NCBI GenBank assembly: GCA_900315145.1
Contig: OMYE01000009.1
Span: 1 to 64,000, forward strand
Source: an uncultured Pseudomonadota bacterium
GTDB taxonomy: Bacteria; Pseudomonadota; Gammaproteobacteria; Enterobacterales; Succinivibrionaceae
DNA: 64,000 nucleotides
Reading direction: 5' to 3'
Shown piece after piece: positions 1 through 64,000 of the stretch. Every line of letters starts with the position of its first letter. The stretch's first letter is position 1. The position numbers and the translations under genes are program-made. The notes beneath the pieces are model-generated. The model was not told the DNA's origin and searched no databases. It was given only the letters and a program-made list of their open reading frames with translations.

Positions 1-290
1 GGGATTATAAATCAGAAGAACGGTTGGTAGGACTGGTACCGTTCACAGGTGTCTGTATGATTTACTACGGGGATTTTCTGCAGGTGCGCATTTCTGTTTT
101 TCTTTTTCTAAAATCAGCCGGTACCTCAGGCTTCTGTAAAGTCCGTTAAAGCTTCTGCATACGGATATTTTCATGTTAATGAATTGTAATACTTATAATG
201 CCGGTAGGATTTTGTTGCATTAATTGCACAAAAAAATTATTATTTGTTGTTATACAAGACTAACAATGTGCTGACGGATAATGAAATAAC
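1..290. other. Left-edge non-coding stretch
   Basis: No gene can be supported here. A short open frame from the window edge (third frame of the plus strand) stops near base 165 and matches nothing I recognise, so it could be the tail of an upstream gene. A TATAAT-like sequence near 195-200 and AT-rich DNA before base 291 could promote the downstream metal-related genes, but no convincing -35 partner is visible. Confidence 0.4.
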
Positions 291-539
291 ATGAGATATG
301 AGTTCAAGGTTACGGGCATAGACTGTCCCATGTGCGCCCTGGGACTCAGTCAGCAGCTGCGTCTGGTTAAGGATTTCCAGTCAGTGAACTTTAATATATT
401 TACTCATCATCTGGTTATTTACACCTGGCTTGAAAATGATGAGGTACAGCTGATACTGGAAAAAATGAAAAACACGTTTCACGGCACAATCTGTTTTAAA
501 CAGCATAAAACGGGTGTTTCCGAGACCGGAAATTCATAA
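291..539 (+). CDS. Small heavy-metal-associated (HMA-like) protein
   Basis: This 82-residue protein begins with a beta strand followed by GIDCPMC, which resembles the GMxCxxC metal-binding loop of HMA/CopZ-type domains, so it may bind a soft metal in the cytoplasm. Its length fits a single ferredoxin-like HMA fold. No signal peptide or membrane segment is visible. The ATG at 291 has only a weak Shine-Dalgarno-like GGAT about 14 bases upstream. It lies 39 bases before a Fur-family regulator, so the two are probably co-transcribed and concern metal handling. The metal is not evident from sequence, and a metal-independent CxxC protein remains possible. Confidence 0.6.
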   Translation: MRYEFKVTGIDCPMCALGLSQQLRLVKDFQSVNFNIFTHHLVIYTWLENDEVQLILEKMKNTFHGTICFKQHKTGVSETGNS

Positions 540-578
540 GCTTCTGTCGTGTGCAGGCATAGTTTAAGTGGTGGTTCC

Positions 579-1049
579 ATGGCTAAAAATAAAGAAAATT
601 TTTTGAATGATGCGAATGAATGCTTTACATTGCATAATGCCAAGACGGAATGTCTGGATAAGCTCAGAAATTCCGGCGTACGCCTGTCCAAGCAGCGTCT
701 GGAGCTTGTAGATTTACTGTTTTCCGGAACCTTTAACTGCACTAAGGAGCTTTATTATGAAGCACGGGCCAGAAATCCGGAGCTCGGGATGTCAACTGTC
801 TACCGCTTTTTAAAGGTACTCAGTGACCTGGATATCATATCCAACAATAAAATGCTCAATGTAAGCTGTACCAACTGCAGTTTTAAACTGGCAACCTTCA
901 AGGGAAAGCAGGAATTCAAGGCTGATACTCTGGATATTCAGGAACTGGTCCGTTTGGGAATGGTGGTTAAAGGGCTTATTAAATCTGATGAAAAGATAGA
1001 TATCTCCATGCAGGATGATGAAGTAACAATTTCCATCAAGGATGAATAA
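579..1049 (+). CDS. Fur-family transcriptional regulator, atypical metal sites
   Basis: The N-terminal half (about residues 25-85) is a Fur-type winged helix: the segment around GVRLSKQRLELVDLLF, followed by CTKELYYEARA and the recognition-helix signature MSTVYRFLKVL. Fur-family proteins are metal- or peroxide-responsive repressors. The C-terminal half is unusual. It has one CxxC (SCTNCSF) but not the His-rich HHDH segment that normally carries the regulatory metal. I chose the ATG at 579 (156 residues) over a GTG at 549 because the purine-rich GTGGTGG lies just upstream of 579. It follows the HMA-like gene and is followed by a good terminator. Which metal, if any, it senses cannot be told. 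Confidence 0.7.
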   Translation: MAKNKENFLNDANECFTLHNAKTECLDKLRNSGVRLSKQRLELVDLLFSGTFNCTKELYYEARARNPELGMSTVYRFLKVLSDLDIISNNKMLNVSCTNCSFKLATFKGKQEFKADTLDIQELVRLGMVVKGLIKSDEKIDISMQDDEVTISIKDE

Positions 1050-1097
1050 TAGGTAAGTCCGCAGTGAAAATTTTTCGGACTGATTTTTCTGACAGTT

Positions 1098-1120
1098 CCC
1101 GGCAACAGCCGGGTTTTTTT
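1098..1120 (+). terminator. Rho-independent terminator after the Fur-family gene
   Basis: A CCCGGC stem, AACA loop and GCCGGG stem are followed directly by seven T. It ends the HMA-Fur transcription unit 48 bases after the stop codon. Confidence 0.85.
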
Positions 1121-1439
1121 ATATCCGGTTCCATCCTCTGTTCTCCGGAGCATCCCGATCCTGTATTTTTTTATAAAAGTAATTATTTTCTGTTAATGAA
1201 AACAATCTTGCAAAAGTTTAAATGAACTCTGTCATCATCCGGTATTTAAAGCGTATTTTCAGCGGGATTCAGACAGGTTATGCCTCTTAAGGATAAAATT
1301 ATAAACCGGATACTAAAAATCAAATGAAGTGTTATAATTTAGCAGTTTTTTGTGATAGTCCCTCAAAAACGTACAAAAAAAATAAAGTTTTGACTGTTTT
1401 TTGCCGGGACGGCCTGATTAATTAACGGCGGTTATTAAT
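1121..1439. other. Intergenic region upstream of iscS
   Basis: No gene is visible. A TATAAT at 1333-1338 is a plausible -10 for iscS, but the sequence 17 bases upstream is not a good -35. No recognisable IscR-type operator was seen, and no iscR gene precedes iscS here. Confidence 0.4.
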
Positions 1440-2609
1440 ATGAAATTACCTGTTTATCTGGATTATGCGGCAACAACTCCTGTTGATCCACGTGTAATAA
1501 CAAAAATGACTGAATGTCTGGGGCTGGAGGGGCGTTTCGGCAATCCGGCATCAAAGTCTCATGTTTACGGATGGAATGCTGCGGAAAGCGTTGATATAGC
1601 CCGTGAACAGATAGCGGATTTAATAGGTGCAGATTCTCGCGAGATAGTCTTTACCTCGGGGGCCACTGAAAGTGACAATCTAGCGATTATCGGGGTGGCC
1701 ATGGCTCATCAGAAGGGCAGTAGAAAAAAGATCATTACCTCAGCCATCGAGCACAAGGCTGTTCTTGATCCCTGTCATTATCTTGAGAATCTCGGCTTTG
1801 AGGTGGTGTTTTTAACTCCCGGCAGGGACGGCATTATTACTCCGGATATGCTTGAGGAAGTGCTTGATGATAATACACTGCTGGTGAGTCTCATGCATGT
1901 GAACAATGAAATCGGGGTTATTCAGGATATCGGGGCTCTTGCCGAAAAGGCCCATGCCCATGGTGCCCTGTTCCACAGTGACTGTGCCCAGAGTGCCGGC
2001 AAGGTGGTTATAGACGTGAGAAAAATGCCGGTTGATTATCTTTCTCTCTGTGCCCACAAGATATACGGACCTAAGGGGATTGGCGCCTTTTTTGTACGCA
2101 AAGGGGTAGTAAGACCATTCCCGGTGATAAGAGGCGGCGGACATGAAATGGGAATGCGCAGCGGTACGCTGGCCACCCACCAGATTGCCGGCATGGGTGA
2201 AGCTTTCGCCATTGCCGGAAAAGAAATGAAAAAAGACAACGAACGTATCAGGGCTCTGAGAGACAGACTGGCAGAGAAACTTCTTGAACTTCCGGAAACA
2301 TCCGTAAACGGTAGCATGGAAAGCCGGGTAGAGGGGAATCTTAATGTTACCTTCAGAGGTATCAACGGGGAGAATTTTATTCTGGCTCTCCGTAACATAG
2401 CTGTTTCCACAGGGTCAGCCTGTACCTCGGCTTCACTGAATCCATCCTATGTGCTGAAGGCTATGGGACTCAGCGATGAGGAGGCTCACAGTTCCATCCG
2501 CTTCAGTATCGGCAGGTTTACCACTGAAGAGGAAATTGATTATGCCGTTGATTTAATCAGTAAGGAATATATAAAGCAGAGAAAGGCAGGTAATTTATGG
2601 AAAATATAG
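1440..2609 (+). CDS. iscS: Cysteine desulfurase IscS
   Basis: IscS is a PLP enzyme that removes sulfur from L-cysteine as an enzyme-bound persulfide for Fe-S cluster assembly and tRNA thiolation. The N-terminus [13 protein letters not shown], the PLP-lysine region AHKIYGPKG (about residue 205) and the mobile catalytic-cysteine loop [10 protein letters not shown] (about residue 328) are all present. At 389 residues it is slightly shorter than Escherichia coli IscS (404) and ends in RKAGNLWKI rather than the WAHH-type tail. Its last 13 bases overlap pepB. The iscU, iscA, hscB, hscA and fdx genes that separate iscS from pepB in E. coli are missing here. Confidence 0.93.
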
Positions 2610-3925
2610 CAAATACACCGGTACTTGAGGTAATTCTTGCTGATGCCGGTACCGCCCGGTATCCATATGCGGAGAACACATCTCTCAGCTTTTCAGAGAG
2701 AGGTGCGTTACTGCATATAGATTTTTCTGAAAAAATAAAGAATGTTCAGAGACAGGTACAGGCCGGAGCTAAAAAACTGAGTGCATCCGGGTATAGAAAG
2801 GTAAAGCTCGTGGATTCCGGCAGTCATCAATGGACAAGAGAACTGGCATACGCCTTTTTTATCGGTTTCCGTACTGTTAAATACGGCACAGATATAGTTT
2901 ATCCTGAGAATCTGACTGTGGATACGGCTTTTTCCGTGGAAAGGAATATTATCTCCTGGCTTAGAGACACCATCGATATGCCAGCCTCAGAGCTGACTCC
3001 TCTGTCATATATGAATAGGCTTACCGAGCTTAACCGGCTATGCGGCAACAGATTAAGCATAAAGGTGATAAGCGGCGCCGAGCTCGCTGCAGAAAAAATG
3101 GTCGGTCTTCAGACAGTGGGTGCCGGCAGTGCCAATGCTCCGTGTATGTACGAGCTGGAGTACGTTCCCGTCGTGGCCAGCTCTCAGGTAACTGTCGCAC
3201 TGGTCGGTAAAGGGATAACCTTTGATACCGGCGGCTACAGTCTGAAGCCTTCAGATCTGATGCGTTCGATGCATACCGATATGGGCGGTTCTGCAACAGT
3301 TGCCGCTGCCGCTGCTCTTCTTGCTGCTAAAGATGCCGGCTGTCGTGTCAAGGCTTATCTGTGCTGTGCCGAGAACATGATTTCCGGCAGTGCCATGAGA
3401 GTGGGGGATATCATAAGGTATCCTAACGGTGTGAGCGTGGTGGTGGATAATACTGATGCTGAGGGCAGACTGGTTCTTGCCGACGGTTTAATCAGGGCGG
3501 CTGATGCCGATTATATAATTGATGCCGCCACACTGACAGGCGCCGCCAAAGTAGCACTTGGACGTGATTATAATGCCGTACTCAGCTTAAGCAGTGAACT
3601 TAGTCACGCTTTCCTTAATGCGGCTGACAATCAGGGTGAGTACGCCTGGCCGCTTCCTTTTGCCGGATTCCATCTGGGACTGGTTTCCTCTCCTCTTGCG
3701 GATATTACCAATTCAGCCGGCGGTGACGGTATTGCGGGTGCTACTTCAGCTGCAGCATTTCTGAGTTATTTTGTGCCTAAGGAAAAGCATAATTCATGGA
3801 TTCATGTGGATCTTGCCGCGAGCTACCGGAAGACAGCCAATGATATATACAATGTAGGTGCTATGGGACATGGTGCCAGAACTATTGCCGCTATGGTGGA
3901 ATATCTTGCAGCTAAACAGTTCTGA
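2597..3925 (+). CDS. pepB: Peptidase B (M17 leucyl aminopeptidase family)
   Basis: This 442-residue cytosolic metallo-aminopeptidase releases N-terminal amino acids from small peptides. It carries the M17 signature [12 protein letters not shown] (around residue 286), the metal/lysine motif [10 protein letters not shown] and the segment MHTDMGGSA, which together hold the two metal ions. The family is normally hexameric. The start overlaps the end of iscS by 13 bases, so translation is probably coupled. In E. coli pepB ends the isc cluster, so the pairing is a remnant of that arrangement. A terminator follows. Confidence 0.92.
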
Positions 3926-3946
3926 TCCTGAAGGATAATGACGGAT

Positions 3947-3988
3947 AAAAAGGCGGAGTGCTTTAAAAGGTGCTCCGCTTTTGTTTTT
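3947..3988 (+). terminator. Terminator after pepB
   Basis: GCGGAG pairs with CTCCGC across a loop, extended by an A-tract facing TTTT, and is followed by TTTTGTTTTT. It lies about 20 bases after the pepB stop. Confidence 0.8.
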
Positions 3989-4413
3989 CATGCGGTGTGA
4001 CACAGGTGGAGATTATTTATATCCGTGAGCTATGCAGGACGACTAAATGCCGGAAAAACCAAGTTAAATATCGATATTAATCAAAATTTGACGGCACTGA
4101 TTATTTCAAGATCACATTTTGTAAGCTGCTGTTTTATCAAATACAAATTTTAGAATTATTCTTATTTCATATTCAATGAAATCAAAGCTGCCGGTTGAGT
4201 TCCATTTTTTTTCACGGCTTATGATCTGAATCGCCATGGAGAACGGATAAAGTTTGTGATGCTTTACAAAGCATCGCCTGACGGAATGCTCTTCGGACTG
4301 TACTCCCCCGGGAGTGTCAGCCGGTGAAGAACAGGGCTTGTGAAAAAAACGGAACATGCCGGTTCCTGAAATGGCATGCAGTCGCGCCGTATAATAAGAA
4401 TAAGGAAAAAAAT
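3989..4413. other. Intergenic region before ndk
   Basis: About 425 bases without a supportable gene. The region must hold the ndk promoter, but I cannot point to a convincing hexamer pair. An in-frame upstream extension of ndk to 4324 exists, but family alignment puts the ndk start at 4414. Confidence 0.35.
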
Positions 4414-4845
4414 ATGGCTATTGAAAGAACATTTTCTATTATTAAACCGGATGTTGTAGCCCGTAATCTCATTGGTGACATCTATCACCGTTTCGAAAAT
4501 GCCGGTCTCAGAATAGTTGCGGCTAAGATGGTTCATCTTAATCGTGAGGAGGCATCCGGTTTCTACTGTCATTTGCGTAATAAACCTTTTTTTGAGGAAC
4601 TGCTGGGTTTTATGATGTCCGGTCCGGTGATGGTTCAGGTTCTTGAAGGTGAGGATGCCATTAAGCGTCACCGTGAAATTATCGGTGATACCGATCCCCG
4701 CAAAGCGAGAGCAGGTTCTATCAGAGCTGACTATGCCGTAAGCATTGATCAGAATGCAGTTCACGGTTCAGACTGTCTTGAGGCTGCTGAAAAAGAAATA
4801 GCCTATTTCTTTACAGATGAAGAACTTTGTCCGCGTACCAGATAG
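4414..4845 (+). CDS. ndk: Nucleoside diphosphate kinase
   Basis: Ndk balances nucleoside triphosphate pools by passing the gamma-phosphate of ATP to NDPs through a phosphohistidine. The protein has 143 residues, the usual length, and begins [15 protein letters not shown]. The active-site histidine lies in NAVHGSDC near residue 117. The ATG at 4414 is preceded by AAGGA. In E. coli ndk lies next to rlmN; here a sirtuin gene is inserted between them. A terminator follows. Confidence 0.95.
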
Positions 4846-4935
4846 AAACGGTGCGGGCTGTGGAGAATCCCCCCGGTGAGGCGGTGATAAATCCGTATAT
4901 GCAGAAATACCGGTGCGCTGTGCCGGTATTATGAT

Positions 4936-4962
4936 AACCGGCCTACCGCCGGTTTTATTTTT
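4936..4962 (+). terminator. Terminator after ndk
   Basis: AACCGGC and GCCGGTT form a seven-base-pair stem around CTACC, followed by TTATTTTT. Confidence 0.75.
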
Positions 4963-5012
4963 CTAATATTTAAAAATACCGGAATGTACGTACTGTTCCG
5001 GTATTACACAGA

Positions 5013-5777
5013 ATGTCAGACATAAAACGGAGGAATGTTATTTTGAAGGATATACACAACATCGTAATATTAACCGGAGCAGGTATCTCCGCTGAGTCAG
5101 GCATACCTGTATTCAGATCGGAAACCGGCCTCTGGGAGGAACACCGGGTTGAGGATGTGGCTACCTACGAAGGTTTTTTAAGAGACAGGACTCTGGTGCA
5201 CAATTTTTATAACGGTATGCGCCGAAAACTGTCCGGTGTTAAGCCGAACGAGGCTCATAAGGCTCTTACCAGACTGCAGAACGAGTGGAAAAACGGGAAG
5301 GTTTCCATAATCACCCAGAATATTGATAATTTGCATGAGGCGGCGGGAAGCATCGATGTTATTCACATGCACGGCGAGCTGATGAAGGTCTCCTGTGAAA
5401 AATGCCACCGTGTTTTTGACTGGGACAGGGATTCCTCTGTTGATACCGTATGTCCGTCATGCGGTAGAAAAGCCATCCGTCCGCACATTGTGTGGTTTGG
5501 TGAAACCCCGTATGACATGGATATGATTTATGCTCTGCTCTCGGAGGTGGATCTTTTTATTTCCATCGGAACATCCGGGGTGGTTTATCCTGCTGCCGGA
5601 TTTGCGAGACTCGCAAAGGGGCGCGGAGCCTTTAATATTGAGTTTAATCTGGAGCAGTCAGCCACTGCAGGTTATTTTGATACGGGAATATACGGAAAAG
5701 CCGGTACCACTCTCCCGGAGTTTGTCGATGCGCTAATCCGTCACGGGGATCTGAGTTTTTTGAATGAGAGTAAATGA
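5013..5777 (+). CDS. cobB: NAD-dependent protein deacylase (CobB-type sirtuin)
   Basis: Sirtuins remove acetyl, succinyl or related groups from lysine using NAD+. The NAD-binding GAGISAESGIPVFR (about residue 22) and the catalytic TQNIDNLHE and HMHGE are present. Zinc is held by CEKC and CPSC, with the substrate groove around IRPHIVWFGE. The segment FYNGMRRKL resembles the Tyr/Arg region that gives CobB and SIRT5 activity on succinyl-lysine, though the Tyr-Arg spacing is one residue longer than YxxR. The protein has 254 residues, close to E. coli CobB. It sits alone between ndk and rlmN, interrupting an otherwise conserved order. Confidence 0.9.
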   Translation: MSDIKRRNVILKDIHNIVILTGAGISAESGIPVFRSETGLWEEHRVEDVATYEGFLRDRTLVHNFYNGMRRKLSGVKPNEAHKALTRLQNEWKNGKVSIITQNIDNLHEAAGSIDVIHMHGELMKVSCEKCHRVFDWDRDSSVDTVCPSCGRKAIRPHIVWFGETPYDMDMIYALLSEVDLFISIGTSGVVYPAAGFARLAKGRGAFNIEFNLEQSATAGYFDTGIYGKAGTTLPEFVDALIRHGDLSFLNESK

Positions 5778-5830
5778 TATCTAAAAGCTGGCGGTTGTTA
5801 TAACTGCGGCTGTTCATTCTTTAATGTTAA

Positions 5831-5850
5831 CGGCAGGCTGTGGCCTGCCG
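5831..5850 (+). terminator. Hairpin after cobB
   Basis: A perfect eight-base-pair stem (CGGCAGGC / GCCTGCCG) with a TGTG loop lies 54 bases past the cobB stop. No clean T-run follows, so termination is plausible but not certain. Confidence 0.5.
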
Positions 5851-6022
5851 GCTGCATTTCTGGGGCTGGCGTTGTTCTAATCCTGATTTAAGCAGAAGAT
5901 GGACGGCGACCTGTTCAATCCCTGATGATTGAGGCATTTCCCTGAGAAATTCAATTCCTGCCGGTATTGTAAAAACGCCGGTTTACCTGAAATCACTCAG
6001 CCAAAAGGTAATTAATAAATTT

Positions 6023-6051
6023 AAGACATATATCTCATATTTTGCTATAAT
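6023..6051 (+). promoter_or_regulatory. Likely rlmN promoter (extended -10)
   Basis: TGCTATAAT is an extended -10 (TATAAT at 6046-6051). AAGACA at 6023-6028 sits 17 bases upstream as a partial -35. Transcription would start about 40 bases before the rlmN ATG at 6099. Confidence 0.55.
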
Positions 6052-6098
6052 CTCGCAGATAATTGTGTTTATTTCAGACTTGGGTTAGTTAGCAGTAC

Positions 6099-7205
6099 AT
6101 GTCACAGGAAGAGAATAAAATTAATTTACTGGATTTGGATCGTGATGGATTGAAGGCTTTTATCGCTGAACTTGGGGAAAAGCCTTTTAGAGCCGATCAG
6201 GTAATGAAGTGGATTTACCATTTCGGATCCGAGGATTTTGAATCCATGACCAATATTAATAAAGTTCTCCGTGCCAAGCTGGCGGAAAAGTCATATATCA
6301 GGGCTCCGGAAATCAAGGCGGAGTACCGTAGCGGTGACGGCACCATTAAATGGGCTCTGGATGCCGGTGATGGACAGCTTATTGAAACCGTGTATATTCC
6401 TGACGGTGACCGGGCCACATTGTGCGTATCAACCCAGGTGGGCTGTGCGGTAAACTGCGCCTTCTGTGCCACCGGAGCGCAGGGATTTAACAGAAATCTC
6501 TCCACTTCTGAGATTATCGGACAGGTTTGGCGGGCAGCATCAGTTATCGGCTTTACCCCGAATCCTAAATACCGGGCCATAGACAATGTGGTTCTTATGG
6601 GAATGGGGGAACCTCTATTTAATTTTGATAATACCGTAAGAGCAATGAAGATCATGCTCGATGATTTCGGTTTCGGACTGTCCAAGAGAAGAGTAACCAT
6701 TTCAACTGCCGGTGTGGTACCGGGAATTGACCGTCTAGGAGACAGCATTGATGTGGCTCTGGCCATTTCTCTGCATGCCCCCGATGATGAGCTGAGAAGC
6801 AGGTTGATTCCATTGAATGAACGCTATAAGATTGCCGATATTCTGGCTGCGGTAAAGCGTTATGTAGATAAGTCAAATGCTAACAGCGGCAGGGTGACCA
6901 TTGAGTACATTCTGCTTGCCGGCGTAAACGATCGGCCGGAGCATGCCAGAGCTTTAGCAAAACTGCTTGCCAATACACCGTGTAAGATAAATCTGATTCC
7001 GTTCAATCCTCATGAAAAGAGTGATTTTGTCAAGCCGAGTCCGGCCGATGTGGACAGATTCTACCGTATTCTGCTTGATTACGGTTATACCGTGGTTACC
7101 AGAAAGACCCGCGGCGATGATATCAAGGCCGCCTGCGGTCAGCTTGCCGGTGAGGTTAAGAACAAAATGAAAAGAATTGCCTCCTTTAAGGCGGCAGATC
7201 TGTAG
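6099..7205 (+). CDS. rlmN: Dual-specificity RNA methyltransferase RlmN
   Basis: RlmN is a radical SAM enzyme that methylates C2 of A2503 in 23S rRNA and A37 in some tRNAs. The radical-SAM cluster motif CxxxCxxC appears as [14 protein letters not shown] near residue 120. The methyl-carrying cysteine is in [12 protein letters not shown] near the C-terminus, and [11 protein letters not shown] and STAGVVPGI are also typical. The protein has 368 residues, close to family length. It lies upstream of pilW and rodZ as in E. coli. Confidence 0.95.
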
Positions 7206-7669
7206 CCGCTGAACGATTCTTTACATGAATGAATCCCATAGTTCATTCCGGGAGAATTATAAAACACGGAATATCCGGTGAGGAATGGCATAAACCGGCT
7301 GGTTCAGAATAATAAAAATAAAACAGTATTCAAAGAATAATAAAAAAGCGTTTAAAGAAGATTGAAAATAAATATACAGATACATATCCGGTACTGAAGA
7401 GAATATTCAGAAAATGGCTTTGCATATCCGGACTGTCATTGCATATTGGAACTGTCGTTTTTTCAGGTGGAATTTATACGGAGAATTCCCACGCTAAGTG
7501 ATGACGATGAGGCGGTGAATCATACCTGTCCAGACGGAAGGTAGTGTTAAAAAGCCTGCTGTTTCAAAAGTTTTATATAAAGTTTTGTATTGTTAATGAT
7601 CTGTGCTGACAGGTGTGGTTAAATTCTAGGATATATTTTTTTCAGTACTATAAAAATAAAAACAGGACA
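7206..7669. other. Intergenic region between rlmN and pilW
   Basis: About 460 bases without a supportable gene. An in-frame extension of pilW back to 7613 exists, but the lipoprotein signal begins at 7670/7676. No confident promoter or terminator was identified. Confidence 0.35.
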
Positions 7670-8473
7670 ATGAATATGTTGAACAGATTATTTATAGCAG
7701 TTGTAATGGCTGGAATGCTTACAGGATGTATCACCTCACGAGAGGTGATTGTTGGACGAGATGCCAACGGTAATGAAATTGTCCGTAATGTGGGTAATAT
7801 TGATTATCAGAAGGCGGCTTTAGCCAGAATCAATCTGGCTCACAGTTTTATGGATCAGAAGATGATGAGTTCCGCCAAAGAGAATTTAAATATAGCTGAA
7901 GGCTATAATCCGGGTACTGAACAGCTGGAACTTGCCTGGGGGCGTTACTACAGTATTGTCGGTGATGTGAGAAACGCAGAAGAGAAATATAAAAAGGTTA
8001 TCGCCTCATTTCCGAATTCCGGTATGGCGTTCACTCAGTACGGCGGTTTCCTCTGCGACAACAAGCGCTATGATGAAGGTCTGCAGAACCTTATGCAGGC
8101 TATAAGCATTCCTAAGTTCGCTTTAATAGGTAATGCCTACGAACGTGCAGCTGTCTGTGCATATGAATCCGGCCAAAAAGAGGATTCCAAGCTGTACTTT
8201 GAACAGGCTATTAACTACGGCGGGAATTCAGCATCATTGTTCTATAACTATGCAGTATTTGCTCTTGAGGGAGGCGATGCCAAGAAGGCGGATCAGCTGA
8301 TGCGTAACTATGATATGTTCCAGTATCCGGATACTCCGCAGACTCTTTATCTGAAGATAAAAATTTCCCAGGCTCTCGGTGAATACGCTTCATCAGAAAT
8401 ATTCGGACGCAAGCTGATTAAGTATTTCCCTACAAGTGAGGAAACAAAGAAATTTAAAGCCGGAGACTATTAG
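7670..8473 (+). CDS. pilW: PilW/PilF-like TPR lipoprotein
   Basis: A 267-residue lipoprotein with a short signal and lipobox LTGC, giving a lipid-anchored cysteine around residue 18. TPR-like helices follow (for example KAALARINLAHSFMDQKMMSSAKENL and GRYYSIVGDVRNAEEKYKKVI). PilF/PilW proteins help assemble or stabilise the outer-membrane secretin of type IV pili, and the gene lies between rlmN and rodZ in many gammaproteobacteria. No other pilus gene is visible here, so the assignment rests on position and architecture. ATG at 7676 is an equally good start because AGGA is very close to 7670. Confidence 0.78.
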   Translation: MNMLNRLFIAVVMAGMLTGCITSREVIVGRDANGNEIVRNVGNIDYQKAALARINLAHSFMDQKMMSSAKENLNIAEGYNPGTEQLELAWGRYYSIVGDVRNAEEKYKKVIASFPNSGMAFTQYGGFLCDNKRYDEGLQNLMQAISIPKFALIGNAYERAAVCAYESGQKEDSKLYFEQAINYGGNSASLFYNYAVFALEGGDAKKADQLMRNYDMFQYPDTPQTLYLKIKISQALGEYASSEIFGRKLIKYFPTSEETKKFKAGDY

Positions 8474-8502
8474 CAGTATTGTCGGAGAGGGGGATTAATA
8501 AA

Positions 8503-9849
8503 ATGATTGATAACAGTGCAGACAAGGAAAATGCTTTGAGAATCGGTGAGTCCTTCAGGATAGCCCGTGAAAAGCATAATATTACTCTGATTCAGGCCGC
8601 TGAAAAGCTTAAAATCAGAAGTTTTCTGCTTAACGATATGGAAAAGGGACGTTTCGGCCATTTGAGAACCAGAGACTGTCTTGTCTATGCCAAGTTTTTA
8701 GGACTGAAGATCTCTCAGGATGATATTGAAAATCTCAGGAAGTCCCAGGGTGGCGAGGCTCAGGATAATACTGAGTCCAACAAAAAGGTTGTGGCAATCG
8801 GAGCTGCTGCTGTAGTAGGAGCTTTTCTGGTGATTGCCGTGATTATTTCCAGCCTCTCCGGAAGGAACAGAGAACAGAATGATTCAGGCATGCTGCAGCT
8901 TCCGCAGAATGAAACCGGTGAGACCAGTACGCTGGCTCTGCCGCAACAGTCTGCCGGTTCAGACAGTACCTCTGTAACTCTCCCTCTTAACAGTGCAGAA
9001 GTTCATACTGTGCAGCAGCCGGTCACTGTGAACGAACCTGAGACGACTGCCGATAAGCAGTCATCTGTTGCAGTGGAGCAACCTGCGGTCAGGGAAAACA
9101 AATCTGAAAGCGGCGTGGTTATCGGTGGTGACAGCAGTGAACCGACATTCAGATCCCTGCCTGACGTTGATCCTGAAGACGTTAAGCCGGCAGCTCCCGT
9201 AAAACGCGATACCGGAAGAAACACAGTTATGGAGGAGCGCAGTGTTCAGACAAACAGCACGTCCATACGCGTGATAAATGAGAATAACCAGGTGAACACT
9301 CAGCAGACGACTGTTCAACGTACTGGTTCAAAAAAGACTCCTGCCGTGCAGCAGGCCAAAAAGACTGAAGCTCCGGTATCTGCTAAAAAAAATCAGGATA
9401 ATTCCGCCGGTACCGCAGTTTCAAGAAACACCGCAGTGGCCTCTAAGTCAACAGGCCTTAAAGCCGGACAGGTGGTTTCACTCGCTGATGAAATGGGGGT
9501 TAAAAAGACTCCTGCAGTTAAACAGGCTCCAGTTGCAAAACAGTCAGCTTCTGCTGTAAAACAGGAAGCAAAGAAGACTGCAGTAAATAATGCCGGTAAA
9601 GCAGCTGCTTCTGCAGGTACAGCGGTAAAACAGGTTAACGGGTCTAAAGGACTTAAGGCTGGACAGGTAGTGTCTCTTGCTGATGAAATGGGGTATAAGA
9701 AGCCGGCTAAACAGGCTGCCGCTCCGGCTAAAAAGGCTCCGGCTAAGAACTCCGGAAAAAAGAATTCCGCTATAGGACCGAAGATTACGGATCCTAATGA
9801 AATTAAAAGAAGAGCAAGTCAGGTAGTGATTACAGAGGCCGTACAGTAA
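8503..9849 (+). CDS. rodZ: RodZ-like cytoskeletal membrane protein with unusual tail
   Basis: RodZ links MreB filaments to the wall-elongation machinery. Residues about 10-75 form the helix-turn-helix domain ([20 protein letters not shown] then [16 protein letters not shown]). A single membrane helix lies at about 95-117 ([20 protein letters not shown]). The remaining 330 residues are a low-complexity Q/A/K/P-rich periplasmic region. It has two copies of [15 protein letters not shown] (about 318-332 and 383-397), and I do not see the DUF4115 domain that normally ends RodZ. The ATG at 8503 has the strong site GGAGAGGGGG. It sits between pilW and ispG, as in E. coli. Confidence 0.85.
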
Positions 9850-9851
9850 AA

Positions 9852-10949
9852 ATGATAACAGTAACCGAACAGATTAAGAGACGTAAAACCAGACGCATAA
9901 TGGTAGGTAATGTACCGGTAGGCGGCGATGCACCTATATCCGTACAGAGCATGACCAATACCGATACCACTGATATTGATGGGACCATTAAGCAGATTGG
10001 TGATATTGCCGCAGCCGGTGCTGATATTGTTCGTGTAAGCGTACCTACAATGAAGGCGGCTGAAGCTTTTAAGGAAATCAAGGCGGCAGCCACTATTCCG
10101 GTGGTTGCAGATATTCATTTTGACTACCGTATTGCTTTAAAGGTGGCTGATTACGGGGCTGACTGTCTGCGTATCAATCCCGGTAATATCGGTGATGATG
10201 AAAAGGTAAGAGCTGTTGTTTCATCAGCCCGTGAACACCATATTCCCATAAGAATAGGAGTTAACGGCGGTTCGCTGGAGAAGGAGATTCTGGAGAAATA
10301 CGGTGAGCCTACACCGGAAGCTCTGGTGGAATCAGCCATGCATCATATCGATATTCTTGATAAGCTTGATTTTCAGGATTTTAAAATCAGTGTAAAAGCC
10401 TCTGACGTTTTTGTGGCATATGAGGCCTATAAGCTTTTAAGCCAGAAGATTGAGCAGCCTTTACATCTCGGTATTACTGAGGCCGGAGGTATGCGCAAGG
10501 GGTCTGTGATGAGTGCCATTGGTCTTTCATGGTTACTTAAGGAAGGTATCGGTGATACCATGAGGGTTTCCCTGGCGGCCGATCCTGTTGAAGAGGTCAA
10601 GGTAGCATTTGATATTCTCAAGGTGCTGAAGCTTCGTACCAGAGGTATTAATTTTGTGGCATGTCCTACCTGTTCACGCCGCGGTTTTGATGTAATTGGA
10701 ACCGTAAATGAACTGGAAAGCAGGCTTGTCGACGTTACCGAACCTCTCAGTGTGGCTATCATGGGGTGTGTGGTAAACGGTCCCGGTGAAGCGTCCCGTG
10801 CTAATATCGGTGTATGTGGGGCTGCAGAAAGAAGTTATTATTATCAGGATGGTGAAAGACAGGATCGAATTCCTAATGAAATGCTGGTGGATGAGCTTGA
10901 AAAACGTATCAGAGCCTATCTTGCCGGTAGAAAGAAGATTATTTCATAA
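9852..10949 (+). CDS. ispG: 4-hydroxy-3-methylbut-2-enyl diphosphate synthase IspG
   Basis: IspG converts MEcPP to HMBPP in the MEP isoprenoid pathway using a [4Fe-4S] cluster. The cluster ligands are CPTC (near residue 268) and the cysteine in [11 protein letters not shown] (near 302), with the conserved glutamate in the same motif. The TIM-barrel start contains [10 protein letters not shown] and [10 protein letters not shown]. The protein has 365 residues, typical of the bacterial short form. The gene begins two bases after the rodZ stop, so translation is likely coupled. Confidence 0.95.
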
Positions 10950-10996
10950 AAACTGAATTATCCGGGAGCACCTGTTAAAAACAGGTATCCCTTATT

Positions 10997-11031
10997 CATG
11001 CCGCCCGCAGGTGCCGGCATGTGTTTTTTTT
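10997..11031 (+). terminator. Terminator after ispG
   Basis: CATGCCG and CGGCATG form a seven-base-pair stem around a GC-rich loop and are followed by TGTTTTTTTT. It separates the rodZ-ispG unit from hisS. Confidence 0.8.
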
Positions 11032-11172
11032 GTGTTGTTTAAAATTACTGACGGTGTGCCGGAAGTTCCGAAAAGACGGTATATTCATGATACGATATGG
11101 TTATAAGTCTCTTACAGAACAGCTGACCGGCATGACGGATTTGATAAATGTGAATTAGGGAAGCTAAGAAAA

Positions 11173-12441
11173 GTGGCGGTTAAAATCAACGCAATCAGAG
11201 GTATGAACGATTTATTACCTCAAAACAGCAGTGTATGGCAGCAGGTTGAAGGAGTTCTGAAATCAACGGCTGCATCATTCGGCTTCAGTGAAATCCGGTT
11301 CCCGGTAGTGGAGAAAACCGGTCTTTTCTGCCGTGCCATCGGTGAAGTTACCGATGTTGTAGAAAAGGAAATGTATACATTTACCGATCGTGACGGTGAT
11401 TCTCTGTCTTTACGACCTGAAGGTACTGCCGGATGTGTCAGAGCCTGTCTGGAAAATTCACTGCTTCATGGTCAGGAGCAGAGACTCTGGTATATCGGAC
11501 CGATGTTCCGTCATGAAAGACCTCAGAAGGGGCGCTATCGTCAGTTCCATCAGTTCGGTAGCGAAGTATTCGGTATCAAGGGACCGGACATTGACGCGGA
11601 AATTATCGCCTTTACCGCAACTGTTCTTGAAAAGTTCGGCCTGAAGGATCATGTTACTCTGCAGCTCAATTCTCTCGGTTCCTCCGAGGAAAGGGCCGCC
11701 TATCGGGATGCTCTGGTGGCATTTTTGGAACAGCATAAGGAATCTCTTGATGAGGACTGCCGTCGCAGAATGTATACCAATCCTTTAAGAGTACTTGATA
11801 CCAAAAACGAGGATATTATCAGAATTCTCGCTGATGCTCCGAAATTAAGTGACTATTTCGGCGAGGAAACTAGAAATCATTTCGCCGGACTCTGTTCACG
11901 TCTTGATAGTCTGGGAATCAAATATGAGCTCAACAGCCGTCTGGTTCGCGGTCTTGATTATTACAATCTGACTGTATTCGAATGGGTAACCGAGGCTTTG
12001 GGGTCTCAGGGTACTGTCTGCGGCGGCGGTCGTTATGACGGACTGGTTGAACAGCTTGGAGGTCAGAGCACTCCGGCTATCGGTTTTGCCATCGGGCTGG
12101 AGAGACTGATTCTGCTTCTTGAAACTCTTAATCTTGTACAGGGAATTCCGGCTGTGGATATTATGATTTGCGCTATGGGGGATGAGCCTGAAAAGCAGCA
12201 GCTCCAGATTGCCATGGATTTGCGCCGGGAACTGCCAGAGCTCAGAATTATGACTCACTGCGGTGGCGGCAAGTTTAAGAAACAGATGGCACATGCTGAT
12301 AAATCCGGCGCCCGTTTTGCCGTGATTATCGGTGAAGATGAAATTGCCAGCAGGGTATTAAGTGTTAAGGATCTGCGTTCAGGAGAACAGCAGACAGTTG
12401 AAATGGCGGCAGCAGCTGCTTATTTTAAGAGCGTATTTTAA
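11173..12441 (+). CDS. hisS: Histidyl-tRNA synthetase
   Basis: This class II aminoacyl-tRNA synthetase charges tRNA-His. Motif 2 is visible as [21 protein letters not shown] (split here by family motif: FRHERPQ, then RYRQFHQ). The histidine-specific [13 protein letters not shown] and motif 3 [11 protein letters not shown] are also present. The 422 residues match the family, and a C-terminal anticodon-binding domain follows. The start is GTG at 11173, preceded by GGGAAG. The order hisS-yfgM-bamB-der matches E. coli. Confidence 0.96.
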
Positions 12442-12453
12442 TAGGAGTGAAAT

Positions 12454-13260
12454 ATGGACATTATTGAAGCAGATGCGCAGCAAAGGGAAGAAGAACTTCA
12501 CAAGTGGTGGCAGGAAAACTGGAAAAATATTGCCGGCGGTGTGGTTTTGGCTATAGCTCTGATAACCGGTATGTACATGTACAGAGATTACAATCAGAAG
12601 AAAATGTATGAAAATGCCGGAGATTTCTACAGCAACGTTATCAGCGTCAACATGGCTGATGCAGAAGGGGTAGAAAAGGTAAACAGCTTTATCAGCGCCC
12701 ATAACAAGGATGTATACAGTCAGCTTGCAGCACTTTCTCTTGCCAAACAGCTGGTCAGTGAAAAGAAATATCAGGAAGCAGTCGACGTTTTAAGTAAAAC
12801 AGTCGGTGCCGGAAAAGATACTGTAATTGATGATATTACCCGAATGAGAATCGCCCGCCTTAATATTGAACTTAAAAAGTTTGATGAGGCGGAAAAGGCT
12901 ATCGACTCCCTGAGTGCCAAGAATGCAGAAGCCTTTAATTTTGCCGCTCTTTCTCTTAAGGGTGATTTAAGAAAGGCTCAGGGTAAAAATCAGGAGGCTC
13001 TTGCTTTATACGACGAAGCTCTGGAAAAGGCAACCTCCGCCGATGATACCACCATCGTAAAGATGAAGAGAGATTCTCTTAAGACTACTGCCGGTGCCAG
13101 TGTTCCTGCAGGTTCTGTACAGAAAGCTGAAGCAGTTAATACTCTTGAGGCTGAAGCAGTTAAGACATCTGAAGCTGATACTGCTGCTCAGAATAACGGG
13201 GAAGAAAAAGGTGTGGCTCAGTCTGCCAGTGACAGTACTCAGGAAAACAAGGCCGAATAA
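12454..13260 (+). CDS. yfgM: YfgM, ancillary SecYEG translocon subunit
   Basis: YfgM is an inner-membrane protein that works with PpiD beside SecYEG in handing proteins over to periplasmic chaperones. The short cytoplasmic start (EEELHKWWQENWK) precedes one membrane helix around residues 27-44. A periplasmic TPR-like domain follows to about residue 205. The last 60 or so residues are an extra Ala/Glu/Ser-rich tail, making 268 residues against about 206 in E. coli. The site AGGAG lies just before the ATG. It starts 12 bases after hisS. Confidence 0.92.
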   Translation: MDIIEADAQQREEELHKWWQENWKNIAGGVVLAIALITGMYMYRDYNQKKMYENAGDFYSNVISVNMADAEGVEKVNSFISAHNKDVYSQLAALSLAKQLVSEKKYQEAVDVLSKTVGAGKDTVIDDITRMRIARLNIELKKFDEAEKAIDSLSAKNAEAFNFAALSLKGDLRKAQGKNQEALALYDEALEKATSADDTTIVKMKRDSLKTTAGASVPAGSVQKAEAVNTLEAEAVKTSEADTAAQNNGEEKGVAQSASDSTQENKAE

Positions 13261-13332
13261 GTTTTTTGCTCTGCAGTACGCATATGAGTGCCGGAGACAG
13301 TAGTTTACAATAACAATTTAGGGAGATTTTTA

Positions 13333-14529
13333 ATGTCAGGCTTAAAAAAGAAGCTGATACTTACAGGTATTGCCGCAGTTATGATGCTGGGCGGCTGTTC
13401 AAAGGATATAGACGTCTACGAACCGGTACCTGCCCCGTTTGTTAAGAATGTTATCGAGACCAAGATTCTCTGGAAAAAGTCTGTCGGTTCCGGTGTTGGT
13501 AAATATTACACCCAGCTGGCTCCGACCTTCGATGAGGTGAAGGTATACGCCGCTTCAAGAAACGGCGATGTCTACGCTTTCAACAAGGATGACGGATCAA
13601 GGGAATGGCATCTGGATATTGATGATGAGGAGGAGAATGACAACCGTCGCTCCACCCGTTTGTCCGGAGGTCTGGTGGTTTCATACGGCACTCTTTATGT
13701 AACCAGTGAAAACGGTTATCTCTACGCCATTGATGCTACTGACGGCGTACTGAAATGGAAGGCGAATGTAGGACAGGAGATTATGTCAGCCCCCGGTGCC
13801 AGTATGGATAAGGTGTTTGTGCTGACAATCACCGGGCAGCTCCTTGCCTTTGATGCCGATACCGGGGAGAAACTCTGGAGCAACGGCAATGACGGAGCAG
13901 TAATATCCCTAAGGGGAGACAGTTCTCCTCTGCCGCTCGGCAATCAGGTGGTTTTATACGGGACCTCCGGGGGGAAGGTTAATATTGTTTCCCAGGAATC
14001 AGGGGTTCTGATTAATCAGATAAAAGTGAATGTTTCCAGCGGTGCCACCCAAATCGCCCGTCTAAACGATGTAAATAGCACCCCGCTGAACATTCTTAAC
14101 GAAGTATACACCGTAGCTTTCAATGGCAACCTGCAGGGGGTGGTACTTCCGGAAATAAAACATCTGTGGAAACGTCAGTATTCATCATGTTTGAATATGG
14201 CCAGCGATTCCACCGATCTGGCTATTACTGATGTGTCAGGGCATGTTTATGCCATTATCCGTGTGGATGGTACGCAGAGATGGGCTAATACCAGCCTCAC
14301 CTACCGTAACGTCACCGCACCGGTATATTTCAAAAGACATGTGGTAGTAGGGGACTATGAAGGATATATCTACCTGATGGACGATGCTACAGGAGAAATC
14401 AAATCCATGAGGCAGATTGACAGCAGCGGATTATACACTGCACCTGTGGCTGATGAACAGGCTATGTATATTCAGGCGCGTGACGGAAGTCTGTATGCTG
14501 TTGATATTGCCGGGGATGACGCCGAATAG
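13333..14529 (+). CDS. bamB: Outer membrane assembly lipoprotein BamB
   Basis: BamB is the beta-propeller lipoprotein of the BAM complex that inserts outer-membrane proteins. The signal peptide ends in the lipobox LGGC around residue 21. PQQ-like propeller blades follow, recognisable as repeated LYAIDATDGVLKWK, LLAFDADTGEKLW and YLMDDATGEI. I chose the ATG at 13333 (398 residues) because it begins the signal peptide and is preceded by GGGAGA. The gene sits between yfgM and der, as in other gammaproteobacteria. Confidence 0.94.
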   Translation: MSGLKKKLILTGIAAVMMLGGCSKDIDVYEPVPAPFVKNVIETKILWKKSVGSGVGKYYTQLAPTFDEVKVYAASRNGDVYAFNKDDGSREWHLDIDDEEENDNRRSTRLSGGLVVSYGTLYVTSENGYLYAIDATDGVLKWKANVGQEIMSAPGASMDKVFVLTITGQLLAFDADTGEKLWSNGNDGAVISLRGDSSPLPLGNQVVLYGTSGGKVNIVSQESGVLINQIKVNVSSGATQIARLNDVNSTPLNILNEVYTVAFNGNLQGVVLPEIKHLWKRQYSSCLNMASDSTDLAITDVSGHVYAIIRVDGTQRWANTSLTYRNVTAPVYFKRHVVVGDYEGYIYLMDDATGEIKSMRQIDSSGLYTAPVADEQAMYIQARDGSLYAVDIAGDDAE

Positions 14530-14595
14530 TACGTCTGTCCGTTTCCGGTATGATGCGGATTTATTTATGCTGTAAGACCGGCTTACACATTAACC

Positions 14596-14630
14596 GGCCT
14601 GCCGGATCCGGCGGGCCAGTTTTAATTTTT
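14596..14630 (+). terminator. Hairpin and T-run between bamB and der
   Basis: The 12-base palindrome GCCGGATCCGGC is flanked by GGCC on both sides and followed by TTTTAATTTTT, a good Rho-independent terminator. It ends just before the der ribosome-binding site, so der may depend on read-through or on its own promoter. Confidence 0.75.
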
Positions 14631-14647
14631 ATGAGAGGAACCAAACT

Positions 14648-16294
14648 GTGTCTAAGGTTGTTGCTTTAGTAGGTCGTCCCAACGTGGGAAAATCTACACT
14701 TTTTAACAGACTCACTAAAACCCGAGATGCTCTGGTGGCAGATTTTCCGGGACTGACCCGTGACCGTAAATACGGTCGAGCCATGTACAATGACTATGAA
14801 TACATTTTGATTGATACCGGCGGTATTGACGGCAGTGAAGAAGGTATTGAAACCAGAATGGCTGAACAGTCGCTTCAGGCCATTGATGAAGCTGATCTGG
14901 TGTTCTTCCTTGTTGATGCCCGTAATGGTCTGACCAGCGGTGATTACATGATTGCCGACTATATAAGACGTCATCAGAAAAAGACTGTACTTGTAGCCAA
15001 CAAGATTGACGGACTCGATTCAGATGTGGCTACTGCCGAGCTTTATGCTCTCGGTATCAGCAATATCTACCCTATTTCAGCAACCCACGGTCGCGGTCTT
15101 AGTTCTCTTCTTGATGAGGTTCTGTCTCCGGTACTTTCCGATGGAGAGGAACATGAACTGCCGCAGGCAGGTCCGTTTGATGATCCTGAGGCTATAAAGT
15201 GGGAAAAAGGCTTTGATTTCCTTGATAACGTACCTATGGACAAGGAAGCCGGCGGTTTCGACTGGCATGCGTGGAAACTGCGTCATCAGAAAAAGGATGA
15301 TGCAGGTGATACTGATGGTGAATCCGGTTCTGAAAAAGCTGAAGCAGGGGAAAAGAAGCCTGAAAATGATGAAGAACATGATGGTTCCTTCAGTGATTTG
15401 CCGATTAAGTTTGCCATTGTCGGCCGTCCTAATGTCGGTAAATCTACATTAACCAACAGAATGCTTGGTGAAGAGCGGGTTATTGTTTACGATATGCCTG
15501 GAACAACCAGAGACTCTATCTACATTCCTCTTAAGAAGGAGGATCAGGAGTATATCGTTATAGATACAGCTGGTGTCCGTAAGCGTAAGAAGGTTAACGA
15601 GGCTGTTGAGAAGTTTTCCGTGGTTAAGACTCTGCAGGCAATTGAAGACAGTAATGTTACCATTTTGGTGATTGATGCCAATGCAGGGGTTACCGATCAG
15701 GATCTGAGTCTGCTGAGCTTTATTATTCAGAGTGGTCGTTCGCTGGTTATTGCTGTGAATAAATGGGACGGACTTGATAAAGAAGTTAAGGAAAAGGTTA
15801 AGCAGGATCTTGAATTGCGTTTAGGATTTGTGGATTTTGCAGAAATTCATTTTATCTCAGCTTTGCATGGAACCGGTGTAGGTCATCTTTTTGAATCTAT
15901 TTTAAGTGCCTATAAGTCTGCAACAACCCGTGTCAGCACATCAAAGCTCAACCGTATTCTGACTATGGCTACTCAGGAACTGCAGCCGCCACTTTCCAAC
16001 GGACGTCGTGTTAAGCTGAAATATGCCCATGCAGGCGGTTACAATCCTCCGCGTATTATTATTCATGGTAATAAAACAGGTGATCTTACTGATGCCTACA
16101 AGCGCTATCTGAACAATTATTATCGTAAGAGTCTGCATATTATCGGTACTCCGATAAGCCTTGAATTCCATGACAGTGAAAATCCGTTTGAAGGCAAGAA
16201 GAACAAGCTTACCCAGAGTCAGATAAGAAAGCGTAAGAGAATGATGGACTTTGTGAAAAAGGCTAAAAAGGATCGTAAAAACAAGAAAAGATAA
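14648..16294 (+). CDS. der: Ribosome-assembly GTPase Der (EngA)
   Basis: Der has two tandem GTPase domains and acts in 50S ribosome assembly. Both P-loops read GRPNVGKST (near residues 8 and 260), with paired DTGG and DTAG switch motifs and NKID and NKWD specificity motifs. A C-terminal KH-like domain ends in a lysine/arginine-rich tail. At 548 residues it is about 58 longer than E. coli Der, mostly because of an acidic linker around residues 180-250. The start is GTG at 14648 with GAGAGGA upstream. Confidence 0.96.
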
Positions 16295-16327
16295 TCGTTT
16301 TTCGGTCTGAAAGTAAGATGTAAGATG

Positions 16328-16360
16328 CCTGACCGGATCCTCCGGTCAGGTATTTATTTA
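16328..16360 (+). terminator. Terminator after der
   Basis: CCTGACCGGA and TCCGGTCAGG form a ten-base-pair stem around TCC, followed by TATTTATTT. Confidence 0.8.
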
Positions 16361-16409
16361 AGTTTTTGATTTAATATGTGTTTTTATGTTTTAAAACATT
16401 GAGGATATC

Positions 16410-16898
16410 ATGATGGCTGTTGATTCATCTTTGTGCTCATGCGGTTCAAAGAAGAAATATAGAGACTGCTGTGAACCATACCATAAAGGTCTCAGAAAGA
16501 CCTGTCATTCACCGCTAGAGGTGCTGAAAAGCCGCTACAGTGCTTATTGCCATGATGACGGGGAGTATGTACTGTCATCATGGGAGGAACATTTCCGTCC
16601 TAAAGTTTCAGCAAAAAAGATGATTCGGGAAATTAAATCCATGAAGTATACCGGATTGAAGATTCATGGTGTTGTCTATACTGATGAAGCCGGTGAAAAC
16701 GCTCAGATCTACTATACGGTAAGATACAGGGTAGGTACAGCCTTCGGTGAAAGTTCCAGTATTTCTAATTTTGTAAAAAAGGATGGTGTCTGGTATTACA
16801 CTGATGATGTGGCTAAAGAGCTTGTGCCTTTTATGACTGCAGCTTTTAAGGCTGAATCCGTGAGCGAAGAAGAGAATAAGATTCCGGTACAGGTCTGA
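16410..16898 (+). CDS. ychJ: YchJ family (UPF0225) SEC-C motif protein
   Basis: The 162-residue protein starts with a SEC-C type zinc motif, CSCGSKKKYRDCC, followed by the family signature SPLEVLKSRYSAYC and a cystatin-like domain. The biochemical role of YchJ is not established; the zinc motif resembles the C-terminal tail of SecA. GAGG precedes the ATG pair at 16410/16413. It stands alone between the terminator of der and the convergent gdhA. Confidence 0.88.
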   Translation: MMAVDSSLCSCGSKKKYRDCCEPYHKGLRKTCHSPLEVLKSRYSAYCHDDGEYVLSSWEEHFRPKVSAKKMIREIKSMKYTGLKIHGVVYTDEAGENAQIYYTVRYRVGTAFGESSSISNFVKKDGVWYYTDDVAKELVPFMTAAFKAESVSEEENKIPVQV

Positions 16899-17018
16899 GA
16901 GCTCTCCATGTTCAGGTGGAGTCATTGAATTATAATTCCGTAATACGCGATAAATATCTGCCTGATGCTTTGTTTCACCGGTACTCCCGGCGATAGCCAG
17001 GAAAGAACTCAAAACAAT

Positions 17019-17046
17019 AAAGCCTCACTTTAAAGTGAGGCTTTTT
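17019..17046. terminator. Bidirectional terminator between ychJ and gdhA
   Basis: A perfect palindrome (AAAGCCTCACTTT and its complement, 17019-17044) is followed by T-runs on both strands. It can stop transcripts of ychJ and of the convergent gdhA. Confidence 0.9.
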
Positions 17047-17085
17047 AATTTTAGTTAGATGCTTGAAGCATCAGTACGACAGGTA

Positions 17086-18471
<1,386 letters not shown>

Positions 18472-18533
18472 CTATAAAGCTTGTGTGCAACAACATCTGG
18501 CATCAGTGATAACCAAAATACACGCAAATACAT

Positions 18534-18562
18534 ATTATTTTTTTAATAACATAAAATGTCAA
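18534..18562 (-). promoter_or_regulatory. gdhA promoter
   Basis: On the minus strand TTGACA (18562-18557) is followed after 17 bases by AATAAT (18539-18534), a near-consensus sigma70 promoter. The leader would be about 100 bases long. Confidence 0.75.
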
Positions 18563-19139
18563 GAAATTATGAATAAATTGTTTGAATATTTTTCTGAGTA
18601 TTTGTTGTTTTTTTTCAGTAATGACAATGCATAGGCGATTTTTATGCCGGTTTCTGTTTTTTGCATAATTATGCAGATATGCGGCTTTGGGGCACTGTAT
18701 CAGGATTGATTTTTCAGTAAAAAAATATTTTTCTGATGTTATTTATGGGCGGAAAATGATTAAAAACAACTTTTTGTCCGGTTTTATCGGCAAACATGCG
18801 GATGAAAACGGATATGACTGCCGGAACTTTTTCCCTGATTAATAAGTTTGTGTGTTTATGATTCGTAAACATAAGGTCTGGAAGAGCAAATATAGAACCG
18901 GAAAATATGACGGCAGATGACGTGACGTATCTGAATATTGAAAAAAAACGGAAAGATGAATAAGGATGCTACGATAAATACCAGTATTGTTTACCGGCTT
19001 CTTCTTTTAACAGTCTTTATCCGTATTGATATAAGGAAGGAAATACGCAGCCTGGTATCCCGTAATGAGATTATATGAGCCGGTTGCCGGCAGTGACTGT
19101 CAAATGACGGCAGGACATGCGTCCTGCCATGATCTATGA
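18563..19139. other. Gene-free AT-rich region upstream of gdhA
   Basis: About 580 bases without a supportable gene on either strand. The only clear structure is the hairpin at 19109-19128, next to the small basic gene. Confidence 0.4.
19109..19128 (-). terminator. Strong hairpin downstream of the small basic gene
   Basis: GGCAGGAC and GTCCTGCC form a perfect eight-base-pair stem with a four-base loop, 11 bases past the stop of the 46-codon minus-strand gene. No T-run follows on the minus strand, so it may protect or process the mRNA rather than terminate it. Confidence 0.5.
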
Positions 19140-19280
19140 TTAACTGTCACTGCGTTCAAAATGAATGGTGTAAAGAACGTGTCGACGCTGTCTGTTGCGT
19201 CTCTTTGCCTGTATTGATGGATTTCTGTGCTTGGAAATTCGGCTGGCAGTGAACTTAGACAATTTAAGACCTCTTTTCAT
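19140..19280 (-). CDS. Small very basic protein of unknown function
   Basis: This short gene encodes 46 residues beginning MKRGLKLSKFTASRISKHR and continuing through AKRRNRQRRHVLYTIHF. About a third of the residues are Lys, Arg or His, which suggests binding to RNA, ribosomes or DNA (inference). An excellent ribosome-binding site, TTAGGAG, lies seven bases before the ATG at 19280, and a stable hairpin follows the stop. It resembles small ribosome-associated proteins in composition only; I do not recognise it as a known ribosomal protein, Sra, RMF or ArfA. It stands alone in a gene-poor interval. Confidence 0.6.
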   Translation of the reverse strand: MKRGLKLSKFTASRISKHRNPSIQAKRRNRQRRHVLYTIHFERSDS

Positions 19281-20346
19281 TGTTTACTCCTAAGGATGTT
19301 ATACCACTGTGAATCCATGTTTAACGGAGCTTGTTCAGAAAGCAAGCGCTGTTTCTGTCTCGCCGGTATTTTTTACGGCCTGCCGGATTTATGAGAGGCA
19401 GGTTATTATGCAGAATAAGAGTGCGTTTGTTTCCAGTGTTATACAGTGGCGTATAAATAAAATCATGCAAAACCGGTATACCTTTTTAAAAGCACCCGGT
19501 GTTTTTAAAAAGGAAAACGAAGAAGTACCTGTTATCCCCATGAAACTCCGGCAACAGACAGGATTCATCAGACCCGGAATGGGGGATTTTTCCTTACAGC
19601 TTCTCTTCGTGGCTGTCACTGGAGACTTTTTTCATTATATCCATCCCGGAGAGCCTGTGTGTACGGAGTCCGGTAAGAAAACAGCATGGTGGGAGTTTTC
19701 CTGTGTGTCAGTCAACACATAATATGTAATATTATGAAAACACCTGAAGTATATGTCGCAGGAAATCAGTTTTATTATGTCTGTCTGAAACTGTCTTTTT
19801 TTATTTTATGCAGTATCCCGCCGGATTATTTTCAGGAGCGTGGTTCTTTCTTCTTTCCCAAAGTACCGATATATATAATGCTACTGCTTATTATAGGACC
19901 ATTATTCATAAAAACAAGGTGTTTAAAAATAAATAAAAACCGTTATAAATCAAAAGCAACTCGGACTATGCACCTCCTTTGTCTGTTTGCAAGGATGCGG
20001 AAATAGAGGCTGAATGTACGTCAGTTGCCGGTAATCGTGATTTTTTCAAAAAATAAACGATGGGAATTATGTGCTGTGCAGCGGTTTCAGACTGTATTTT
20101 CATAAAAAGGCGGTTTACTGTTTAATAAATCCGCTTTTTCAGGATTCTTCGTGTTATTAAGACTTTTAAAATAAAGATCAAATAAAGTTAATGCAACCAT
20201 TATTGTAGATTAACATTAGTTGATGTGTACTTTTATCACATTTTTAACTATAATTATGGTGTTTTTTTATTCCTCATTTTTTTAATCAACTCCGGAATTT
20301 CTCCTGCGGGTTGGTTGTTGTATTTAGGTTCAAATAGAGAAATCTT
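19281..20346. other. Gene-poor interval between the small basic gene and purL
   Basis: About 1.07 kb. A plus-strand frame of about 104 codons from ATG 19408 has a reasonable GAGAGGCAGG site but no recognisable motif, and it contains a large inverted repeat, so I do not call it. A hairpin near 20106-20142 (GGCGG ... CCGC flanked by A and T tracts) resembles a terminator. TATAAT at 20249-20254 may be the purL -10, without a clear -35. Confidence 0.4.
19481..19513. repeat. Inverted repeat in the gene-poor region
   Basis: CCTTTTTAAAA at 19481-19491 is repeated in reverse complement at 19503-19513. The arms extend inwards through CACC/GGTG with one mismatch, leaving almost no loop. It could form a long hairpin or bind a dimeric protein. 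Confidence 0.5.
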
Positions 20347-23300
20347 ATGGAAATTTTACGCGGTGCTCCGGCTCTTTCTGAATTCCGTACCAAAAAGCTT
20401 TTGTCAGAATTTGCAGACAAAGGATTAAAAATCAATTCTGTTTATGCGGAATATGTTCATTTTGCAAATATCAGTGCTCCTTTAACTGAAGAAGAACGTT
20501 CCGTACTGGTAAAACTGCTGACCTATGGTCCGCATATCAGTGAATCAGAAACTAAAGGTACATTATATGTAGTAACCCCTCGTCTCGGTACTATTTCACC
20601 TTGGTCTTCAAAAGCTACTGATATTGCACACAATTGTGCATTATCCAAGGTTATCAGACTGGAAAGAGGTATTGCCTACTACATTGAAGGTGAAAGCAGT
20701 AACTGTGCTGAAGAAATATTACCTCTTATTCATGACCGTATGATGGAACAGGTATTCAGCAGACTTGAAGATGCAGAACAGCTTTTCAGCACTCAGGAAC
20801 CGAAGCCACTTATTTCTGTAGATATTTTAGGTCAGGGGAAGGCTGCACTGGAAAAGGCTAATGTTGATCTCGGTCTGGCCCTTTCCGATGACGAAATGGA
20901 TTATCTCGTAAACAGCTTCACCTCTCTCGGTCGTAATCCTAATGACGTTGAACTGTACATGTTTGCCCAGGCTAACTCAGAACACTGCCGTCACAAGGTA
21001 TTTAATGCAGACTGGGTTATCGACGGCGTGCCTCAGGAAAAGTCACTTTTCAAGATGATTAAGAATACCTATGAAAAGAATTCCGATTATGTACTGAGTG
21101 CCTACAAGGATAATGCTGCGGTAATGGAAGGCTCAGTTGCCGGCAGATTCTTCCCAGACCCGGAAAATCATGTATACAGCTATCACCAGGAACCTATTCA
21201 GATTTTAATGAAGGTTGAAACTCACAACCATCCTACAGCTATTTCTCCTTATCCAGGCGCAGCCACCGGTTCAGGCGGTGAAATCCGTGATGAAGGCGCG
21301 ACAGGTGTGGGTTCAAAGCCGAAGGCCGGTATGTGCGGTTTCAGTGTTTCCAACTTACGTATCCCAGGTTTTGAACAGCCTTGGGAAACTGATTTCGGTA
21401 AGCCGGGCCGTATCGACAGTGCTCTTGATATTATGATTGATGGTCCATTAGGAGCAGCCGGTTTTAATAACGAATTCGGCAGACCAAACATCAACGGTTA
21501 CTTCAGAACATATGAAGAAGCTGTTGACAGTCATAATGGTCACGAAATCCGCGGTTACCACAAACCAATCATGCTCGCCGGCGGTCTCGGTAACATTAGA
21601 AATGAACACATTCAGAAGGGTGTTATTCCTGTCGGTGCTAAGCTTATTGTTCTCGGCGGTCCAGCCATGAATATCGGTCTGGGCGGCGGTGCTGCATCTT
21701 CAATGACCAGCGGTCAGTCTGCAGAAGATCTGGATTTTGCATCTGTACAGCGTGACAATCCAGAAATGGAACGTCGCTGTCAGGAAGTTATCGATGTATG
21801 TTGGCAGATGGGCAGTGAAAATCCTATTCTCTTTATACATGACGTCGGTGCTGGCGGTCTTTCCAATGCTCTTCCTGAACTTGTTAACGACGGTAACCGT
21901 GGCGGTATCTTCGAATTACGCAAGGTTCCTAATGACGAGCCGGGCATGTCACCATATGAATTATGGTGTAACGAGTCTCAGGAACGTTATGTGCTTGCAG
22001 TAAGTGCTGAACAGTACGACACCTTTGAAAAGATTTGTAAGCGTGAACGTGCCAACTTCGCTGTTGTAGGTACTGCAACCGAAGAACGCCGTCTGGTTCT
22101 TAACGATGAACATTTCAACAACAAGCCTATAGATCTTCCTCTTGATGTTCTTCTTGGCAAGCCTCCGCGTATGCATAAGGATGTCAAGACTCTTAAGGCT
22201 GCAGGTAAGAAACTTGATCTCAATGGTGTTACCCCTAAGGCCGCAGCTGAAAGAATTCTCCGTTTACCGGCTGTTGCTGAAAAGACCTTCCTTATCACTA
22301 TCGGTGACCGTACAGTTACCGGTCTTGTAGCCCGTGATCAGATGGTAGGTCCTTGGCAGGTTCCTGTAGCAGACTGCGGTGTTACCGCGGCTTCATATGA
22401 TACATACTGCGGTGAAGCTATGGCCATGGGGGAAAGAACTCCTATTGCTCTGCTTGATTATGCTGCTTCCGCCCGTATGGCTGTTGCTGAATCTATTACC
22501 AATATTGCCGCAGCCTACATCGGTGACATTGAAAGGGTTAAGCTCTCTGCCAACTGGATGGCTGCAGCAGGTCATCCTGGTGAAGACGCCGGTCTGTATG
22601 CAGCTGTAAAGGCTGTGGGTGAAGAACTCTGTCCTGCTTTAGGTGTAACTGTTCCTGTAGGTAAGGATTCAATGTCCATGAAGACAAAGTGGACACAGAA
22701 CGGTGAAAACAGAGAGGTTACTGCTCCGTTATCATTAATAGTAAGTTCATTTGCCCGTGTTGAAGATGTCCGTATGACCAAGACTCCTCAGCTTAGAACC
22801 GACCTTGGTGAAACCAGCCTGATTTTTATTGATCTGGGTAACGGCAGAAACCGTCTCGGCGGCTCAGCTTTGGCTCAGGTATATAAGCAGCTTGGTGATG
22901 TAACTCCTGATGTAAACAGTGCATCTCAGTTGAAGGGCTTCTTTGAGGCAATGCAGTTCCTGATTAAGAATGACTTCGTTATCGCCTACCACGACAAGTC
23001 AGATGGCGGTTTATTCACCACTCTGGCTGAAATGTCATTCGCAGGTCATACAGGTATTACAGTTGATCTAGATACCCTCGGTGAGGATGATCTGAGTGTT
23101 CTCTTTAACGAAGAACTCGGTGCGGTAATTCAGGTAAGAAAGGATCAGGTTGAATCTGTTCAGAACATTCTGTCAGGTCACGGTCTGGCTAATATTATCT
23201 ACACCATCGGTACCGTAAATGACAGCGATCGTATTATCTTCAGAAGAAACGGTGAAGATATAATTAACGAAACCAGAACATTCTTCCGTTCAATCTGGGC

Positions 23301-24231
23301 TGAAACCACCTACCATATGCAGGCTTTACGTGATAATCCGGCATGTGCCGCCAGTGAATTCAAGGCTAAGTCAGATGACAAGGATCCAGGTCTGAATGTT
23401 AAACTTACCTTTGATGTGAATGAAGATGTTGCAGCTCCGTTTATTGCCAGCGGTGTCTCTCCAAAGATTGCAATTCTCCGTGAAGAAGGTGTTAACTCAC
23501 AGGGAGAAATGGCTGCTGCATTCAACCGTGCCGGCTTTGAATGTATCGATGTTCACATGTCAGATATTCTTAACGGCCGTGTAACTCTCAAGGACTTCAA
23601 GGCTCTGGCTGCCTGCGGCGGTTTCTCATACGGTGACGTACTCGGTGCCGGTGAAGGCTGGGCGAAGTCAATTCTCTTCAATGCCCGTGCAAGAGATGAG
23701 TTTGAATCATTCTTCAAGCGCAATGATACCCTGGCTCTCGGTATCTGTAACGGCTGTCAGATGATGTCAAATCTGAGAGATATTATTCCTGGTGCTGATT
23801 TATGGCCACGTTTCGTTCGTAATGAATCCGAAAGATTTGAAGCAAGATTCAGTCTGGTTGAGATTCAGAAGTCTCCTTCACTGTTCTTTGCCGATATGGC
23901 CGGTTCTCACATGCCTATAGCTGTATCACACGGTGAAGGCCGTTCTGAATACCGTAATGCTGAACACCTGAAGCAGGTTTCAGAAAGCGGTCTGGTTGCA
24001 GTACGTTATATTGATAACTATGGTAATGTAACTGAACGTTATCCTGCAAACCCTAATGGTTCACCAGAAGGTATCACCGGTTTAACAACAACCGACGGCC
24101 GTGTAACCATCATGATGCCTCATCCTGAACGCAGTATGAGAACTGTAGCTAACAGCTGGCATCCTGATGACTGGGGTGAAGGCAGTGCATGGTTAAGAGC
24201 ATTCAGAAATGCCCGCAAGGCTTTAGGTTAG
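20347..24231 (+). CDS. purL: Phosphoribosylformylglycinamidine synthase PurL
   Basis: PurL converts FGAR to FGAM in purine synthesis using ATP and glutamine. This is the long single-chain form (1294 residues) of gammaproteobacteria. It has an N-terminal PurS-like domain, a linker, two AIRS-type halves (motifs [29 protein letters not shown] and [11 protein letters not shown]) and a C-terminal glutamine amidotransferase. The amidotransferase carries the nucleophile in [10 protein letters not shown] and the histidine in MMPHPERSM. The first residues [14 protein letters not shown] match the family start. It is a single-gene unit with its own terminator. purB lies about 37 kb away on the other strand. 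Confidence 0.97.
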
Positions 24232-24308
24232 TATAACCGTCCGGTATATTGGCAGTATGTCTGGTTTAATAGACCGCACGTCAGTATCCGGAGGATAGAT
24301 TAAGCAAT

Positions 24309-24345
24309 AAAGGATATCTTGAATAAAGGTATCCTTTTTTTTGTC
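24309..24345 (+). terminator. Terminator after purL
   Basis: AAAGGATA and TATCCTTT form an eight-base-pair stem around a 13-base loop and are followed by a run of T. Confidence 0.8.
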
Positions 24346-25119
24346 TTCATTATGTCTACCTGCTGTATCCGTCCCGGTAATATCTGATAATGATGCTAGC
24401 GGCGGTTTATGTCTGCTGTTTACACGTTCTGCAGCATTCTCTGAGAAGTCGGCCGGTTTCCGGAAAAGTCCTTTTTGTAACTGAAAGTTACATGTCTGCA
24501 TGCATGTCTTTATATTTGTATAAATACTCTGAATTCAAACATATGAACGGGAGTGCATGCTTTCTGTACCTTATTTATCCTTTTGTCTCTGAGGATGATG
24601 ATTCCAGGGGAGCGTAAGGAAGTGTGTTTATTATCACCCGTATGACTGCTGCTCAAGGTTTTTCTGGCCGGGAATTCATTTACGCCGGCGATTTACGAAG
24701 GCCGGGAGCTCTTTTTAACTGTTATACGAAGATGATTTATGCAGAAAAATAAATATTGACGATTATTTTCGGGGATAAAAAGGTTATTTCAGAGATTTTT
24801 AACATAATATACAGCCTTATTGCAGCAGATGGGATTCTGTTTTAAATGATGATATAAATAAATATTTATTAATTATGTTAATTATATGTTATAGAACAAA
24901 AAACGAACTAAAAAAGGAGGAAGTCTTACGGCTCTAAGATAGATAGTATGTTTTATGGTAATTATCTAGTTATCTGATAACTAACTTATAATTTATTGTA
25001 AGGCTTTCATATTTATGAAAGATTATTTCATGTATAAAAGATGTTAATAAGTGGTTAAACCATTAAATATTTGATATATATCTCAAAAAATAAGTGTTTT
25101 TAGAATAATATATGAGTAT
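24346..25119. other. AT-rich leader region before the peptide array
   Basis: About 770 bases without a confident gene. At 24694-24720 CCGGC pairs with GCCGG and leads into a short T-run, a possible terminator. A perfect Shine-Dalgarno AAGGAGG at 24914-24920 has no start codon at normal spacing; the nearest ATG (24948) opens only nine codons. A seven-base-pair hairpin (CTTTCAT/ATGAAAG) lies near 25004-25021, and the ten-codon frame MKDYFMYKRC starts at 25015. The region may hold another small RNA or leader. Confidence 0.4.
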
Positions 25120-25155
25120 ATGAAAATATTTTCATGAAAATGAAAATATTTTCAT
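25120..25155. promoter_or_regulatory. Tandem perfect palindromes, likely operator
   Basis: ATGAAAATATTTTCAT is a perfect 16-base palindrome present at 25120-25135 and again at 25140-25155, so the centres are 20 bp apart, about two helical turns. The pair lies 33 bases upstream of the -35 of the peptide-array promoter. The layout resembles the paired ARG boxes bound by ArgR (core TGAAT-N4-ATTCA), matching eight of the ten fixed positions per box, but another dimeric or hexameric regulator is equally possible. Confidence 0.65.
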
Positions 25156-25187
25156 GAAATTTTTTGAAAGTTTTTTAGTATTTTTTC

Positions 25188-25216
25188 TTGTAAAAGGTGA
25201 TAGATGTCACTATTAT
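25188..25216 (+). promoter_or_regulatory. Promoter of the peptide array
   Basis: TTGTAA at 25188-25193 and TATTAT at 25211-25216 are separated by exactly 17 bases. Transcription would begin near 25223 and leave a leader of about 90 bases before the first peptide ATG at 25312. Confidence 0.65.
25197..25210. promoter_or_regulatory. CRP-like half-site pair inside the promoter spacer
   Basis: GTGA-TAGATG-TCAC matches the core GTGA-N6-TCAC of CRP-type sites and lies between the -35 and -10 elements. A factor bound there would be expected to block RNA polymerase. The match is only to the core, so binding is speculative. Confidence 0.4.
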
Positions 25217-25311
25217 GTAATCAAGGTCAGGGAACAAAGAGACCGAAATAAAAAAATTAAATGATTAAAAATCAACAATATTTATATCAACACTATGGAA
25301 GGAAAACTGAT

Positions 25312-25392
25312 ATGAGATACATTATTAAGAAATTTGAAAGTCACGTATATGCTCCGGTAACTCGTGAATACCACTTTAACTACGTTAAGTAA
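25312..25392 (+). CDS. Array peptide 1 (26 residues)
   Basis: Reads MRYIIKKFESHVY, then the invariant APVTREYHF, then NYVK. It is the most divergent copy, with I4, I5 and F8. The site GGAAGG is nine bases before the ATG. An in-frame ATG at 25261 would give a 43-residue form (extension beginning MIKNQQYLYQ), but it has no ribosome-binding site and the other copies have no such extension. The peptide is basic and aromatic, with no cysteine, signal peptide or membrane segment. Its function is unknown. Confidence 0.75.
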   Translation: MRYIIKKFESHVYAPVTREYHFNYVK

Positions 25393-25439
25393 TAACAACG
25401 GAATTTGGTAACAGGCAAAAAACTTGAGAGGTAAGCAAA

Positions 25440-25520
25440 ATGAGATACTTAATGAAAAAGTTAGAAAGCCATGTATATGCTCCGGTAACTCGTGAATATC
25501 ACTTCAGTTACGTTAAGTAA
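25440..25520 (+). CDS. Array peptide 2 (26 residues)
   Basis: Reads MRYLMKKLESHVY, APVTREYHF, SYVK, which is also close to the consensus of all six. GAGAGG lies nine bases before the ATG. Compared with copy 3, seven codons differ and six of those changes are synonymous, which points to selection on the peptide. Function unknown. Confidence 0.78.
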   Translation: MRYLMKKLESHVYAPVTREYHFSYVK

Positions 25521-25570
25521 GAGCTAACTAAGTTAAATTCTGGAACAGTTAAGATTAAGAGGTAAATAAA

Positions 25571-25651
25571 ATGAGATACATAATGAAGAAGCTTGAAAGC
25601 CATGTATACGCCCCGGTAACCCGTGAATATCACTTCAGCTACGTTAAGTAA
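25571..25651 (+). CDS. Array peptide 3 (26 residues)
   Basis: Reads MRYIMKKLESHVY, APVTREYHF, SYVK. AAGAGG lies nine bases before the ATG. It differs from copy 2 by a single residue (I4 for L4) despite six silent codon changes. Function unknown. Confidence 0.78.
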   Translation: MRYIMKKLESHVYAPVTREYHFSYVK

Positions 25652-25708
25652 GTAAGAGCTGAACTAGGCCGGAATCTTAAGACATAGATTAAATCAGAGG
25701 TGACTAAA

Positions 25709-25789
25709 ATGAGATACTTAATGAAAAAGCTTGAAAACCATGCATTTGCTCCGGTAACTCGTGAATACCACTTCAGTTACGTTAAGTAA
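25709..25789 (+). CDS. Array peptide 4 (26 residues)
   Basis: Reads MRYLMKKLENHAF, APVTREYHF, SYVK. AGAGGTGACTAAA precedes the ATG. It is the only copy with Phe rather than Tyr at position 13, so an aromatic residue is kept before the core. Function unknown. Confidence 0.78.
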   Translation: MRYLMKKLENHAFAPVTREYHFSYVK

Positions 25790-25843
25790 AAATGCGGCGG
25801 TTAACCCTAATCTTTAGATACAGTTTAATGAGAGGTGACTAAA

Positions 25844-25924
25844 ATGAGATACTTAATGAAAAAGCTTGAAAACCATGCATACGCTCCGGTAACTCGTGAA
25901 TACCACTTCAGTTACGTTAAGTAA
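25844..25924 (+). CDS. Array peptide 5 (26 residues)
   Basis: Reads MRYLMKKLENHAY, APVTREYHF, SYVK and differs from copy 4 in one codon only. The same AGAGGTGACTAAA leader precedes the ATG, suggesting copies 4 and 5 arose by a recent tandem duplication. Function unknown. Confidence 0.78.
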   Translation: MRYLMKKLENHAYAPVTREYHFSYVK

Positions 25925-25973
25925 ATGCAGACAGTAATGCTGAACTTTAACCAAAGATAGAGAGGTGACTAAA

Positions 25974-26054
25974 ATGAGATACTTAATGAAAAAGATCGAA
26001 GACCGTGTATACGCTCCGGTAACTCGTGAATACCACTTCAATTACGTAAAGTAA
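25974..26054 (+). CDS. Array peptide 6 (26 residues)
   Basis: Reads MRYLMKKIEDRVY, APVTREYHF, NYVK. It varies most in the N-terminal half (I8, D10, R11) but keeps the core and the YVK end. AGAGGTGACTAAA precedes the ATG. A hairpin with a GAAA tetraloop (TGGTT/AACCA, 26062-26075) follows eight bases after the stop. Function unknown. Confidence 0.78.
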   Translation: MRYLMKKIEDRVYAPVTREYHFNYVK

Positions 26055-26139
26055 TTTGACATGGTTGAAAAACCACAATATGGTGCAAGGCCATAGCCTG
26101 AATAATAATAAAAATAATTTAACGCAGAAGGCATAATCC

Positions 26140-26178
26140 ATGTCATTGAGATTAAGTAGACAGAGCCGGACTGCATAA
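26140..26178 (+). CDS. Possible 12-residue basic mini-ORF
   Basis: ATG at 26140 opens MSLRLSRQSRTA. It has a GAAGG site eight bases upstream and lies within the same presumed transcript, between the sixth peptide and the proline-rich peptide. It is too short to be judged on codon use and could be a chance frame. Confidence 0.25.
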   Translation: MSLRLSRQSRTA

Positions 26179-26251
26179 AGCTAAGAATTACCTAAATCAC
26201 AGCATTATGCATCCGGTATTACAAAGAGTTTGATATTTGAGGTATTTTGCT

Positions 26252-26341
26252 ATGAACAAGAACAGAAATTTATATCCGCGACCTGAAATTCCACTGCCGA
26301 GTGAGTCGTCAAGAAAAAGAAGTATCGGCCCTAAAATCTAA
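26252..26341 (+). CDS. Cationic proline-rich 29-residue peptide
   Basis: The frame opens MNKNRN, continues LYPRPEIPLPSES and ends in SRKRSIGPKI. It has five prolines, seven Lys/Arg and two Glu, a composition that recalls proline-rich ribosome-targeting peptides, although no homology is claimed. GAGG lies nine bases before the ATG. The terminator begins 15 bases after the stop, so this ORF closes the peptide-array transcript. No signal sequence is visible. It may be a functional peptide, a precursor or a spurious frame. Confidence 0.5.
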   Translation: MNKNRNLYPRPEIPLPSESSRKRSIGPKI

Positions 26342-26355
26342 AAACAGAAAATACG

Positions 26356-26393
26356 CCCCCTGTGAGATGAAACACAGGGGGTTCGGTTTTTTT
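26356..26393 (+). terminator. Terminator of the peptide-array unit
   Basis: CCCCCTGTG and CACAGGGGG form a perfect nine-base-pair stem around AGATGAAA and are followed by TTCGG and seven T. It lies 15 bases after the 29-residue ORF. Confidence 0.9.
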
Positions 26394-26449
26394 GAAAAGT
26401 ATGATTTGGTTTCGTGTGCCCGGCGACGGATAGCGGATGGTTTACTGTA

Positions 26450-27496
26450 TTATTCAGTACTGCCCGTTTTTTTAGAACCGGGAGCTTTTTCCGGAAAAAT
26501 AATACTGGCGGTAACCCCTAAAGCTAAAATGACAGCAATTACGATTAAGCTGGTAATATTTCCTATCAGAAGACTGTTGAATCCGCCGATTTCACATCCG
26601 GCATTGAAACACAGTTTAAAGGCAATAAAGAACAGAAGCGTAATTACAGCCTTTTCCAGATGACAAAGGTATCTTTTAAGTGATTCCAGGATAAAATACA
26701 TGGATCTCAGTCCGAGTATGGCAAAAATCATGGCACTGTAGATAATAAGAGGTTCCTTGCTAACAGCAATAACCGCCGGTACGGAGTCAAATGCAAATGT
26801 CACATCGCTAAGCTCTATTACAGACAGGCATAAAAGAAGCGGGGTGCCGAAAAATAATCCGGTTCTTTTTAAGGAGATATTTTGGTTCTCCTCTTTCTCT
26901 GTCAATTCCCGGATCTTCTGTTTATTCAGGAAAAAGTAATGACCTTCCAGTTTTGGCCAGATAGGTAAAAGCCACTTGGTTAATCTGTATGCCGGATGAT
27001 TGGAGTAGTCTTCAATTTCGTCCTTGTCATCAGCGCTTTTTATCATGAGAACCGCTGTAACGGCCACCCAGATGCCAAAGACAATCTCCACCCACTGACC
27101 AAGAAGGTAAAGGAAGGTACTGCCGATGGCTACAAATATCGCTCTGAATACAATAGCCCCGATAATTCCGTAGTATAAAACCCGGTGTCTGTAGGCTTCA
27201 GGTATTTTAAACCAGGTGAATATGGCCATGAATACGAACAGGTTATCCACAGATAATGATTTTTCCAGAATATATCCGGTGAAAAAGAGAGAGGCCACTT
27301 CTACATTGTGATGGTACCAGAGATAAACGCCGAAGAGCACTGAAACCAGAATCCAGAAAATTGTCCAGATGCATGAGGTCCGGAATGTCATGATCGGATT
27401 TTTTCTGTGAGCAAGAAGGTCAATCAACAGGCATACAATTACTACAATAGTAAATATTATTATGGTGGATGTTTCAAAACCGATATGGGTATTCAT
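26450..27496 (-). CDS. TerC/Alx-family integral membrane protein
   Basis: A 348-residue protein with about nine hydrophobic segments and the TerC hallmark EKSLSVDNLFVF around residue 78. A second acidic membrane motif is ELSDVTFAFDSVPAV near 225. TerC/Alx proteins are linked to manganese or other metal export and to tellurite resistance, acting in the inner membrane. AGGAG lies upstream of the start at 27496. No yybP-ykoY riboswitch-like sequence was recognised upstream. It is convergent with the peptide array and divergent from ettA. Confidence 0.9.
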   Translation of the reverse strand: MNTHIGFETSTIIIFTIVVIVCLLIDLLAHRKNPIMTFRTSCIWTIFWILVSVLFGVYLWYHHNVEVASLFFTGYILEKSLSVDNLFVFMAIFTWFKIPEAYRHRVLYYGIIGAIVFRAIFVAIGSTFLYLLGQWVEIVFGIWVAVTAVLMIKSADDKDEIEDYSNHPAYRLTKWLLPIWPKLEGHYFFLNKQKIRELTEKEENQNISLKRTGLFFGTPLLLCLSVIELSDVTFAFDSVPAVIAVSKEPLIIYSAMIFAILGLRSMYFILESLKRYLCHLEKAVITLLFFIAFKLCFNAGCEIGGFNSLLIGNITSLIVIAVILALGVTASIIFPEKAPGSKKTGSTE

Positions 27497-27735
27497 GGAA
27501 AAAATCTCCTGTTTTGCTGATTCGGGAGTATGTCCGTTGTTTTATTGCCTGAATGAATCTCTTAATCTGAATAATCATGGAATGTTTATACGGCATAAAA
27601 CAGTGTGCAGACTTGAAGTAATCTATCACATAAATACGGAAGCAAAGAAGTACGACTGTTTTACTATGTAGAGTAGATCAGGGGTTTATGATAAAATAAC
27701 CCAAAATTCTATTGTTTAGCTAGTTTAGGAAAAAT

Positions 27736-29400
27736 ATGGCACAATTCATTTATACAATGAACCGCGTAGGCAAAATTGTTCCGCCTAAGCGTCAGATTTT
27801 AAAGGATATATCACTGTCATTTTTCCCGGGGGCCAAGATAGGTGTCCTGGGTTTAAATGGTGCCGGTAAATCCACTTTATTGAAAATAATGGCAGGTATT
27901 GATACTGAAATTGAAGGTGAGGCACGTCCGCAGCCCGGTATCAAGATTGGTTATTTACCTCAGGAGCCTCAGCTTGATCCTGAAAAAACAGTAAAAGAAA
28001 CTGTTGAAGAGGCCTTAGGTGAGGTTAAGCAGGCCCTAACCCGTCTTGACGAGGTGTATGCTGCATACGCAGATCCTGATGCCGACTTTGATGCTTTAGC
28101 TGCAGAACAGGCCAGACTCGAAGCTATAATTCAGGCAAGTGATGGTCATAATATTGATAATCAGATTGATCAGGCCGCAGATGCTTTAAGACTTCCTGAT
28201 CCGGATGCCAAGATTAAGGTGTTGTCAGGTGGTGAAAGAAGACGTGTGGCTCTCTGCCGTCTGCTCCTGGAACATCCTGATATGCTTCTCCTTGACGAAC
28301 CTACCAACCATCTTGATGCCGAATCTGTTGCATGGCTGGAAAGCTTCCTGCATCAGTACACAGGTACCGTTGTTGCTATTACTCACGACCGTTACTTCCT
28401 TGATAATGTAGCCGGTTGGATTTTGGAACTTGACCGCGGTGAAGGTATTCCTTGGGAAGGTAACTATTCTTCATGGCTTGAGCAGAAGGAAGCCCGTCTG
28501 GCTCATGAACAGGCATCTGAAAGCGCCCGTCAGAAGTCTATTCAGAAGGAACTTGAATGGGTTAGACAGTCTCCTAAAGGCAGACATGCCAAGTCAAAGG
28601 CAAGACTTGCCCGTTTTGAAGAACTTAATAGTACTGATTATCAGAAGCGTAATGAAACTAACGAACTGTTCATTCCGCCTGGGCCAAGACTTGGTGACAA
28701 GGTTCTTGAAGTCACCAACCTTACCAAGGGTTATGAGGGTAGAACCTTAATCAAAGATCTGAGCTTTACCGTACCTAAGGGGGCTATAGTAGGTATTATC
28801 GGGGCCAATGGTGCCGGTAAGTCTACACTGTTCCGTATGATAAGCGGATCTGAACAGCCTGATTCCGGTTCTATTACACTTGGTGAAACTGTAGTTGTTG
28901 CCAATGTTGAACAGTTCCGTGATAAGATGGATAACAAAAAGACTGTTTATGAGGAAATATCTCAGGGACAGGATATTCTTCGTATAGGTAATTATGAAAT
29001 TCCTAGCCGCGCATATATCGGCCGCTTTAATTTCAAGGGCACCGATCAGCAGAAGCGTGTAGGGGATTTATCAGGAGGTGAACGAGGCAGACTGCATCTT
29101 GCTAAGCTGCTGCAGGCGGGCGGTAATCTGTTGTTACTCGACGAACCGACAAACGATCTCGATGTAGAAACATTACGAGCTCTGGAAAATGCTCTTCTGG
29201 AATTCCCGGGATCTGCTATGGTTATTTCTCATGACCGCTGGTTCCTTGACCGTATTGCCACCCATATTCTGGATTATCAGGATGACGGAAAGATTACCTT
29301 CTTTGACGGAAACTTTACCGAATATGAGGAATGGAAGGTTAAGACCTATGGTGAAGAAGCTGTTAAACCTCATCGCCGTAAGTTCAGAAACATTTCATAA
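27736..29400 (+). CDS. ettA: Energy-dependent translational throttle protein EttA (ABC-F)
   Basis: EttA is an ABC-F ATPase that binds the ribosomal E site and gates entry into elongation according to the ATP/ADP ratio. Two ATPase domains carry Walker A GLNGAGKST and GANGAGKST, signatures LSGGERRR and LSGGERGR, and Walker B LLLDEPTNHLD and LLLDEPTNDLD. An Arm and linker lie between them. The protein has 554 residues and no membrane segments. The first residues MAQFIYTMNRVGK match the EttA subgroup. A terminator follows. Confidence 0.95.
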   Translation: MAQFIYTMNRVGKIVPPKRQILKDISLSFFPGAKIGVLGLNGAGKSTLLKIMAGIDTEIEGEARPQPGIKIGYLPQEPQLDPEKTVKETVEEALGEVKQALTRLDEVYAAYADPDADFDALAAEQARLEAIIQASDGHNIDNQIDQAADALRLPDPDAKIKVLSGGERRRVALCRLLLEHPDMLLLDEPTNHLDAESVAWLESFLHQYTGTVVAITHDRYFLDNVAGWILELDRGEGIPWEGNYSSWLEQKEARLAHEQASESARQKSIQKELEWVRQSPKGRHAKSKARLARFEELNSTDYQKRNETNELFIPPGPRLGDKVLEVTNLTKGYEGRTLIKDLSFTVPKGAIVGIIGANGAGKSTLFRMISGSEQPDSGSITLGETVVVANVEQFRDKMDNKKTVYEEISQGQDILRIGNYEIPSRAYIGRFNFKGTDQQKRVGDLSGGERGRLHLAKLLQAGGNLLLLDEPTNDLDVETLRALENALLEFPGSAMVISHDRWFLDRIATHILDYQDDGKITFFDGNFTEYEEWKVKTYGEEAVKPHRRKFRNIS

Positions 29401-29424
29401 AAAAATATTATAATCATAATTTAT

Positions 29425-29450
29425 AAGCCCGGTTTATCCGGGCTTTCTTA
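29425..29450 (+). terminator. Terminator after ettA
   Basis: AAGCCCGG and CCGGGCTT form a perfect eight-base-pair stem around TTTAT, followed by TCTTATTT. Confidence 0.8.
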
Positions 29451-29502
29451 TTTCCGGTGTATCAAGCCAAAAGTCAGGATACACAGGCTAGGGGAAAAAG
29501 CA

Positions 29503-29539
29503 TAAAAAAACCTCGTTATCCCTGACGGGTAACGAGGTT
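29503..29539 (-). terminator. Terminator of the frdABCD operon
   Basis: On the minus strand AACCTCGTTA pairs with TAACGAGGTT around a short loop and is followed by a run of seven T. It lies 33 bases after the frdD stop. Confidence 0.88.
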
Positions 29540-29571
29540 CTAATCATCTAAATATTTTTGCTTATATTATC

Positions 29572-29919
29572 TTACTTTAACAAACCGAAGAAGGTTGCAG
29601 CGTAAAGACATAAAGCAACAACTGTTAAAGTACCGGCAGCACCGTAAAGTACATAATGATGTAAACGGGTGGTATGGATGCACAGATCATGAAGACCATG
29701 ATAAATTCTGTGGAAACCATGCCATAAAGATGCTGATACGATTACGAATAACGCACCTGCACCCCACCAGGTAGCGGCAACGCTCTGAATATCAAAGCAG
29801 TTAACACCAAATCCCTTGAGAAGCATCAGTACTAAAAGAGCAGGTAATGCGAAAGCGATTACCATACCACCGAAACCGAATAAGCCCCAGTAAATAGGTT
29901 CATCTGAACGACGGATCAT
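29572..29919 (-). CDS. frdD: Fumarate reductase membrane subunit D
   Basis: FrdD is the 115-residue three-helix membrane anchor that, with FrdC, holds FrdAB on the inner membrane and forms the menaquinol site. It opens IRRSDEPIYWGLFGFGGM, as in enterobacterial FrdD, and includes ASLWHGFHRIYHGLHDL. It is the last gene of frdABCD, 17 bases after frdC. A good terminator follows. Confidence 0.94.
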   Translation of the reverse strand: MIRRSDEPIYWGLFGFGGMVIAFALPALLVLMLLKGFGVNCFDIQSVAATWWGAGALFVIVSASLWHGFHRIYHGLHDLCIHTTRLHHYVLYGAAGTLTVVALCLYAATFFGLLK

Positions 29920-29936
29920 TATAACTCTCCTTTGTA

Positions 29937-30353
29937 TTAGAACCAGTGAATGGTCTTAGCCACTACTGCAAGAATGATTACAACAAAAGAACCAACGGCA
30001 ACAGCCCATAAACCTGTAACAATAAGCTTTGCAGGAATGAGTTTAACGTCGGTAGGCTTCCTGGTTGCGAACATACGTACAGCCTTAGGCATCAGGTTGA
30101 ACCAAGTTAAAGCATGGAACAGTACTGCTACTAAAGAAATCAGGTTGATGATAATCATCAGCGGATTGCTGAGTACTGCATCAACATTTGTTCCAGGGAA
30201 ACTGAGAACGAGTAATTCAAGAGCAACTAAAACAGCCCACACTGCAGTGCCTTCACGGAGCATGTATGCGATGTAGAATGAACGGTCAGTCCACCAGTTA
30301 GCCTTTACAGGACGAACATAAGGCTTGCGATAAGATTTAACTTCGTTTTCCAT
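29937..30353 (-). CDS. frdC: Fumarate reductase membrane subunit C
   Basis: This 138-residue protein has three membrane helices and the family start SYRKPYVRPVKANWW. In E. coli a conserved glutamate of FrdC takes part in quinol binding; the corresponding region here is SFYIAYMLREGTAVWA. Its start overlaps the frdB stop by one base (TAATG), so the two are translationally coupled. Confidence 0.94.
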   Translation of the reverse strand: MENEVKSYRKPYVRPVKANWWTDRSFYIAYMLREGTAVWAVLVALELLVLSFPGTNVDAVLSNPLMIIINLISLVAVLFHALTWFNLMPKAVRMFATRKPTDVKLIPAKLIVTGLWAVAVGSFVVIILAVVAKTIHWF

Positions 30354-31108
30354 TATTCTTCATCTCCTGGCTTAAACATCTTGATTACGTAATCGATGGC
30401 ACTGGCCTTCTTGCCTAACTGAATGGCAGAAGCTGGATCTACGTGCTTAGGACATACTTCTGAGCAGTAACCAACGAAAGTACAGCTCCATACGCCTTCA
30501 TCAAGGCTTAAAATCTTCATACGTTCAGCGGCGCCGGCATCACGGTTATCAATGTTGTAACGGTATGCCAGAGTTAAAGCAGCCGGTCCGATGAAGTTCT
30601 TATTAATCTTGTACTGAGGGCAGGCAGCGTAGCAGCAGCCGCAGTTGATACACTGTGCAAACTGCAGGTAGCTTGCCATCTGCTGTGGAGTCTGAATGTA
30701 ACCTTCAGTTAAAGGCTTGCTTTCATTTTCCTTTGAAGGAATGATATATGGCTTAATGCGTTCAAGCTTTTCAATAAAGTCTGAAAGATCAACAACCAGG
30801 TCACGTTCGATAGGGAAGTTGGCAAGTGGTTCGATCTTCATGCTCTTACCGGTGTAATCTCTTAAGAAGGTCTTACAGGCCAGCTTTGGTACGCCGTTAA
30901 CCATCATACCGCATGAACCACAGACAGCCATACGGCATGACCAGCGGAAGCTGAGTTCAGGTTCAAGGTTGTCTTTAATGTAGTTAAGAGCTTCGAGGAG
31001 TGAAGTTTCTTTTCTGTACGGAACTTCAAAATCCTGAAAATGTGGCTCGTTGTCTGTTTCTGGACGATAGCGAGAAACAGAAATTTTCATCATCTGCTGT
31101 TCGGACAT
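30353..31108 (-). CDS. frdB: Fumarate reductase iron-sulfur subunit
   Basis: FrdB passes electrons from the membrane quinol site to the FrdA flavin through three Fe-S clusters. The [2Fe-2S] ligands are in [13 protein letters not shown] and a downstream cysteine. The [4Fe-4S] ligands are in [12 protein letters not shown], and the [3Fe-4S] set is in [15 protein letters not shown]. The protein has 251 residues. Start and stop overlap frdA and frdC by one base each. Confidence 0.96.
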
Positions 31109-32916
31109 TAGTTAGCTGCCTCCTGCTTTTTCTTTTCAGCTTCTTCTGCTGCAGCACCGTATACACGTTCTGCCGGCTTGAAGCGGGTAATCTTAACATC
31201 GCTGTAATCGATGGTTGGAGCGTTGTCGCCGTTCTTGAAAGCTAAAGTGTGCTTTAAGAAGTTTACGTCATCACGCTTCTTGTATGCTCCGTCCGGACCG
31301 TCAAGACGCTGGTGTGAACCGCGTGATTCTTTACGGTTGATAGCAGAATGAGCCATACATTCAGCAACATCGAGGGTATAACCAAGTTCGATGGCATTTA
31401 AGAATTCAGTGTTGAATACACGACCTGAGGTGTCCTTGATCTTGATATTCTTATAACGCTTCTGAAGATCTCTGAGAGTATCGATAGTCTTCTGCATGCT
31501 CTCTTCTTCACGGTAGATACCAACGCCTTCTTCCATTGAATCGCCCATTTCATGACGAATCTTAGAGCAGCTTTCAGTACCTGTGCTGTCGCTGAACAGT
31601 CTGGTAGCTTTAAGAACAGCTTCTTCAGCCTGCTTAACGAGGAATTCTTCGTTGCCGAAGGTGGTTGACTTGGCATAGTTTGCGGCTTCGATACCGGCAA
31701 CCTTACCGAATACGATGGTTTCAACGAGAGAGTTGGAACCTAAACGGTTGGCACCGTGGATACCTACGGAAGCACATTCACCGGCAGCGTAAAGGCCAGG
31801 CTTGCGGGTAGCGGTCTTACCGTCAGTTTCAATACCACCCATGGTGTAGTGAACTACAGGACGGATAGGTACCGGAGATTCAACTGGGTCAACACCGGCA
31901 TAAGCCTGAGCAAGTTCACAAATAAGAGGTAAACGTTCATGAAGGTAATCTTTACCCAGGTGTCTCAGATCGAGGTAAACAGCATCACCTAATGGAGTCT
32001 TGATGGTTCTGCCCTTCTTCTGTTCATTCCAGAATGCCTGAGATACACGGTCACGAGGACCAAGTTCCATGTACTTGTTCTTTGGCTGTCCTACTGGAGT
32101 TTCAGGACCCAAACCGTAGTCCTGGAGGTAACGGTAGCCGTCCTTGTTAACCAGAATACCGCCTTCACCACGACAACCTTCGGTCATGAGCACGCCGCAA
32201 CCTAAAAGACCGGTAGGGTGGTACTGAACGAATTCCATATCGCGTAAAGGTACACCGTGACGATAGGCAAGAGCCATACCGTCGCCGGTTACGATACCGC
32301 CGTTAGTGTTGAAACTGTACGCACGGCCGGCACCACCGGTAGCGAGAATAACAGACTTGGCGATGATAGTACGGCATACACCGTTCTGAATATCATAGGT
32401 TACAACACCCTTGATAGCGCCGTCTTCTTCCAGAAGATCGAGAACAAAGTGTTCATCAAAACGCTGGATTGAAGGATACTTGATTGAAGTCTGGAACAGA
32501 GTGTGGAGCATGTGGAAACCGCTCTTGTCTGCTGCGAACCATGTGCGAGGTACTTTCATACCGCCGAAACGACGAACGTTAACTTCACCGTTTTCTTTTC
32601 TGCTCCATGGGCAGCCCCAATGTTCGAGTTGGAATAATTCTTCAGTAGTATGTGCAACGAAATAGTCTACAACATCCTGTTCACATAACCAGTCACCACC
32701 GGCAACGGTATCTTCAAAATGTTTTTCAAGGCTATCGTCATCACGTATAACACCAGCAGCACCACCTTCTGCGGCCACAGTGTGGCTGCGCATTGGGTAT
32801 ACCTTTGATATCAGTGCGATCTTAGTGGTTGGATCTTGCTCAGCTACGGCAATGGCAGCTCTCAGACCAGTACCACCGGCACCTACTATGGCGACGTCGG
32901 TCTTAATAATCTCCAC
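31108..32916 (-). CDS. frdA: Fumarate reductase flavoprotein subunit
   Basis: FrdA reduces fumarate to succinate, the terminal step of anaerobic fumarate respiration. The FAD-binding [12 protein letters not shown] opens the protein, and [10 protein letters not shown] contains the histidine that attaches FAD covalently. Catalytic-site segments include [11 protein letters not shown] and the arginine region [10 protein letters not shown]. The protein has 602 residues, like E. coli FrdA. AGGAG precedes the start at 32916. It heads frdABCD, which fits a succinate-forming anaerobe. Confidence 0.97.
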
Positions 32917-33367
32917 GTTATTCTCCTAAAAGGTATAAAAACTAAAAATTAAAAAACAAGGCAGGTTTGAAACTGCCATACTGTTATCTATCATACCAAA
33001 AAAGGGTAAAAATTCCCACTTTTTTTGTGATATTTGACGGGGTATTTTTCAGCGCTGGCTGTTGTCTTTTAGCGGGGCAGTGACAGTCATTTCTGAGAGC
33101 GGTTCCGTTTGACGGTAAATCCCTGTTTTGAGGCGTATTTTTTACAAAACAGTGCAACATGGAAAACACCTGTATCAGTCCCGTAGAGATGTATGAGGAA
33201 TACTGCAGAGGGGATATTTTTTGTTAGAGATGATGAAGAATGTAATAGGCGTATTGAGAAAAGGGGAATAATACAGGAAGAGGATGTTTTTCGTGGAAAA
33301 ATGAAAACAGGGTGATTGTGTAAGGGACCGGCGTGATGATGTCACGCAGTCCCCGGGGATTTAAGGT
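32917..33367. other. Region between psd and frdA with a possible frd promoter
   Basis: No gene is visible in about 450 bases. On the minus strand TGGTATGAT (TATGAT at 32995-32990) is an extended -10 about 75 bases before frdA, without a good -35. That fits an activator-dependent promoter. A TGTGA half-site near 33026-33030 lies about where an activator would bind, but no full FNR or CRP palindrome was found. Confidence 0.4.
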
Positions 33368-34231
33368 TTATTCGGTTGCGGTTGTTTTTTCCGCCATTTC
33401 CTCACCGTATTTTACAGGCCTGCCGCTTTCCAGTCCGTTAGCAAAGGAGACCGCGTCCTGACCGAACAGGATAACAACAGTAGAACCGAGGTAGAACTTG
33501 CCCATTCTGTCACCTTTTTTAAGGGTAATGTTCTGATCATCGTAGTTCCAGACGGTAACCTGACGCAGTCTGTTCGGTGAAACCTCTCCATGCCATTCGG
33601 TGGCGATACTGCCTACTATTGTGGCTCCGACCAGAACCATGGCCATCGGGCCGGCCGGTGTGTCAAAAAGACATACGGCACGTTCGTTTTTGGTAAAGAG
33701 TTCACTGATGTTACGCACCATTACCGGATTAACGCTGTAATACTTTCCAGGTACAAAAATCATTTTTTTCAGGGTGCCGTCTACAGGCATGTGAATGCAG
33801 TGATAATTTGCCGGTGAAAGGTATATGCATATGAATTTACCGTTATTGAAGAGAGCGGCATCTCTATCATCACCTCCGAGAAGTGCTCTGAAACTGTAAT
33901 CCTGTCCTTTGGCAGCCACAATACGGCCGTATGTAATGTCTCCGAATTCGGCTACTGTTCCGTCAACTGGCATGCAGAGCTGATTCTCTCCGGCACATAC
34001 CGGTCTGACACCGTCCTTCAGGGCTCTGGTAAAGAATTCGTTGAAGGTTTTGTAATCCTCAGGTTTCTCCTGGGCGGCTTCAGACATGTCAATCTTATAT
34101 TTTTCAATGAATGTTTCTATAGCCCAGGTGGTAAGCCAGCCAAGCTCGTTACGGGCAAAGACACCGGCGATGCGGGTGAGCAGATACTTAGGAGTTAAAC
34201 GATGGATGAGTGTTTGTAATGATTCAATCAT
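33368..34231 (-). CDS. psd: Phosphatidylserine decarboxylase proenzyme
   Basis: Psd makes phosphatidylethanolamine from phosphatidylserine at the inner membrane. The proenzyme cleaves itself at the LGST motif, seen in KFYLGSTVVILF near residue 255, to create the pyruvoyl group. The histidine of FICIYLSPANYHCIHMPVDG and the aspartate region PVDGTVAEFGD complete the active site. It has 287 residues. It starts five bases after rsgA, with its AAGGAA site inside the end of rsgA, matching the rsgA-psd order of E. coli. Confidence 0.96.
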   Translation of the reverse strand: MIESLQTLIHRLTPKYLLTRIAGVFARNELGWLTTWAIETFIEKYKIDMSEAAQEKPEDYKTFNEFFTRALKDGVRPVCAGENQLCMPVDGTVAEFGDITYGRIVAAKGQDYSFRALLGGDDRDAALFNNGKFICIYLSPANYHCIHMPVDGTLKKMIFVPGKYYSVNPVMVRNISELFTKNERAVCLFDTPAGPMAMVLVGATIVGSIATEWHGEVSPNRLRQVTVWNYDDQNITLKKGDRMGKFYLGSTVVILFGQDAVSFANGLESGRPVKYGEEMAEKTTATE

Positions 34232-34236
34232 GTTGA

Positions 34237-35298
34237 TTATTTCCTTGTTTTTTTGCCGGGTGAGGTAAAACTGCTCGGGGCATTCTGTTGGGATGATTCC
34301 AATATGCGATGGTAGTTATTATAACGGAATTCCGCCACCTTGCCATCATTAACGGCTTCCACCAGTGCACATCCCGGATCGTTACGGTGACGGCAGTCTC
34401 TGAATTTGCATCTGGAAGTGAATTCGGTAAATTCCGGATATCCCTTGATAACCTCCTCTCCGGTGAGATGCCATAAGCCGAATTCTCTGATTCCAGGTGA
34501 ATCTATGATGGTGGTATTGTCCGGCAGATGATAGAGACGGGAACTTGTGGTGGTGTGCTGGCCGAGACCTGAAATATCGGAAACGGTGTTGGTTACTGCT
34601 TCGGCATCAGGTATGAGCCGATTTATAATAGATGACTTGCCTACTCCTGACTGGCCTACCAGAATGGTAGTCTGGCCTGTGATTAACCGGCGCAGTTCCT
34701 CGATACCCTCTCCTGTAGCCGTACTGATCCATACTGATGAGAATCCTATCTCTGAGTAGGTGTTCATATAACGGCAGGTTTCCTCTTTTTCTTCAGGGGT
34801 AAAAATGTCGCTCTTATTGATAATAATGACCGGTTTTATACCGGCGTGGGTGCAGGCGATAAGATATCTGTCTATGATATTGGTGGAGAATTCCGGTTCT
34901 TTGCTAGTTACGATAAGAATTCTGGTGATATTGGCCGCAACAGGTTTTAATCCGTCATAGTAATCAGGACGGCAGAGCAGACTTACCCTAGGCTGCAGTA
35001 CCTCAACCAGTCCGTTCTGCTCTGTCTCCTCCTTTACATTAATTCTGAACAACACCTTGTCGCCGGTGGTTAAGCCGTCGATGGTTCTTCTTATATAGCA
35101 GCGGTGCACTGACAGATCAGTATCGCTTTCAATATCAGCCTGTTTGCCGTAGCGGCTGATGACTGTACCGGAGATTAACGGACCGAGTGAATCATCAGAC
35201 GGCAGGTTTTCCGTTTCCTGAACCTCTTTGAGCAGACGCTGATGTCTTGCCTTGATGTTTCTGGCCTGTTTAGTGGTTATCCTGTTATTTTTACCCAT
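34237..35298 (-). CDS. rsgA: Small-subunit ribosome biogenesis GTPase RsgA
   Basis: RsgA is a circularly permuted GTPase that acts late in 30S maturation. It has an N-terminal OB fold and the permuted GTPase order: NKSD, then the P-loop GQSGVGKSS (near residue 217), then DSPG. A C-terminal zinc site follows in CKFRDCRHRNDPGC. The basic N-terminus (KQARNIKARHQ) is typical. The protein has 353 residues. TAGGAA precedes the start. It is translated just ahead of psd. Confidence 0.96.
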   Translation of the reverse strand: MGKNNRITTKQARNIKARHQRLLKEVQETENLPSDDSLGPLISGTVISRYGKQADIESDTDLSVHRCYIRRTIDGLTTGDKVLFRINVKEETEQNGLVEVLQPRVSLLCRPDYYDGLKPVAANITRILIVTSKEPEFSTNIIDRYLIACTHAGIKPVIIINKSDIFTPEEKEETCRYMNTYSEIGFSSVWISTATGEGIEELRRLITGQTTILVGQSGVGKSSIINRLIPDAEAVTNTVSDISGLGQHTTTSSRLYHLPDNTTIIDSPGIREFGLWHLTGEEVIKGYPEFTEFTSRCKFRDCRHRNDPGCALVEAVNDGKVAEFRYNNYHRILESSQQNAPSSFTSPGKKTRK

Positions 35299-35608
35299 GA
35301 AATAAAAAATTCCTAATTGTGTCAGCAGTTATTCCTGTATTTCTGCGGTGACTGTGTCGGCAGTATTGTTATGATGTGTATAGGGCTGACGTCTCTTTTA
35401 TTCTGTATGTGAAACGGTACCGCCTGAGGCGTTATCCGCTTTTTATACGGTTATTGTACTTTATTTTGTCTTTTTACGTGACAATTAATCACAAAACCGT
35501 CATCTTCCGTTTAGATTTCCAAAATGTCCGGATCAGAATAAAGATTGTGTAATTAGCTGTTTTTTAATCGAAAAGACAGTATTTTCATAAAATTTTTGAA
35601 AAAAATAG
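35299..35608. other. Intergenic region between rsgA and the tRNA genes
   Basis: About 310 bases holding the divergent promoters of rsgA and the tRNA cluster. No gene was seen. Only the tRNA promoter is clear. Confidence 0.4.
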
Positions 35609-35636
35609 TTGCAAGACAGAAAAATATCGTTATAAT
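35609..35636 (+). promoter_or_regulatory. Promoter of the tRNA-Gly cluster
   Basis: TTGCAA at 35609-35614 and a consensus TATAAT at 35631-35636 are separated by 16 bases, 15 bases before the first tRNA. Confidence 0.8.
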
Positions 35637-35651
35637 GCCTCTGTTTTTAAC

Positions 35652-35727
<76 letters not shown>

Positions 35728-35749
35728 AAACTTAAAGCTTATATTTGTT

Positions 35750-35825
<76 letters not shown>

Positions 35826-35847
35826 GAATCTGAAGCTTATATCTGAT

Positions 35848-35923
<76 letters not shown>

Positions 35924-36345
35924 AGTTTTAAAAATCAATTTCTTTGAATTTTTTATATTGTTTTTGCCTGTTTTCAGCCTGTCGACAGTTCTGTGATTAT
36001 CCGGTGATTTTCAGTGGTGTATTTTGTGAATAATTCAGAACGGTGCTGTAATGAATAGGCGTAAAGGTCGATTTTTTAAAGTTTTAAAAGAAGCTGTAAG
36101 AAAACAGAACTGTGAGTAACTTTATTCACTACACGGATTTATTCAGCTGTCCGGCGATGTACGGATGGAAAATTGCAGAAATTATAGAAATGGAATAGCG
36201 GATACGGAAAAAAATAAGCCGGTGCTTCGGCTGTTTTTTTATATTGCTTATTCTTTCGATGTATTCAATATAAGTATTTGTTTTCTTTATTATTCTGTTT
36301 CTTTATTCAGGTCTTGTGTTTCAGTCGGTATCTGAGATTGTGTAT
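35924..36345. other. Region between the tRNA cluster and trmN6
   Basis: No confident gene. A 22-codon basic frame (MNRRKGRFFKVLKEAV onward) at 36051-36119 lies between the tRNAs and the terminator at 36217-36240. It has no good ribosome-binding site and may be chance. Confidence 0.35.
36217..36240 (+). terminator. Terminator downstream of the tRNA cluster
   Basis: AGCCG and CGGCT form a short stem around GTGCTT, followed by G and seven T. It lies about 295 bases after the last tRNA. Confidence 0.65.
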
Positions 36346-37236
36346 ATGACAGCCAAGGTTTTTGATTTTAAACAGTTTTCCGTAAGAAGAGAGCATGCGG
36401 GGATGAAACTCAGTACTGACTCTGTGCTTCTTGGGGCATGGACTGCGGATTATCTCATCAGAAGATCCCGGGATAAGGATCTGCAGCAGTCGTCTTATCC
36501 GGACCGTCCGGTGGAGCATATTCTTGATATCGGTACAGGAACGGGGGTTCTGGCTATGATTATGGCTCAGTTTTTCCGGACAGCATCGGTTACTGCTGTG
36601 GATATTGATGCCGGGGCTGTAGCTGATGCCGTAATTAATTTCAGGGAATGTCCTTTTTCCTCAAGAATTGTTCTCTGTCAGACTGATATCTCTGCTGTGT
36701 GCAGCAACAGGGAACTTATGGAAAAGTCCGTATATGGCAGGACAGACATGGATCCGGATAAACGGTATGATCTGATTATCTGTAATCCTCCTTATTATGA
36801 TTCGGCAGTAGGGGTTAGGAGTGAATCCCGCAGGCAGGCAAGATGCAATGATTCTCTGTCATCATTCCGGCTTTTTACGGCAGTTGATAATTTTCTGAGT
36901 GCTGACGGGTATGCCTGTATTATCCTGCCGGTGTCTCAGTCATCGGGCTATCTTGAGGAGGCGGATGCGCAGGGGTTTGTGGCGGAAAAAACAGTAAAAA
37001 TAAGTTCACGTGCGGATAAGGAGCCATATGCCGTGCTGCTAGCCATAAGAAGAAAAGAAGCATTAAGGGGCATAAACGGTAATATCGGTAAAAACGGGAT
37101 TTGTGAGGATACCGGAGACGATAGCAGTCTGTTTAAGATGACTGCTGTATCCTCCGAAGAGCAGTACCTTACAGAAAAGGACGGCAGGAGAAGTGATTTT
37201 TTTGCCGGCATTACCCGGGAGCTCTACCTGCGGTAG
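36346..37236 (+). CDS. trmN: tRNA1(Val) A37 N6-methyltransferase (TrmN6/YfiC)
   Basis: TrmN6 methylates N6 of adenosine 37 in tRNA1(Val). The protein opens FDFKQFSVRREHAGMKLSTD with LLGAW, as in YfiC. SAM motif I is LDIGTGTGVLA and the adenine-methyltransferase motif is NPPYYDS. I start at ATG 36346 (296 residues); a GTG at 36316 would add ten residues. It carries an extra stretch near the C-terminus (about residues 235-285) compared with the 245-residue E. coli enzyme. Confidence 0.87.
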   Translation: MTAKVFDFKQFSVRREHAGMKLSTDSVLLGAWTADYLIRRSRDKDLQQSSYPDRPVEHILDIGTGTGVLAMIMAQFFRTASVTAVDIDAGAVADAVINFRECPFSSRIVLCQTDISAVCSNRELMEKSVYGRTDMDPDKRYDLIICNPPYYDSAVGVRSESRRQARCNDSLSSFRLFTAVDNFLSADGYACIILPVSQSSGYLEEADAQGFVAEKTVKISSRADKEPYAVLLAIRRKEALRGINGNIGKNGICEDTGDDSSLFKMTAVSSEEQYLTEKDGRRSDFFAGITRELYLR

Positions 37237-37904
37237 CATTCCGGTATGCATAACTGATTCACCGGATGTCTATGCACCGGGATTACAGTGCCGTATCCGG
37301 TATAATGTTTTATAGAGGTTGCTTCTGGAAAAATCTCTTTTTTTTTATCAGTTTTTCCTACTGTGTTTTCTTCACTGTCTAGTCAATTAGTAAAAAATCA
37401 GTACAAGTAAAGCAATTAGTACAAATAATGTTCAATATCCTCAGGTATACCCGATAAAATGAGATCTCGGACAGATAATTGTGAAGTAATGGCTGTATCT
37501 AATTGAAATTAGAAGGCGTTAATCTTATTTAATTCATAGTGTTTTAAAAATAACCGGCTTTTGATGAATCAGCCGTCAGCGGCTAAAATCATTACTGACT
37601 GACCTGAATAAGAATCAGTTGGCAAAATCTAGTGATGAAGGCTTAATTTGGTAAAGGTCTATTTTATAGGTTTTTATAAATCCGAAATAGCGGACAAATC
37701 AGCGGTGTTGCGTTAAAATATTGGCGGTTTATTGAATCATGAGTTGGATAAAAGTTTTTGTTTAATCCTGTACGGTGCAATTATGAGCTCAGACTGCAGC
37801 GGTGCGGGAACCCGGTTTGCGTGGCGGTGGAATACACCTGATAACCTGCCGGAGATGACAGAATTTATAAAGATAATAATTTAAATTTAACTGGTTAAAT
37901 AATA
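37237..37904. other. Leader region upstream of secA
   Basis: About 670 bases. A 33-codon frame (37783-37884, beginning MSSDCSGAGTRFAWRW) ends 20 bases before secA, the position SecM occupies in E. coli. It has no signal peptide and only a weak ribosome-binding site. No other gene was seen. Confidence 0.4.
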
Positions 37905-40652
37905 ATGTTTCAGACAATACTTACTAAAATTTTCGGCAGTAGCAACGATCGAATTGTAAAACAGTTGAACAAGGTTGTTGCTAAAATCAATTCTTTGGAA
38001 CCTCAGTTCTCATCTCTTAAGGATGAGGATTTTAAATTATATACTGAGGACTATAAAAAGAGGGTGCTTGAGGGGCTGGCTCTTGAAGACAGCGGCAAGA
38101 AGGCATACGGCTCCACTTTAAGCGATATTCTGCCAGAGGCTTTTGCTCTGGTAAGAGAAGCTTCAAGACGTGTTCTCGGTCTGCGTCCTTTTGATGTGCA
38201 GCTGATGGGCGGTATAGTGTTAAATGATAATCAGATTGCAGAAATGAAAACCGGTGAAGGTAAGACACTTACAGCACTTCTTCCTGCATATCTTAACGCG
38301 CTTACCGGAAAAGGGGTGCATGTCGTTACCGTAAACGACTATCTGGCACGCCGTGACAGTGACTGGAGCCGTCCGCTGTTTGAATTTTTAGGTATGACTG
38401 TGGGCTGTAACATTCCTGGAATGGATGCTGAGGCCAAGAGAGCAGCTTATGCCTGTGATATTACCTACGGTACCAATAATGAGTTCGGTTTTGACTACCT
38501 GAGAGACAACATGGCATATATTCCTGAACAGCGTGTTCAGAAACCGCTCTATTACGCCATTGTCGACGAAGTTGACTCAGTGCTCATCGATGAAGCACGT
38601 ACTCCGCTGATTATCTCCGGTGCAGCAGAAGACAGTTCAAGTCTCTATATGGCAGTGAATAAGATTATTCCTGAACTGGTTGAACAGGAAAAGGAGGACT
38701 CTGAGGAATACCATGGTAACGGTGACTATACCAGGGATCTCAAGAATAAATCCGCTTATCTCACAGAACATGGTCAGATTCATGTTGAAGAACTCCTGCA
38801 GCGTGAAGGAATTCTTACCGAAGGTCAGTCACTTTATTCAAGTGCATGTATCACCCTGCTTCATCACGTTATGGCTGCATTGAGAGCCCACGTGCTGTTT
38901 ACTAAGGATGTTGATTATATCGTAAAAGACGGTGAAGTTATCATCATTGACGAACACACCGGCCGTACGATGCAGGGCCGCAGATGGAGTGACGGTTTAC
39001 ATCAGGCTGTTGAAGCGAAGGAAGGAGTGGAAATTCATAATGAAAATCAGACTCTCGCTTCAATAACATTCCAGAACTACTTCCGTATGTACGAGAAGCT
39101 TGCCGGTATGACCGGTACTGCTGATACCGAAGCGTATGAATTCCAGCAGATCTATAATTTAAGAACTGTAGTTCTGCCAACCAATAAACCGATGATCCGT
39201 GAAGATATGATTGATCTTATATACGGTTCAGAGGAGGAAAAGTATGAAGCAGTGGTTGCAGATATCAAGGAGGAGATTGCCAAGGGCCGTCCAGTTCTCG
39301 TAGGTACCATTTCAATTGAAAGTTCAGAAAGACTTTCAGAATATCTGAATAAGATTAATATCAAGCATCAGGTTCTTAATGCCAAGTTCCATGCTCAGGA
39401 AGCTCAGATTGTTGCTCAGGCAGGCCGTCCTGGTACAGTAACCATTGCTACCAACATGGCAGGTCGCGGTACTGATATTGTACTTGGCGGTTCATTGAGT
39501 GCCGATCTTGCCAGCTTACAGGATCCTACTCCGGAACAGATTCAGCAGGTTAAGGATGAATGGCAGAAGCGTCATGATGCAGTTGTTGCTGCAGGCGGTT
39601 TACATATTATCGGTACTGAACGTCACGAATCACGCCGTATAGATAATCAGCTGCGCGGTCGTGCCGGCCGTCAGGGGGATCCCGGTTCATCAAGATTCTA
39701 TCTTTCACTCGATGATAATCTTCTGAGAATATTCGGTTCAGACCGTATCAAGACTATGATGAAGCATTTAGGTATGGAACGCGGTGAACCTATCGGTCAC
39801 AAGCTGGTATCCAGAGCCATTGAGAATGCTCAGCGCAAGGTTGAAACCAGAAACTTCGATTTACGTAAGAACCTTCTTGAATTTGACGATGTAGCCAATG
39901 AACAGCGTAAGGTTATTTACGAAGAACGTAATGCTCTGCTTGACGGAAAGATTGGTACAGAGATTATTGATGATATCAGAGCCGACGTATATAACAGAGC
40001 TATTGATCGTTACATCAGTCCTAATTCAATGCCTGAAAACTGGGATATTCCGGGGCTTACTGATGACATGAACAGAGAGTTCGCTCTTGAGGTTCCTGTT
40101 CAGCAGTGGATCGACAGTGATGACAGAATCTCTGAAGAGAAGATCCGTGAAAAGATTGTTGATGAAGCAAAAGATACATTTGATGCCAAGAAACAGATCA
40201 TTGGTGAGGAGAGAGCCGGTCAGCTGGTAAGAAACATCATGCTGCAGACTCTTGATACCTTATGGAAGGAACACCTGGCCTCAATGGACTATCTGCGTCA
40301 GGGTATCGGTCTCAGAGGTTATGCCCAGCGTAATCCTAAACAGGAGTACAAGCTTGAATCCTACCGTATGTTCACTGAAATGCTGGAAAACTTCAAGTAT
40401 CAGGTGGTACGTGTTCTGAGCTGTATCCAGATTCGTATTCAGGAAGTTGACGAAATGGAACAGAAGCGTCTGGAAAAGGCTGACGAAGCTGAGAAGAAGT
40501 ACAATATTGAAGCTGAAGACAAGGCTAAGGAAATGGAAAAGATGAATGCCAATTCCATGTTCTCCGACCCTAATGTAAAGGTCGGCAGAAATGACCCTTG
40601 TCCATGCGGCAGCGGCAAGAAATACAAGGAATGCCACGGCCGTCTGGTTTAA
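37905..40652 (+). CDS. secA: Preprotein translocase ATPase SecA
   Basis: SecA drives post-translational export of unfolded proteins through SecYEG. The nucleotide-binding domains show MKTGEGKT (near residue 106), the DEAD-like [13 protein letters not shown] and [10 protein letters not shown]. The preprotein crosslinking, helical wing and scaffold domains follow, and the tail ends in the zinc-binding [17 protein letters not shown]. The protein has 915 residues, slightly longer than E. coli SecA. A strong terminator follows. Confidence 0.97.
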
Positions 40653-40686
40653 TCTCCCCAGACTGAAACTCTAATCTTCTGAAAAG

Positions 40687-40709
40687 CCCCGGAATGCCGG
40701 GGTTTTTTT
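40687..40709 (+). terminator. Terminator after secA
   Basis: CCCCGG and CCGGGG form a six-base-pair stem around AATG, followed by seven T. Confidence 0.88.
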
Positions 40710-40891
40710 GTGTGTGGGGGGAAGAACATACCGGGCAGGAAGAGTATCGGTTCTGCCCTGTTTTATGCCGGCAGATACGGAAACAATAATTATAACCTGA
40801 TGAAATACCGGAAAATGGTAAATGCCGGTAACTAATCTGATATAATAGCAGGCGTTTTTTATATGAGTTTTTGACAGCGGGATTTGTAATT

Positions 40892-41083
40892 ATGGCTTTT
40901 GAAAATTTGGAAAACATGGATCCTTATATTCTTCTTTCTATGGTAAATATGAAGCTGCGTGATTTTGATGATCATGATCTAGACAGTTTCTGCGCCAGTT
41001 ATGAAATAGACCGGGAAAAACTGGAGACCAGACTTCGGGAAGCCGGATTTGAATACGATCCTAAAACCAATCAGTTTAAGTAA
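40892..41083 (+). CDS. DUF4250 domain protein
   Basis: A 63-residue protein whose body MDPYILLSMVNMKLRDF through the C-terminal YDPKTNQF fits the DUF4250 family of small proteins. That family has no known function and is common in gut anaerobes. I choose ATG 40892 rather than 40871, which would add seven residues lacking family similarity. A TATAAT at 40841-40846 may be the -10. It shares a short stretch with the following gene only if that gene starts at its most upstream codon. Confidence 0.8.
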   Translation: MAFENLENMDPYILLSMVNMKLRDFDDHDLDSFCASYEIDREKLETRLREAGFEYDPKTNQFK

Positions 41084-41162
41084 ACTGAAGTCCGGGCCGG
41101 TGTTTTTCCTCCGGCATTATTTATACTTTTTTCTTTCTCATCATATCTCTTCTAATTCTGCT

Positions 41163-42371
41163 ATGCTGCTTATTCATCTTTTACCGTATAATCGCAACAA
41201 CCATCCGTGGTGCGTTGATTTTATTTCCGTTAATTCAGAGGATATGACTCAGATTAAGCAGTACCGGGTGGTTTTAAAAACTCCGCTGGGAGTCTGTCCT
41301 TCACCTCTCTACGCAGTCTCCTTTGACTGTGATTGCATAAAGACCATTGCCGAAAACGGAACCGGTCCTCTGGCTGCCGGAAAAAGGATAGCTGCGATTC
41401 TGGAGAAGGAGGAGTATCTGGTTTTCTCCGGAAGCAAGGCATATCTTATGTTCAGGGAGCTTATGGCTTCTCTCATGATGCCTGATTTGCTGAAAAATAA
41501 GAAGGTATCCTCTCTTAAATCAATTCTTAATGTGGCGCATACTCTGAAGGGAATGTATGATAAATCACTAATAGGTAATATCAAAAAATTAAGTGAGTCT
41601 CTCGGGCATACGGGAAATCGCTTTATCAACAGTATGTATGCCGTGTTCAGAGATCTATACACCGGAGTTCCGAAACTGGCTGATTACTTTATTAAGCAGT
41701 CCATGGTTCTGGATACGGTTAAATCGGCGGATAAAATTATTCTTGGTATCGGCGAGGGGGACTACTACATTTTTACCCCTCTTCTGGTAACTCAGGATTA
41801 TATTTTCGGGCTGGATCTGTCCTCTGAGATTAAGAGCTGTAAACTGCCGGTAAACGGAACTGTATGCTATACAGTAAGTTCAGCTATAACTGAGGGAATT
41901 GCCGCAAGTCTTAATACTGATTTTGCGGAAATAAAGAAGAGGTTTGCCGATTTTCAGAAAGCTAAAATCGAAGAAAATGCCGTTTCTCGATACATGGCTC
42001 TCCTTAATTCCGATGAAACTGTACGGATGGATATCCTTGCAGACCGTGGCTACCAGCGTACGGAGGATGTTTTTGCCGGGATTAGAAAATTATCCATTAA
42101 CTCTTCAGATCCGGACACTATAAAGATGGCGTCATTTCTGCCGAAGATTCAGGGGGATATGCTGATTAAAATGCTGGATTTTATCTATCTTGAGGGTGGT
42201 ATACTTCCTGCCGGCTATGAAGGTCTATACAATGATGTTGTAAGCGGTCGAATCACTGCGGCAAGAGATACGCTGGTTTCCGAACTGGAATATGCAACTG
42301 CGGCTGCCGAAAGAGATAATAATGAGGAGAGTATCAGCAGACTTGCCAATATCTATAAATCACTGTCATAG
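41163..42371 (+). CDS. Conserved-looking protein of unknown function
   Basis: I do not recognise this 402-residue protein. It opens MLLIHLLPYNRNNHPWCV, is soluble without a signal peptide, and has a long helical C-terminal third rich in Ala/Glu/Ser. Codon use resembles neighbouring genes and the frame is long, so it is very likely real. The start is uncertain: ATG 41163 has no clear ribosome-binding site, and a TTG at 41049 inside DUF4250 is also in frame. It is followed by a bidirectional terminator. The segment NVAHTLKGMYD resembles an HPt-like motif, but the surroundings do not support that reading. Confidence 0.7.
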   Translation: MLLIHLLPYNRNNHPWCVDFISVNSEDMTQIKQYRVVLKTPLGVCPSPLYAVSFDCDCIKTIAENGTGPLAAGKRIAAILEKEEYLVFSGSKAYLMFRELMASLMMPDLLKNKKVSSLKSILNVAHTLKGMYDKSLIGNIKKLSESLGHTGNRFINSMYAVFRDLYTGVPKLADYFIKQSMVLDTVKSADKIILGIGEGDYYIFTPLLVTQDYIFGLDLSSEIKSCKLPVNGTVCYTVSSAITEGIAASLNTDFAEIKKRFADFQKAKIEENAVSRYMALLNSDETVRMDILADRGYQRTEDVFAGIRKLSINSSDPDTIKMASFLPKIQGDMLIKMLDFIYLEGGILPAGYEGLYNDVVSGRITAARDTLVSELEYATAAAERDNNEESISRLANIYKSLS

Positions 42372-42422
42372 AAGAGAAAATATATTTCCCGGAATGCGGT
42401 TTTCAGTCAGTTCACTTTCAGG

Positions 42423-42450
42423 AAAAACGGTCTTTTTAAAGGCCGTTTTT
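42423..42450. terminator. Bidirectional terminator
   Basis: AAAAACGG and CCGTTTTT flank a short loop between the convergent unknown gene (plus) and the flavoprotein gene (minus). Each strand ends its stem in a T-tract. Confidence 0.7.
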
Positions 42451-42502
42451 CCGTTACCTGTCATGGCTCAGGTGAATGTGTTTCAAGAGGATAACAGTTG
42501 TT

Positions 42503-43927
42503 CTATATCGGTTCAAACAGCTTGAAGCTCTTTCTGGCATCCTCAAATGCTTCAGTAAGCATTTCAAAGGCTGAAGGATGGTAGAAGTTGTAACCGACAA
42601 GGTCGCTCAGCGTCTGCCTGTTGGCAATGGCGCTGTAGAGAAACTGTGACATCTGCTGGGCGTACGGAGCGCAGATTTCCGCACCGAGGAGCAGTTCAGT
42701 CTCCCGGTCAAAATAAACATGAATAAGACCATGGTGATAGCCTTTAATCATGGCGGTGATGTTATTGTCTGGGGAACCTTCTCCAACAATGAATTTCCGG
42801 CCGTTTCTCGCTCTCTGTTTAACTTCTTCAAATGACAGGCCGGTAATGGCAATTTCCGGATCAGTGAAGGTTATATCCTGATGCGGAATATTGTTTGTGG
42901 CTGTGATTTTCGGGTAGTTTGAGGCGTTTTCACCGGCAATTCTGCCCTGATAGAGCGCCTTTTGAAGATTACTTCTTGAGGATGAGGTATCACCGGCCAG
43001 GAAGATATGATCAACACTGGTCTGCAGTGTTTCCGGATTGCAGTAGGCATGATTCAGTTCATCAAGTCTGATACCGGCACTTTCAATCTGCAGATCGGCA
43101 AGATTGGGTATTCTGCCGGTGGCACACAGAATATAGTCAACATTCAGGAAGCATTCATGCTCGGTTTCATCAAGGTAGTAGACGGTTACATGATCGTCCT
43201 GCTGCTCAATACTGGTAAACCGGCCGTACGGGATAATAAACACCTTTTCTCTGATTGCCGACAGAGCTGCAGATGCCACCTTCGGATCGGTAAGGTGTCC
43301 GATTTCCCCTTTACCGAAGATAATGGTTTTGACATTAAGTCTGGTGAGATATTCGCCTAACTCAAGACCGATGCATCCCGTGCCGAAAATGGCAATACTC
43401 TTAGGAAGCTGAGACAGATTAAAGAGGTCGTCACTGGTGATGACACGGTCGCCTACTTTCTGCAGTTCATGAGGAATATACGGTCTGGAGCCGGTGGCGA
43501 CAACAAAGCTTCTGGCTGTAATGGTGGTATCCGTTCCTTCAATGGCTATGGTATGGGGATCGATAAAAAAAGCATGCCCCATAATACGGCAGTCTTCCGG
43601 GATGGTATAGAATTCTTTAATGTAATGATCAAGAAAAGAGCGTTTTTCCTGACGCACTGTATTCAGTATCTCTTCTTTTTCCAGCTGTTTGTCGGTTGAT
43701 TTGCCGTACAGGGTCATGGTGAGCATCGGGGTACTGTTGGCTGTGAACTGACGGCTCAATTCATGAAGAAGCTGGGACGGTACGCAGCCGGATTCAATAG
43801 ATGTTGGTCCTAGCGGTCCCTGTTCAATGATAATGGTGTCGGCATCATTATCCACGGCTGTCTTATATGCCTGCATGCCGGCTGTACCTGCACCGATAAT
43901 TACCGTATCTACTGAAATATGCTTCAT
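42503..43927 (-). CDS. Dihydrolipoamide-dehydrogenase-like flavoprotein lacking one redox cysteine
   Basis: A 474-residue pyridine-nucleotide-disulfide oxidoreductase fold: FAD motif VIIGAGTAGMQAY at the N-terminus, NAD motif IFGTGCIGLELGEY near residue 180, the second FAD segment VDHIFLAGDTSS, and the C-terminal dimerisation domain with the catalytic His-Glu pair in FYHPSAFEML. The active-disulfide motif, normally GTTCxxxGCxPSK, reads GPTSIESGCVPSQ here. The first cysteine is Ser and the Lys is Gln, so it cannot form the usual disulfide. The start at 43927 is preceded by GGAACGGAAC. No lipoyl enzyme genes adjoin it. Confidence 0.85.
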   Translation of the reverse strand: MKHISVDTVIIGAGTAGMQAYKTAVDNDADTIIIEQGPLGPTSIESGCVPSQLLHELSRQFTANSTPMLTMTLYGKSTDKQLEKEEILNTVRQEKRSFLDHYIKEFYTIPEDCRIMGHAFFIDPHTIAIEGTDTTITARSFVVATGSRPYIPHELQKVGDRVITSDDLFNLSQLPKSIAIFGTGCIGLELGEYLTRLNVKTIIFGKGEIGHLTDPKVASAALSAIREKVFIIPYGRFTSIEQQDDHVTVYYLDETEHECFLNVDYILCATGRIPNLADLQIESAGIRLDELNHAYCNPETLQTSVDHIFLAGDTSSSRSNLQKALYQGRIAGENASNYPKITATNNIPHQDITFTDPEIAITGLSFEEVKQRARNGRKFIVGEGSPDNNITAMIKGYHHGLIHVYFDRETELLLGAEICAPYAQQMSQFLYSAIANRQTLSDLVGYNFYHPSAFEMLTEAFEDARKSFKLFEPI

Positions 43928-44618
43928 TGTTCCGTTCCTTTCTTTTTTCGATACCTTTTGCAGAAACACCTTTTTATCTTTTGTCAGCTTATTAGCTGTC
44001 TGTTTACAGTTTTTTTGTTTTAACCAGCTCCTGCACTTCACGAAGGGAGATGAAACAGGATAAAAAGTTATCCGGAGAATTATGTTCCCGGCTTTGTAAA
44101 TTATAATATATGTACCTTTATATTACATCAGATTACACCGGCTGTATAATTTTCCTAAAGGGTTTTTTATACAGCCGGGGCTGTCAGTTTTATCCCGGTG
44201 TATGGATGGGAATATCCCGGTTGGTAATACCTGCATGTTTCATGCCATTTTTAAGATTTTTTCCGGATGGCTTACCACTGCAGAATGCAGGACTTTGCTA
44301 AAAAATATTTTGGTAAGAGCAGCTGAAATTTTGTTGAAGTACCTGAAAAAGCCGTCTAAGGCTTGATATAGCGGTATTTATGTTCTGAATCACGGTATGG
44401 TGACAGCATTATTTTTAGAAGTTTATTCAAATTTTATTGAATTAGAAAGTCGATTGTATATAATGTGACTTATATTTTGCCGGTTGTCCGGATGAGTATA
44501 CGGCTGAGTCATAAAGACGGGATATCCGAACCGGAGAACTTTTTTAAATTTATTTCTGTCGTGAATATGCAGCGGCGGAAGTAGGGTAATCTTTCAGATT
44601 TTATAGAGAGCACTGTTT
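43928..44618. other. Region between the flavoprotein gene and maoP
   Basis: About 690 bases of mostly AT-rich DNA without a supportable gene. It contains the divergent promoters; the one for maoP is described separately. Confidence 0.4.
44437..44464 (+). promoter_or_regulatory. Likely maoP promoter
   Basis: TTGAAT at 44437-44442 and a consensus TATAAT at 44459-44464 are separated by 16 bases. The leader would be about 148 bases. Confidence 0.5.
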
Positions 44619-44945
44619 ATGAGTTTTGAATCAGATAAGTCTTTTAATGATTTCGTACATTTCCCACGCGGTATTCGTCGCAGTGGTCTTTTTTCAATCA
44701 AGGAATCAGTTCTTCTTGAAGAATGCGGCGATGCCATGATGGAGATCTACAAGGGTGAACGCAAGCCTGCTGACGATGTTGAAAAAAACTTTTTGGAACA
44801 GATTAAGGGTGATGCTGTAGTAACTGATCTCTATGCTAAAGTTTTCAAGAAGTATCTTTATGAAATCAGCCCTAAGAAGTCTCACAACCTCACTACAAGC
44901 ACTGATGATGACGGTTACGATTCTTCTGATGATTCAATTGAATAA
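44619..44945 (+). CDS. maoP: MaoP/YifE family (DUF413) protein
   Basis: The 108-residue protein matches the DUF413 pattern: HFPRGIRRSGLFSIKESVLLEECG, then a helix, then an acidic tail (TDDDGYDSSDDSIE). In E. coli MaoP works with the maoS site to organise the Ori macrodomain. Whether it does so here is unknown, and no maoS-like site was identified. It is a single gene ahead of argA. Confidence 0.8.
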   Translation: MSFESDKSFNDFVHFPRGIRRSGLFSIKESVLLEECGDAMMEIYKGERKPADDVEKNFLEQIKGDAVVTDLYAKVFKKYLYEISPKKSHNLTTSTDDDGYDSSDDSIE

Positions 44946-45151
44946 CTGATTCTGCTCAAACGGCCGGCAGTTTCATACGGAATGGTGAATGTTCCGCAAA
45001 CGGCTGCCCGTTCAGGTAGGTTTTATTTTTTATCAGTGTCCGGTATAAGTGATTTTTTACTGAAAGGCCATCCTTGCAATGATGGAACTTTTGGCAGGTC
45101 TCCTGTACCGGTTTGTTTTTTCTGAATAACAACACAAGAGAAGTAAAGACA

Positions 45152-46480
45152 ATGCATCGTAGTTCTGATGAAAAACTGGTTCAAGCGTTTAGACATTGCG
45201 GTCCATATTTAAAGCATCATCGCGGTTCTACCTTCGTAATCATGATACCGGGGGCGACAGTGGAAAGCTCTCATCTTGATGATATCATTGGAGATATTGC
45301 TCTTTTACAGAGTCTGGATATCAAACTGGTACTGGTATTCGGAGCCAGGGAACAGATAGATGCGGCATTAACCAGAAATAATATCAACGCCAGGTTCTAT
45401 AACAGAATCCGTATAGCTGATGATGAAACATTTGAAGTTATAAAAAATGTCTGCGGTCAGATGCAGATTGATTTAACCTCCAAGCTGTCAATGGGACTCG
45501 TAAATACTCCGATGCAGGGTAGCCGTCTGAATGTAATCAGCGGTAATTTTGTTACCAGCAGACCAATCGGTGTAGTGGACGGTATTGACTATATGCACAG
45601 CGGTATCATCAGAAGGGTGGATGCTGAGAATATTCTGCGGGAAATTAATAATCACTCTATCGTGCTTATTTCTCCTGTAGGGTATTCTATTACCGGCGAA
45701 TGCTTCAGCGTGAACAGTGAGGAGGTGGCAGCCAAGGTGGCTGTAGCCATTAAAGCCAACAAGCTGATAACCTTCTGTTCTAACGATGAGCTTCTGGTTA
45801 ATGAACAGGGTGAGGTGATTGCCGAATTATTTCCTGATGAAGCCCAGCAGTATCTGGAAAAAATTGATAAGGATGTACATAACAGTACCTATAGATACCT
45901 TAAGGCGTCAGTATTCAGCTGTAACAACGGTGTGGAAAGATGTCATCTGGTTTCTCATGAACAGGACGGTGCAATTATTCAGGAACTGTTTACCCGTGAC
46001 GGTATCGGTACCCAGATAGTTAAACAGAGTGCTGAACAGGTAAGTCAGGCAACAATCAATGATATACCGTCACTTATGGAATTAATCAGACCTTTGGAAA
46101 TGGAAGGTATTCTGGTTCACCGTCCGCGTGAACAGCTGGAAATGGAAATTGACAACTACGTCGTCATCAAGAGAGACGGTATGGTTATAGCCTCAGCTGC
46201 ACTCTACTGTTACGAGGAGAAAAAGGCGGAGCTTGCCTGTGTAGCCATTCATCCTGATTACCGCGGTTCATCCAGAGGAGATGTGCTTATCAACAAGATT
46301 GAGGAGCTGGCAAAGAGCAAGGGCATGAAGGAGCTTTTTGTTCTGACCACCAAATCAGCTCACTTCTTCCTTGAGAAGGGATTCATTCCGGGAAAAATCG
46401 AGGATTTGCCGGCCAAGAAGCGTGCTCACTATAACTACCAGCGTATGTCAAAGATTTTATTCAGAAAGATTAAGGAATAA
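45152..46480 (+). CDS. argA: N-acetylglutamate synthase ArgA
   Basis: ArgA commits glutamate to arginine synthesis by acetylating it with acetyl-CoA. The N-terminal amino-acid-kinase-like domain (residues about 1-280; FVIMIPGATVES, LVLVFGAREQID) carries arginine feedback inhibition. The C-terminal GNAT domain (about 295-440) holds the acetyl-CoA loop VAIHPDYRGSSRGDVL. ATG 45152 gives 442 residues, matching the 443 of E. coli. No ARG-box pair was recognised upstream. A strong terminator follows. Confidence 0.95.
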   Translation: MHRSSDEKLVQAFRHCGPYLKHHRGSTFVIMIPGATVESSHLDDIIGDIALLQSLDIKLVLVFGAREQIDAALTRNNINARFYNRIRIADDETFEVIKNVCGQMQIDLTSKLSMGLVNTPMQGSRLNVISGNFVTSRPIGVVDGIDYMHSGIIRRVDAENILREINNHSIVLISPVGYSITGECFSVNSEEVAAKVAVAIKANKLITFCSNDELLVNEQGEVIAELFPDEAQQYLEKIDKDVHNSTYRYLKASVFSCNNGVERCHLVSHEQDGAIIQELFTRDGIGTQIVKQSAEQVSQATINDIPSLMELIRPLEMEGILVHRPREQLEMEIDNYVVIKRDGMVIASAALYCYEEKKAELACVAIHPDYRGSSRGDVLINKIEELAKSKGMKELFVLTTKSAHFFLEKGFIPGKIEDLPAKKRAHYNYQRMSKILFRKIKE

Positions 46481-46526
46481 TTATCAGAACAGTCGCTGCG
46501 GTTTCGGTGAAAACTGCAGATACATG

Positions 46527-46556
46527 AAAGGCGGAATCAGTACTGATTCCGCCTTT
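46527..46556. terminator. Terminator after argA
   Basis: A perfect 30-base palindrome (AAAGGCGGAATCAGT and its complement) is followed by TCTGTCTTTT. It also faces the minus-strand pseudogene. Confidence 0.85.
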
Positions 46557-46646
46557 CTGTCTTTTGGCAAAAACATTCTAAAGTCCCAGTCGGAAAACAT
46601 CTCCTGAAAATACTCGGTGGATGACTGTTTTTTGGGCAGAAAGGAT

Positions 46647-47360
46647 CTATTTACAGTCCTTACAGGCGTTTTTTTCCGCCGGCTTAAGATCTGATATACG
46701 GATGGAACCTAGACCGGAAAGTATAATGATTTTTCTGAGAACCCGGTTCATGATAAAAGGTCTTTTTATCATCTTTACGGCAAGTTTGAATCTTAGACGG
46801 ATCGCCGTCACGGGCTTTAAACCTCTGCTGAATGGACATGTATGTTTTAATTTTATGGTCGGGAAACAGTGTCTTTCTGACTAAAGAATTGGCACCATCA
46901 GCTCCGACAATGTTTCTCGCGTAATACTTCATTTCGCGGTGATTCTCTTTTACGGTGATTTCATAACAGCTTTCTGTTTTTGTGAAAGAGGTGCACAGTA
47001 CATTGTCATGTATTTCGACTTCTGCCGGTATAAGAGATTTCAGTCAGAGATCAAAGCGGTGTCTGTCCATGTTGATGTAAAGGCGGCGGTAGGTTCTCTG
47101 CAGTCATATTTAAGGTCTATAACCTTTGCTGAAAAGAGCTGGGTTACCAGAACGTCTGACGGCAGTGTAAGACCATGTTTGGCGAAACATTCCTGTCCGT
47201 GATGGGATAGCATGCCGGCGCATGGTTTTCTGAAACTGTCCTCTCCTGTACTCTTTTTATCAAAGACTATGACCTTGAAATCAGGGGATAGCTGGCGGGC
47301 CTGCGTGGAACCTGGCGGACCGAGTCCGATGACGGCAATATCAAATACCGGCTCTTTCAA
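46647..47360 (-). pseudogene. Decayed FAD-dependent oxidoreductase (geranylgeranyl-reductase-like)
   Basis: The first part (from TTG 47360) reads FDIAVIGLGPPGSTQARQL, an FAD fold, and then KPCAGMLSHHGQ, typical of the FixC/geranylgeranyl-reductase flavoprotein family. A frameshift near 47095 moves the homology into another frame (LYINMDRHRFDL). There TGA stands where I expect Trp, then the frame continues to IVGADGANSLVRKTLFP and SIQQRFK. A second frame change joins directly to a C-terminal-like segment, MIKRPFIMNRVLRKIII, so an internal part is also missing. The start overlaps the stop of the YjbR-EVE gene (TTGA). Confidence 0.8.
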
Positions 47361-48502
47361 TTATGATTCATTATCTTTTTTTTATGTTTTACGGCCTTTT
47401 TACTGTTTTTCTCCACTTCGGCAGTGAACGAGGCGGATGCGGTTCTCGCGGATCTTACAGCTGTGACTCCGAGAGTTTTTAGCCGCTGGAGCGGATATAG
47501 ATCTTGGGGATACGTTTCCTGAAGGCGGATTTTCATCACTTTTGATATGGATATATGCCGCCCATGATAACTGTATGGTATGTCGTTTTCCATTACCAGA
47601 CAGCGGTATATGACGGCGGAAACAGGAGCGGTTACGTAAATAAAAACAGTATCTCCCTTTCTGACACCAGAGGTCTGTTTCCAGATAATATCTCTTTCAT
47701 TCTGAAAGGCCGTAGCAATATCATAGTACCGGGGGTTTGCCGGAACGATCCAGCTGAGAGCGGCGGCTTCCTTTCTATTCTTTTTTACTCCGCCTGTTTC
47801 TGATACAGAGCGGCGGCTTTCTTCAATAAGAGACAGTATGAATGAATCAGGCTGCTTTCCGTCCAGAACTATGCTTAACCAGCTTTTTTTATTCATATGA
47901 TACGCAGGATAGATGCCGGGGATTCTGAGAAGCTCTTCAATCCTCTCCTCTGAAGCCTTTAGATTAATAATATCCACGGTACCTGCATCATTCAGATGAT
48001 TATCAGCCGGAGATTGGTGGACTTTTCCGTTTTTTAAGAGGTTTCTTTTTACGTTTAACACCACCGCATACCATTTCCGGTTACCGGGATATCTGAATAC
48101 ACCGCAGTCCGGCAGTTTTTTGAAAGGATAATCAGGCTCTTCGCCGAATTTCTCCAGGATCATTCCGGCTATTCTGTTGGTCTGTTCGTCTGAAAAAGGT
48201 TCTTCGATAAAACAGTTGTCAGCGATGTTTTCCAGAATGGCGGTAAATTCTCTTCTGACATCACCGACAAACGTTCCTGTGCAGGTTTCCGTAAGGAGCG
48301 GGAGATATTCCTCATCTGTTGCTGTATCAATTACCGTGGCAGTTATTACTCCTTTTGAAGAGACGGTAATATCCGCCCGGAAATCATTATGGATGAAGAA
48401 TCTGCTGAGGCGGTACATTCCTGCTTCATTTATAAAACCGTATTTTTCTAAGGAAGAGGTAATAACTCTTTTCTTATGGAACACCTGTTCAATAATATTC
48501 AT
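47357..48502 (-). CDS. YjbR/MmcQ-domain protein fused to an EVE domain
   Basis: The middle part (about residues 130-245) is a YjbR/MmcQ fold with NRKWYAVVLNVKRN and PAYHMNKKSWLSIVLDG. The last 130 residues are an EVE domain, a PUA-like fold proposed to read modified bases, with WIVPANPRYYDI, WKQTSGVRKGDTVFIYVTAP and LGVTAVRSAR. A basic tail follows. I start at ATG 48502 (381 residues, MNIIEQVFHKKRV), which looks like the family start; ATG 48598 adds 32 residues. It overlaps the downstream flavoprotein pseudogene by four bases, so the pair was once an operon. Confidence 0.85.
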   Translation of the reverse strand: MNIIEQVFHKKRVITSSLEKYGFINEAGMYRLSRFFIHNDFRADITVSSKGVITATVIDTATDEEYLPLLTETCTGTFVGDVRREFTAILENIADNCFIEEPFSDEQTNRIAGMILEKFGEEPDYPFKKLPDCGVFRYPGNRKWYAVVLNVKRNLLKNGKVHQSPADNHLNDAGTVDIINLKASEERIEELLRIPGIYPAYHMNKKSWLSIVLDGKQPDSFILSLIEESRRSVSETGGVKKNRKEAAALSWIVPANPRYYDIATAFQNERDIIWKQTSGVRKGDTVFIYVTAPVSAVIYRCLVMENDIPYSYHGRHISISKVMKIRLQETYPQDLYPLQRLKTLGVTAVRSARTASASFTAEVEKNSKKAVKHKKKIMNHN

Positions 48503-49443
48503 ATGCTGTTTTATATCTTTCCTCAAATCATTTAATGATTTATTTGTCAATGCAGTCTCTGTTCCGGCATTCCGGATTGATATGACTTTTGGATGCAAAA
48601 ATGATGAGCGGTTTATACGCGTGTCGTTATTATATGCCGTTTTCCTCAGGTATGCATTTTCAGTAACCGGATTTTTTGAGGGACAGGTTTTCTCCGGAAT
48701 ACTGAGGGAGAAAAGCAGGGGTGGGCGGAACCTTCGACTGTCATCAGCGAAACGGCATCTGCTGATGATATTTTTTTGAGTTAGTTATCTTTATTAAAAA
48801 TTTGTTCATGGTTCTCTTGAATATTGAGACATGGCAAATAGTTCATTAAAAAATTCAAGTTTAGAATTTAAGACAGACCCTGTTACGATAAAAAGAAACA
48901 TTATGATGGTTATTGTTGAATTATGCTGGGCTACTGCAGATAATATGTGCAATAATTCAATATAACTAATAATCAAATATTAAAAATATATATAATAAAT
49001 TCCGGCTGCAGGGAATATAGTGAATAATAAGCGGTATGAAACGGAAATTATCATCTGAAAGCAGGGGGGATTGCGGCAGAAAACAGTTTATGCTCCGGAA
49101 TCACCTGATATCCATTTCTGTATTTTGTATTCATTTTATTTACTTTTTATAAACAGACGTTTTCTGAACTGTTTCTGATTGATTTTTAGACGATTTTTGC
49201 GCGTCAGATACATTTTTTTTAGATTGTTTTTATGTTTTTTATATCTTTTTATGATTATGTATTGGTAATATGAGGGTATGAAAAATAAATTTTAATGTAA
49301 TGCGGGTTTAATTTGTATGTGTCTGATTCTGACATCGGTAACGGCCTGTACATGTGGCAGACCTGTTGATACCGGCAGAATGACTTATAGTATTCCGGGC
49401 CTTTTTTTAATCCTGAAGGCAGACGGAAGGTACACTGAAAAGG
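48503..49443. other. AT-rich region between YjbR-EVE and the c-di-GMP protein
   Basis: About 940 bases. Apart from possible N-terminal codons of YjbR-EVE (up to 48598) and a plus-strand frame shadowing it (48177-48779), I see no gene, repeat or clear promoter. The stretch 48780-49300 is strikingly T- and A-rich. Confidence 0.4.
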
Positions 49444-51153
49444 ATGCTGAAAATGCAGTTTAATTACAGGCGAGAGTTCAATATACGCAGAAAAGTACTG
49501 ATAGTTGATGATGAAATCATGAACCGTAATTTTCTGGGGGATCTAATAGGCAAGGATTTTGATGTTCTTTATGCTGAAAACGGAGTTCAGGCGCTGGAGG
49601 TAATCAATGCCAAGGCATCAACGCTGTCGCTTGTTCTGCTGGATCTTGAAATGCCTGTAATGAGCGGTTTTGACCTGCTTGAGGTGGTTCATAAGGATGA
49701 CAATCTGAAGCATCTGCCGGTTATTGCCTTAACGAGCGATAAAAAATCCGAGGTAAAGAGTCTGCAGCTCGGCGCTGTTGATGTTATTCAGAAGCCTTAT
49801 GACCTGCCTGAACTTATTACTGCACGTATTCACAGGACCATTGAGCTTGCCGAAGATACCATGCTTCTCAGCTACAATGAAAGAGACAGTCTGACCGGAC
49901 TTTATGCCAAGGGCTTTTTCCTGCAGTATGTGGCTCAGCACGATCTCTACAATGTCGGTGACCCGATGGATGCGGTAGTTATCAACATCAACCGTTTCCA
50001 TTTAGTTAATGAACTGTACGGCAGGGCATACGGACGCTACGTTTTGAAGACCATAGCCGACTGGATATCATACGAAGTAGGCAAGTATGACGGTCTGGCC
50101 TGTCGCTGTGATCCTGATACCTTCTATCTTTACATTCCTCACTGTCCTGATTATGAAATTTTTATGGAAAAGTTCACTAAATACTTCTGTGAAAATACCG
50201 GTAATCAGCGAATTAACATCAGAGTGGGTGTTGACTGCAATGTAGATAGGAATATGGATGTGGAGCAGCGTTATGAGAGGGCATCCCTCGCATGTAACAG
50301 AATGCGTCATTCATATCAGAACAGCGTTACGATTTACAATAATGATATTCATGAAAAAGAGGTTTTCCGTGAACGTCTGATTATGGAAATGGATTCAGCC
50401 ATGCTCAAGGGACAGTTCAAGGTATTCTATCAGCCTAAGTATGCCATTGCCGAAAAGAATCTAAAGATCTGCGGTGCCGAAGCGCTTGTCCGCTGGGTTC
50501 ATCCGGATCTGGGAATTATTAATCCTACTGTGTTCGTGCCTCTTTTCGAGGAAAACGGCCTGATTCAGAAACTGGATCGTTTTGTATGGGCTGAGACAGC
50601 GGTTCAGATTAGAAAATGGCGCGATAAATACGGCAAGGTAATTCCGGTTTCCGTCAATGTTTCCCGTGTAGATATCACCTGTATGGATCTGGTTGAAGAA
50701 CTGCAGGGTATTATCAAAGCAAATTCCCTGGATACCAGCACCATGGTTCTGGAAATCACTGAATCTGCCTATACGGATAATTCCGATCAGATGATTGAGA
50801 CGGTATCCACTTTAAGAAAGGTAGGTTTCAGGGTTGAAATGGATGACTTCGGCTCAGGTTATTCATCTCTGAACATGCTGGCATCATTGCCGATTGATGC
50901 TCTTAAACTTGACATGGAATTCGTTAAGAAGATTAACAACAGTGAAAAGGATCTGCAGATGGTCAAGCTGGTAATTGATATTGCCAGATTCCTGAAGATT
51001 CCGGTAATTGCCGAAGGTGTTGAACTTGAAAATCAGTATCAGGCATTAAAAGATATCGGCTGTGATGTGGTCCAGGGATTTTACCTATCAAGACCTATAC
51101 CTCCGGAAATTTTTGAAAAGCTTATTGAAAATGAAGAACAGAGTAACGGGTGA
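49444..51153 (+). CDS. Response regulator with degenerate GGDEF and intact EAL domain
   Basis: Three domains in 569 residues. A REC domain (about 17-135) has acidic residues in VDDE, the phospho-acceptor in LLDLEMPVMSG and the lysine in QKPYD. A GGDEF domain (about 150-310) has its signature degraded to CDPDTF, so it is unlikely to make c-di-GMP. An EAL domain (about 320-560) carries GAEALVRW, EITES, DDFGSGYSSL, ALKLDMEFV, AEGVE and QGFYLSRP, consistent with active c-di-GMP phosphodiesterase. ATG 49444 lacks a good ribosome-binding site, and ATG 49453 is possible. It lies 25 bases before an HPt gene, and no histidine kinase adjoins it. Confidence 0.9.
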   Translation: MLKMQFNYRREFNIRRKVLIVDDEIMNRNFLGDLIGKDFDVLYAENGVQALEVINAKASTLSLVLLDLEMPVMSGFDLLEVVHKDDNLKHLPVIALTSDKKSEVKSLQLGAVDVIQKPYDLPELITARIHRTIELAEDTMLLSYNERDSLTGLYAKGFFLQYVAQHDLYNVGDPMDAVVININRFHLVNELYGRAYGRYVLKTIADWISYEVGKYDGLACRCDPDTFYLYIPHCPDYEIFMEKFTKYFCENTGNQRINIRVGVDCNVDRNMDVEQRYERASLACNRMRHSYQNSVTIYNNDIHEKEVFRERLIMEMDSAMLKGQFKVFYQPKYAIAEKNLKICGAEALVRWVHPDLGIINPTVFVPLFEENGLIQKLDRFVWAETAVQIRKWRDKYGKVIPVSVNVSRVDITCMDLVEELQGIIKANSLDTSTMVLEITESAYTDNSDQMIETVSTLRKVGFRVEMDDFGSGYSSLNMLASLPIDALKLDMEFVKKINNSEKDLQMVKLVIDIARFLKIPVIAEGVELENQYQALKDIGCDVVQGFYLSRPIPPEIFEKLIENEEQSNG

Positions 51154-51178
51154 TTGAACAGGAGTAAGGATAATTAAG

Positions 51179-51520
51179 ATGCTGACGGTCGAAATTCTCA
51201 GAAAATTCGGTGCAGATGTTGATTTGGGGATAAAGCGGTGTGCCGGTAACAAAGATTTTTATATCGACATGGTTTCTACAATACTTAAGGATCAGCGTCT
51301 TTATGCGCTGGCCGGTAAGATATCTGAGAAGAATGTTGCAGAGGCCTTTGAGATAGCCCATGCGCTCAAGGGGGTGTATGGTAATCTTTCTCTGACCCCA
51401 ATATTTGAACCAGTAAGGGATGTTACGGAAATTCTCCGGGCCGGAAAGCTCGACGGAGCAAAGGAGCTTGTTGATGAGGCAGTGAGACAGTTTGAACTGA
51501 TAAATGTTCAGGCGGCGTAG
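51179..51520 (+). CDS. Histidine phosphotransfer (HPt) domain protein
   Basis: A 113-residue all-helical protein with the HPt signature FEIAHALKGVYGNLSL. The histidine of HALKG (about residue 61) would carry the phosphoryl group in a phosphorelay. AGGAGTAAGGAT precedes the ATG. It is the only partner gene of the REC-EAL protein, so it may donate phosphate to, or drain it from, that REC domain (inference). A terminator follows. Confidence 0.83.
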   Translation: MLTVEILRKFGADVDLGIKRCAGNKDFYIDMVSTILKDQRLYALAGKISEKNVAEAFEIAHALKGVYGNLSLTPIFEPVRDVTEILRAGKLDGAKELVDEAVRQFELINVQAA

Positions 51521-51544
51521 TTCAGCAGGTTACAGTTTTTTTTC

Positions 51545-51580
51545 CGGGGATTTTCTGAAAAAAGAAAACCCCGTTTTTTT
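51545..51580 (+). terminator. Terminator after the HPt gene
   Basis: CGGGG and CCCCG close a stem extended by TTTTC/GAAAA with one bulged base, followed by seven T. Confidence 0.85.
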
Positions 51581-51863
51581 GTTCCTGAATAATCTGCAAA
51601 GAAATACCTGCCGGAGAACCGGCTGATAATTTTGTGCTGATTAGAGTGTATAATATGCAGGTTTTTTTAATGAATTTTTTGCGGAAACAGGAGTATGGAT
51701 TTCCAGAGAGTGTTTCCTGCTTACCGTGTATCCGCCGGTAAATATTGACAAATGTTGCCGGCCTGATGCAAATGAAGACCCCGTGACAGTTTAAAGCGGT
51801 ACGCTGGTAGTAAATTGTACCGTGCCGGGAGATTCCGGCATGAAGAAGAGATGATGCAATACA
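51581..51863. other. Leader of the DHH gene
   Basis: No gene was seen. TGCCGG and CCGGCA form a six-base-pair hairpin at 51823-51840, just ahead of the GAAGAG ribosome-binding region, and could affect translation of the DHH protein. A TATAAT at 51659-51664 lacks a good -35. Confidence 0.4.
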
Positions 51864-53471
51864 ATGTCCGATATACAAACAGTAGATAATTTAACCCCTT
51901 TTTTAGACAGAAAAAATATAGTTATTCAGTGTCACAATTATCCTGATGCCGATGCCATAGGCTCGGCCTTTGCCCTCTACAGATTCTTCACTGCCAAAGG
52001 GGTAGACTGCAGGATAGTGTACGGCGGTTCGGCAGCCATCTCTAAGATTAATTTACGGCTTTTTGTGGAGAAACTGCATATTCCCGTAGAACACATATCT
52101 GAAGAGTTCCGGGTTGACGGCCTGCTGATAACCGTTGACTGTCAGTATCTTAGTTCAAACATTGTTCATTTTCCGGCTGATGAGGTGCTGATGATCGATC
52201 ATCACCGTCAGGGGGAGAATATTGATAAAATCAGAAATTCCGGGATAGTATGCTACTCCTGTATCAAAGAGCAGTACGGCAGCTGCGCCTCGGTGATTTA
52301 TCAGCTCCTGCAGAAGTCCGATTTCGCTCCGGATTTATCCATGTCGACAGCACTGTACTACGGACTCTATATGGATACCAATGAGTTTTCTGAAGTAAGA
52401 CACCCGGCTGACCGGGAAACCAGAGATGAACTGATTTTTGATGACGGCATCTTCACACTGCTGAAGAACTCCAATCTGAGCCCGAAGGAACTTAAACAGG
52501 CAGGAGCCTCCATGCAGAATTTTGACGCACGGGGGCAGCTGGCTGTTCTGGAGTCAGTGGAGTGCGATCCCAATGTACTGGGGATGATAGCTGACATACT
52601 TATAAGAGTTGAGAACATCACTACCGCCATAGTATTCAATAAAATTCACGACTATGATTTTGTCGATCAGCCAAATTACAAATTCTCAGTAAGAACCTGT
52701 GTCGGCGAGGTAAGAGCCAATGAACTGGCTCAGATGATAGCTTCACCGATGGTTGACGGCGTGCATATCGGCGGTGGCGGAGGTCACCGGTTGAAATCCG
52801 GCGGCCGAGTCGATGCCGGACTGTTTCAGAAGTATCTTGATAATACCTCTCAGCAGATTACTTTTAACGAATATCTTTACCGGGTCTTTGACGAGTACAG
52901 CTCTGCAGCCAGAATTATCTACTCGGATAATTATGATTTTGCAGAACTCAGCGCACTGGCCGGAGTTTATGAAACATCGCAGTATGTTCTGGGATATATC
53001 TGTACCACGGAAATCACCTCGGCGGGGAATTATCTTCTCATAAGAAGCCGCTATGGAGATATCAGAGCCAAGGTAAGTCCTGATCTATACATACTTGCTG
53101 GTATCCGCGGTGATCTTGCCTGCATCGAAGGCTCTGAGTTTAAGGAAAAATACTGCGACAGCGATTTGCCGCTTTATTATGCCGAGTTCTCCAAATATGA
53201 TGAGCCTAGAGTGCTGATAGATCATAGCGGTAAAAAGATCTATTTAAAGGAAATGCTGCATTCATGCACTCTGAGAAGACCGCAGAGGGTACTGGCGGTA
53301 CCTGTAAGCAGGATTGGAACTCCGGTAAAGCTCATGGATTCAAAGTGGGCGAATGCCGATTTCAGATTCGGCAATGTTAACGATTATCTCGTGATTAATG
53401 AAAAGAATCATGCGGATATATCAATTGTAGAAGGAGGCAGATTCAGGGAGATGTACCGGCGTATTTCCTGA
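51864..53471 (+). CDS. DHH-family phosphoesterase with extra C-terminal domain
   Basis: Residues about 18-310 form a DHH/DHHA1 phosphoesterase. The metal motifs are NYPDADAIGSAF, VDCQ and MIDHH, and the glycine-rich DHHA1 motif GGGGGHRLKSGG lies near 310. Related enzymes (NrnA, GdpP core, RecJ) cleave short oligonucleotides, pAp or cyclic dinucleotides. The last 200 residues are an additional domain I do not recognise. Its position after a c-di-GMP phosphodiesterase gene would suit a role in degrading pGpG or similar, but the terminator between them makes this only a suggestion. Confidence 0.83.
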   Translation: MSDIQTVDNLTPFLDRKNIVIQCHNYPDADAIGSAFALYRFFTAKGVDCRIVYGGSAAISKINLRLFVEKLHIPVEHISEEFRVDGLLITVDCQYLSSNIVHFPADEVLMIDHHRQGENIDKIRNSGIVCYSCIKEQYGSCASVIYQLLQKSDFAPDLSMSTALYYGLYMDTNEFSEVRHPADRETRDELIFDDGIFTLLKNSNLSPKELKQAGASMQNFDARGQLAVLESVECDPNVLGMIADILIRVENITTAIVFNKIHDYDFVDQPNYKFSVRTCVGEVRANELAQMIASPMVDGVHIGGGGGHRLKSGGRVDAGLFQKYLDNTSQQITFNEYLYRVFDEYSSAARIIYSDNYDFAELSALAGVYETSQYVLGYICTTEITSAGNYLLIRSRYGDIRAKVSPDLYILAGIRGDLACIEGSEFKEKYCDSDLPLYYAEFSKYDEPRVLIDHSGKKIYLKEMLHSCTLRRPQRVLAVPVSRIGTPVKLMDSKWANADFRFGNVNDYLVINEKNHADISIVEGGRFREMYRRIS

Positions 53472-53578
53472 TTTTTCTGAAAAATCCGTATTATTATCCA
53501 GACATATCATATGCCGGGAATTTTTGTAACGATCAGATAAACAGAGTTTTTATAACTGTTAACAGATATGTTTTTTTA

Positions 53579-53931
53579 GTGATGTATGGAGAAAGGATCC
53601 CTATAAAAATATTTTCAGCGGGGTTATACCTTGCTTTAATTTTAACGGTGGCTTCCGGATGTAAGCGGAATTCAGATACTTACAGCAGTGAAACCGGGGA
53701 ATCAGGGCCGGTATCACAGATATCATGCCGCAACAGGAATGGCGCTGAAGATTTGCTACGGCAGCCGATTTCAGAAAGAATCACCGGAAGGCAATTGGTG
53801 AATCTGAAAGGTTTTGCCTGGTGGATTATGCATAGGCATGCTATAACCTCAGAGTTTTTTATGAGGCCGGTACAGGCGTTATCAGAAAGCCCTTTGAAAA
53901 TGAGAGTGTCTGCCGTCTGATACAGCGCTGA
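53579..53931 (+). pseudogene. Decayed Sel1-repeat lipoprotein
   Basis: The open frame from GTG 53579 begins with a lipoprotein signal (GLYLALILTVASGC, cysteine near residue 28), but the rest matches nothing. In another frame at the 3' end the sequence reads ACYNLRVFYEAGTGV followed by RKPFEN, a clear Sel1-type repeat, interrupted upstream by a stop. A frameshift and nonsense changes have therefore broken a Sel1 lipoprotein gene, of the same general class as the protein at the right edge of the window. Confidence 0.6.
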
Positions 53932-54026
53932 TTCAGAATGTTAAATCCTCTGATTTGATAATCCTTATCATATAATGGTGATGTGTCGGAAAAGACGGGA
54001 ATGGTAAAAGGATAATTCAACACAAT

Positions 54027-54653
54027 ATGAATAACAGAGATTTAGTTTCTCCGGAGGCCGGGAATTCCGTGCCGGCATCAGCAAACAGAATAGGTAATAA
54101 CGGAAACATGCATAAAGTCCGGAGAAAAAAATCTGGACTGGTGACACCTTTATCCGTATTTCTAAGTCTGGTGCTGTACTTTTTTTTAATGGGGTTCTGG
54201 TACAAGTCTTCGCCCGAGATACCGCAGTTAATCAAGGTTGTTTCCGGTATTACGGTTCCTGAATATGCGGAATCCAAAGGTGTGGTTGTCGAGAGATATC
54301 TTTCACATACAACCATTTTCGGATTTCCCGTAAAAGATTCTGATAATGGATTAATAAAAAAAATACTCGATAACAGATATCTCACCCGTGATGTATGCAG
54401 AGTGGTGGTGAAGGATCATATCATTTCAGATAAAAAGAAAAAGCTGGTGATGATGTCTCTTGACGGACTTGATTGTGAAGTACAGAACGGATTTGATGTA
54501 GACTATCTCTACAGAACTGATAATTACAGGCATGTAGCACCGGTGGCTTATCTTGATAAGTTTTCCATCTGGAAAAACATCTGTATATACCTTGTGCTTA
54601 TTCCGGTACTCATTATTGTGGTATTTTCCAGAATAGTCAGTATATTCAGGTGA
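54027..54653 (+). CDS. Membrane protein of unknown function
   Basis: A 208-residue protein with two predicted membrane helices, about residues 40-58 (PLSVFLSLVLYFFLMGFW) and 183-205 (NICIYLVLIPVLIIVVF). Between them is an extracytoplasmic domain of about 120 residues with two cysteines. The polar N-terminal 36 residues end in HKVRRKK, which sets the first helix with the N-terminus inside. I do not recognise the family. No clear ribosome-binding site precedes ATG 54027, and an internal ATG at 54108 could also serve. It follows the decayed Sel1 gene. Confidence 0.6.
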   Translation: MNNRDLVSPEAGNSVPASANRIGNNGNMHKVRRKKSGLVTPLSVFLSLVLYFFLMGFWYKSSPEIPQLIKVVSGITVPEYAESKGVVVERYLSHTTIFGFPVKDSDNGLIKKILDNRYLTRDVCRVVVKDHIISDKKKKLVMMSLDGLDCEVQNGFDVDYLYRTDNYRHVAPVAYLDKFSIWKNICIYLVLIPVLIIVVFSRIVSIFR

Positions 54654-54827
54654 GATATCCTGTGACTGTTCTGGCGGAATATTTCACTGCTTCAGGCGGA
54701 TTTCTTCCGGAAAAACGTTATCCTGAATATGTGAAGATTATCCGGATTATGTGAAGACTTGAGAATCTGATATCTTTATGACGGATGCCGGGTTTTTAGA
54801 AAAAGGTATTTGAAAAATAAAATAAAA

Positions 54828-54852
54828 AAGGCAGATTTTTAAAATCTGCCTT
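54828..54852 (-). terminator. Terminator after asnS
   Basis: AAGGCAGATTTT and its complement form a 12-base-pair stem with a single-base centre. On the minus strand it is followed by TTTTATTTTATTT. It begins 26 bases after the asnS stop. Confidence 0.85.
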
Positions 54853-54878
54853 CTGTCGTTTAAACAGTATGATAATTA

Positions 54879-56279
54879 TTAGAAATCAGCATTGTTAACT
54901 GTACGTGGGAATGGAATAACATCACGAACGTTGCCCATACCGGTTACATATACCACCAGACGTTCAAATCCAAGACCGAAGCCTGAGTGGGTTACACTGC
55001 CGTAACGGCGAAGGTCACGGTACCACCAGTAGTTCTTCGGATCAAGATTGAGTTCAGCCAGTCTTCTATCTAAAACATCAAGTCTTTCCTCTCTCTGAGA
55101 ACCGCCGATGATTTCGCCGATTCCAGGAGCAAGTACGTCCATAGCGGCAACAGTCTTGCCGTCATCGTTAAGTCTCATGTAGAACGCCTTGATATCCTTT
55201 GGATAGTTCTTAACAACTACAGGGGCCTTGAAGTGTTCTTCTGCAAGATAACGTTCGTGTTCACTCTGCAGGTCAACACCCCATTCAACAGGATACTCGA
55301 ATTTCTTGCCGCAGTTCTTGAGAATCTCGATGGCATCAGTATAGTCTACCTGAGCGAAATCTGATGATACAAACTTTTCCAGTCTGTTGATGGCTTCAGG
55401 GTCAACACGCTGAGCAAAGAATTCCATATCATCGCGTCTTTCGGTAAGAACAGCATTGAATACGTACTTTAACATTCTTTCAGCGAGAGCTGCATTGTCA
55501 TTCAGGTCATAGAAGGCTACTTCCGGTTCAACCATCCAGAATTCAGCGAGGTGACGGGTAGTGTTGGAGTTTTCGGCACGGAAGGTAGGTCCGAAGGTAT
55601 ATACCTTAGACATTGAAGAGGCGATGGTTTCGGCATTGAGCTGACCGGATACGGTGAGGAATGCCTCTTTACCGAAGAAATCCTTTGAATAATCAACCTT
55701 GCCGTCATCAGTCTTTGGCGGATTAGCCATATCAAGAGTGGTGATGCGGAACATTTCGCCGGCACCTTCACAGTCGGAGGCGGTAATCAGCGGAGTAGAA
55801 ATCCAGATAAAACCTTCTTCGTTAAAGAATCTGTGGATGGCCTGAGCCAGACAGTTTCTTACACGCATAACTGCACCCATGATGTTGGTTCTGGTGCGGA
55901 GGTGGGCGTTTTCACGTAAAAATTCAACGGTGTGTCTCTTGGCGCTCATCGGATAGGTGTCAGGATCTTCGACCATACCGCATACTTCAACTGCGGTTGC
56001 CTGAATTTCGAATTTCTGACCCTTGCCTTCTGATTCAACGATTTTGCCATCAGCAATGACGGAGCATCCGGTAGTTAAATGCAGAATTTCATCCTGATAA
56101 TTACTGATGGTGTTTGGAGCTACCACCTGAATAGGGTCAAAACAGGAACCATCATGAACGGCCAGGAATGAAAAACCAGCCTTTGAGTCACGTCTGGTTC
56201 TGATCCAGCCACGAACACGTACTTCTGTACCTACGGCATAATCGCCTTTTAAAATGCTGTCAACTGAAGCAATAATCAT
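54879..56279 (-). CDS. asnS: Asparaginyl-tRNA synthetase
   Basis: AsnS charges tRNA-Asn. The N-terminal OB-fold anticodon-binding domain includes [19 protein letters not shown]. The class II catalytic core has motif 2 [21 protein letters not shown] and motif 3 [13 protein letters not shown]. The protein has 466 residues, matching E. coli AsnS. GAGGAT precedes the start at 56279. It is a single-gene unit. Confidence 0.97.
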
Positions 56280-56484
56280 TTTAAATCCTCGTACACTGCC
56301 GGTCTCATTAATCCGGGAAAGTGTGAATTACAACAAAAAATAAAAAATCAGTCTGATCTTATGCTTAAAAGATAAAAAAGGCAACTAAAAAACAAACTAA
56401 AAACATCAGCAGGATAATTGATTGAAAAATCAAAACACCGGTGTTGAACTTATGAAAAACGACTTTAAAAAACAGGTGTCTGTT

Positions 56485-57855
56485 TTAGGATTTTACGGTC
56501 ATTCTGCCGACAAGACTAAAGCTTCTCAGCCAGTATATGATGCTTAACAGAGCATAGGAACCTGATAGGGTCAGCCACATTCCCAGAAGTCCGTAATTTC
56601 GGCCGAATATGTCGCTAAAGCCCAGGGCGTAGCCCGCCGGTATGGCGATACACAGAAAACAGCACAGGTTCCCGACAAAAACGGTCTTGTTATCATTAAA
56701 ACCGCGTACAATACCAGATCCCACCCCGAACAGAGGGTCAAAAATCTGGTATACAAGAATGGCGGTAAAGAGTGAACTGCCGATGGCACATACCATAGGA
56801 TTATCTGTGAATGCCGATGATATTTCCTGGCGGAAGCTGAATATCAGGGCTGCAAAGGGATAGATGAGAATTCCTGACAGAATGAGCGCACTGATAATAC
56901 AGTTTTTGACTTTAACTCTGGAGCCTTCTCCGAGACTCTGACCTACTCGGATGGCTACTGCAGCCCCGATGGAGAGGGGCAGTACATATGTAAAAATACA
57001 TACGCAGTTAACTATCTGGTGGCCGGCGGCGTACTCCGGTCCTAAAAGTGCAGCGGCATACCCGAGAACCGACATGGCAATGACCTCAATAACACTGCCG
57101 AAGGCGAGGGGAATGCCGGCGAAAAGAATTTTTTTGATGGTTTCTTTTTCAACTGGAAAGCCGTCTCCGTAGAGGTTGATATTCCTTGCTTTCAGGAATC
57201 TGCTTCTTTTGGAGTAGATAAAAAACAGTATAAGGGTGAGCCACATGGATATACATGTGGCAATACCGCATCCTTCAACACCCAGAGCTGGAAAACCCAG
57301 ATTACCGTATATCAGCAGCCAGTTTAACGGGATGTTTACGGTAATCATGGTAAAGCCGATAACCATTGAAGGAACACTGCGGGAGCATCCTTCAACACAG
57401 TTTTTGATGACGGTCCCGAGAGACGTGCCGAATATCCCCAGCCCTACCCAGAAGCAGTAGTTTTTGGTTTTATGAGCCAGCAGGGGATCAATATTCTCTC
57501 CGTTCAGAAGGAAAGGGATGAAGATTACCGCCAGCATGGAGAGAAGACCGATGATACCGGCAAGCAGAAAGGTGTTCCAGAAAAGTACCGGGATTTTATC
57601 GGGGCTTTTAGCTCCGATACTGTGGGCTACGAGCGGGGCCAGACACAGCGTGAACGCTACGCAAAAGACAAAAAACGGGCACCAGTAGGCTCCGCCTAAA
57701 GATATGGCGGCCAAATCCATGGTTCCCGAAAGGGAGGACATGTAGGCATCCGTAACTGCTATGACTGAACCGGAAATCTGGGCGATAAGGATAGGGATGG
57801 CCAGCCGGATAAGATTCAATGATTCTTTTTTTAAGGTCTGGAATTTGGTATTCAT
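56485..57855 (-). CDS. MATE-family multidrug exporter (NorM-like)
   Basis: A 456-residue inner-membrane protein with 12 hydrophobic segments in two pseudo-symmetric halves. It starts with LIRLAIPILIAQISGSVIAVTDAYM, the usual MATE opening, and has GVEGCGIATCIS near residue 200 and the second-half motif AGIPLAFGSVIEVI. MATE proteins export cationic compounds in exchange for Na+ or H+; the substrate here cannot be told. GGGA precedes the start. It stands alone between asnS and a structured intergenic region. Confidence 0.9.
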   Translation of the reverse strand: MNTKFQTLKKESLNLIRLAIPILIAQISGSVIAVTDAYMSSLSGTMDLAAISLGGAYWCPFFVFCVAFTLCLAPLVAHSIGAKSPDKIPVLFWNTFLLAGIIGLLSMLAVIFIPFLLNGENIDPLLAHKTKNYCFWVGLGIFGTSLGTVIKNCVEGCSRSVPSMVIGFTMITVNIPLNWLLIYGNLGFPALGVEGCGIATCISMWLTLILFFIYSKRSRFLKARNINLYGDGFPVEKETIKKILFAGIPLAFGSVIEVIAMSVLGYAAALLGPEYAAGHQIVNCVCIFTYVLPLSIGAAVAIRVGQSLGEGSRVKVKNCIISALILSGILIYPFAALIFSFRQEISSAFTDNPMVCAIGSSLFTAILVYQIFDPLFGVGSGIVRGFNDNKTVFVGNLCCFLCIAIPAGYALGFSDIFGRNYGLLGMWLTLSGSYALLSIIYWLRSFSLVGRMTVKS

Positions 57856-58025
57856 ATTTTTTCCCGGTTTTTTGGTAAAGGTGATTATTTACGTAACTGT
57901 CCGCATGTTTGTTCTGGGGCTGTTCATATTTTTTTAGAACGTGAAAAAAACAGACAGACAGTAAGTCAGAGCTTACCTGGAGTCTTTTTTATCAGCAGTC
58001 AGGAGAGAGCTTCGCCGGTCGGTCC

Positions 58026-58069
58026 TTTAAGCCGGTTGTAAAAGGAAGGTTTATTCTTCCCGGCTTAAA
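58026..58069. repeat. Nested inverted repeat downstream of the DUF-type membrane gene
   Basis: TTTAAGCCGG (58026-58035) and CCGGCTTAAA (58060-58069) form a perfect ten-base-pair outer stem, with GGAAG/CTTCC nested inside. It lies 26 bases beyond the 58095 stop on the minus strand. Without a T-run it may stabilise the mRNA end rather than terminate. Confidence 0.5.
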
Positions 58070-58094
58070 CAGATCAGTAGATTAAATTTAATAT

Positions 58095-58655
58095 TTACTG
58101 TTTTTTTATTGTTTTAAGATTGGTTGTATCAAGCTCTCTGCCGTTGAATCTGATATCCACATAGTATGCATGATTTGAGTAGCAGCGTGACGGTTGATAG
58201 AGGACGGGAAGTTCACCAAGTTTAAGCTCTTGTAATCTGTCAAGGAGCGGAGCGTTGATTTCTTCGGTAAATGTAATCTGCTCTCTACCGGTTTCCGGGG
58301 TGAAACGGAGATCTATGTATGTTCTTCCGGCAGCTGTTTCCCTCACCTTGATAATTTCCGCTGATGTACAGTCCCACCTAAGAAACATGCTTGATTCTCT
58401 TGCATAGGCAAAATAGCACTTTGCGGCTAGAAACAGCAGTATGCCTCCCATTGCCTCCACCATGATATGGTACGTCTGCACAAAGGCAATATAAGGTTTG
58501 CAGAGCAGGATGATTATGCACAGAGCCCCAGCGACGGCATAGCACCATGAAAAGGTGATGTAGCCCTTGTTGGCGGCTGGTCTTCTGTACTCCCTGAGAT
58601 CAAGATGTGCTGTTTTTTCCCGGTCAGGAATGTAGGTTTTTTCACCGGTTTCCAT
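58095..58655 (-). CDS. Two-helix membrane protein of unknown function
   Basis: A 186-residue protein with a polar N-terminus (DREKTAHLDLREYRR) and two adjacent membrane helices, about residues 35-53 (TFSWCYAVAGALCIIILL) and 62-80. A cytosolic or periplasmic beta-rich domain of about 100 residues follows, with WDCTSAEIIKVRE. The layout recalls DUF3592-type proteins but is not a firm match. ATG 58655 has AAGGAA upstream; an open frame continues to 58814 without family support. It follows the lipoprotein gene at 58842, on the same strand. Confidence 0.65.
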   Translation of the reverse strand: METGEKTYIPDREKTAHLDLREYRRPAANKGYITFSWCYAVAGALCIIILLCKPYIAFVQTYHIMVEAMGGILLFLAAKCYFAYARESSMFLRWDCTSAEIIKVRETAAGRTYIDLRFTPETGREQITFTEEINAPLLDRLQELKLGELPVLYQPSRCYSNHAYYVDIRFNGRELDTTNLKTIKKQ

Positions 58656-58841
58656 GATTATTCCTTGTAATGATAAAAGCGGTACTTTAAGGTGGTTTCG
58701 GGGACGGTATCTGAATATGTATCCGTCTTTTTTCCGGCCACCGGCGGGCAAAGGAATTTCAGATAAAACACCTTTGAGGATGATATTTTCCGGAGACAAA
58801 ATCACCGGGATCACTACCGGAAAGGTGTTTAGTTATGCTTA

Positions 58842-59303
58842 TCAGAGCTTCCCCTTGTCAGAGGTGGTGACAGGCAGAGCCTCATCATCGTTGAAGATTA
58901 CTGTGCCTTCAACGCGGTAGTCTCTGTCAAGCATGGTGTTTAACAGTGTTGATGATGCCATCGGGTTGTGGATAACGTCCGGCTTGAACGTGACGGAAGA
59001 GCATTCTTTTCCGCCGGCCGATATTTTATCATCGTAGTTGATTTCCCTGGTTTCGATTTCCACGTCATTAACAAAAAGTGAAATCATCAGCTTGCTGATT
59101 TTAATATTTTCATCAAGTTTATTAATAAGGCAGTACGGTACTTGCACTGCAGGTGTCTTTCTGTCGCTGATGTCATCAGTGGCTCTGCGGAACTCGATAT
59201 ATGGCAGTGAAGACTGGTATTCGGCGATACTGCTGCAGCCGTAAAGCCCAGTAAGACACAGCGAACTTATGGCTGTGCATAAAATTTTATTCAGGCTGTT
59301 CAT
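58842..59303 (-). CDS. LEA14-like lipoprotein
   Basis: A 153-residue lipoprotein whose signal peptide ends at LYGC (cysteine near residue 23). The mature part resembles water-stress (LEA type 2) domains: KLMISLFVNDVEIETREI, then a long beta-rich stretch ending YRVEGTVIFND. Such domains are found in envelope and stress lipoproteins of unknown role. AGGAC precedes the ATG at 59303; an ATG at 59324 would put extra residues before the signal. It probably shares a transcript with the two-helix protein 186 bases downstream. Confidence 0.7.
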   Translation of the reverse strand: MNSLNKILCTAISSLCLTGLYGCSSIAEYQSSLPYIEFRRATDDISDRKTPAVQVPYCLINKLDENIKISKLMISLFVNDVEIETREINYDDKISAGGKECSSVTFKPDVIHNPMASSTLLNTMLDRDYRVEGTVIFNDDEALPVTTSDKGKL

Positions 59304-59618
59304 TGAAAATGTCCTGTAATACATTATATAAAATTAAAATGTACCGGTATGCCGTGAATCCGCCGGTGTTACTCTGACCGGCCGTTTTTCTATGATTTCT
59401 GCCGTTTCCGGCGGCGGAAAACCGTGTACATGGTAAGTTTTTTTATTCCGGTAAGCCGGAGATTGACCGGATTCCTGTTTAAGTGTCCGTACTCTGCCGG
59501 CGGATATTTTGTAAAACGGCTATAGTATATCAGTAATGCCGGGATGTTGCATATTATTTAACTGATGCCGGAGTTTGAAACCGGTGAGCCCATCCGGAAG
59601 GTTGATATATCCTGATGG
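59304..59618. other. Intergenic region between the lipoprotein gene and the Nudix gene
   Basis: About 315 bases with several CCGG-rich short palindromes but no gene. A TATAAT on the minus strand (59328-59323) is too close to the lipoprotein ATG to be a convincing promoter. Confidence 0.35.
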
Positions 59619-60119
59619 TTATTTTATAAGATCCGGATTATCCAGAAGATATTTGAAAACTATGAGTGAATCCGGAGTAAATTCAGCGGAACGCTCCAGT
59701 ACCTCCTCTGCGGTAAGCATAAGAACGTCATCAACCTCGGATTCCTGCATTTTAAGTTCACCCTGATATTCACCGTAGAAAACACCGGCATAGGTAAATG
59801 TTTCCGGTCTGGACTGAAGTTTTTTCCAGCCGAGGTATTTGAGATCGGTGGTTACTCCCAGCTCCTCCGCCAGTTCTCTTTTTGCGCTTTCCACAATGTC
59901 ATCCTCACCGTCCTGAACCACACCGCCTACACAGGCATCCAGCATTCCCGGACAGTAGTCCTTAATCATGGTGCGTTTTTCAATATAATAACGGCCGTTG
60001 CCGTCACTAAGGACAATATATGAAGCCCGGTGAGGCAGTTTGTTTTTACGCATGAAGGAACGAGGTACAATTTCAACAATGTTGTTGTTCTCGTCAACAA
60101 CAGGAACCATTTCTTCCAT
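59619..60119 (-). CDS. Nudix hydrolase (YfcD-like)
   Basis: A 166-residue protein with the Nudix box GGVVQDGE followed by AKRELAEELGV, which binds the metal for pyrophosphate hydrolysis. The N-terminus EEMVPVVDENNNIVEIVPR and the spacing resemble E. coli YfcD and isopentenyl-diphosphate-isomerase-like Nudix proteins. The substrate is unknown. AGGAAG precedes the start at 60119. It lies 164 bases downstream of corA on the same strand. Confidence 0.87.
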   Translation of the reverse strand: MEEMVPVVDENNNIVEIVPRSFMRKNKLPHRASYIVLSDGNGRYYIEKRTMIKDYCPGMLDACVGGVVQDGEDDIVESAKRELAEELGVTTDLKYLGWKKLQSRPETFTYAGVFYGEYQGELKMQESEVDDVLMLTAEEVLERSAEFTPDSLIVFKYLLDNPDLIK

Positions 60120-60283
60120 GATTTACTTCCTAAGTCAATATCGAGAGTTAAAATGAAAAGACTATAAATATATTATTAAAAAAACATCTGATACCGGCTT
60201 CATTATCTTTGATAATGCTCCGGTGTCATCTTATAAAAAATGTGTTTTATCCTGATGATGAGATGCCTAGGCATCAGAAGAGA

Positions 60284-61237
60284 CTAGAGCCACTTGCGAC
60301 GCTTGAAAAAGAGATAGGTTATGGAGGCGGACAGGATCATCATGGCTATGGAGATGGGATAGCCGTAACGCCAGTCAAGTTCCGGCATAACACTGAAGTT
60401 CATCCCGTAGACACTGGCGATCCATGTAGGAGGCATGAACACTACAGCGGCCACAGAGAAGATTTTGATAATCTTGTTCTGTTTGTGGTTGGTGTATGAC
60501 ATGGCGGTCTGCAGCTGGAAATTGATCTTGTCAAACATGAACTGGGTGTGCGGCAGTAGTGATTCGATATCCTGCAGGATATTATCGATGGTTTCAAACT
60601 GTTGCGGGGTCAGTCTGTTGTTAATTGATTTTCTCAGGAAGCGCAGCGCCTTTCTGGTATCGAACAGAGCCGAACGAATCTGGGATATTGTTTCTTCCTG
60701 AAAGGTCAGTTCCTGAAGCAGATCCTGAATGGTTTCATCGTCATCGGACAGAACCTGAGAGGCTGTCTCCTCCAGAGTTTCATAGGAATCCTCGATGTAG
60801 TCGGACAGAGATTCAACCTTAATATCCTGAAGCTCCAGAAAGATATCAATGTTATCATTTATTTCCACACGGTCATGCTTCAGGTAGTGTCTTAACAGAC
60901 GGATGATACTGACGTCCTCCTCACGGAAGGTTATCAGCATGCTGCCGTGAATGGTGAACAGTACGTTGGCACTCTCTGTCTCCCTGCCTTTTCTCTGAGG
61001 GAACAGTGAGGTGATGTGCACACCGTCGGTATCGATATAGAAACGGGATGATGATTCGATTTCGTCAATGTCATCCTCTTCAGGAACCTCTTCCTTGAAA
61101 AGGTGCTGCATCCATTCTCTTTCTTCGTCATTAGGATTTTTAATATCTATCCAGATAGTATTTTCAGGTATAGGTTTAAGAGGTTCTAGATCCTTATAGG
61201 TAAGGGTCTGATTATTCAGTATGTATGTTCTGATCAT
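60284..61237 (-). CDS. corA: Magnesium/cobalt transporter CorA
   Basis: CorA is a pentameric inner-membrane Mg2+ channel. The 317-residue protein has a large N-terminal cytosolic domain, a long pore-lining helix, and two C-terminal membrane helices joined by the signature YGMNF. A basic end (FFKRRKWL) follows. AGGAGG lies upstream of the start at 61237. The acidic segment EEVPEEDDIDEIESS is typical of the metal-sensing region. Confidence 0.94.
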   Translation of the reverse strand: MIRTYILNNQTLTYKDLEPLKPIPENTIWIDIKNPNDEEREWMQHLFKEEVPEEDDIDEIESSSRFYIDTDGVHITSLFPQRKGRETESANVLFTIHGSMLITFREEDVSIIRLLRHYLKHDRVEINDNIDIFLELQDIKVESLSDYIEDSYETLEETASQVLSDDDETIQDLLQELTFQEETISQIRSALFDTRKALRFLRKSINNRLTPQQFETIDNILQDIESLLPHTQFMFDKINFQLQTAMSYTNHKQNKIIKIFSVAAVVFMPPTWIASVYGMNFSVMPELDWRYGYPISIAMMILSASITYLFFKRRKWL

Positions 61238-61609
61238 TTTTACCTCCTGCCTAATTTATCTGAAAAAACAAAGGCATTTTAACAAATGAGATTAATATAT
61301 GCAAAAAATAAAAGCTATCCGGAAAGGGGATACTGTGATAAAAAATGGAAGGTGTGGAACAAAAATGTTTCGTTCTGCAGCCTGAGTCATGGTGAAAAAA
61401 GCGGTCTGATACAATTTCCGGAAGCTAATGAACCTACTGAGCTATATGCAGGTAAAAACTGCGGAAAACGCTACGGAAGCAGCTGTCGGTAAATATTCTG
61501 GAGTCGCGGAATATGAAAAATCCCCGGTAACTCTATGCTGATAATCTTAACATCTGGTGTACCGGAGATTTACTGTTTACAGTTTATATATTCTGAATTT
61601 CAGGAATAA
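61238..61609. other. Intergenic region between corA and purB
   Basis: About 370 bases, both flanking genes on the minus strand. A 68-codon plus-strand frame at 61286-61492 has no family features, and I regard it as chance. Nothing else was seen. Confidence 0.35.
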
Positions 61610-63437
<1,828 letters not shown>

Positions 63438-64000
63438 TTAACGGGATCCTAATATGTCGCAGGCCTTCTGGTAGCCATAGCTGCATGCTTTACCGGCATA
63501 TTTTACAGCTGCCTGCGGATCCTTGCGGACACCGTATCCCTGTACATAAAGATAACCCAGACTGAAGCAGGCGCTGCCGTATTTAATACTGCACCCCTTC
63601 TGGTAGTAGGTTCGGGCATGCTTATAGTTCTGTTTAACACCGAGACCTTTAAGGTATATATTACCGAGATTTTCGCATGAGATCCCCTGATTCATCCGGC
63701 AGCCCTTTTCCAGATATTTGCGGGCTTTTTTATAATCAGTTTCTCCGCCGACACCGTCTAGGTACATGGTTCCTAAGAGACTGCAGCCGTGAGCGTCATT
63801 GAGACGGCATCCCTTGTCCATTAATTGTTTTGCCTCGGAGTAGCTCTGGGGGCCGCCCTCTCCTTCAGAGTACATGAGCCCTAGGTAGGAGCAGGCGAAT
63901 CCATGGTTCAGGGAGCAGGCCTTTTCGTAATACATCCTGGCTTCACGTACGTAATTTGTAGATCTGATTAAACTTGAGCCGAGTCTGGCGCATGCTTCAC
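63438..64000 (-). CDS. Sel1-repeat cysteine-rich protein, 5' end beyond the window
   Basis: The frame stays open through the right edge (reading EACARLGSSLIRS upstream of an internal ATG at 63935), so the gene is partial. It has at least five Sel1-type repeats of 36 residues such as CSLLGTMYLDGVGGETDYKKA and CENLGNIYLKGLGVKQNYKHA. Each repeat has two cysteines seven residues apart (for example GCRLNDAHGC), the pattern of Helicobacter Hcp proteins, in which they form disulfides and the protein is secreted or periplasmic. The function is unknown. Confidence 0.85.
   Translation of the reverse strand, partial: EACARLGSSLIRSTNYVREARMYYEKACSLNHGFACSYLGLMYSEGEGGPQSYSEAKQLMDKGCRLNDAHGCSLLGTMYLDGVGGETDYKKARKYLEKGCRMNQGISCENLGNIYLKGLGVKQNYKHARTYYQKGCSIKYGSACFSLGYLYVQGYGVRKDPQAAVKYAGKACSYGYQKACDILGSR

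Follow-up and report, generated by a model that had tools for sequence, protein, structure and literature searches.

The window, the whole 64,000-nucleotide stretch of DNA that we analyzed, carries six 26-codon open reading frames (ORFs) in tandem on the + strand (25312-26054). A purine-rich stretch precedes each of their start codons, bearing out the initial annotation, which had described six tandem genes for 26-residue peptides, each with its own ribosome-binding site. The array and the elements around it are listed below; the −35-like element and the two hairpins were read from the sequence.

25121..25134, unstranded: operator box 1, TGAAAATATTTTCA, a LacI-type even palindrome, its regulator a predicted one
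25141..25154, unstranded: operator box 2, of the same sequence as box 1, 20 bp from it centre to centre
25188..25193, + strand: −35-like TTGTAA, 17 bp before the −10
25196..25211, unstranded: CRP-like site GGTGATAGATGTCACT in the −35/−10 spacer, with 8/10 consensus positions
25211..25216, + strand: −10-like TATTAT, starting 90 bp downstream of the first base of box 1
25225..25244, + strand: putative small hairpin near the likely 5' end of the transcript, with GGA in its loop
25312..25392, + strand: peptide gene copy 1 (MRYIIKKFESHVYAPVTREYHFNYVK)
25440..25520, + strand: peptide gene copy 2
25571..25651, + strand: peptide gene copy 3
25709..25789, + strand: peptide gene copy 4
25844..25924, + strand: peptide gene copy 5
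25974..26054, + strand: peptide gene copy 6
26252..26341, + strand: seventh ORF, for an unrelated 29-residue peptide (..RPEIPLPSESSxKR..PKI), at the end of the array and kept in 4/4 Ruminobacter genomes
26356..26393, + strand: intrinsic terminator-like hairpin and T-run that closes the unit

The six starts (25312, 25440, 25571, 25709, 25844 and 25974) lie 128, 131, 138, 135 and 130 bp apart. Across the copies 18 of the 26 residues are invariant (positions 1-3, 6, 7, 9, 14-22 and 24-26), and a codon comparison of copies 2 and 3 gave differences at seven codons, six of them silent, both counts being those claimed initially. The peptides contain no cysteine, signal or long hydrophobic stretch. 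Counterparts of the seventh ORF, 27-29 codons long, occupy the equivalent position in the other three Ruminobacter genomes, and at array 1 of all four (4/4) this ORF is preceded by a conserved stretch with a possible hairpin (CCGG..TGC / GCA.CCGG; window 26140-26341). Hairpins comparable to that at the 5' end were seen by eye at other arrays. The same genome has a second unit in the prfA neighborhood (G000:C160:26783-27061, L074), with two divergent family peptides, one of the PPFTKAYNFSYVK subtype. Elsewhere in the window, three tRNA-Gly(GCC) genes stand in tandem (35652-35923).

With an E limit of 0.1, a profile built from 17 peptides matched 16 of the 56 Succinivibrionaceae genomes; with the weak G028 and G061 (internal stop) dropped, arrays or pairs of family genes are present in 14/56 genomes and 6/14 genera, with 2-12 matches each. 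Since the same peptides recur in these 14 genomes, it is confirmed that the window genes are not a chance pattern. The 2 to 12 gene copies of an array-bearing genome are mostly in tandem, in Ruminobacter (genus g1; other genera are cited by label) and its relatives, and one of the Ruminobacter arrays belongs to R. amylophilus DSM 1361. For 22 copies from four Ruminobacter genomes, the pooled pN/pS (Nei-Gojobori) was 0.25, with a codon bootstrap of 0.11-0.46; residues 2-13 gave 0.36 and residues 14-26 gave 0.075. Across the family peptides, too, the N-terminal half is variable and the tail conserved. The ratio across copies from several genomes is thus well below 1, and together with the recurrence of arrays in family genomes it supports the earlier proposal that purifying selection acts on the peptide and that the number of copies is kept high.

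The peptides had initially been described as having no known relatives, a statement that does not hold: besides the arrays in six Succinivibrionaceae genera, there are single-copy relatives in Aeromonas and in one further family. A strict DNA pattern matched 21 stretches in a genome collection of 84,980 species, all from Ruminobacter, Succinimonas or Succinivibrionaceae. A broader profile of 24 Succinivibrionaceae peptides, run on 295 genomes from the order with an E limit of 0.05, matched 31 of them, namely 7 of Succinivibrionaceae, 15 of f25/g47, 5 of family f20 and 4 of other families, the f25 and f20 figures being counts of matching genomes only. On reading the loci, we judged the four weak matches in other families (G146, G232, G260 and G086) to be chance. 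The names of f25-type sequences in a protein search identify f25 as Aeromonas. Outside Succinivibrionaceae, each of 20 genomes (15 f25, 5 f20) has one match, and in the 13 of these 20 places that we read it is a single ORF of 37-41 residues that ends, or nearly ends, in the tail A-P-x-T-[RK]-x-Y-x-F-x-[YW]. The signature of the family as a whole is P-x-T-[RK]-x-Y-x-F-x-Y. The protein search gave further relatives of 32-34 residues, some of those with 33-34 residues reading MKNLYLNLTTLL..APATRQYFFRY. A 43-residue reading of copy 1 exists as a protein-database entry without a name, on 72 contigs. In genus g5 the units pair two peptide subtypes, a typical member followed by a divergent KP[AYSL]T[RK]KYFFEY form (L098, L099, L101 and L104; alternating in L094).

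Even with E allowed to reach 10, three family peptides and the seventh ORF found no profile in Pfam, NCBIfam or PHROGs. The strict DNA pattern was without a match in viral contigs, as were the relatives, used as queries, in plasmids and phages, and the results of a literature search, taken by themselves, contained no report of the peptide family.

The paired box upstream of the array is closely associated with the family. At no more than one mismatch, paired TGAAAN4TTTCA occurs at 18 places in the 56 family genomes, all upstream of an array or family gene; in the window genome it occurs at only two places at up to two mismatches, both 5' of peptide genes. The distance from the start of the pair to the −10 is 89-91 bp in 22/22 readable array promoters (g1, g6, g7 and g9; at most two mismatches), a count that leaves out one g6 locus beside a run of N. 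The box centre is a YR step in 22 of 27 distinct sequences and CG in 5/27. LacI-family sites, as described in the portion of PMC4052901 consulted, are mostly even palindromes in which a central CG is usual, and because our box is an even palindrome with a mostly YR centre, we considered a LacI protein as its regulator. All eight Aeromonas loci that we read (8/8) have TGAAANNNNTTTCC at no more than one mismatch between −117 and −131, which suggests that the box is not confined to Succinivibrionaceae. Single WTGAAARTATTTTCAW boxes away from arrays were found in two Ruminobacter genomes, next to what looks by eye like a pyrI gene (L133/L134; G002:C80:16731 and G003:C12:7582), and in an array-less g8 genome (L130; G065:C1:1305842); the remaining matches lie at arrays.

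One GalR-like LacI protein, which we call LacI-A, has the same distribution as the boxes. It is present at 60% identity or more in 8/56 genomes, the best relatives elsewhere reaching at most 43%, and these eight genomes are exactly the eight with paired boxes. Among 24 genomes scanned for LacI-family proteins, the four of Ruminobacter have one each, those of g6, g7 and g9 two each, and four of g5 and one of g11 none; galactose genes were seen by eye next to the second LacI of g7. The LacI-A reading frame is interrupted in G008. Near the LacI-A gene, ung and a transglycosylase-like gene were seen by eye in four box-bearing genera among the loci listed. LacI-A has a LacI DNA-binding domain and full-length similarity to LacI-family regulators. 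Its nearest NCBIfam models are GalR and GalS (NF008002 and NF007706) and its nearest solved structure is CcpA; it nevertheless differs from GalR/GalS, scoring 287-323 bits against cut-offs of 555-557 (for GalR, 301, 323 and 322 bits in three members against a curated cut-off of 557), having no adjoining gal genes among the loci listed, and having paired boxes (at most one mismatch) only at peptide arrays. The link between LacI-A and the box is one of co-occurrence, and the genera concerned may share one history. Nor would LacI control be universal, since the g5 and g11 arrays have neither boxes nor LacI-A.

We consider it somewhat unlikely that a protein other than LacI-A reads the paired box. 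Binding of LacI-A to the box is a prediction, only 5 of the 27 distinct boxes have the central CG, and the promoter of the LacI-A gene has a perfect single box in 2/8 loci and a one-mismatch box in two more, all of which leave room for another protein. Against this, each of the four Ruminobacter genomes yielded a single LacI-family protein, LacI-A, and the obvious alternative, ArgR, has boxes of its own. These are of the type TGMATN4ATKCA, spaced 21 bp, and stand before argD-like and gltB-like genes (identified by eye in Ruminobacter and g5; L164, L165, L168, L172 and L173), with a related site before argR. The paired TGAAT/TGCAT, 21 bp apart, that marks the ArgR regulon is not what the arrays carry; their boxes read TGAAA and are 20 bp apart, and we rejected ArgR as the array regulator. 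ArgR exceeds its cut-off in 13/56 genomes, all of them in the six array-bearing genera; none of the remaining eight genera has it. Two array genomes (G027 and G019) are without ArgR, and in G023 it is present although no array was detected. This distribution is probably a clade effect. Because gene presence follows clades, with ArgR distributed almost like the arrays, the genome counts are not independent events.

A second kind of site lies at the promoter itself. CRP-like sites with at least 9/10 consensus positions are present in 11/29 array promoters, compared with a mean of 0.27 in dinucleotide shuffles, and in 13/13 loci outside Succinivibrionaceae, a score reached by 0.7% of mononucleotide shuffles. 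The best site falls into one of two geometries in 21/29 arrays and 13/13 outside loci, its centre lying 10-12 bp upstream of the −10 centre in one and 16-17 bp downstream of it in the other. The first, spacer geometry is that of 10 arrays (array 1 in 3/4 Ruminobacter genomes, one in g7 and six of seven in g9) and of five f20 loci. That of the window site thus recurs in nine other arrays and, within 2 bp, in the five f20 loci; for array 1 of the fourth Ruminobacter genome (L075) a tied neighboring match was reported, and the same spacer site is readable there. The second geometry is that of 11 arrays (array 3 of the four Ruminobacter genomes, six in g5 and one in g11) and of the eight Aeromonas loci. 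Four arrays in total, three at Ruminobacter recN loci and the one of g6, have a weak site (7/10). CRP bound at either geometry would block polymerase. A Crp-type domain was found in 10/10 genomes searched, and a CRP with the recognition helix GCSRETVGRIL at 7/12 loci fetched (five array-bearing and two array-less genomes), no protein being read at the other five. TGTAATN3ATTACA, which we take to be HexR-like, occurs at no more than one mismatch in 13/42 promoters compared with 0.2 in mononucleotide shuffles; of the 42 scanned, the window, g5 and g11 arrays had no such site.

These results describe a new, unannotated microprotein family that is amplified in arrays, under selection and tied to carbon supply by its promoters, which give the clearest pointer to its role. 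Annotation easily misses small proteins; here, selection, amplification and a co-occurring regulator agree in direction. We see about an even chance that the product is an intracellular, carbon-controlled microprotein, amplified at the gene level, that acts on central carbon metabolism and works like VcdP. The six genes would then yield one microprotein that probably stays inside the cell, its many gene copies probably being retained for dosage. Cyclic AMP-CRP is predicted to repress the arrays by covering the promoter, so that peptide would be made when sugar is plentiful. LacI-A would bind the paired boxes, centred near −95 and −75, and probably activates from this upstream position. As sugar-sensing regulators probably act at the promoter sites, we predict that the peptides adjust central carbon metabolism: their synthesis would follow sugar supply, and they would bind an enzyme or regulator of these pathways, in the way that citrate synthase is bound by VcdP. 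Docking on a protein partner encoded elsewhere would be through the basic, aromatic tail (P-x-T-[RK]-x-Y-x-F-x-Y), and tandem duplication may raise the amount of peptide far enough to titrate an abundant partner. More tentatively, it is possible that a GalR-like regulator is dedicated to the arrays of this one family, with a sugar signal setting the dose of a 26-residue enzyme effector through a set of near-identical genes; a small-protein system that is widespread in Gammaproteobacteria, and present as one copy in Aeromonas, would in rumen bacteria have been amplified into a tunable metabolic rheostat.

The partner could instead lie outside carbon metabolism (the ribosome, RNA polymerase or the envelope), carbon control being incidental to growth state, which we think unlikely. 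A basic aromatic tail suits many partners, and the link to carbon is made through the promoters only. Citrate synthase is a suggestion drawn from analogy with VcdP, and a 371-residue part of E. coli GltA, used as a query in a search run without a positive control, had no match in the roughly 1.39 Mb of about 2.5 Mb (about 55%) of Ruminobacter G001 that was covered, nor, again without a positive control, in the other loci fetched; this argues mildly against that target and leaves more room for a partner of another kind. What speaks for carbon metabolism is the convergence of CRP-like, LacI-type and HexR-like sites on these promoters, not all of them on each. Should a central enzyme prove to be the target, the arrays would let control of metabolism through peptide dosage be tested directly in rumen bacteria.

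That the transcript is the main agent, a regulatory or dual-function RNA that the peptide genes mainly shape or stabilize, is quite unlikely in our judgment. The f20 relatives do resemble a dual-function RNA in their C6 run and terminator, the Ruminobacter array ends in a conserved stretch and the seventh ORF, and 5' hairpins with GGA loops are visible by eye. However, replacements are far less tolerated than silent changes (pN/pS of the tail, 0.075), and Rfam had no match in the window from 24232 to 26700 and matched only tRNAs at nine of the thirteen outside loci.

The surroundings of the arrays bear on the remaining question of export. We clustered the ORFs around arrays in 35 sequences and read the clusters common to at least two genera; at 19 loci, neighbors within 3.8 kb were also read by eye. 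Recurrent neighbors were mainly housekeeping synteny: purL in Ruminobacter and Succinimonas, the prfA neighborhood in g1 and g7, and recN in g1 and g6. The adjoining maturase, protease or exporter gene by which a RiPP or exported bacteriocin is recognized was not found in the 35 sequences or, by eye, at the 19 loci: no maturase, protease-exporter or immunity gene was among the shared clusters of the former, and none was noticed within 3.8 kb at the latter. This supports the initial observation that no maturation or membrane-export gene adjoins the window array, none recurring beside arrays in these sets. Directly beside that array (26450-29400) are an Alx/TerC-type membrane protein gene (− strand) and EttA (+ strand). 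ABC-type ATPase genes do lie 1-3 kb from arrays in g1 and g5. Of the three that we checked, the one in the window encodes the translation factor EttA (993 bits against a cut-off of 599) and those at two g5 loci encode ModF (591 and 572 bits against 459); none has the membrane parts of an exporter, and we rejected them in that role. Nor did we count as a recurrent maturation or export gene that of a secreted subtilase-like protein; it is near arrays in g1 and g9, but on different sides. By eye, secreted, lipoprotein-like proteins of pullulanase-like or subtilase-like type lie within a few kilobases at G002:C47 (L080), G002:C76 (L079), G011:C1 (L090) and G021:C131 (L093). The arrays look like stand-alone units that act in trans.

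A secreted peptide (a leaderless bacteriocin, pheromone or modified-peptide precursor, with tandem copies raising the yield) is accordingly very unlikely: the short, basic, near-identical copies with a variable N-terminal half and a conserved tail, and the ATPase genes 1-3 kb away in g1 and g5, would suit one, but the ATPases checked are EttA and ModF, the shared clusters and the 19 loci hold no maturase, protease-exporter or immunity gene, Pfam, NCBIfam and PHROGs give no match, the arrays stay beside purL, prfA and recN across genera, the promoter sites are of the carbon-control type, and the window peptides lack cysteine, signal and long hydrophobic stretch. Of the roles initially listed, nothing found favors the secreted or modified precursor; the dosage-dependent small protein is the option that survives, with promoter sites of carbon type now added to it.

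The carbon-controlled intracellular microprotein that we favor has its closest described counterpart in VcdRP of Vibrio cholerae, a CRP-repressed transcript encoding the 29-residue VcdP, which binds and activates citrate synthase GltA; in the published description, counting from the first base of the stop codon, a four-cytosine seed occupies 32-41 nt and the RNA extends to 115 nt (PMC8672173). Compared by description only, the family shares with VcdP a protein of about 26-40 residues, a short transcript and a CRP-type site over the promoter, the last seen at 13/13 outside loci, in 11/29 arrays at 9/10 or better and in the window at 8/10. In the f20 relatives, counted from the first base of the stop codon, a C6 run starts at 41-42 nt in 4/5 loci and a terminator-like T-run starts at 105-113 nt in 5/5, which may parallel the seed and the end described for VcdRP. 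No Vibrionaceae match was recognized among the order-wide profile matches (295 genomes). Unlike VcdRP in that account, Succinivibrionaceae have 2-12 copies, mostly in arrays, and four genera have the added paired LacI-type operator; nor did we notice a cytosine seed in Succinivibrionaceae, the only such run of the window array lying, by eye, inside the terminator stem.

Two small proteins of Escherichia coli, also taken from the description in PMC8672173, stand further off. AzuC, a small CRP-repressed protein reported to raise GlpD activity, resembles the family as a predicted CRP-repressed small protein with a role in carbon metabolism, and it is described there as one locus. SgrT, a small protein that acts in the control of sugar stress and whose gene adjoins a regulatory RNA segment, differs as described in being an inhibitor of the PtsG transporter under the control of SgrR. 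Set beside these systems, one microprotein family, marked by a strict sequence signature, extends from Aeromonas to the Succinivibrionaceae of the rumen, its promoter hinting at when the peptide is made, and in Succinivibrionaceae the arrays give the impression of a VcdRP-type system whose protein part has been amplified.
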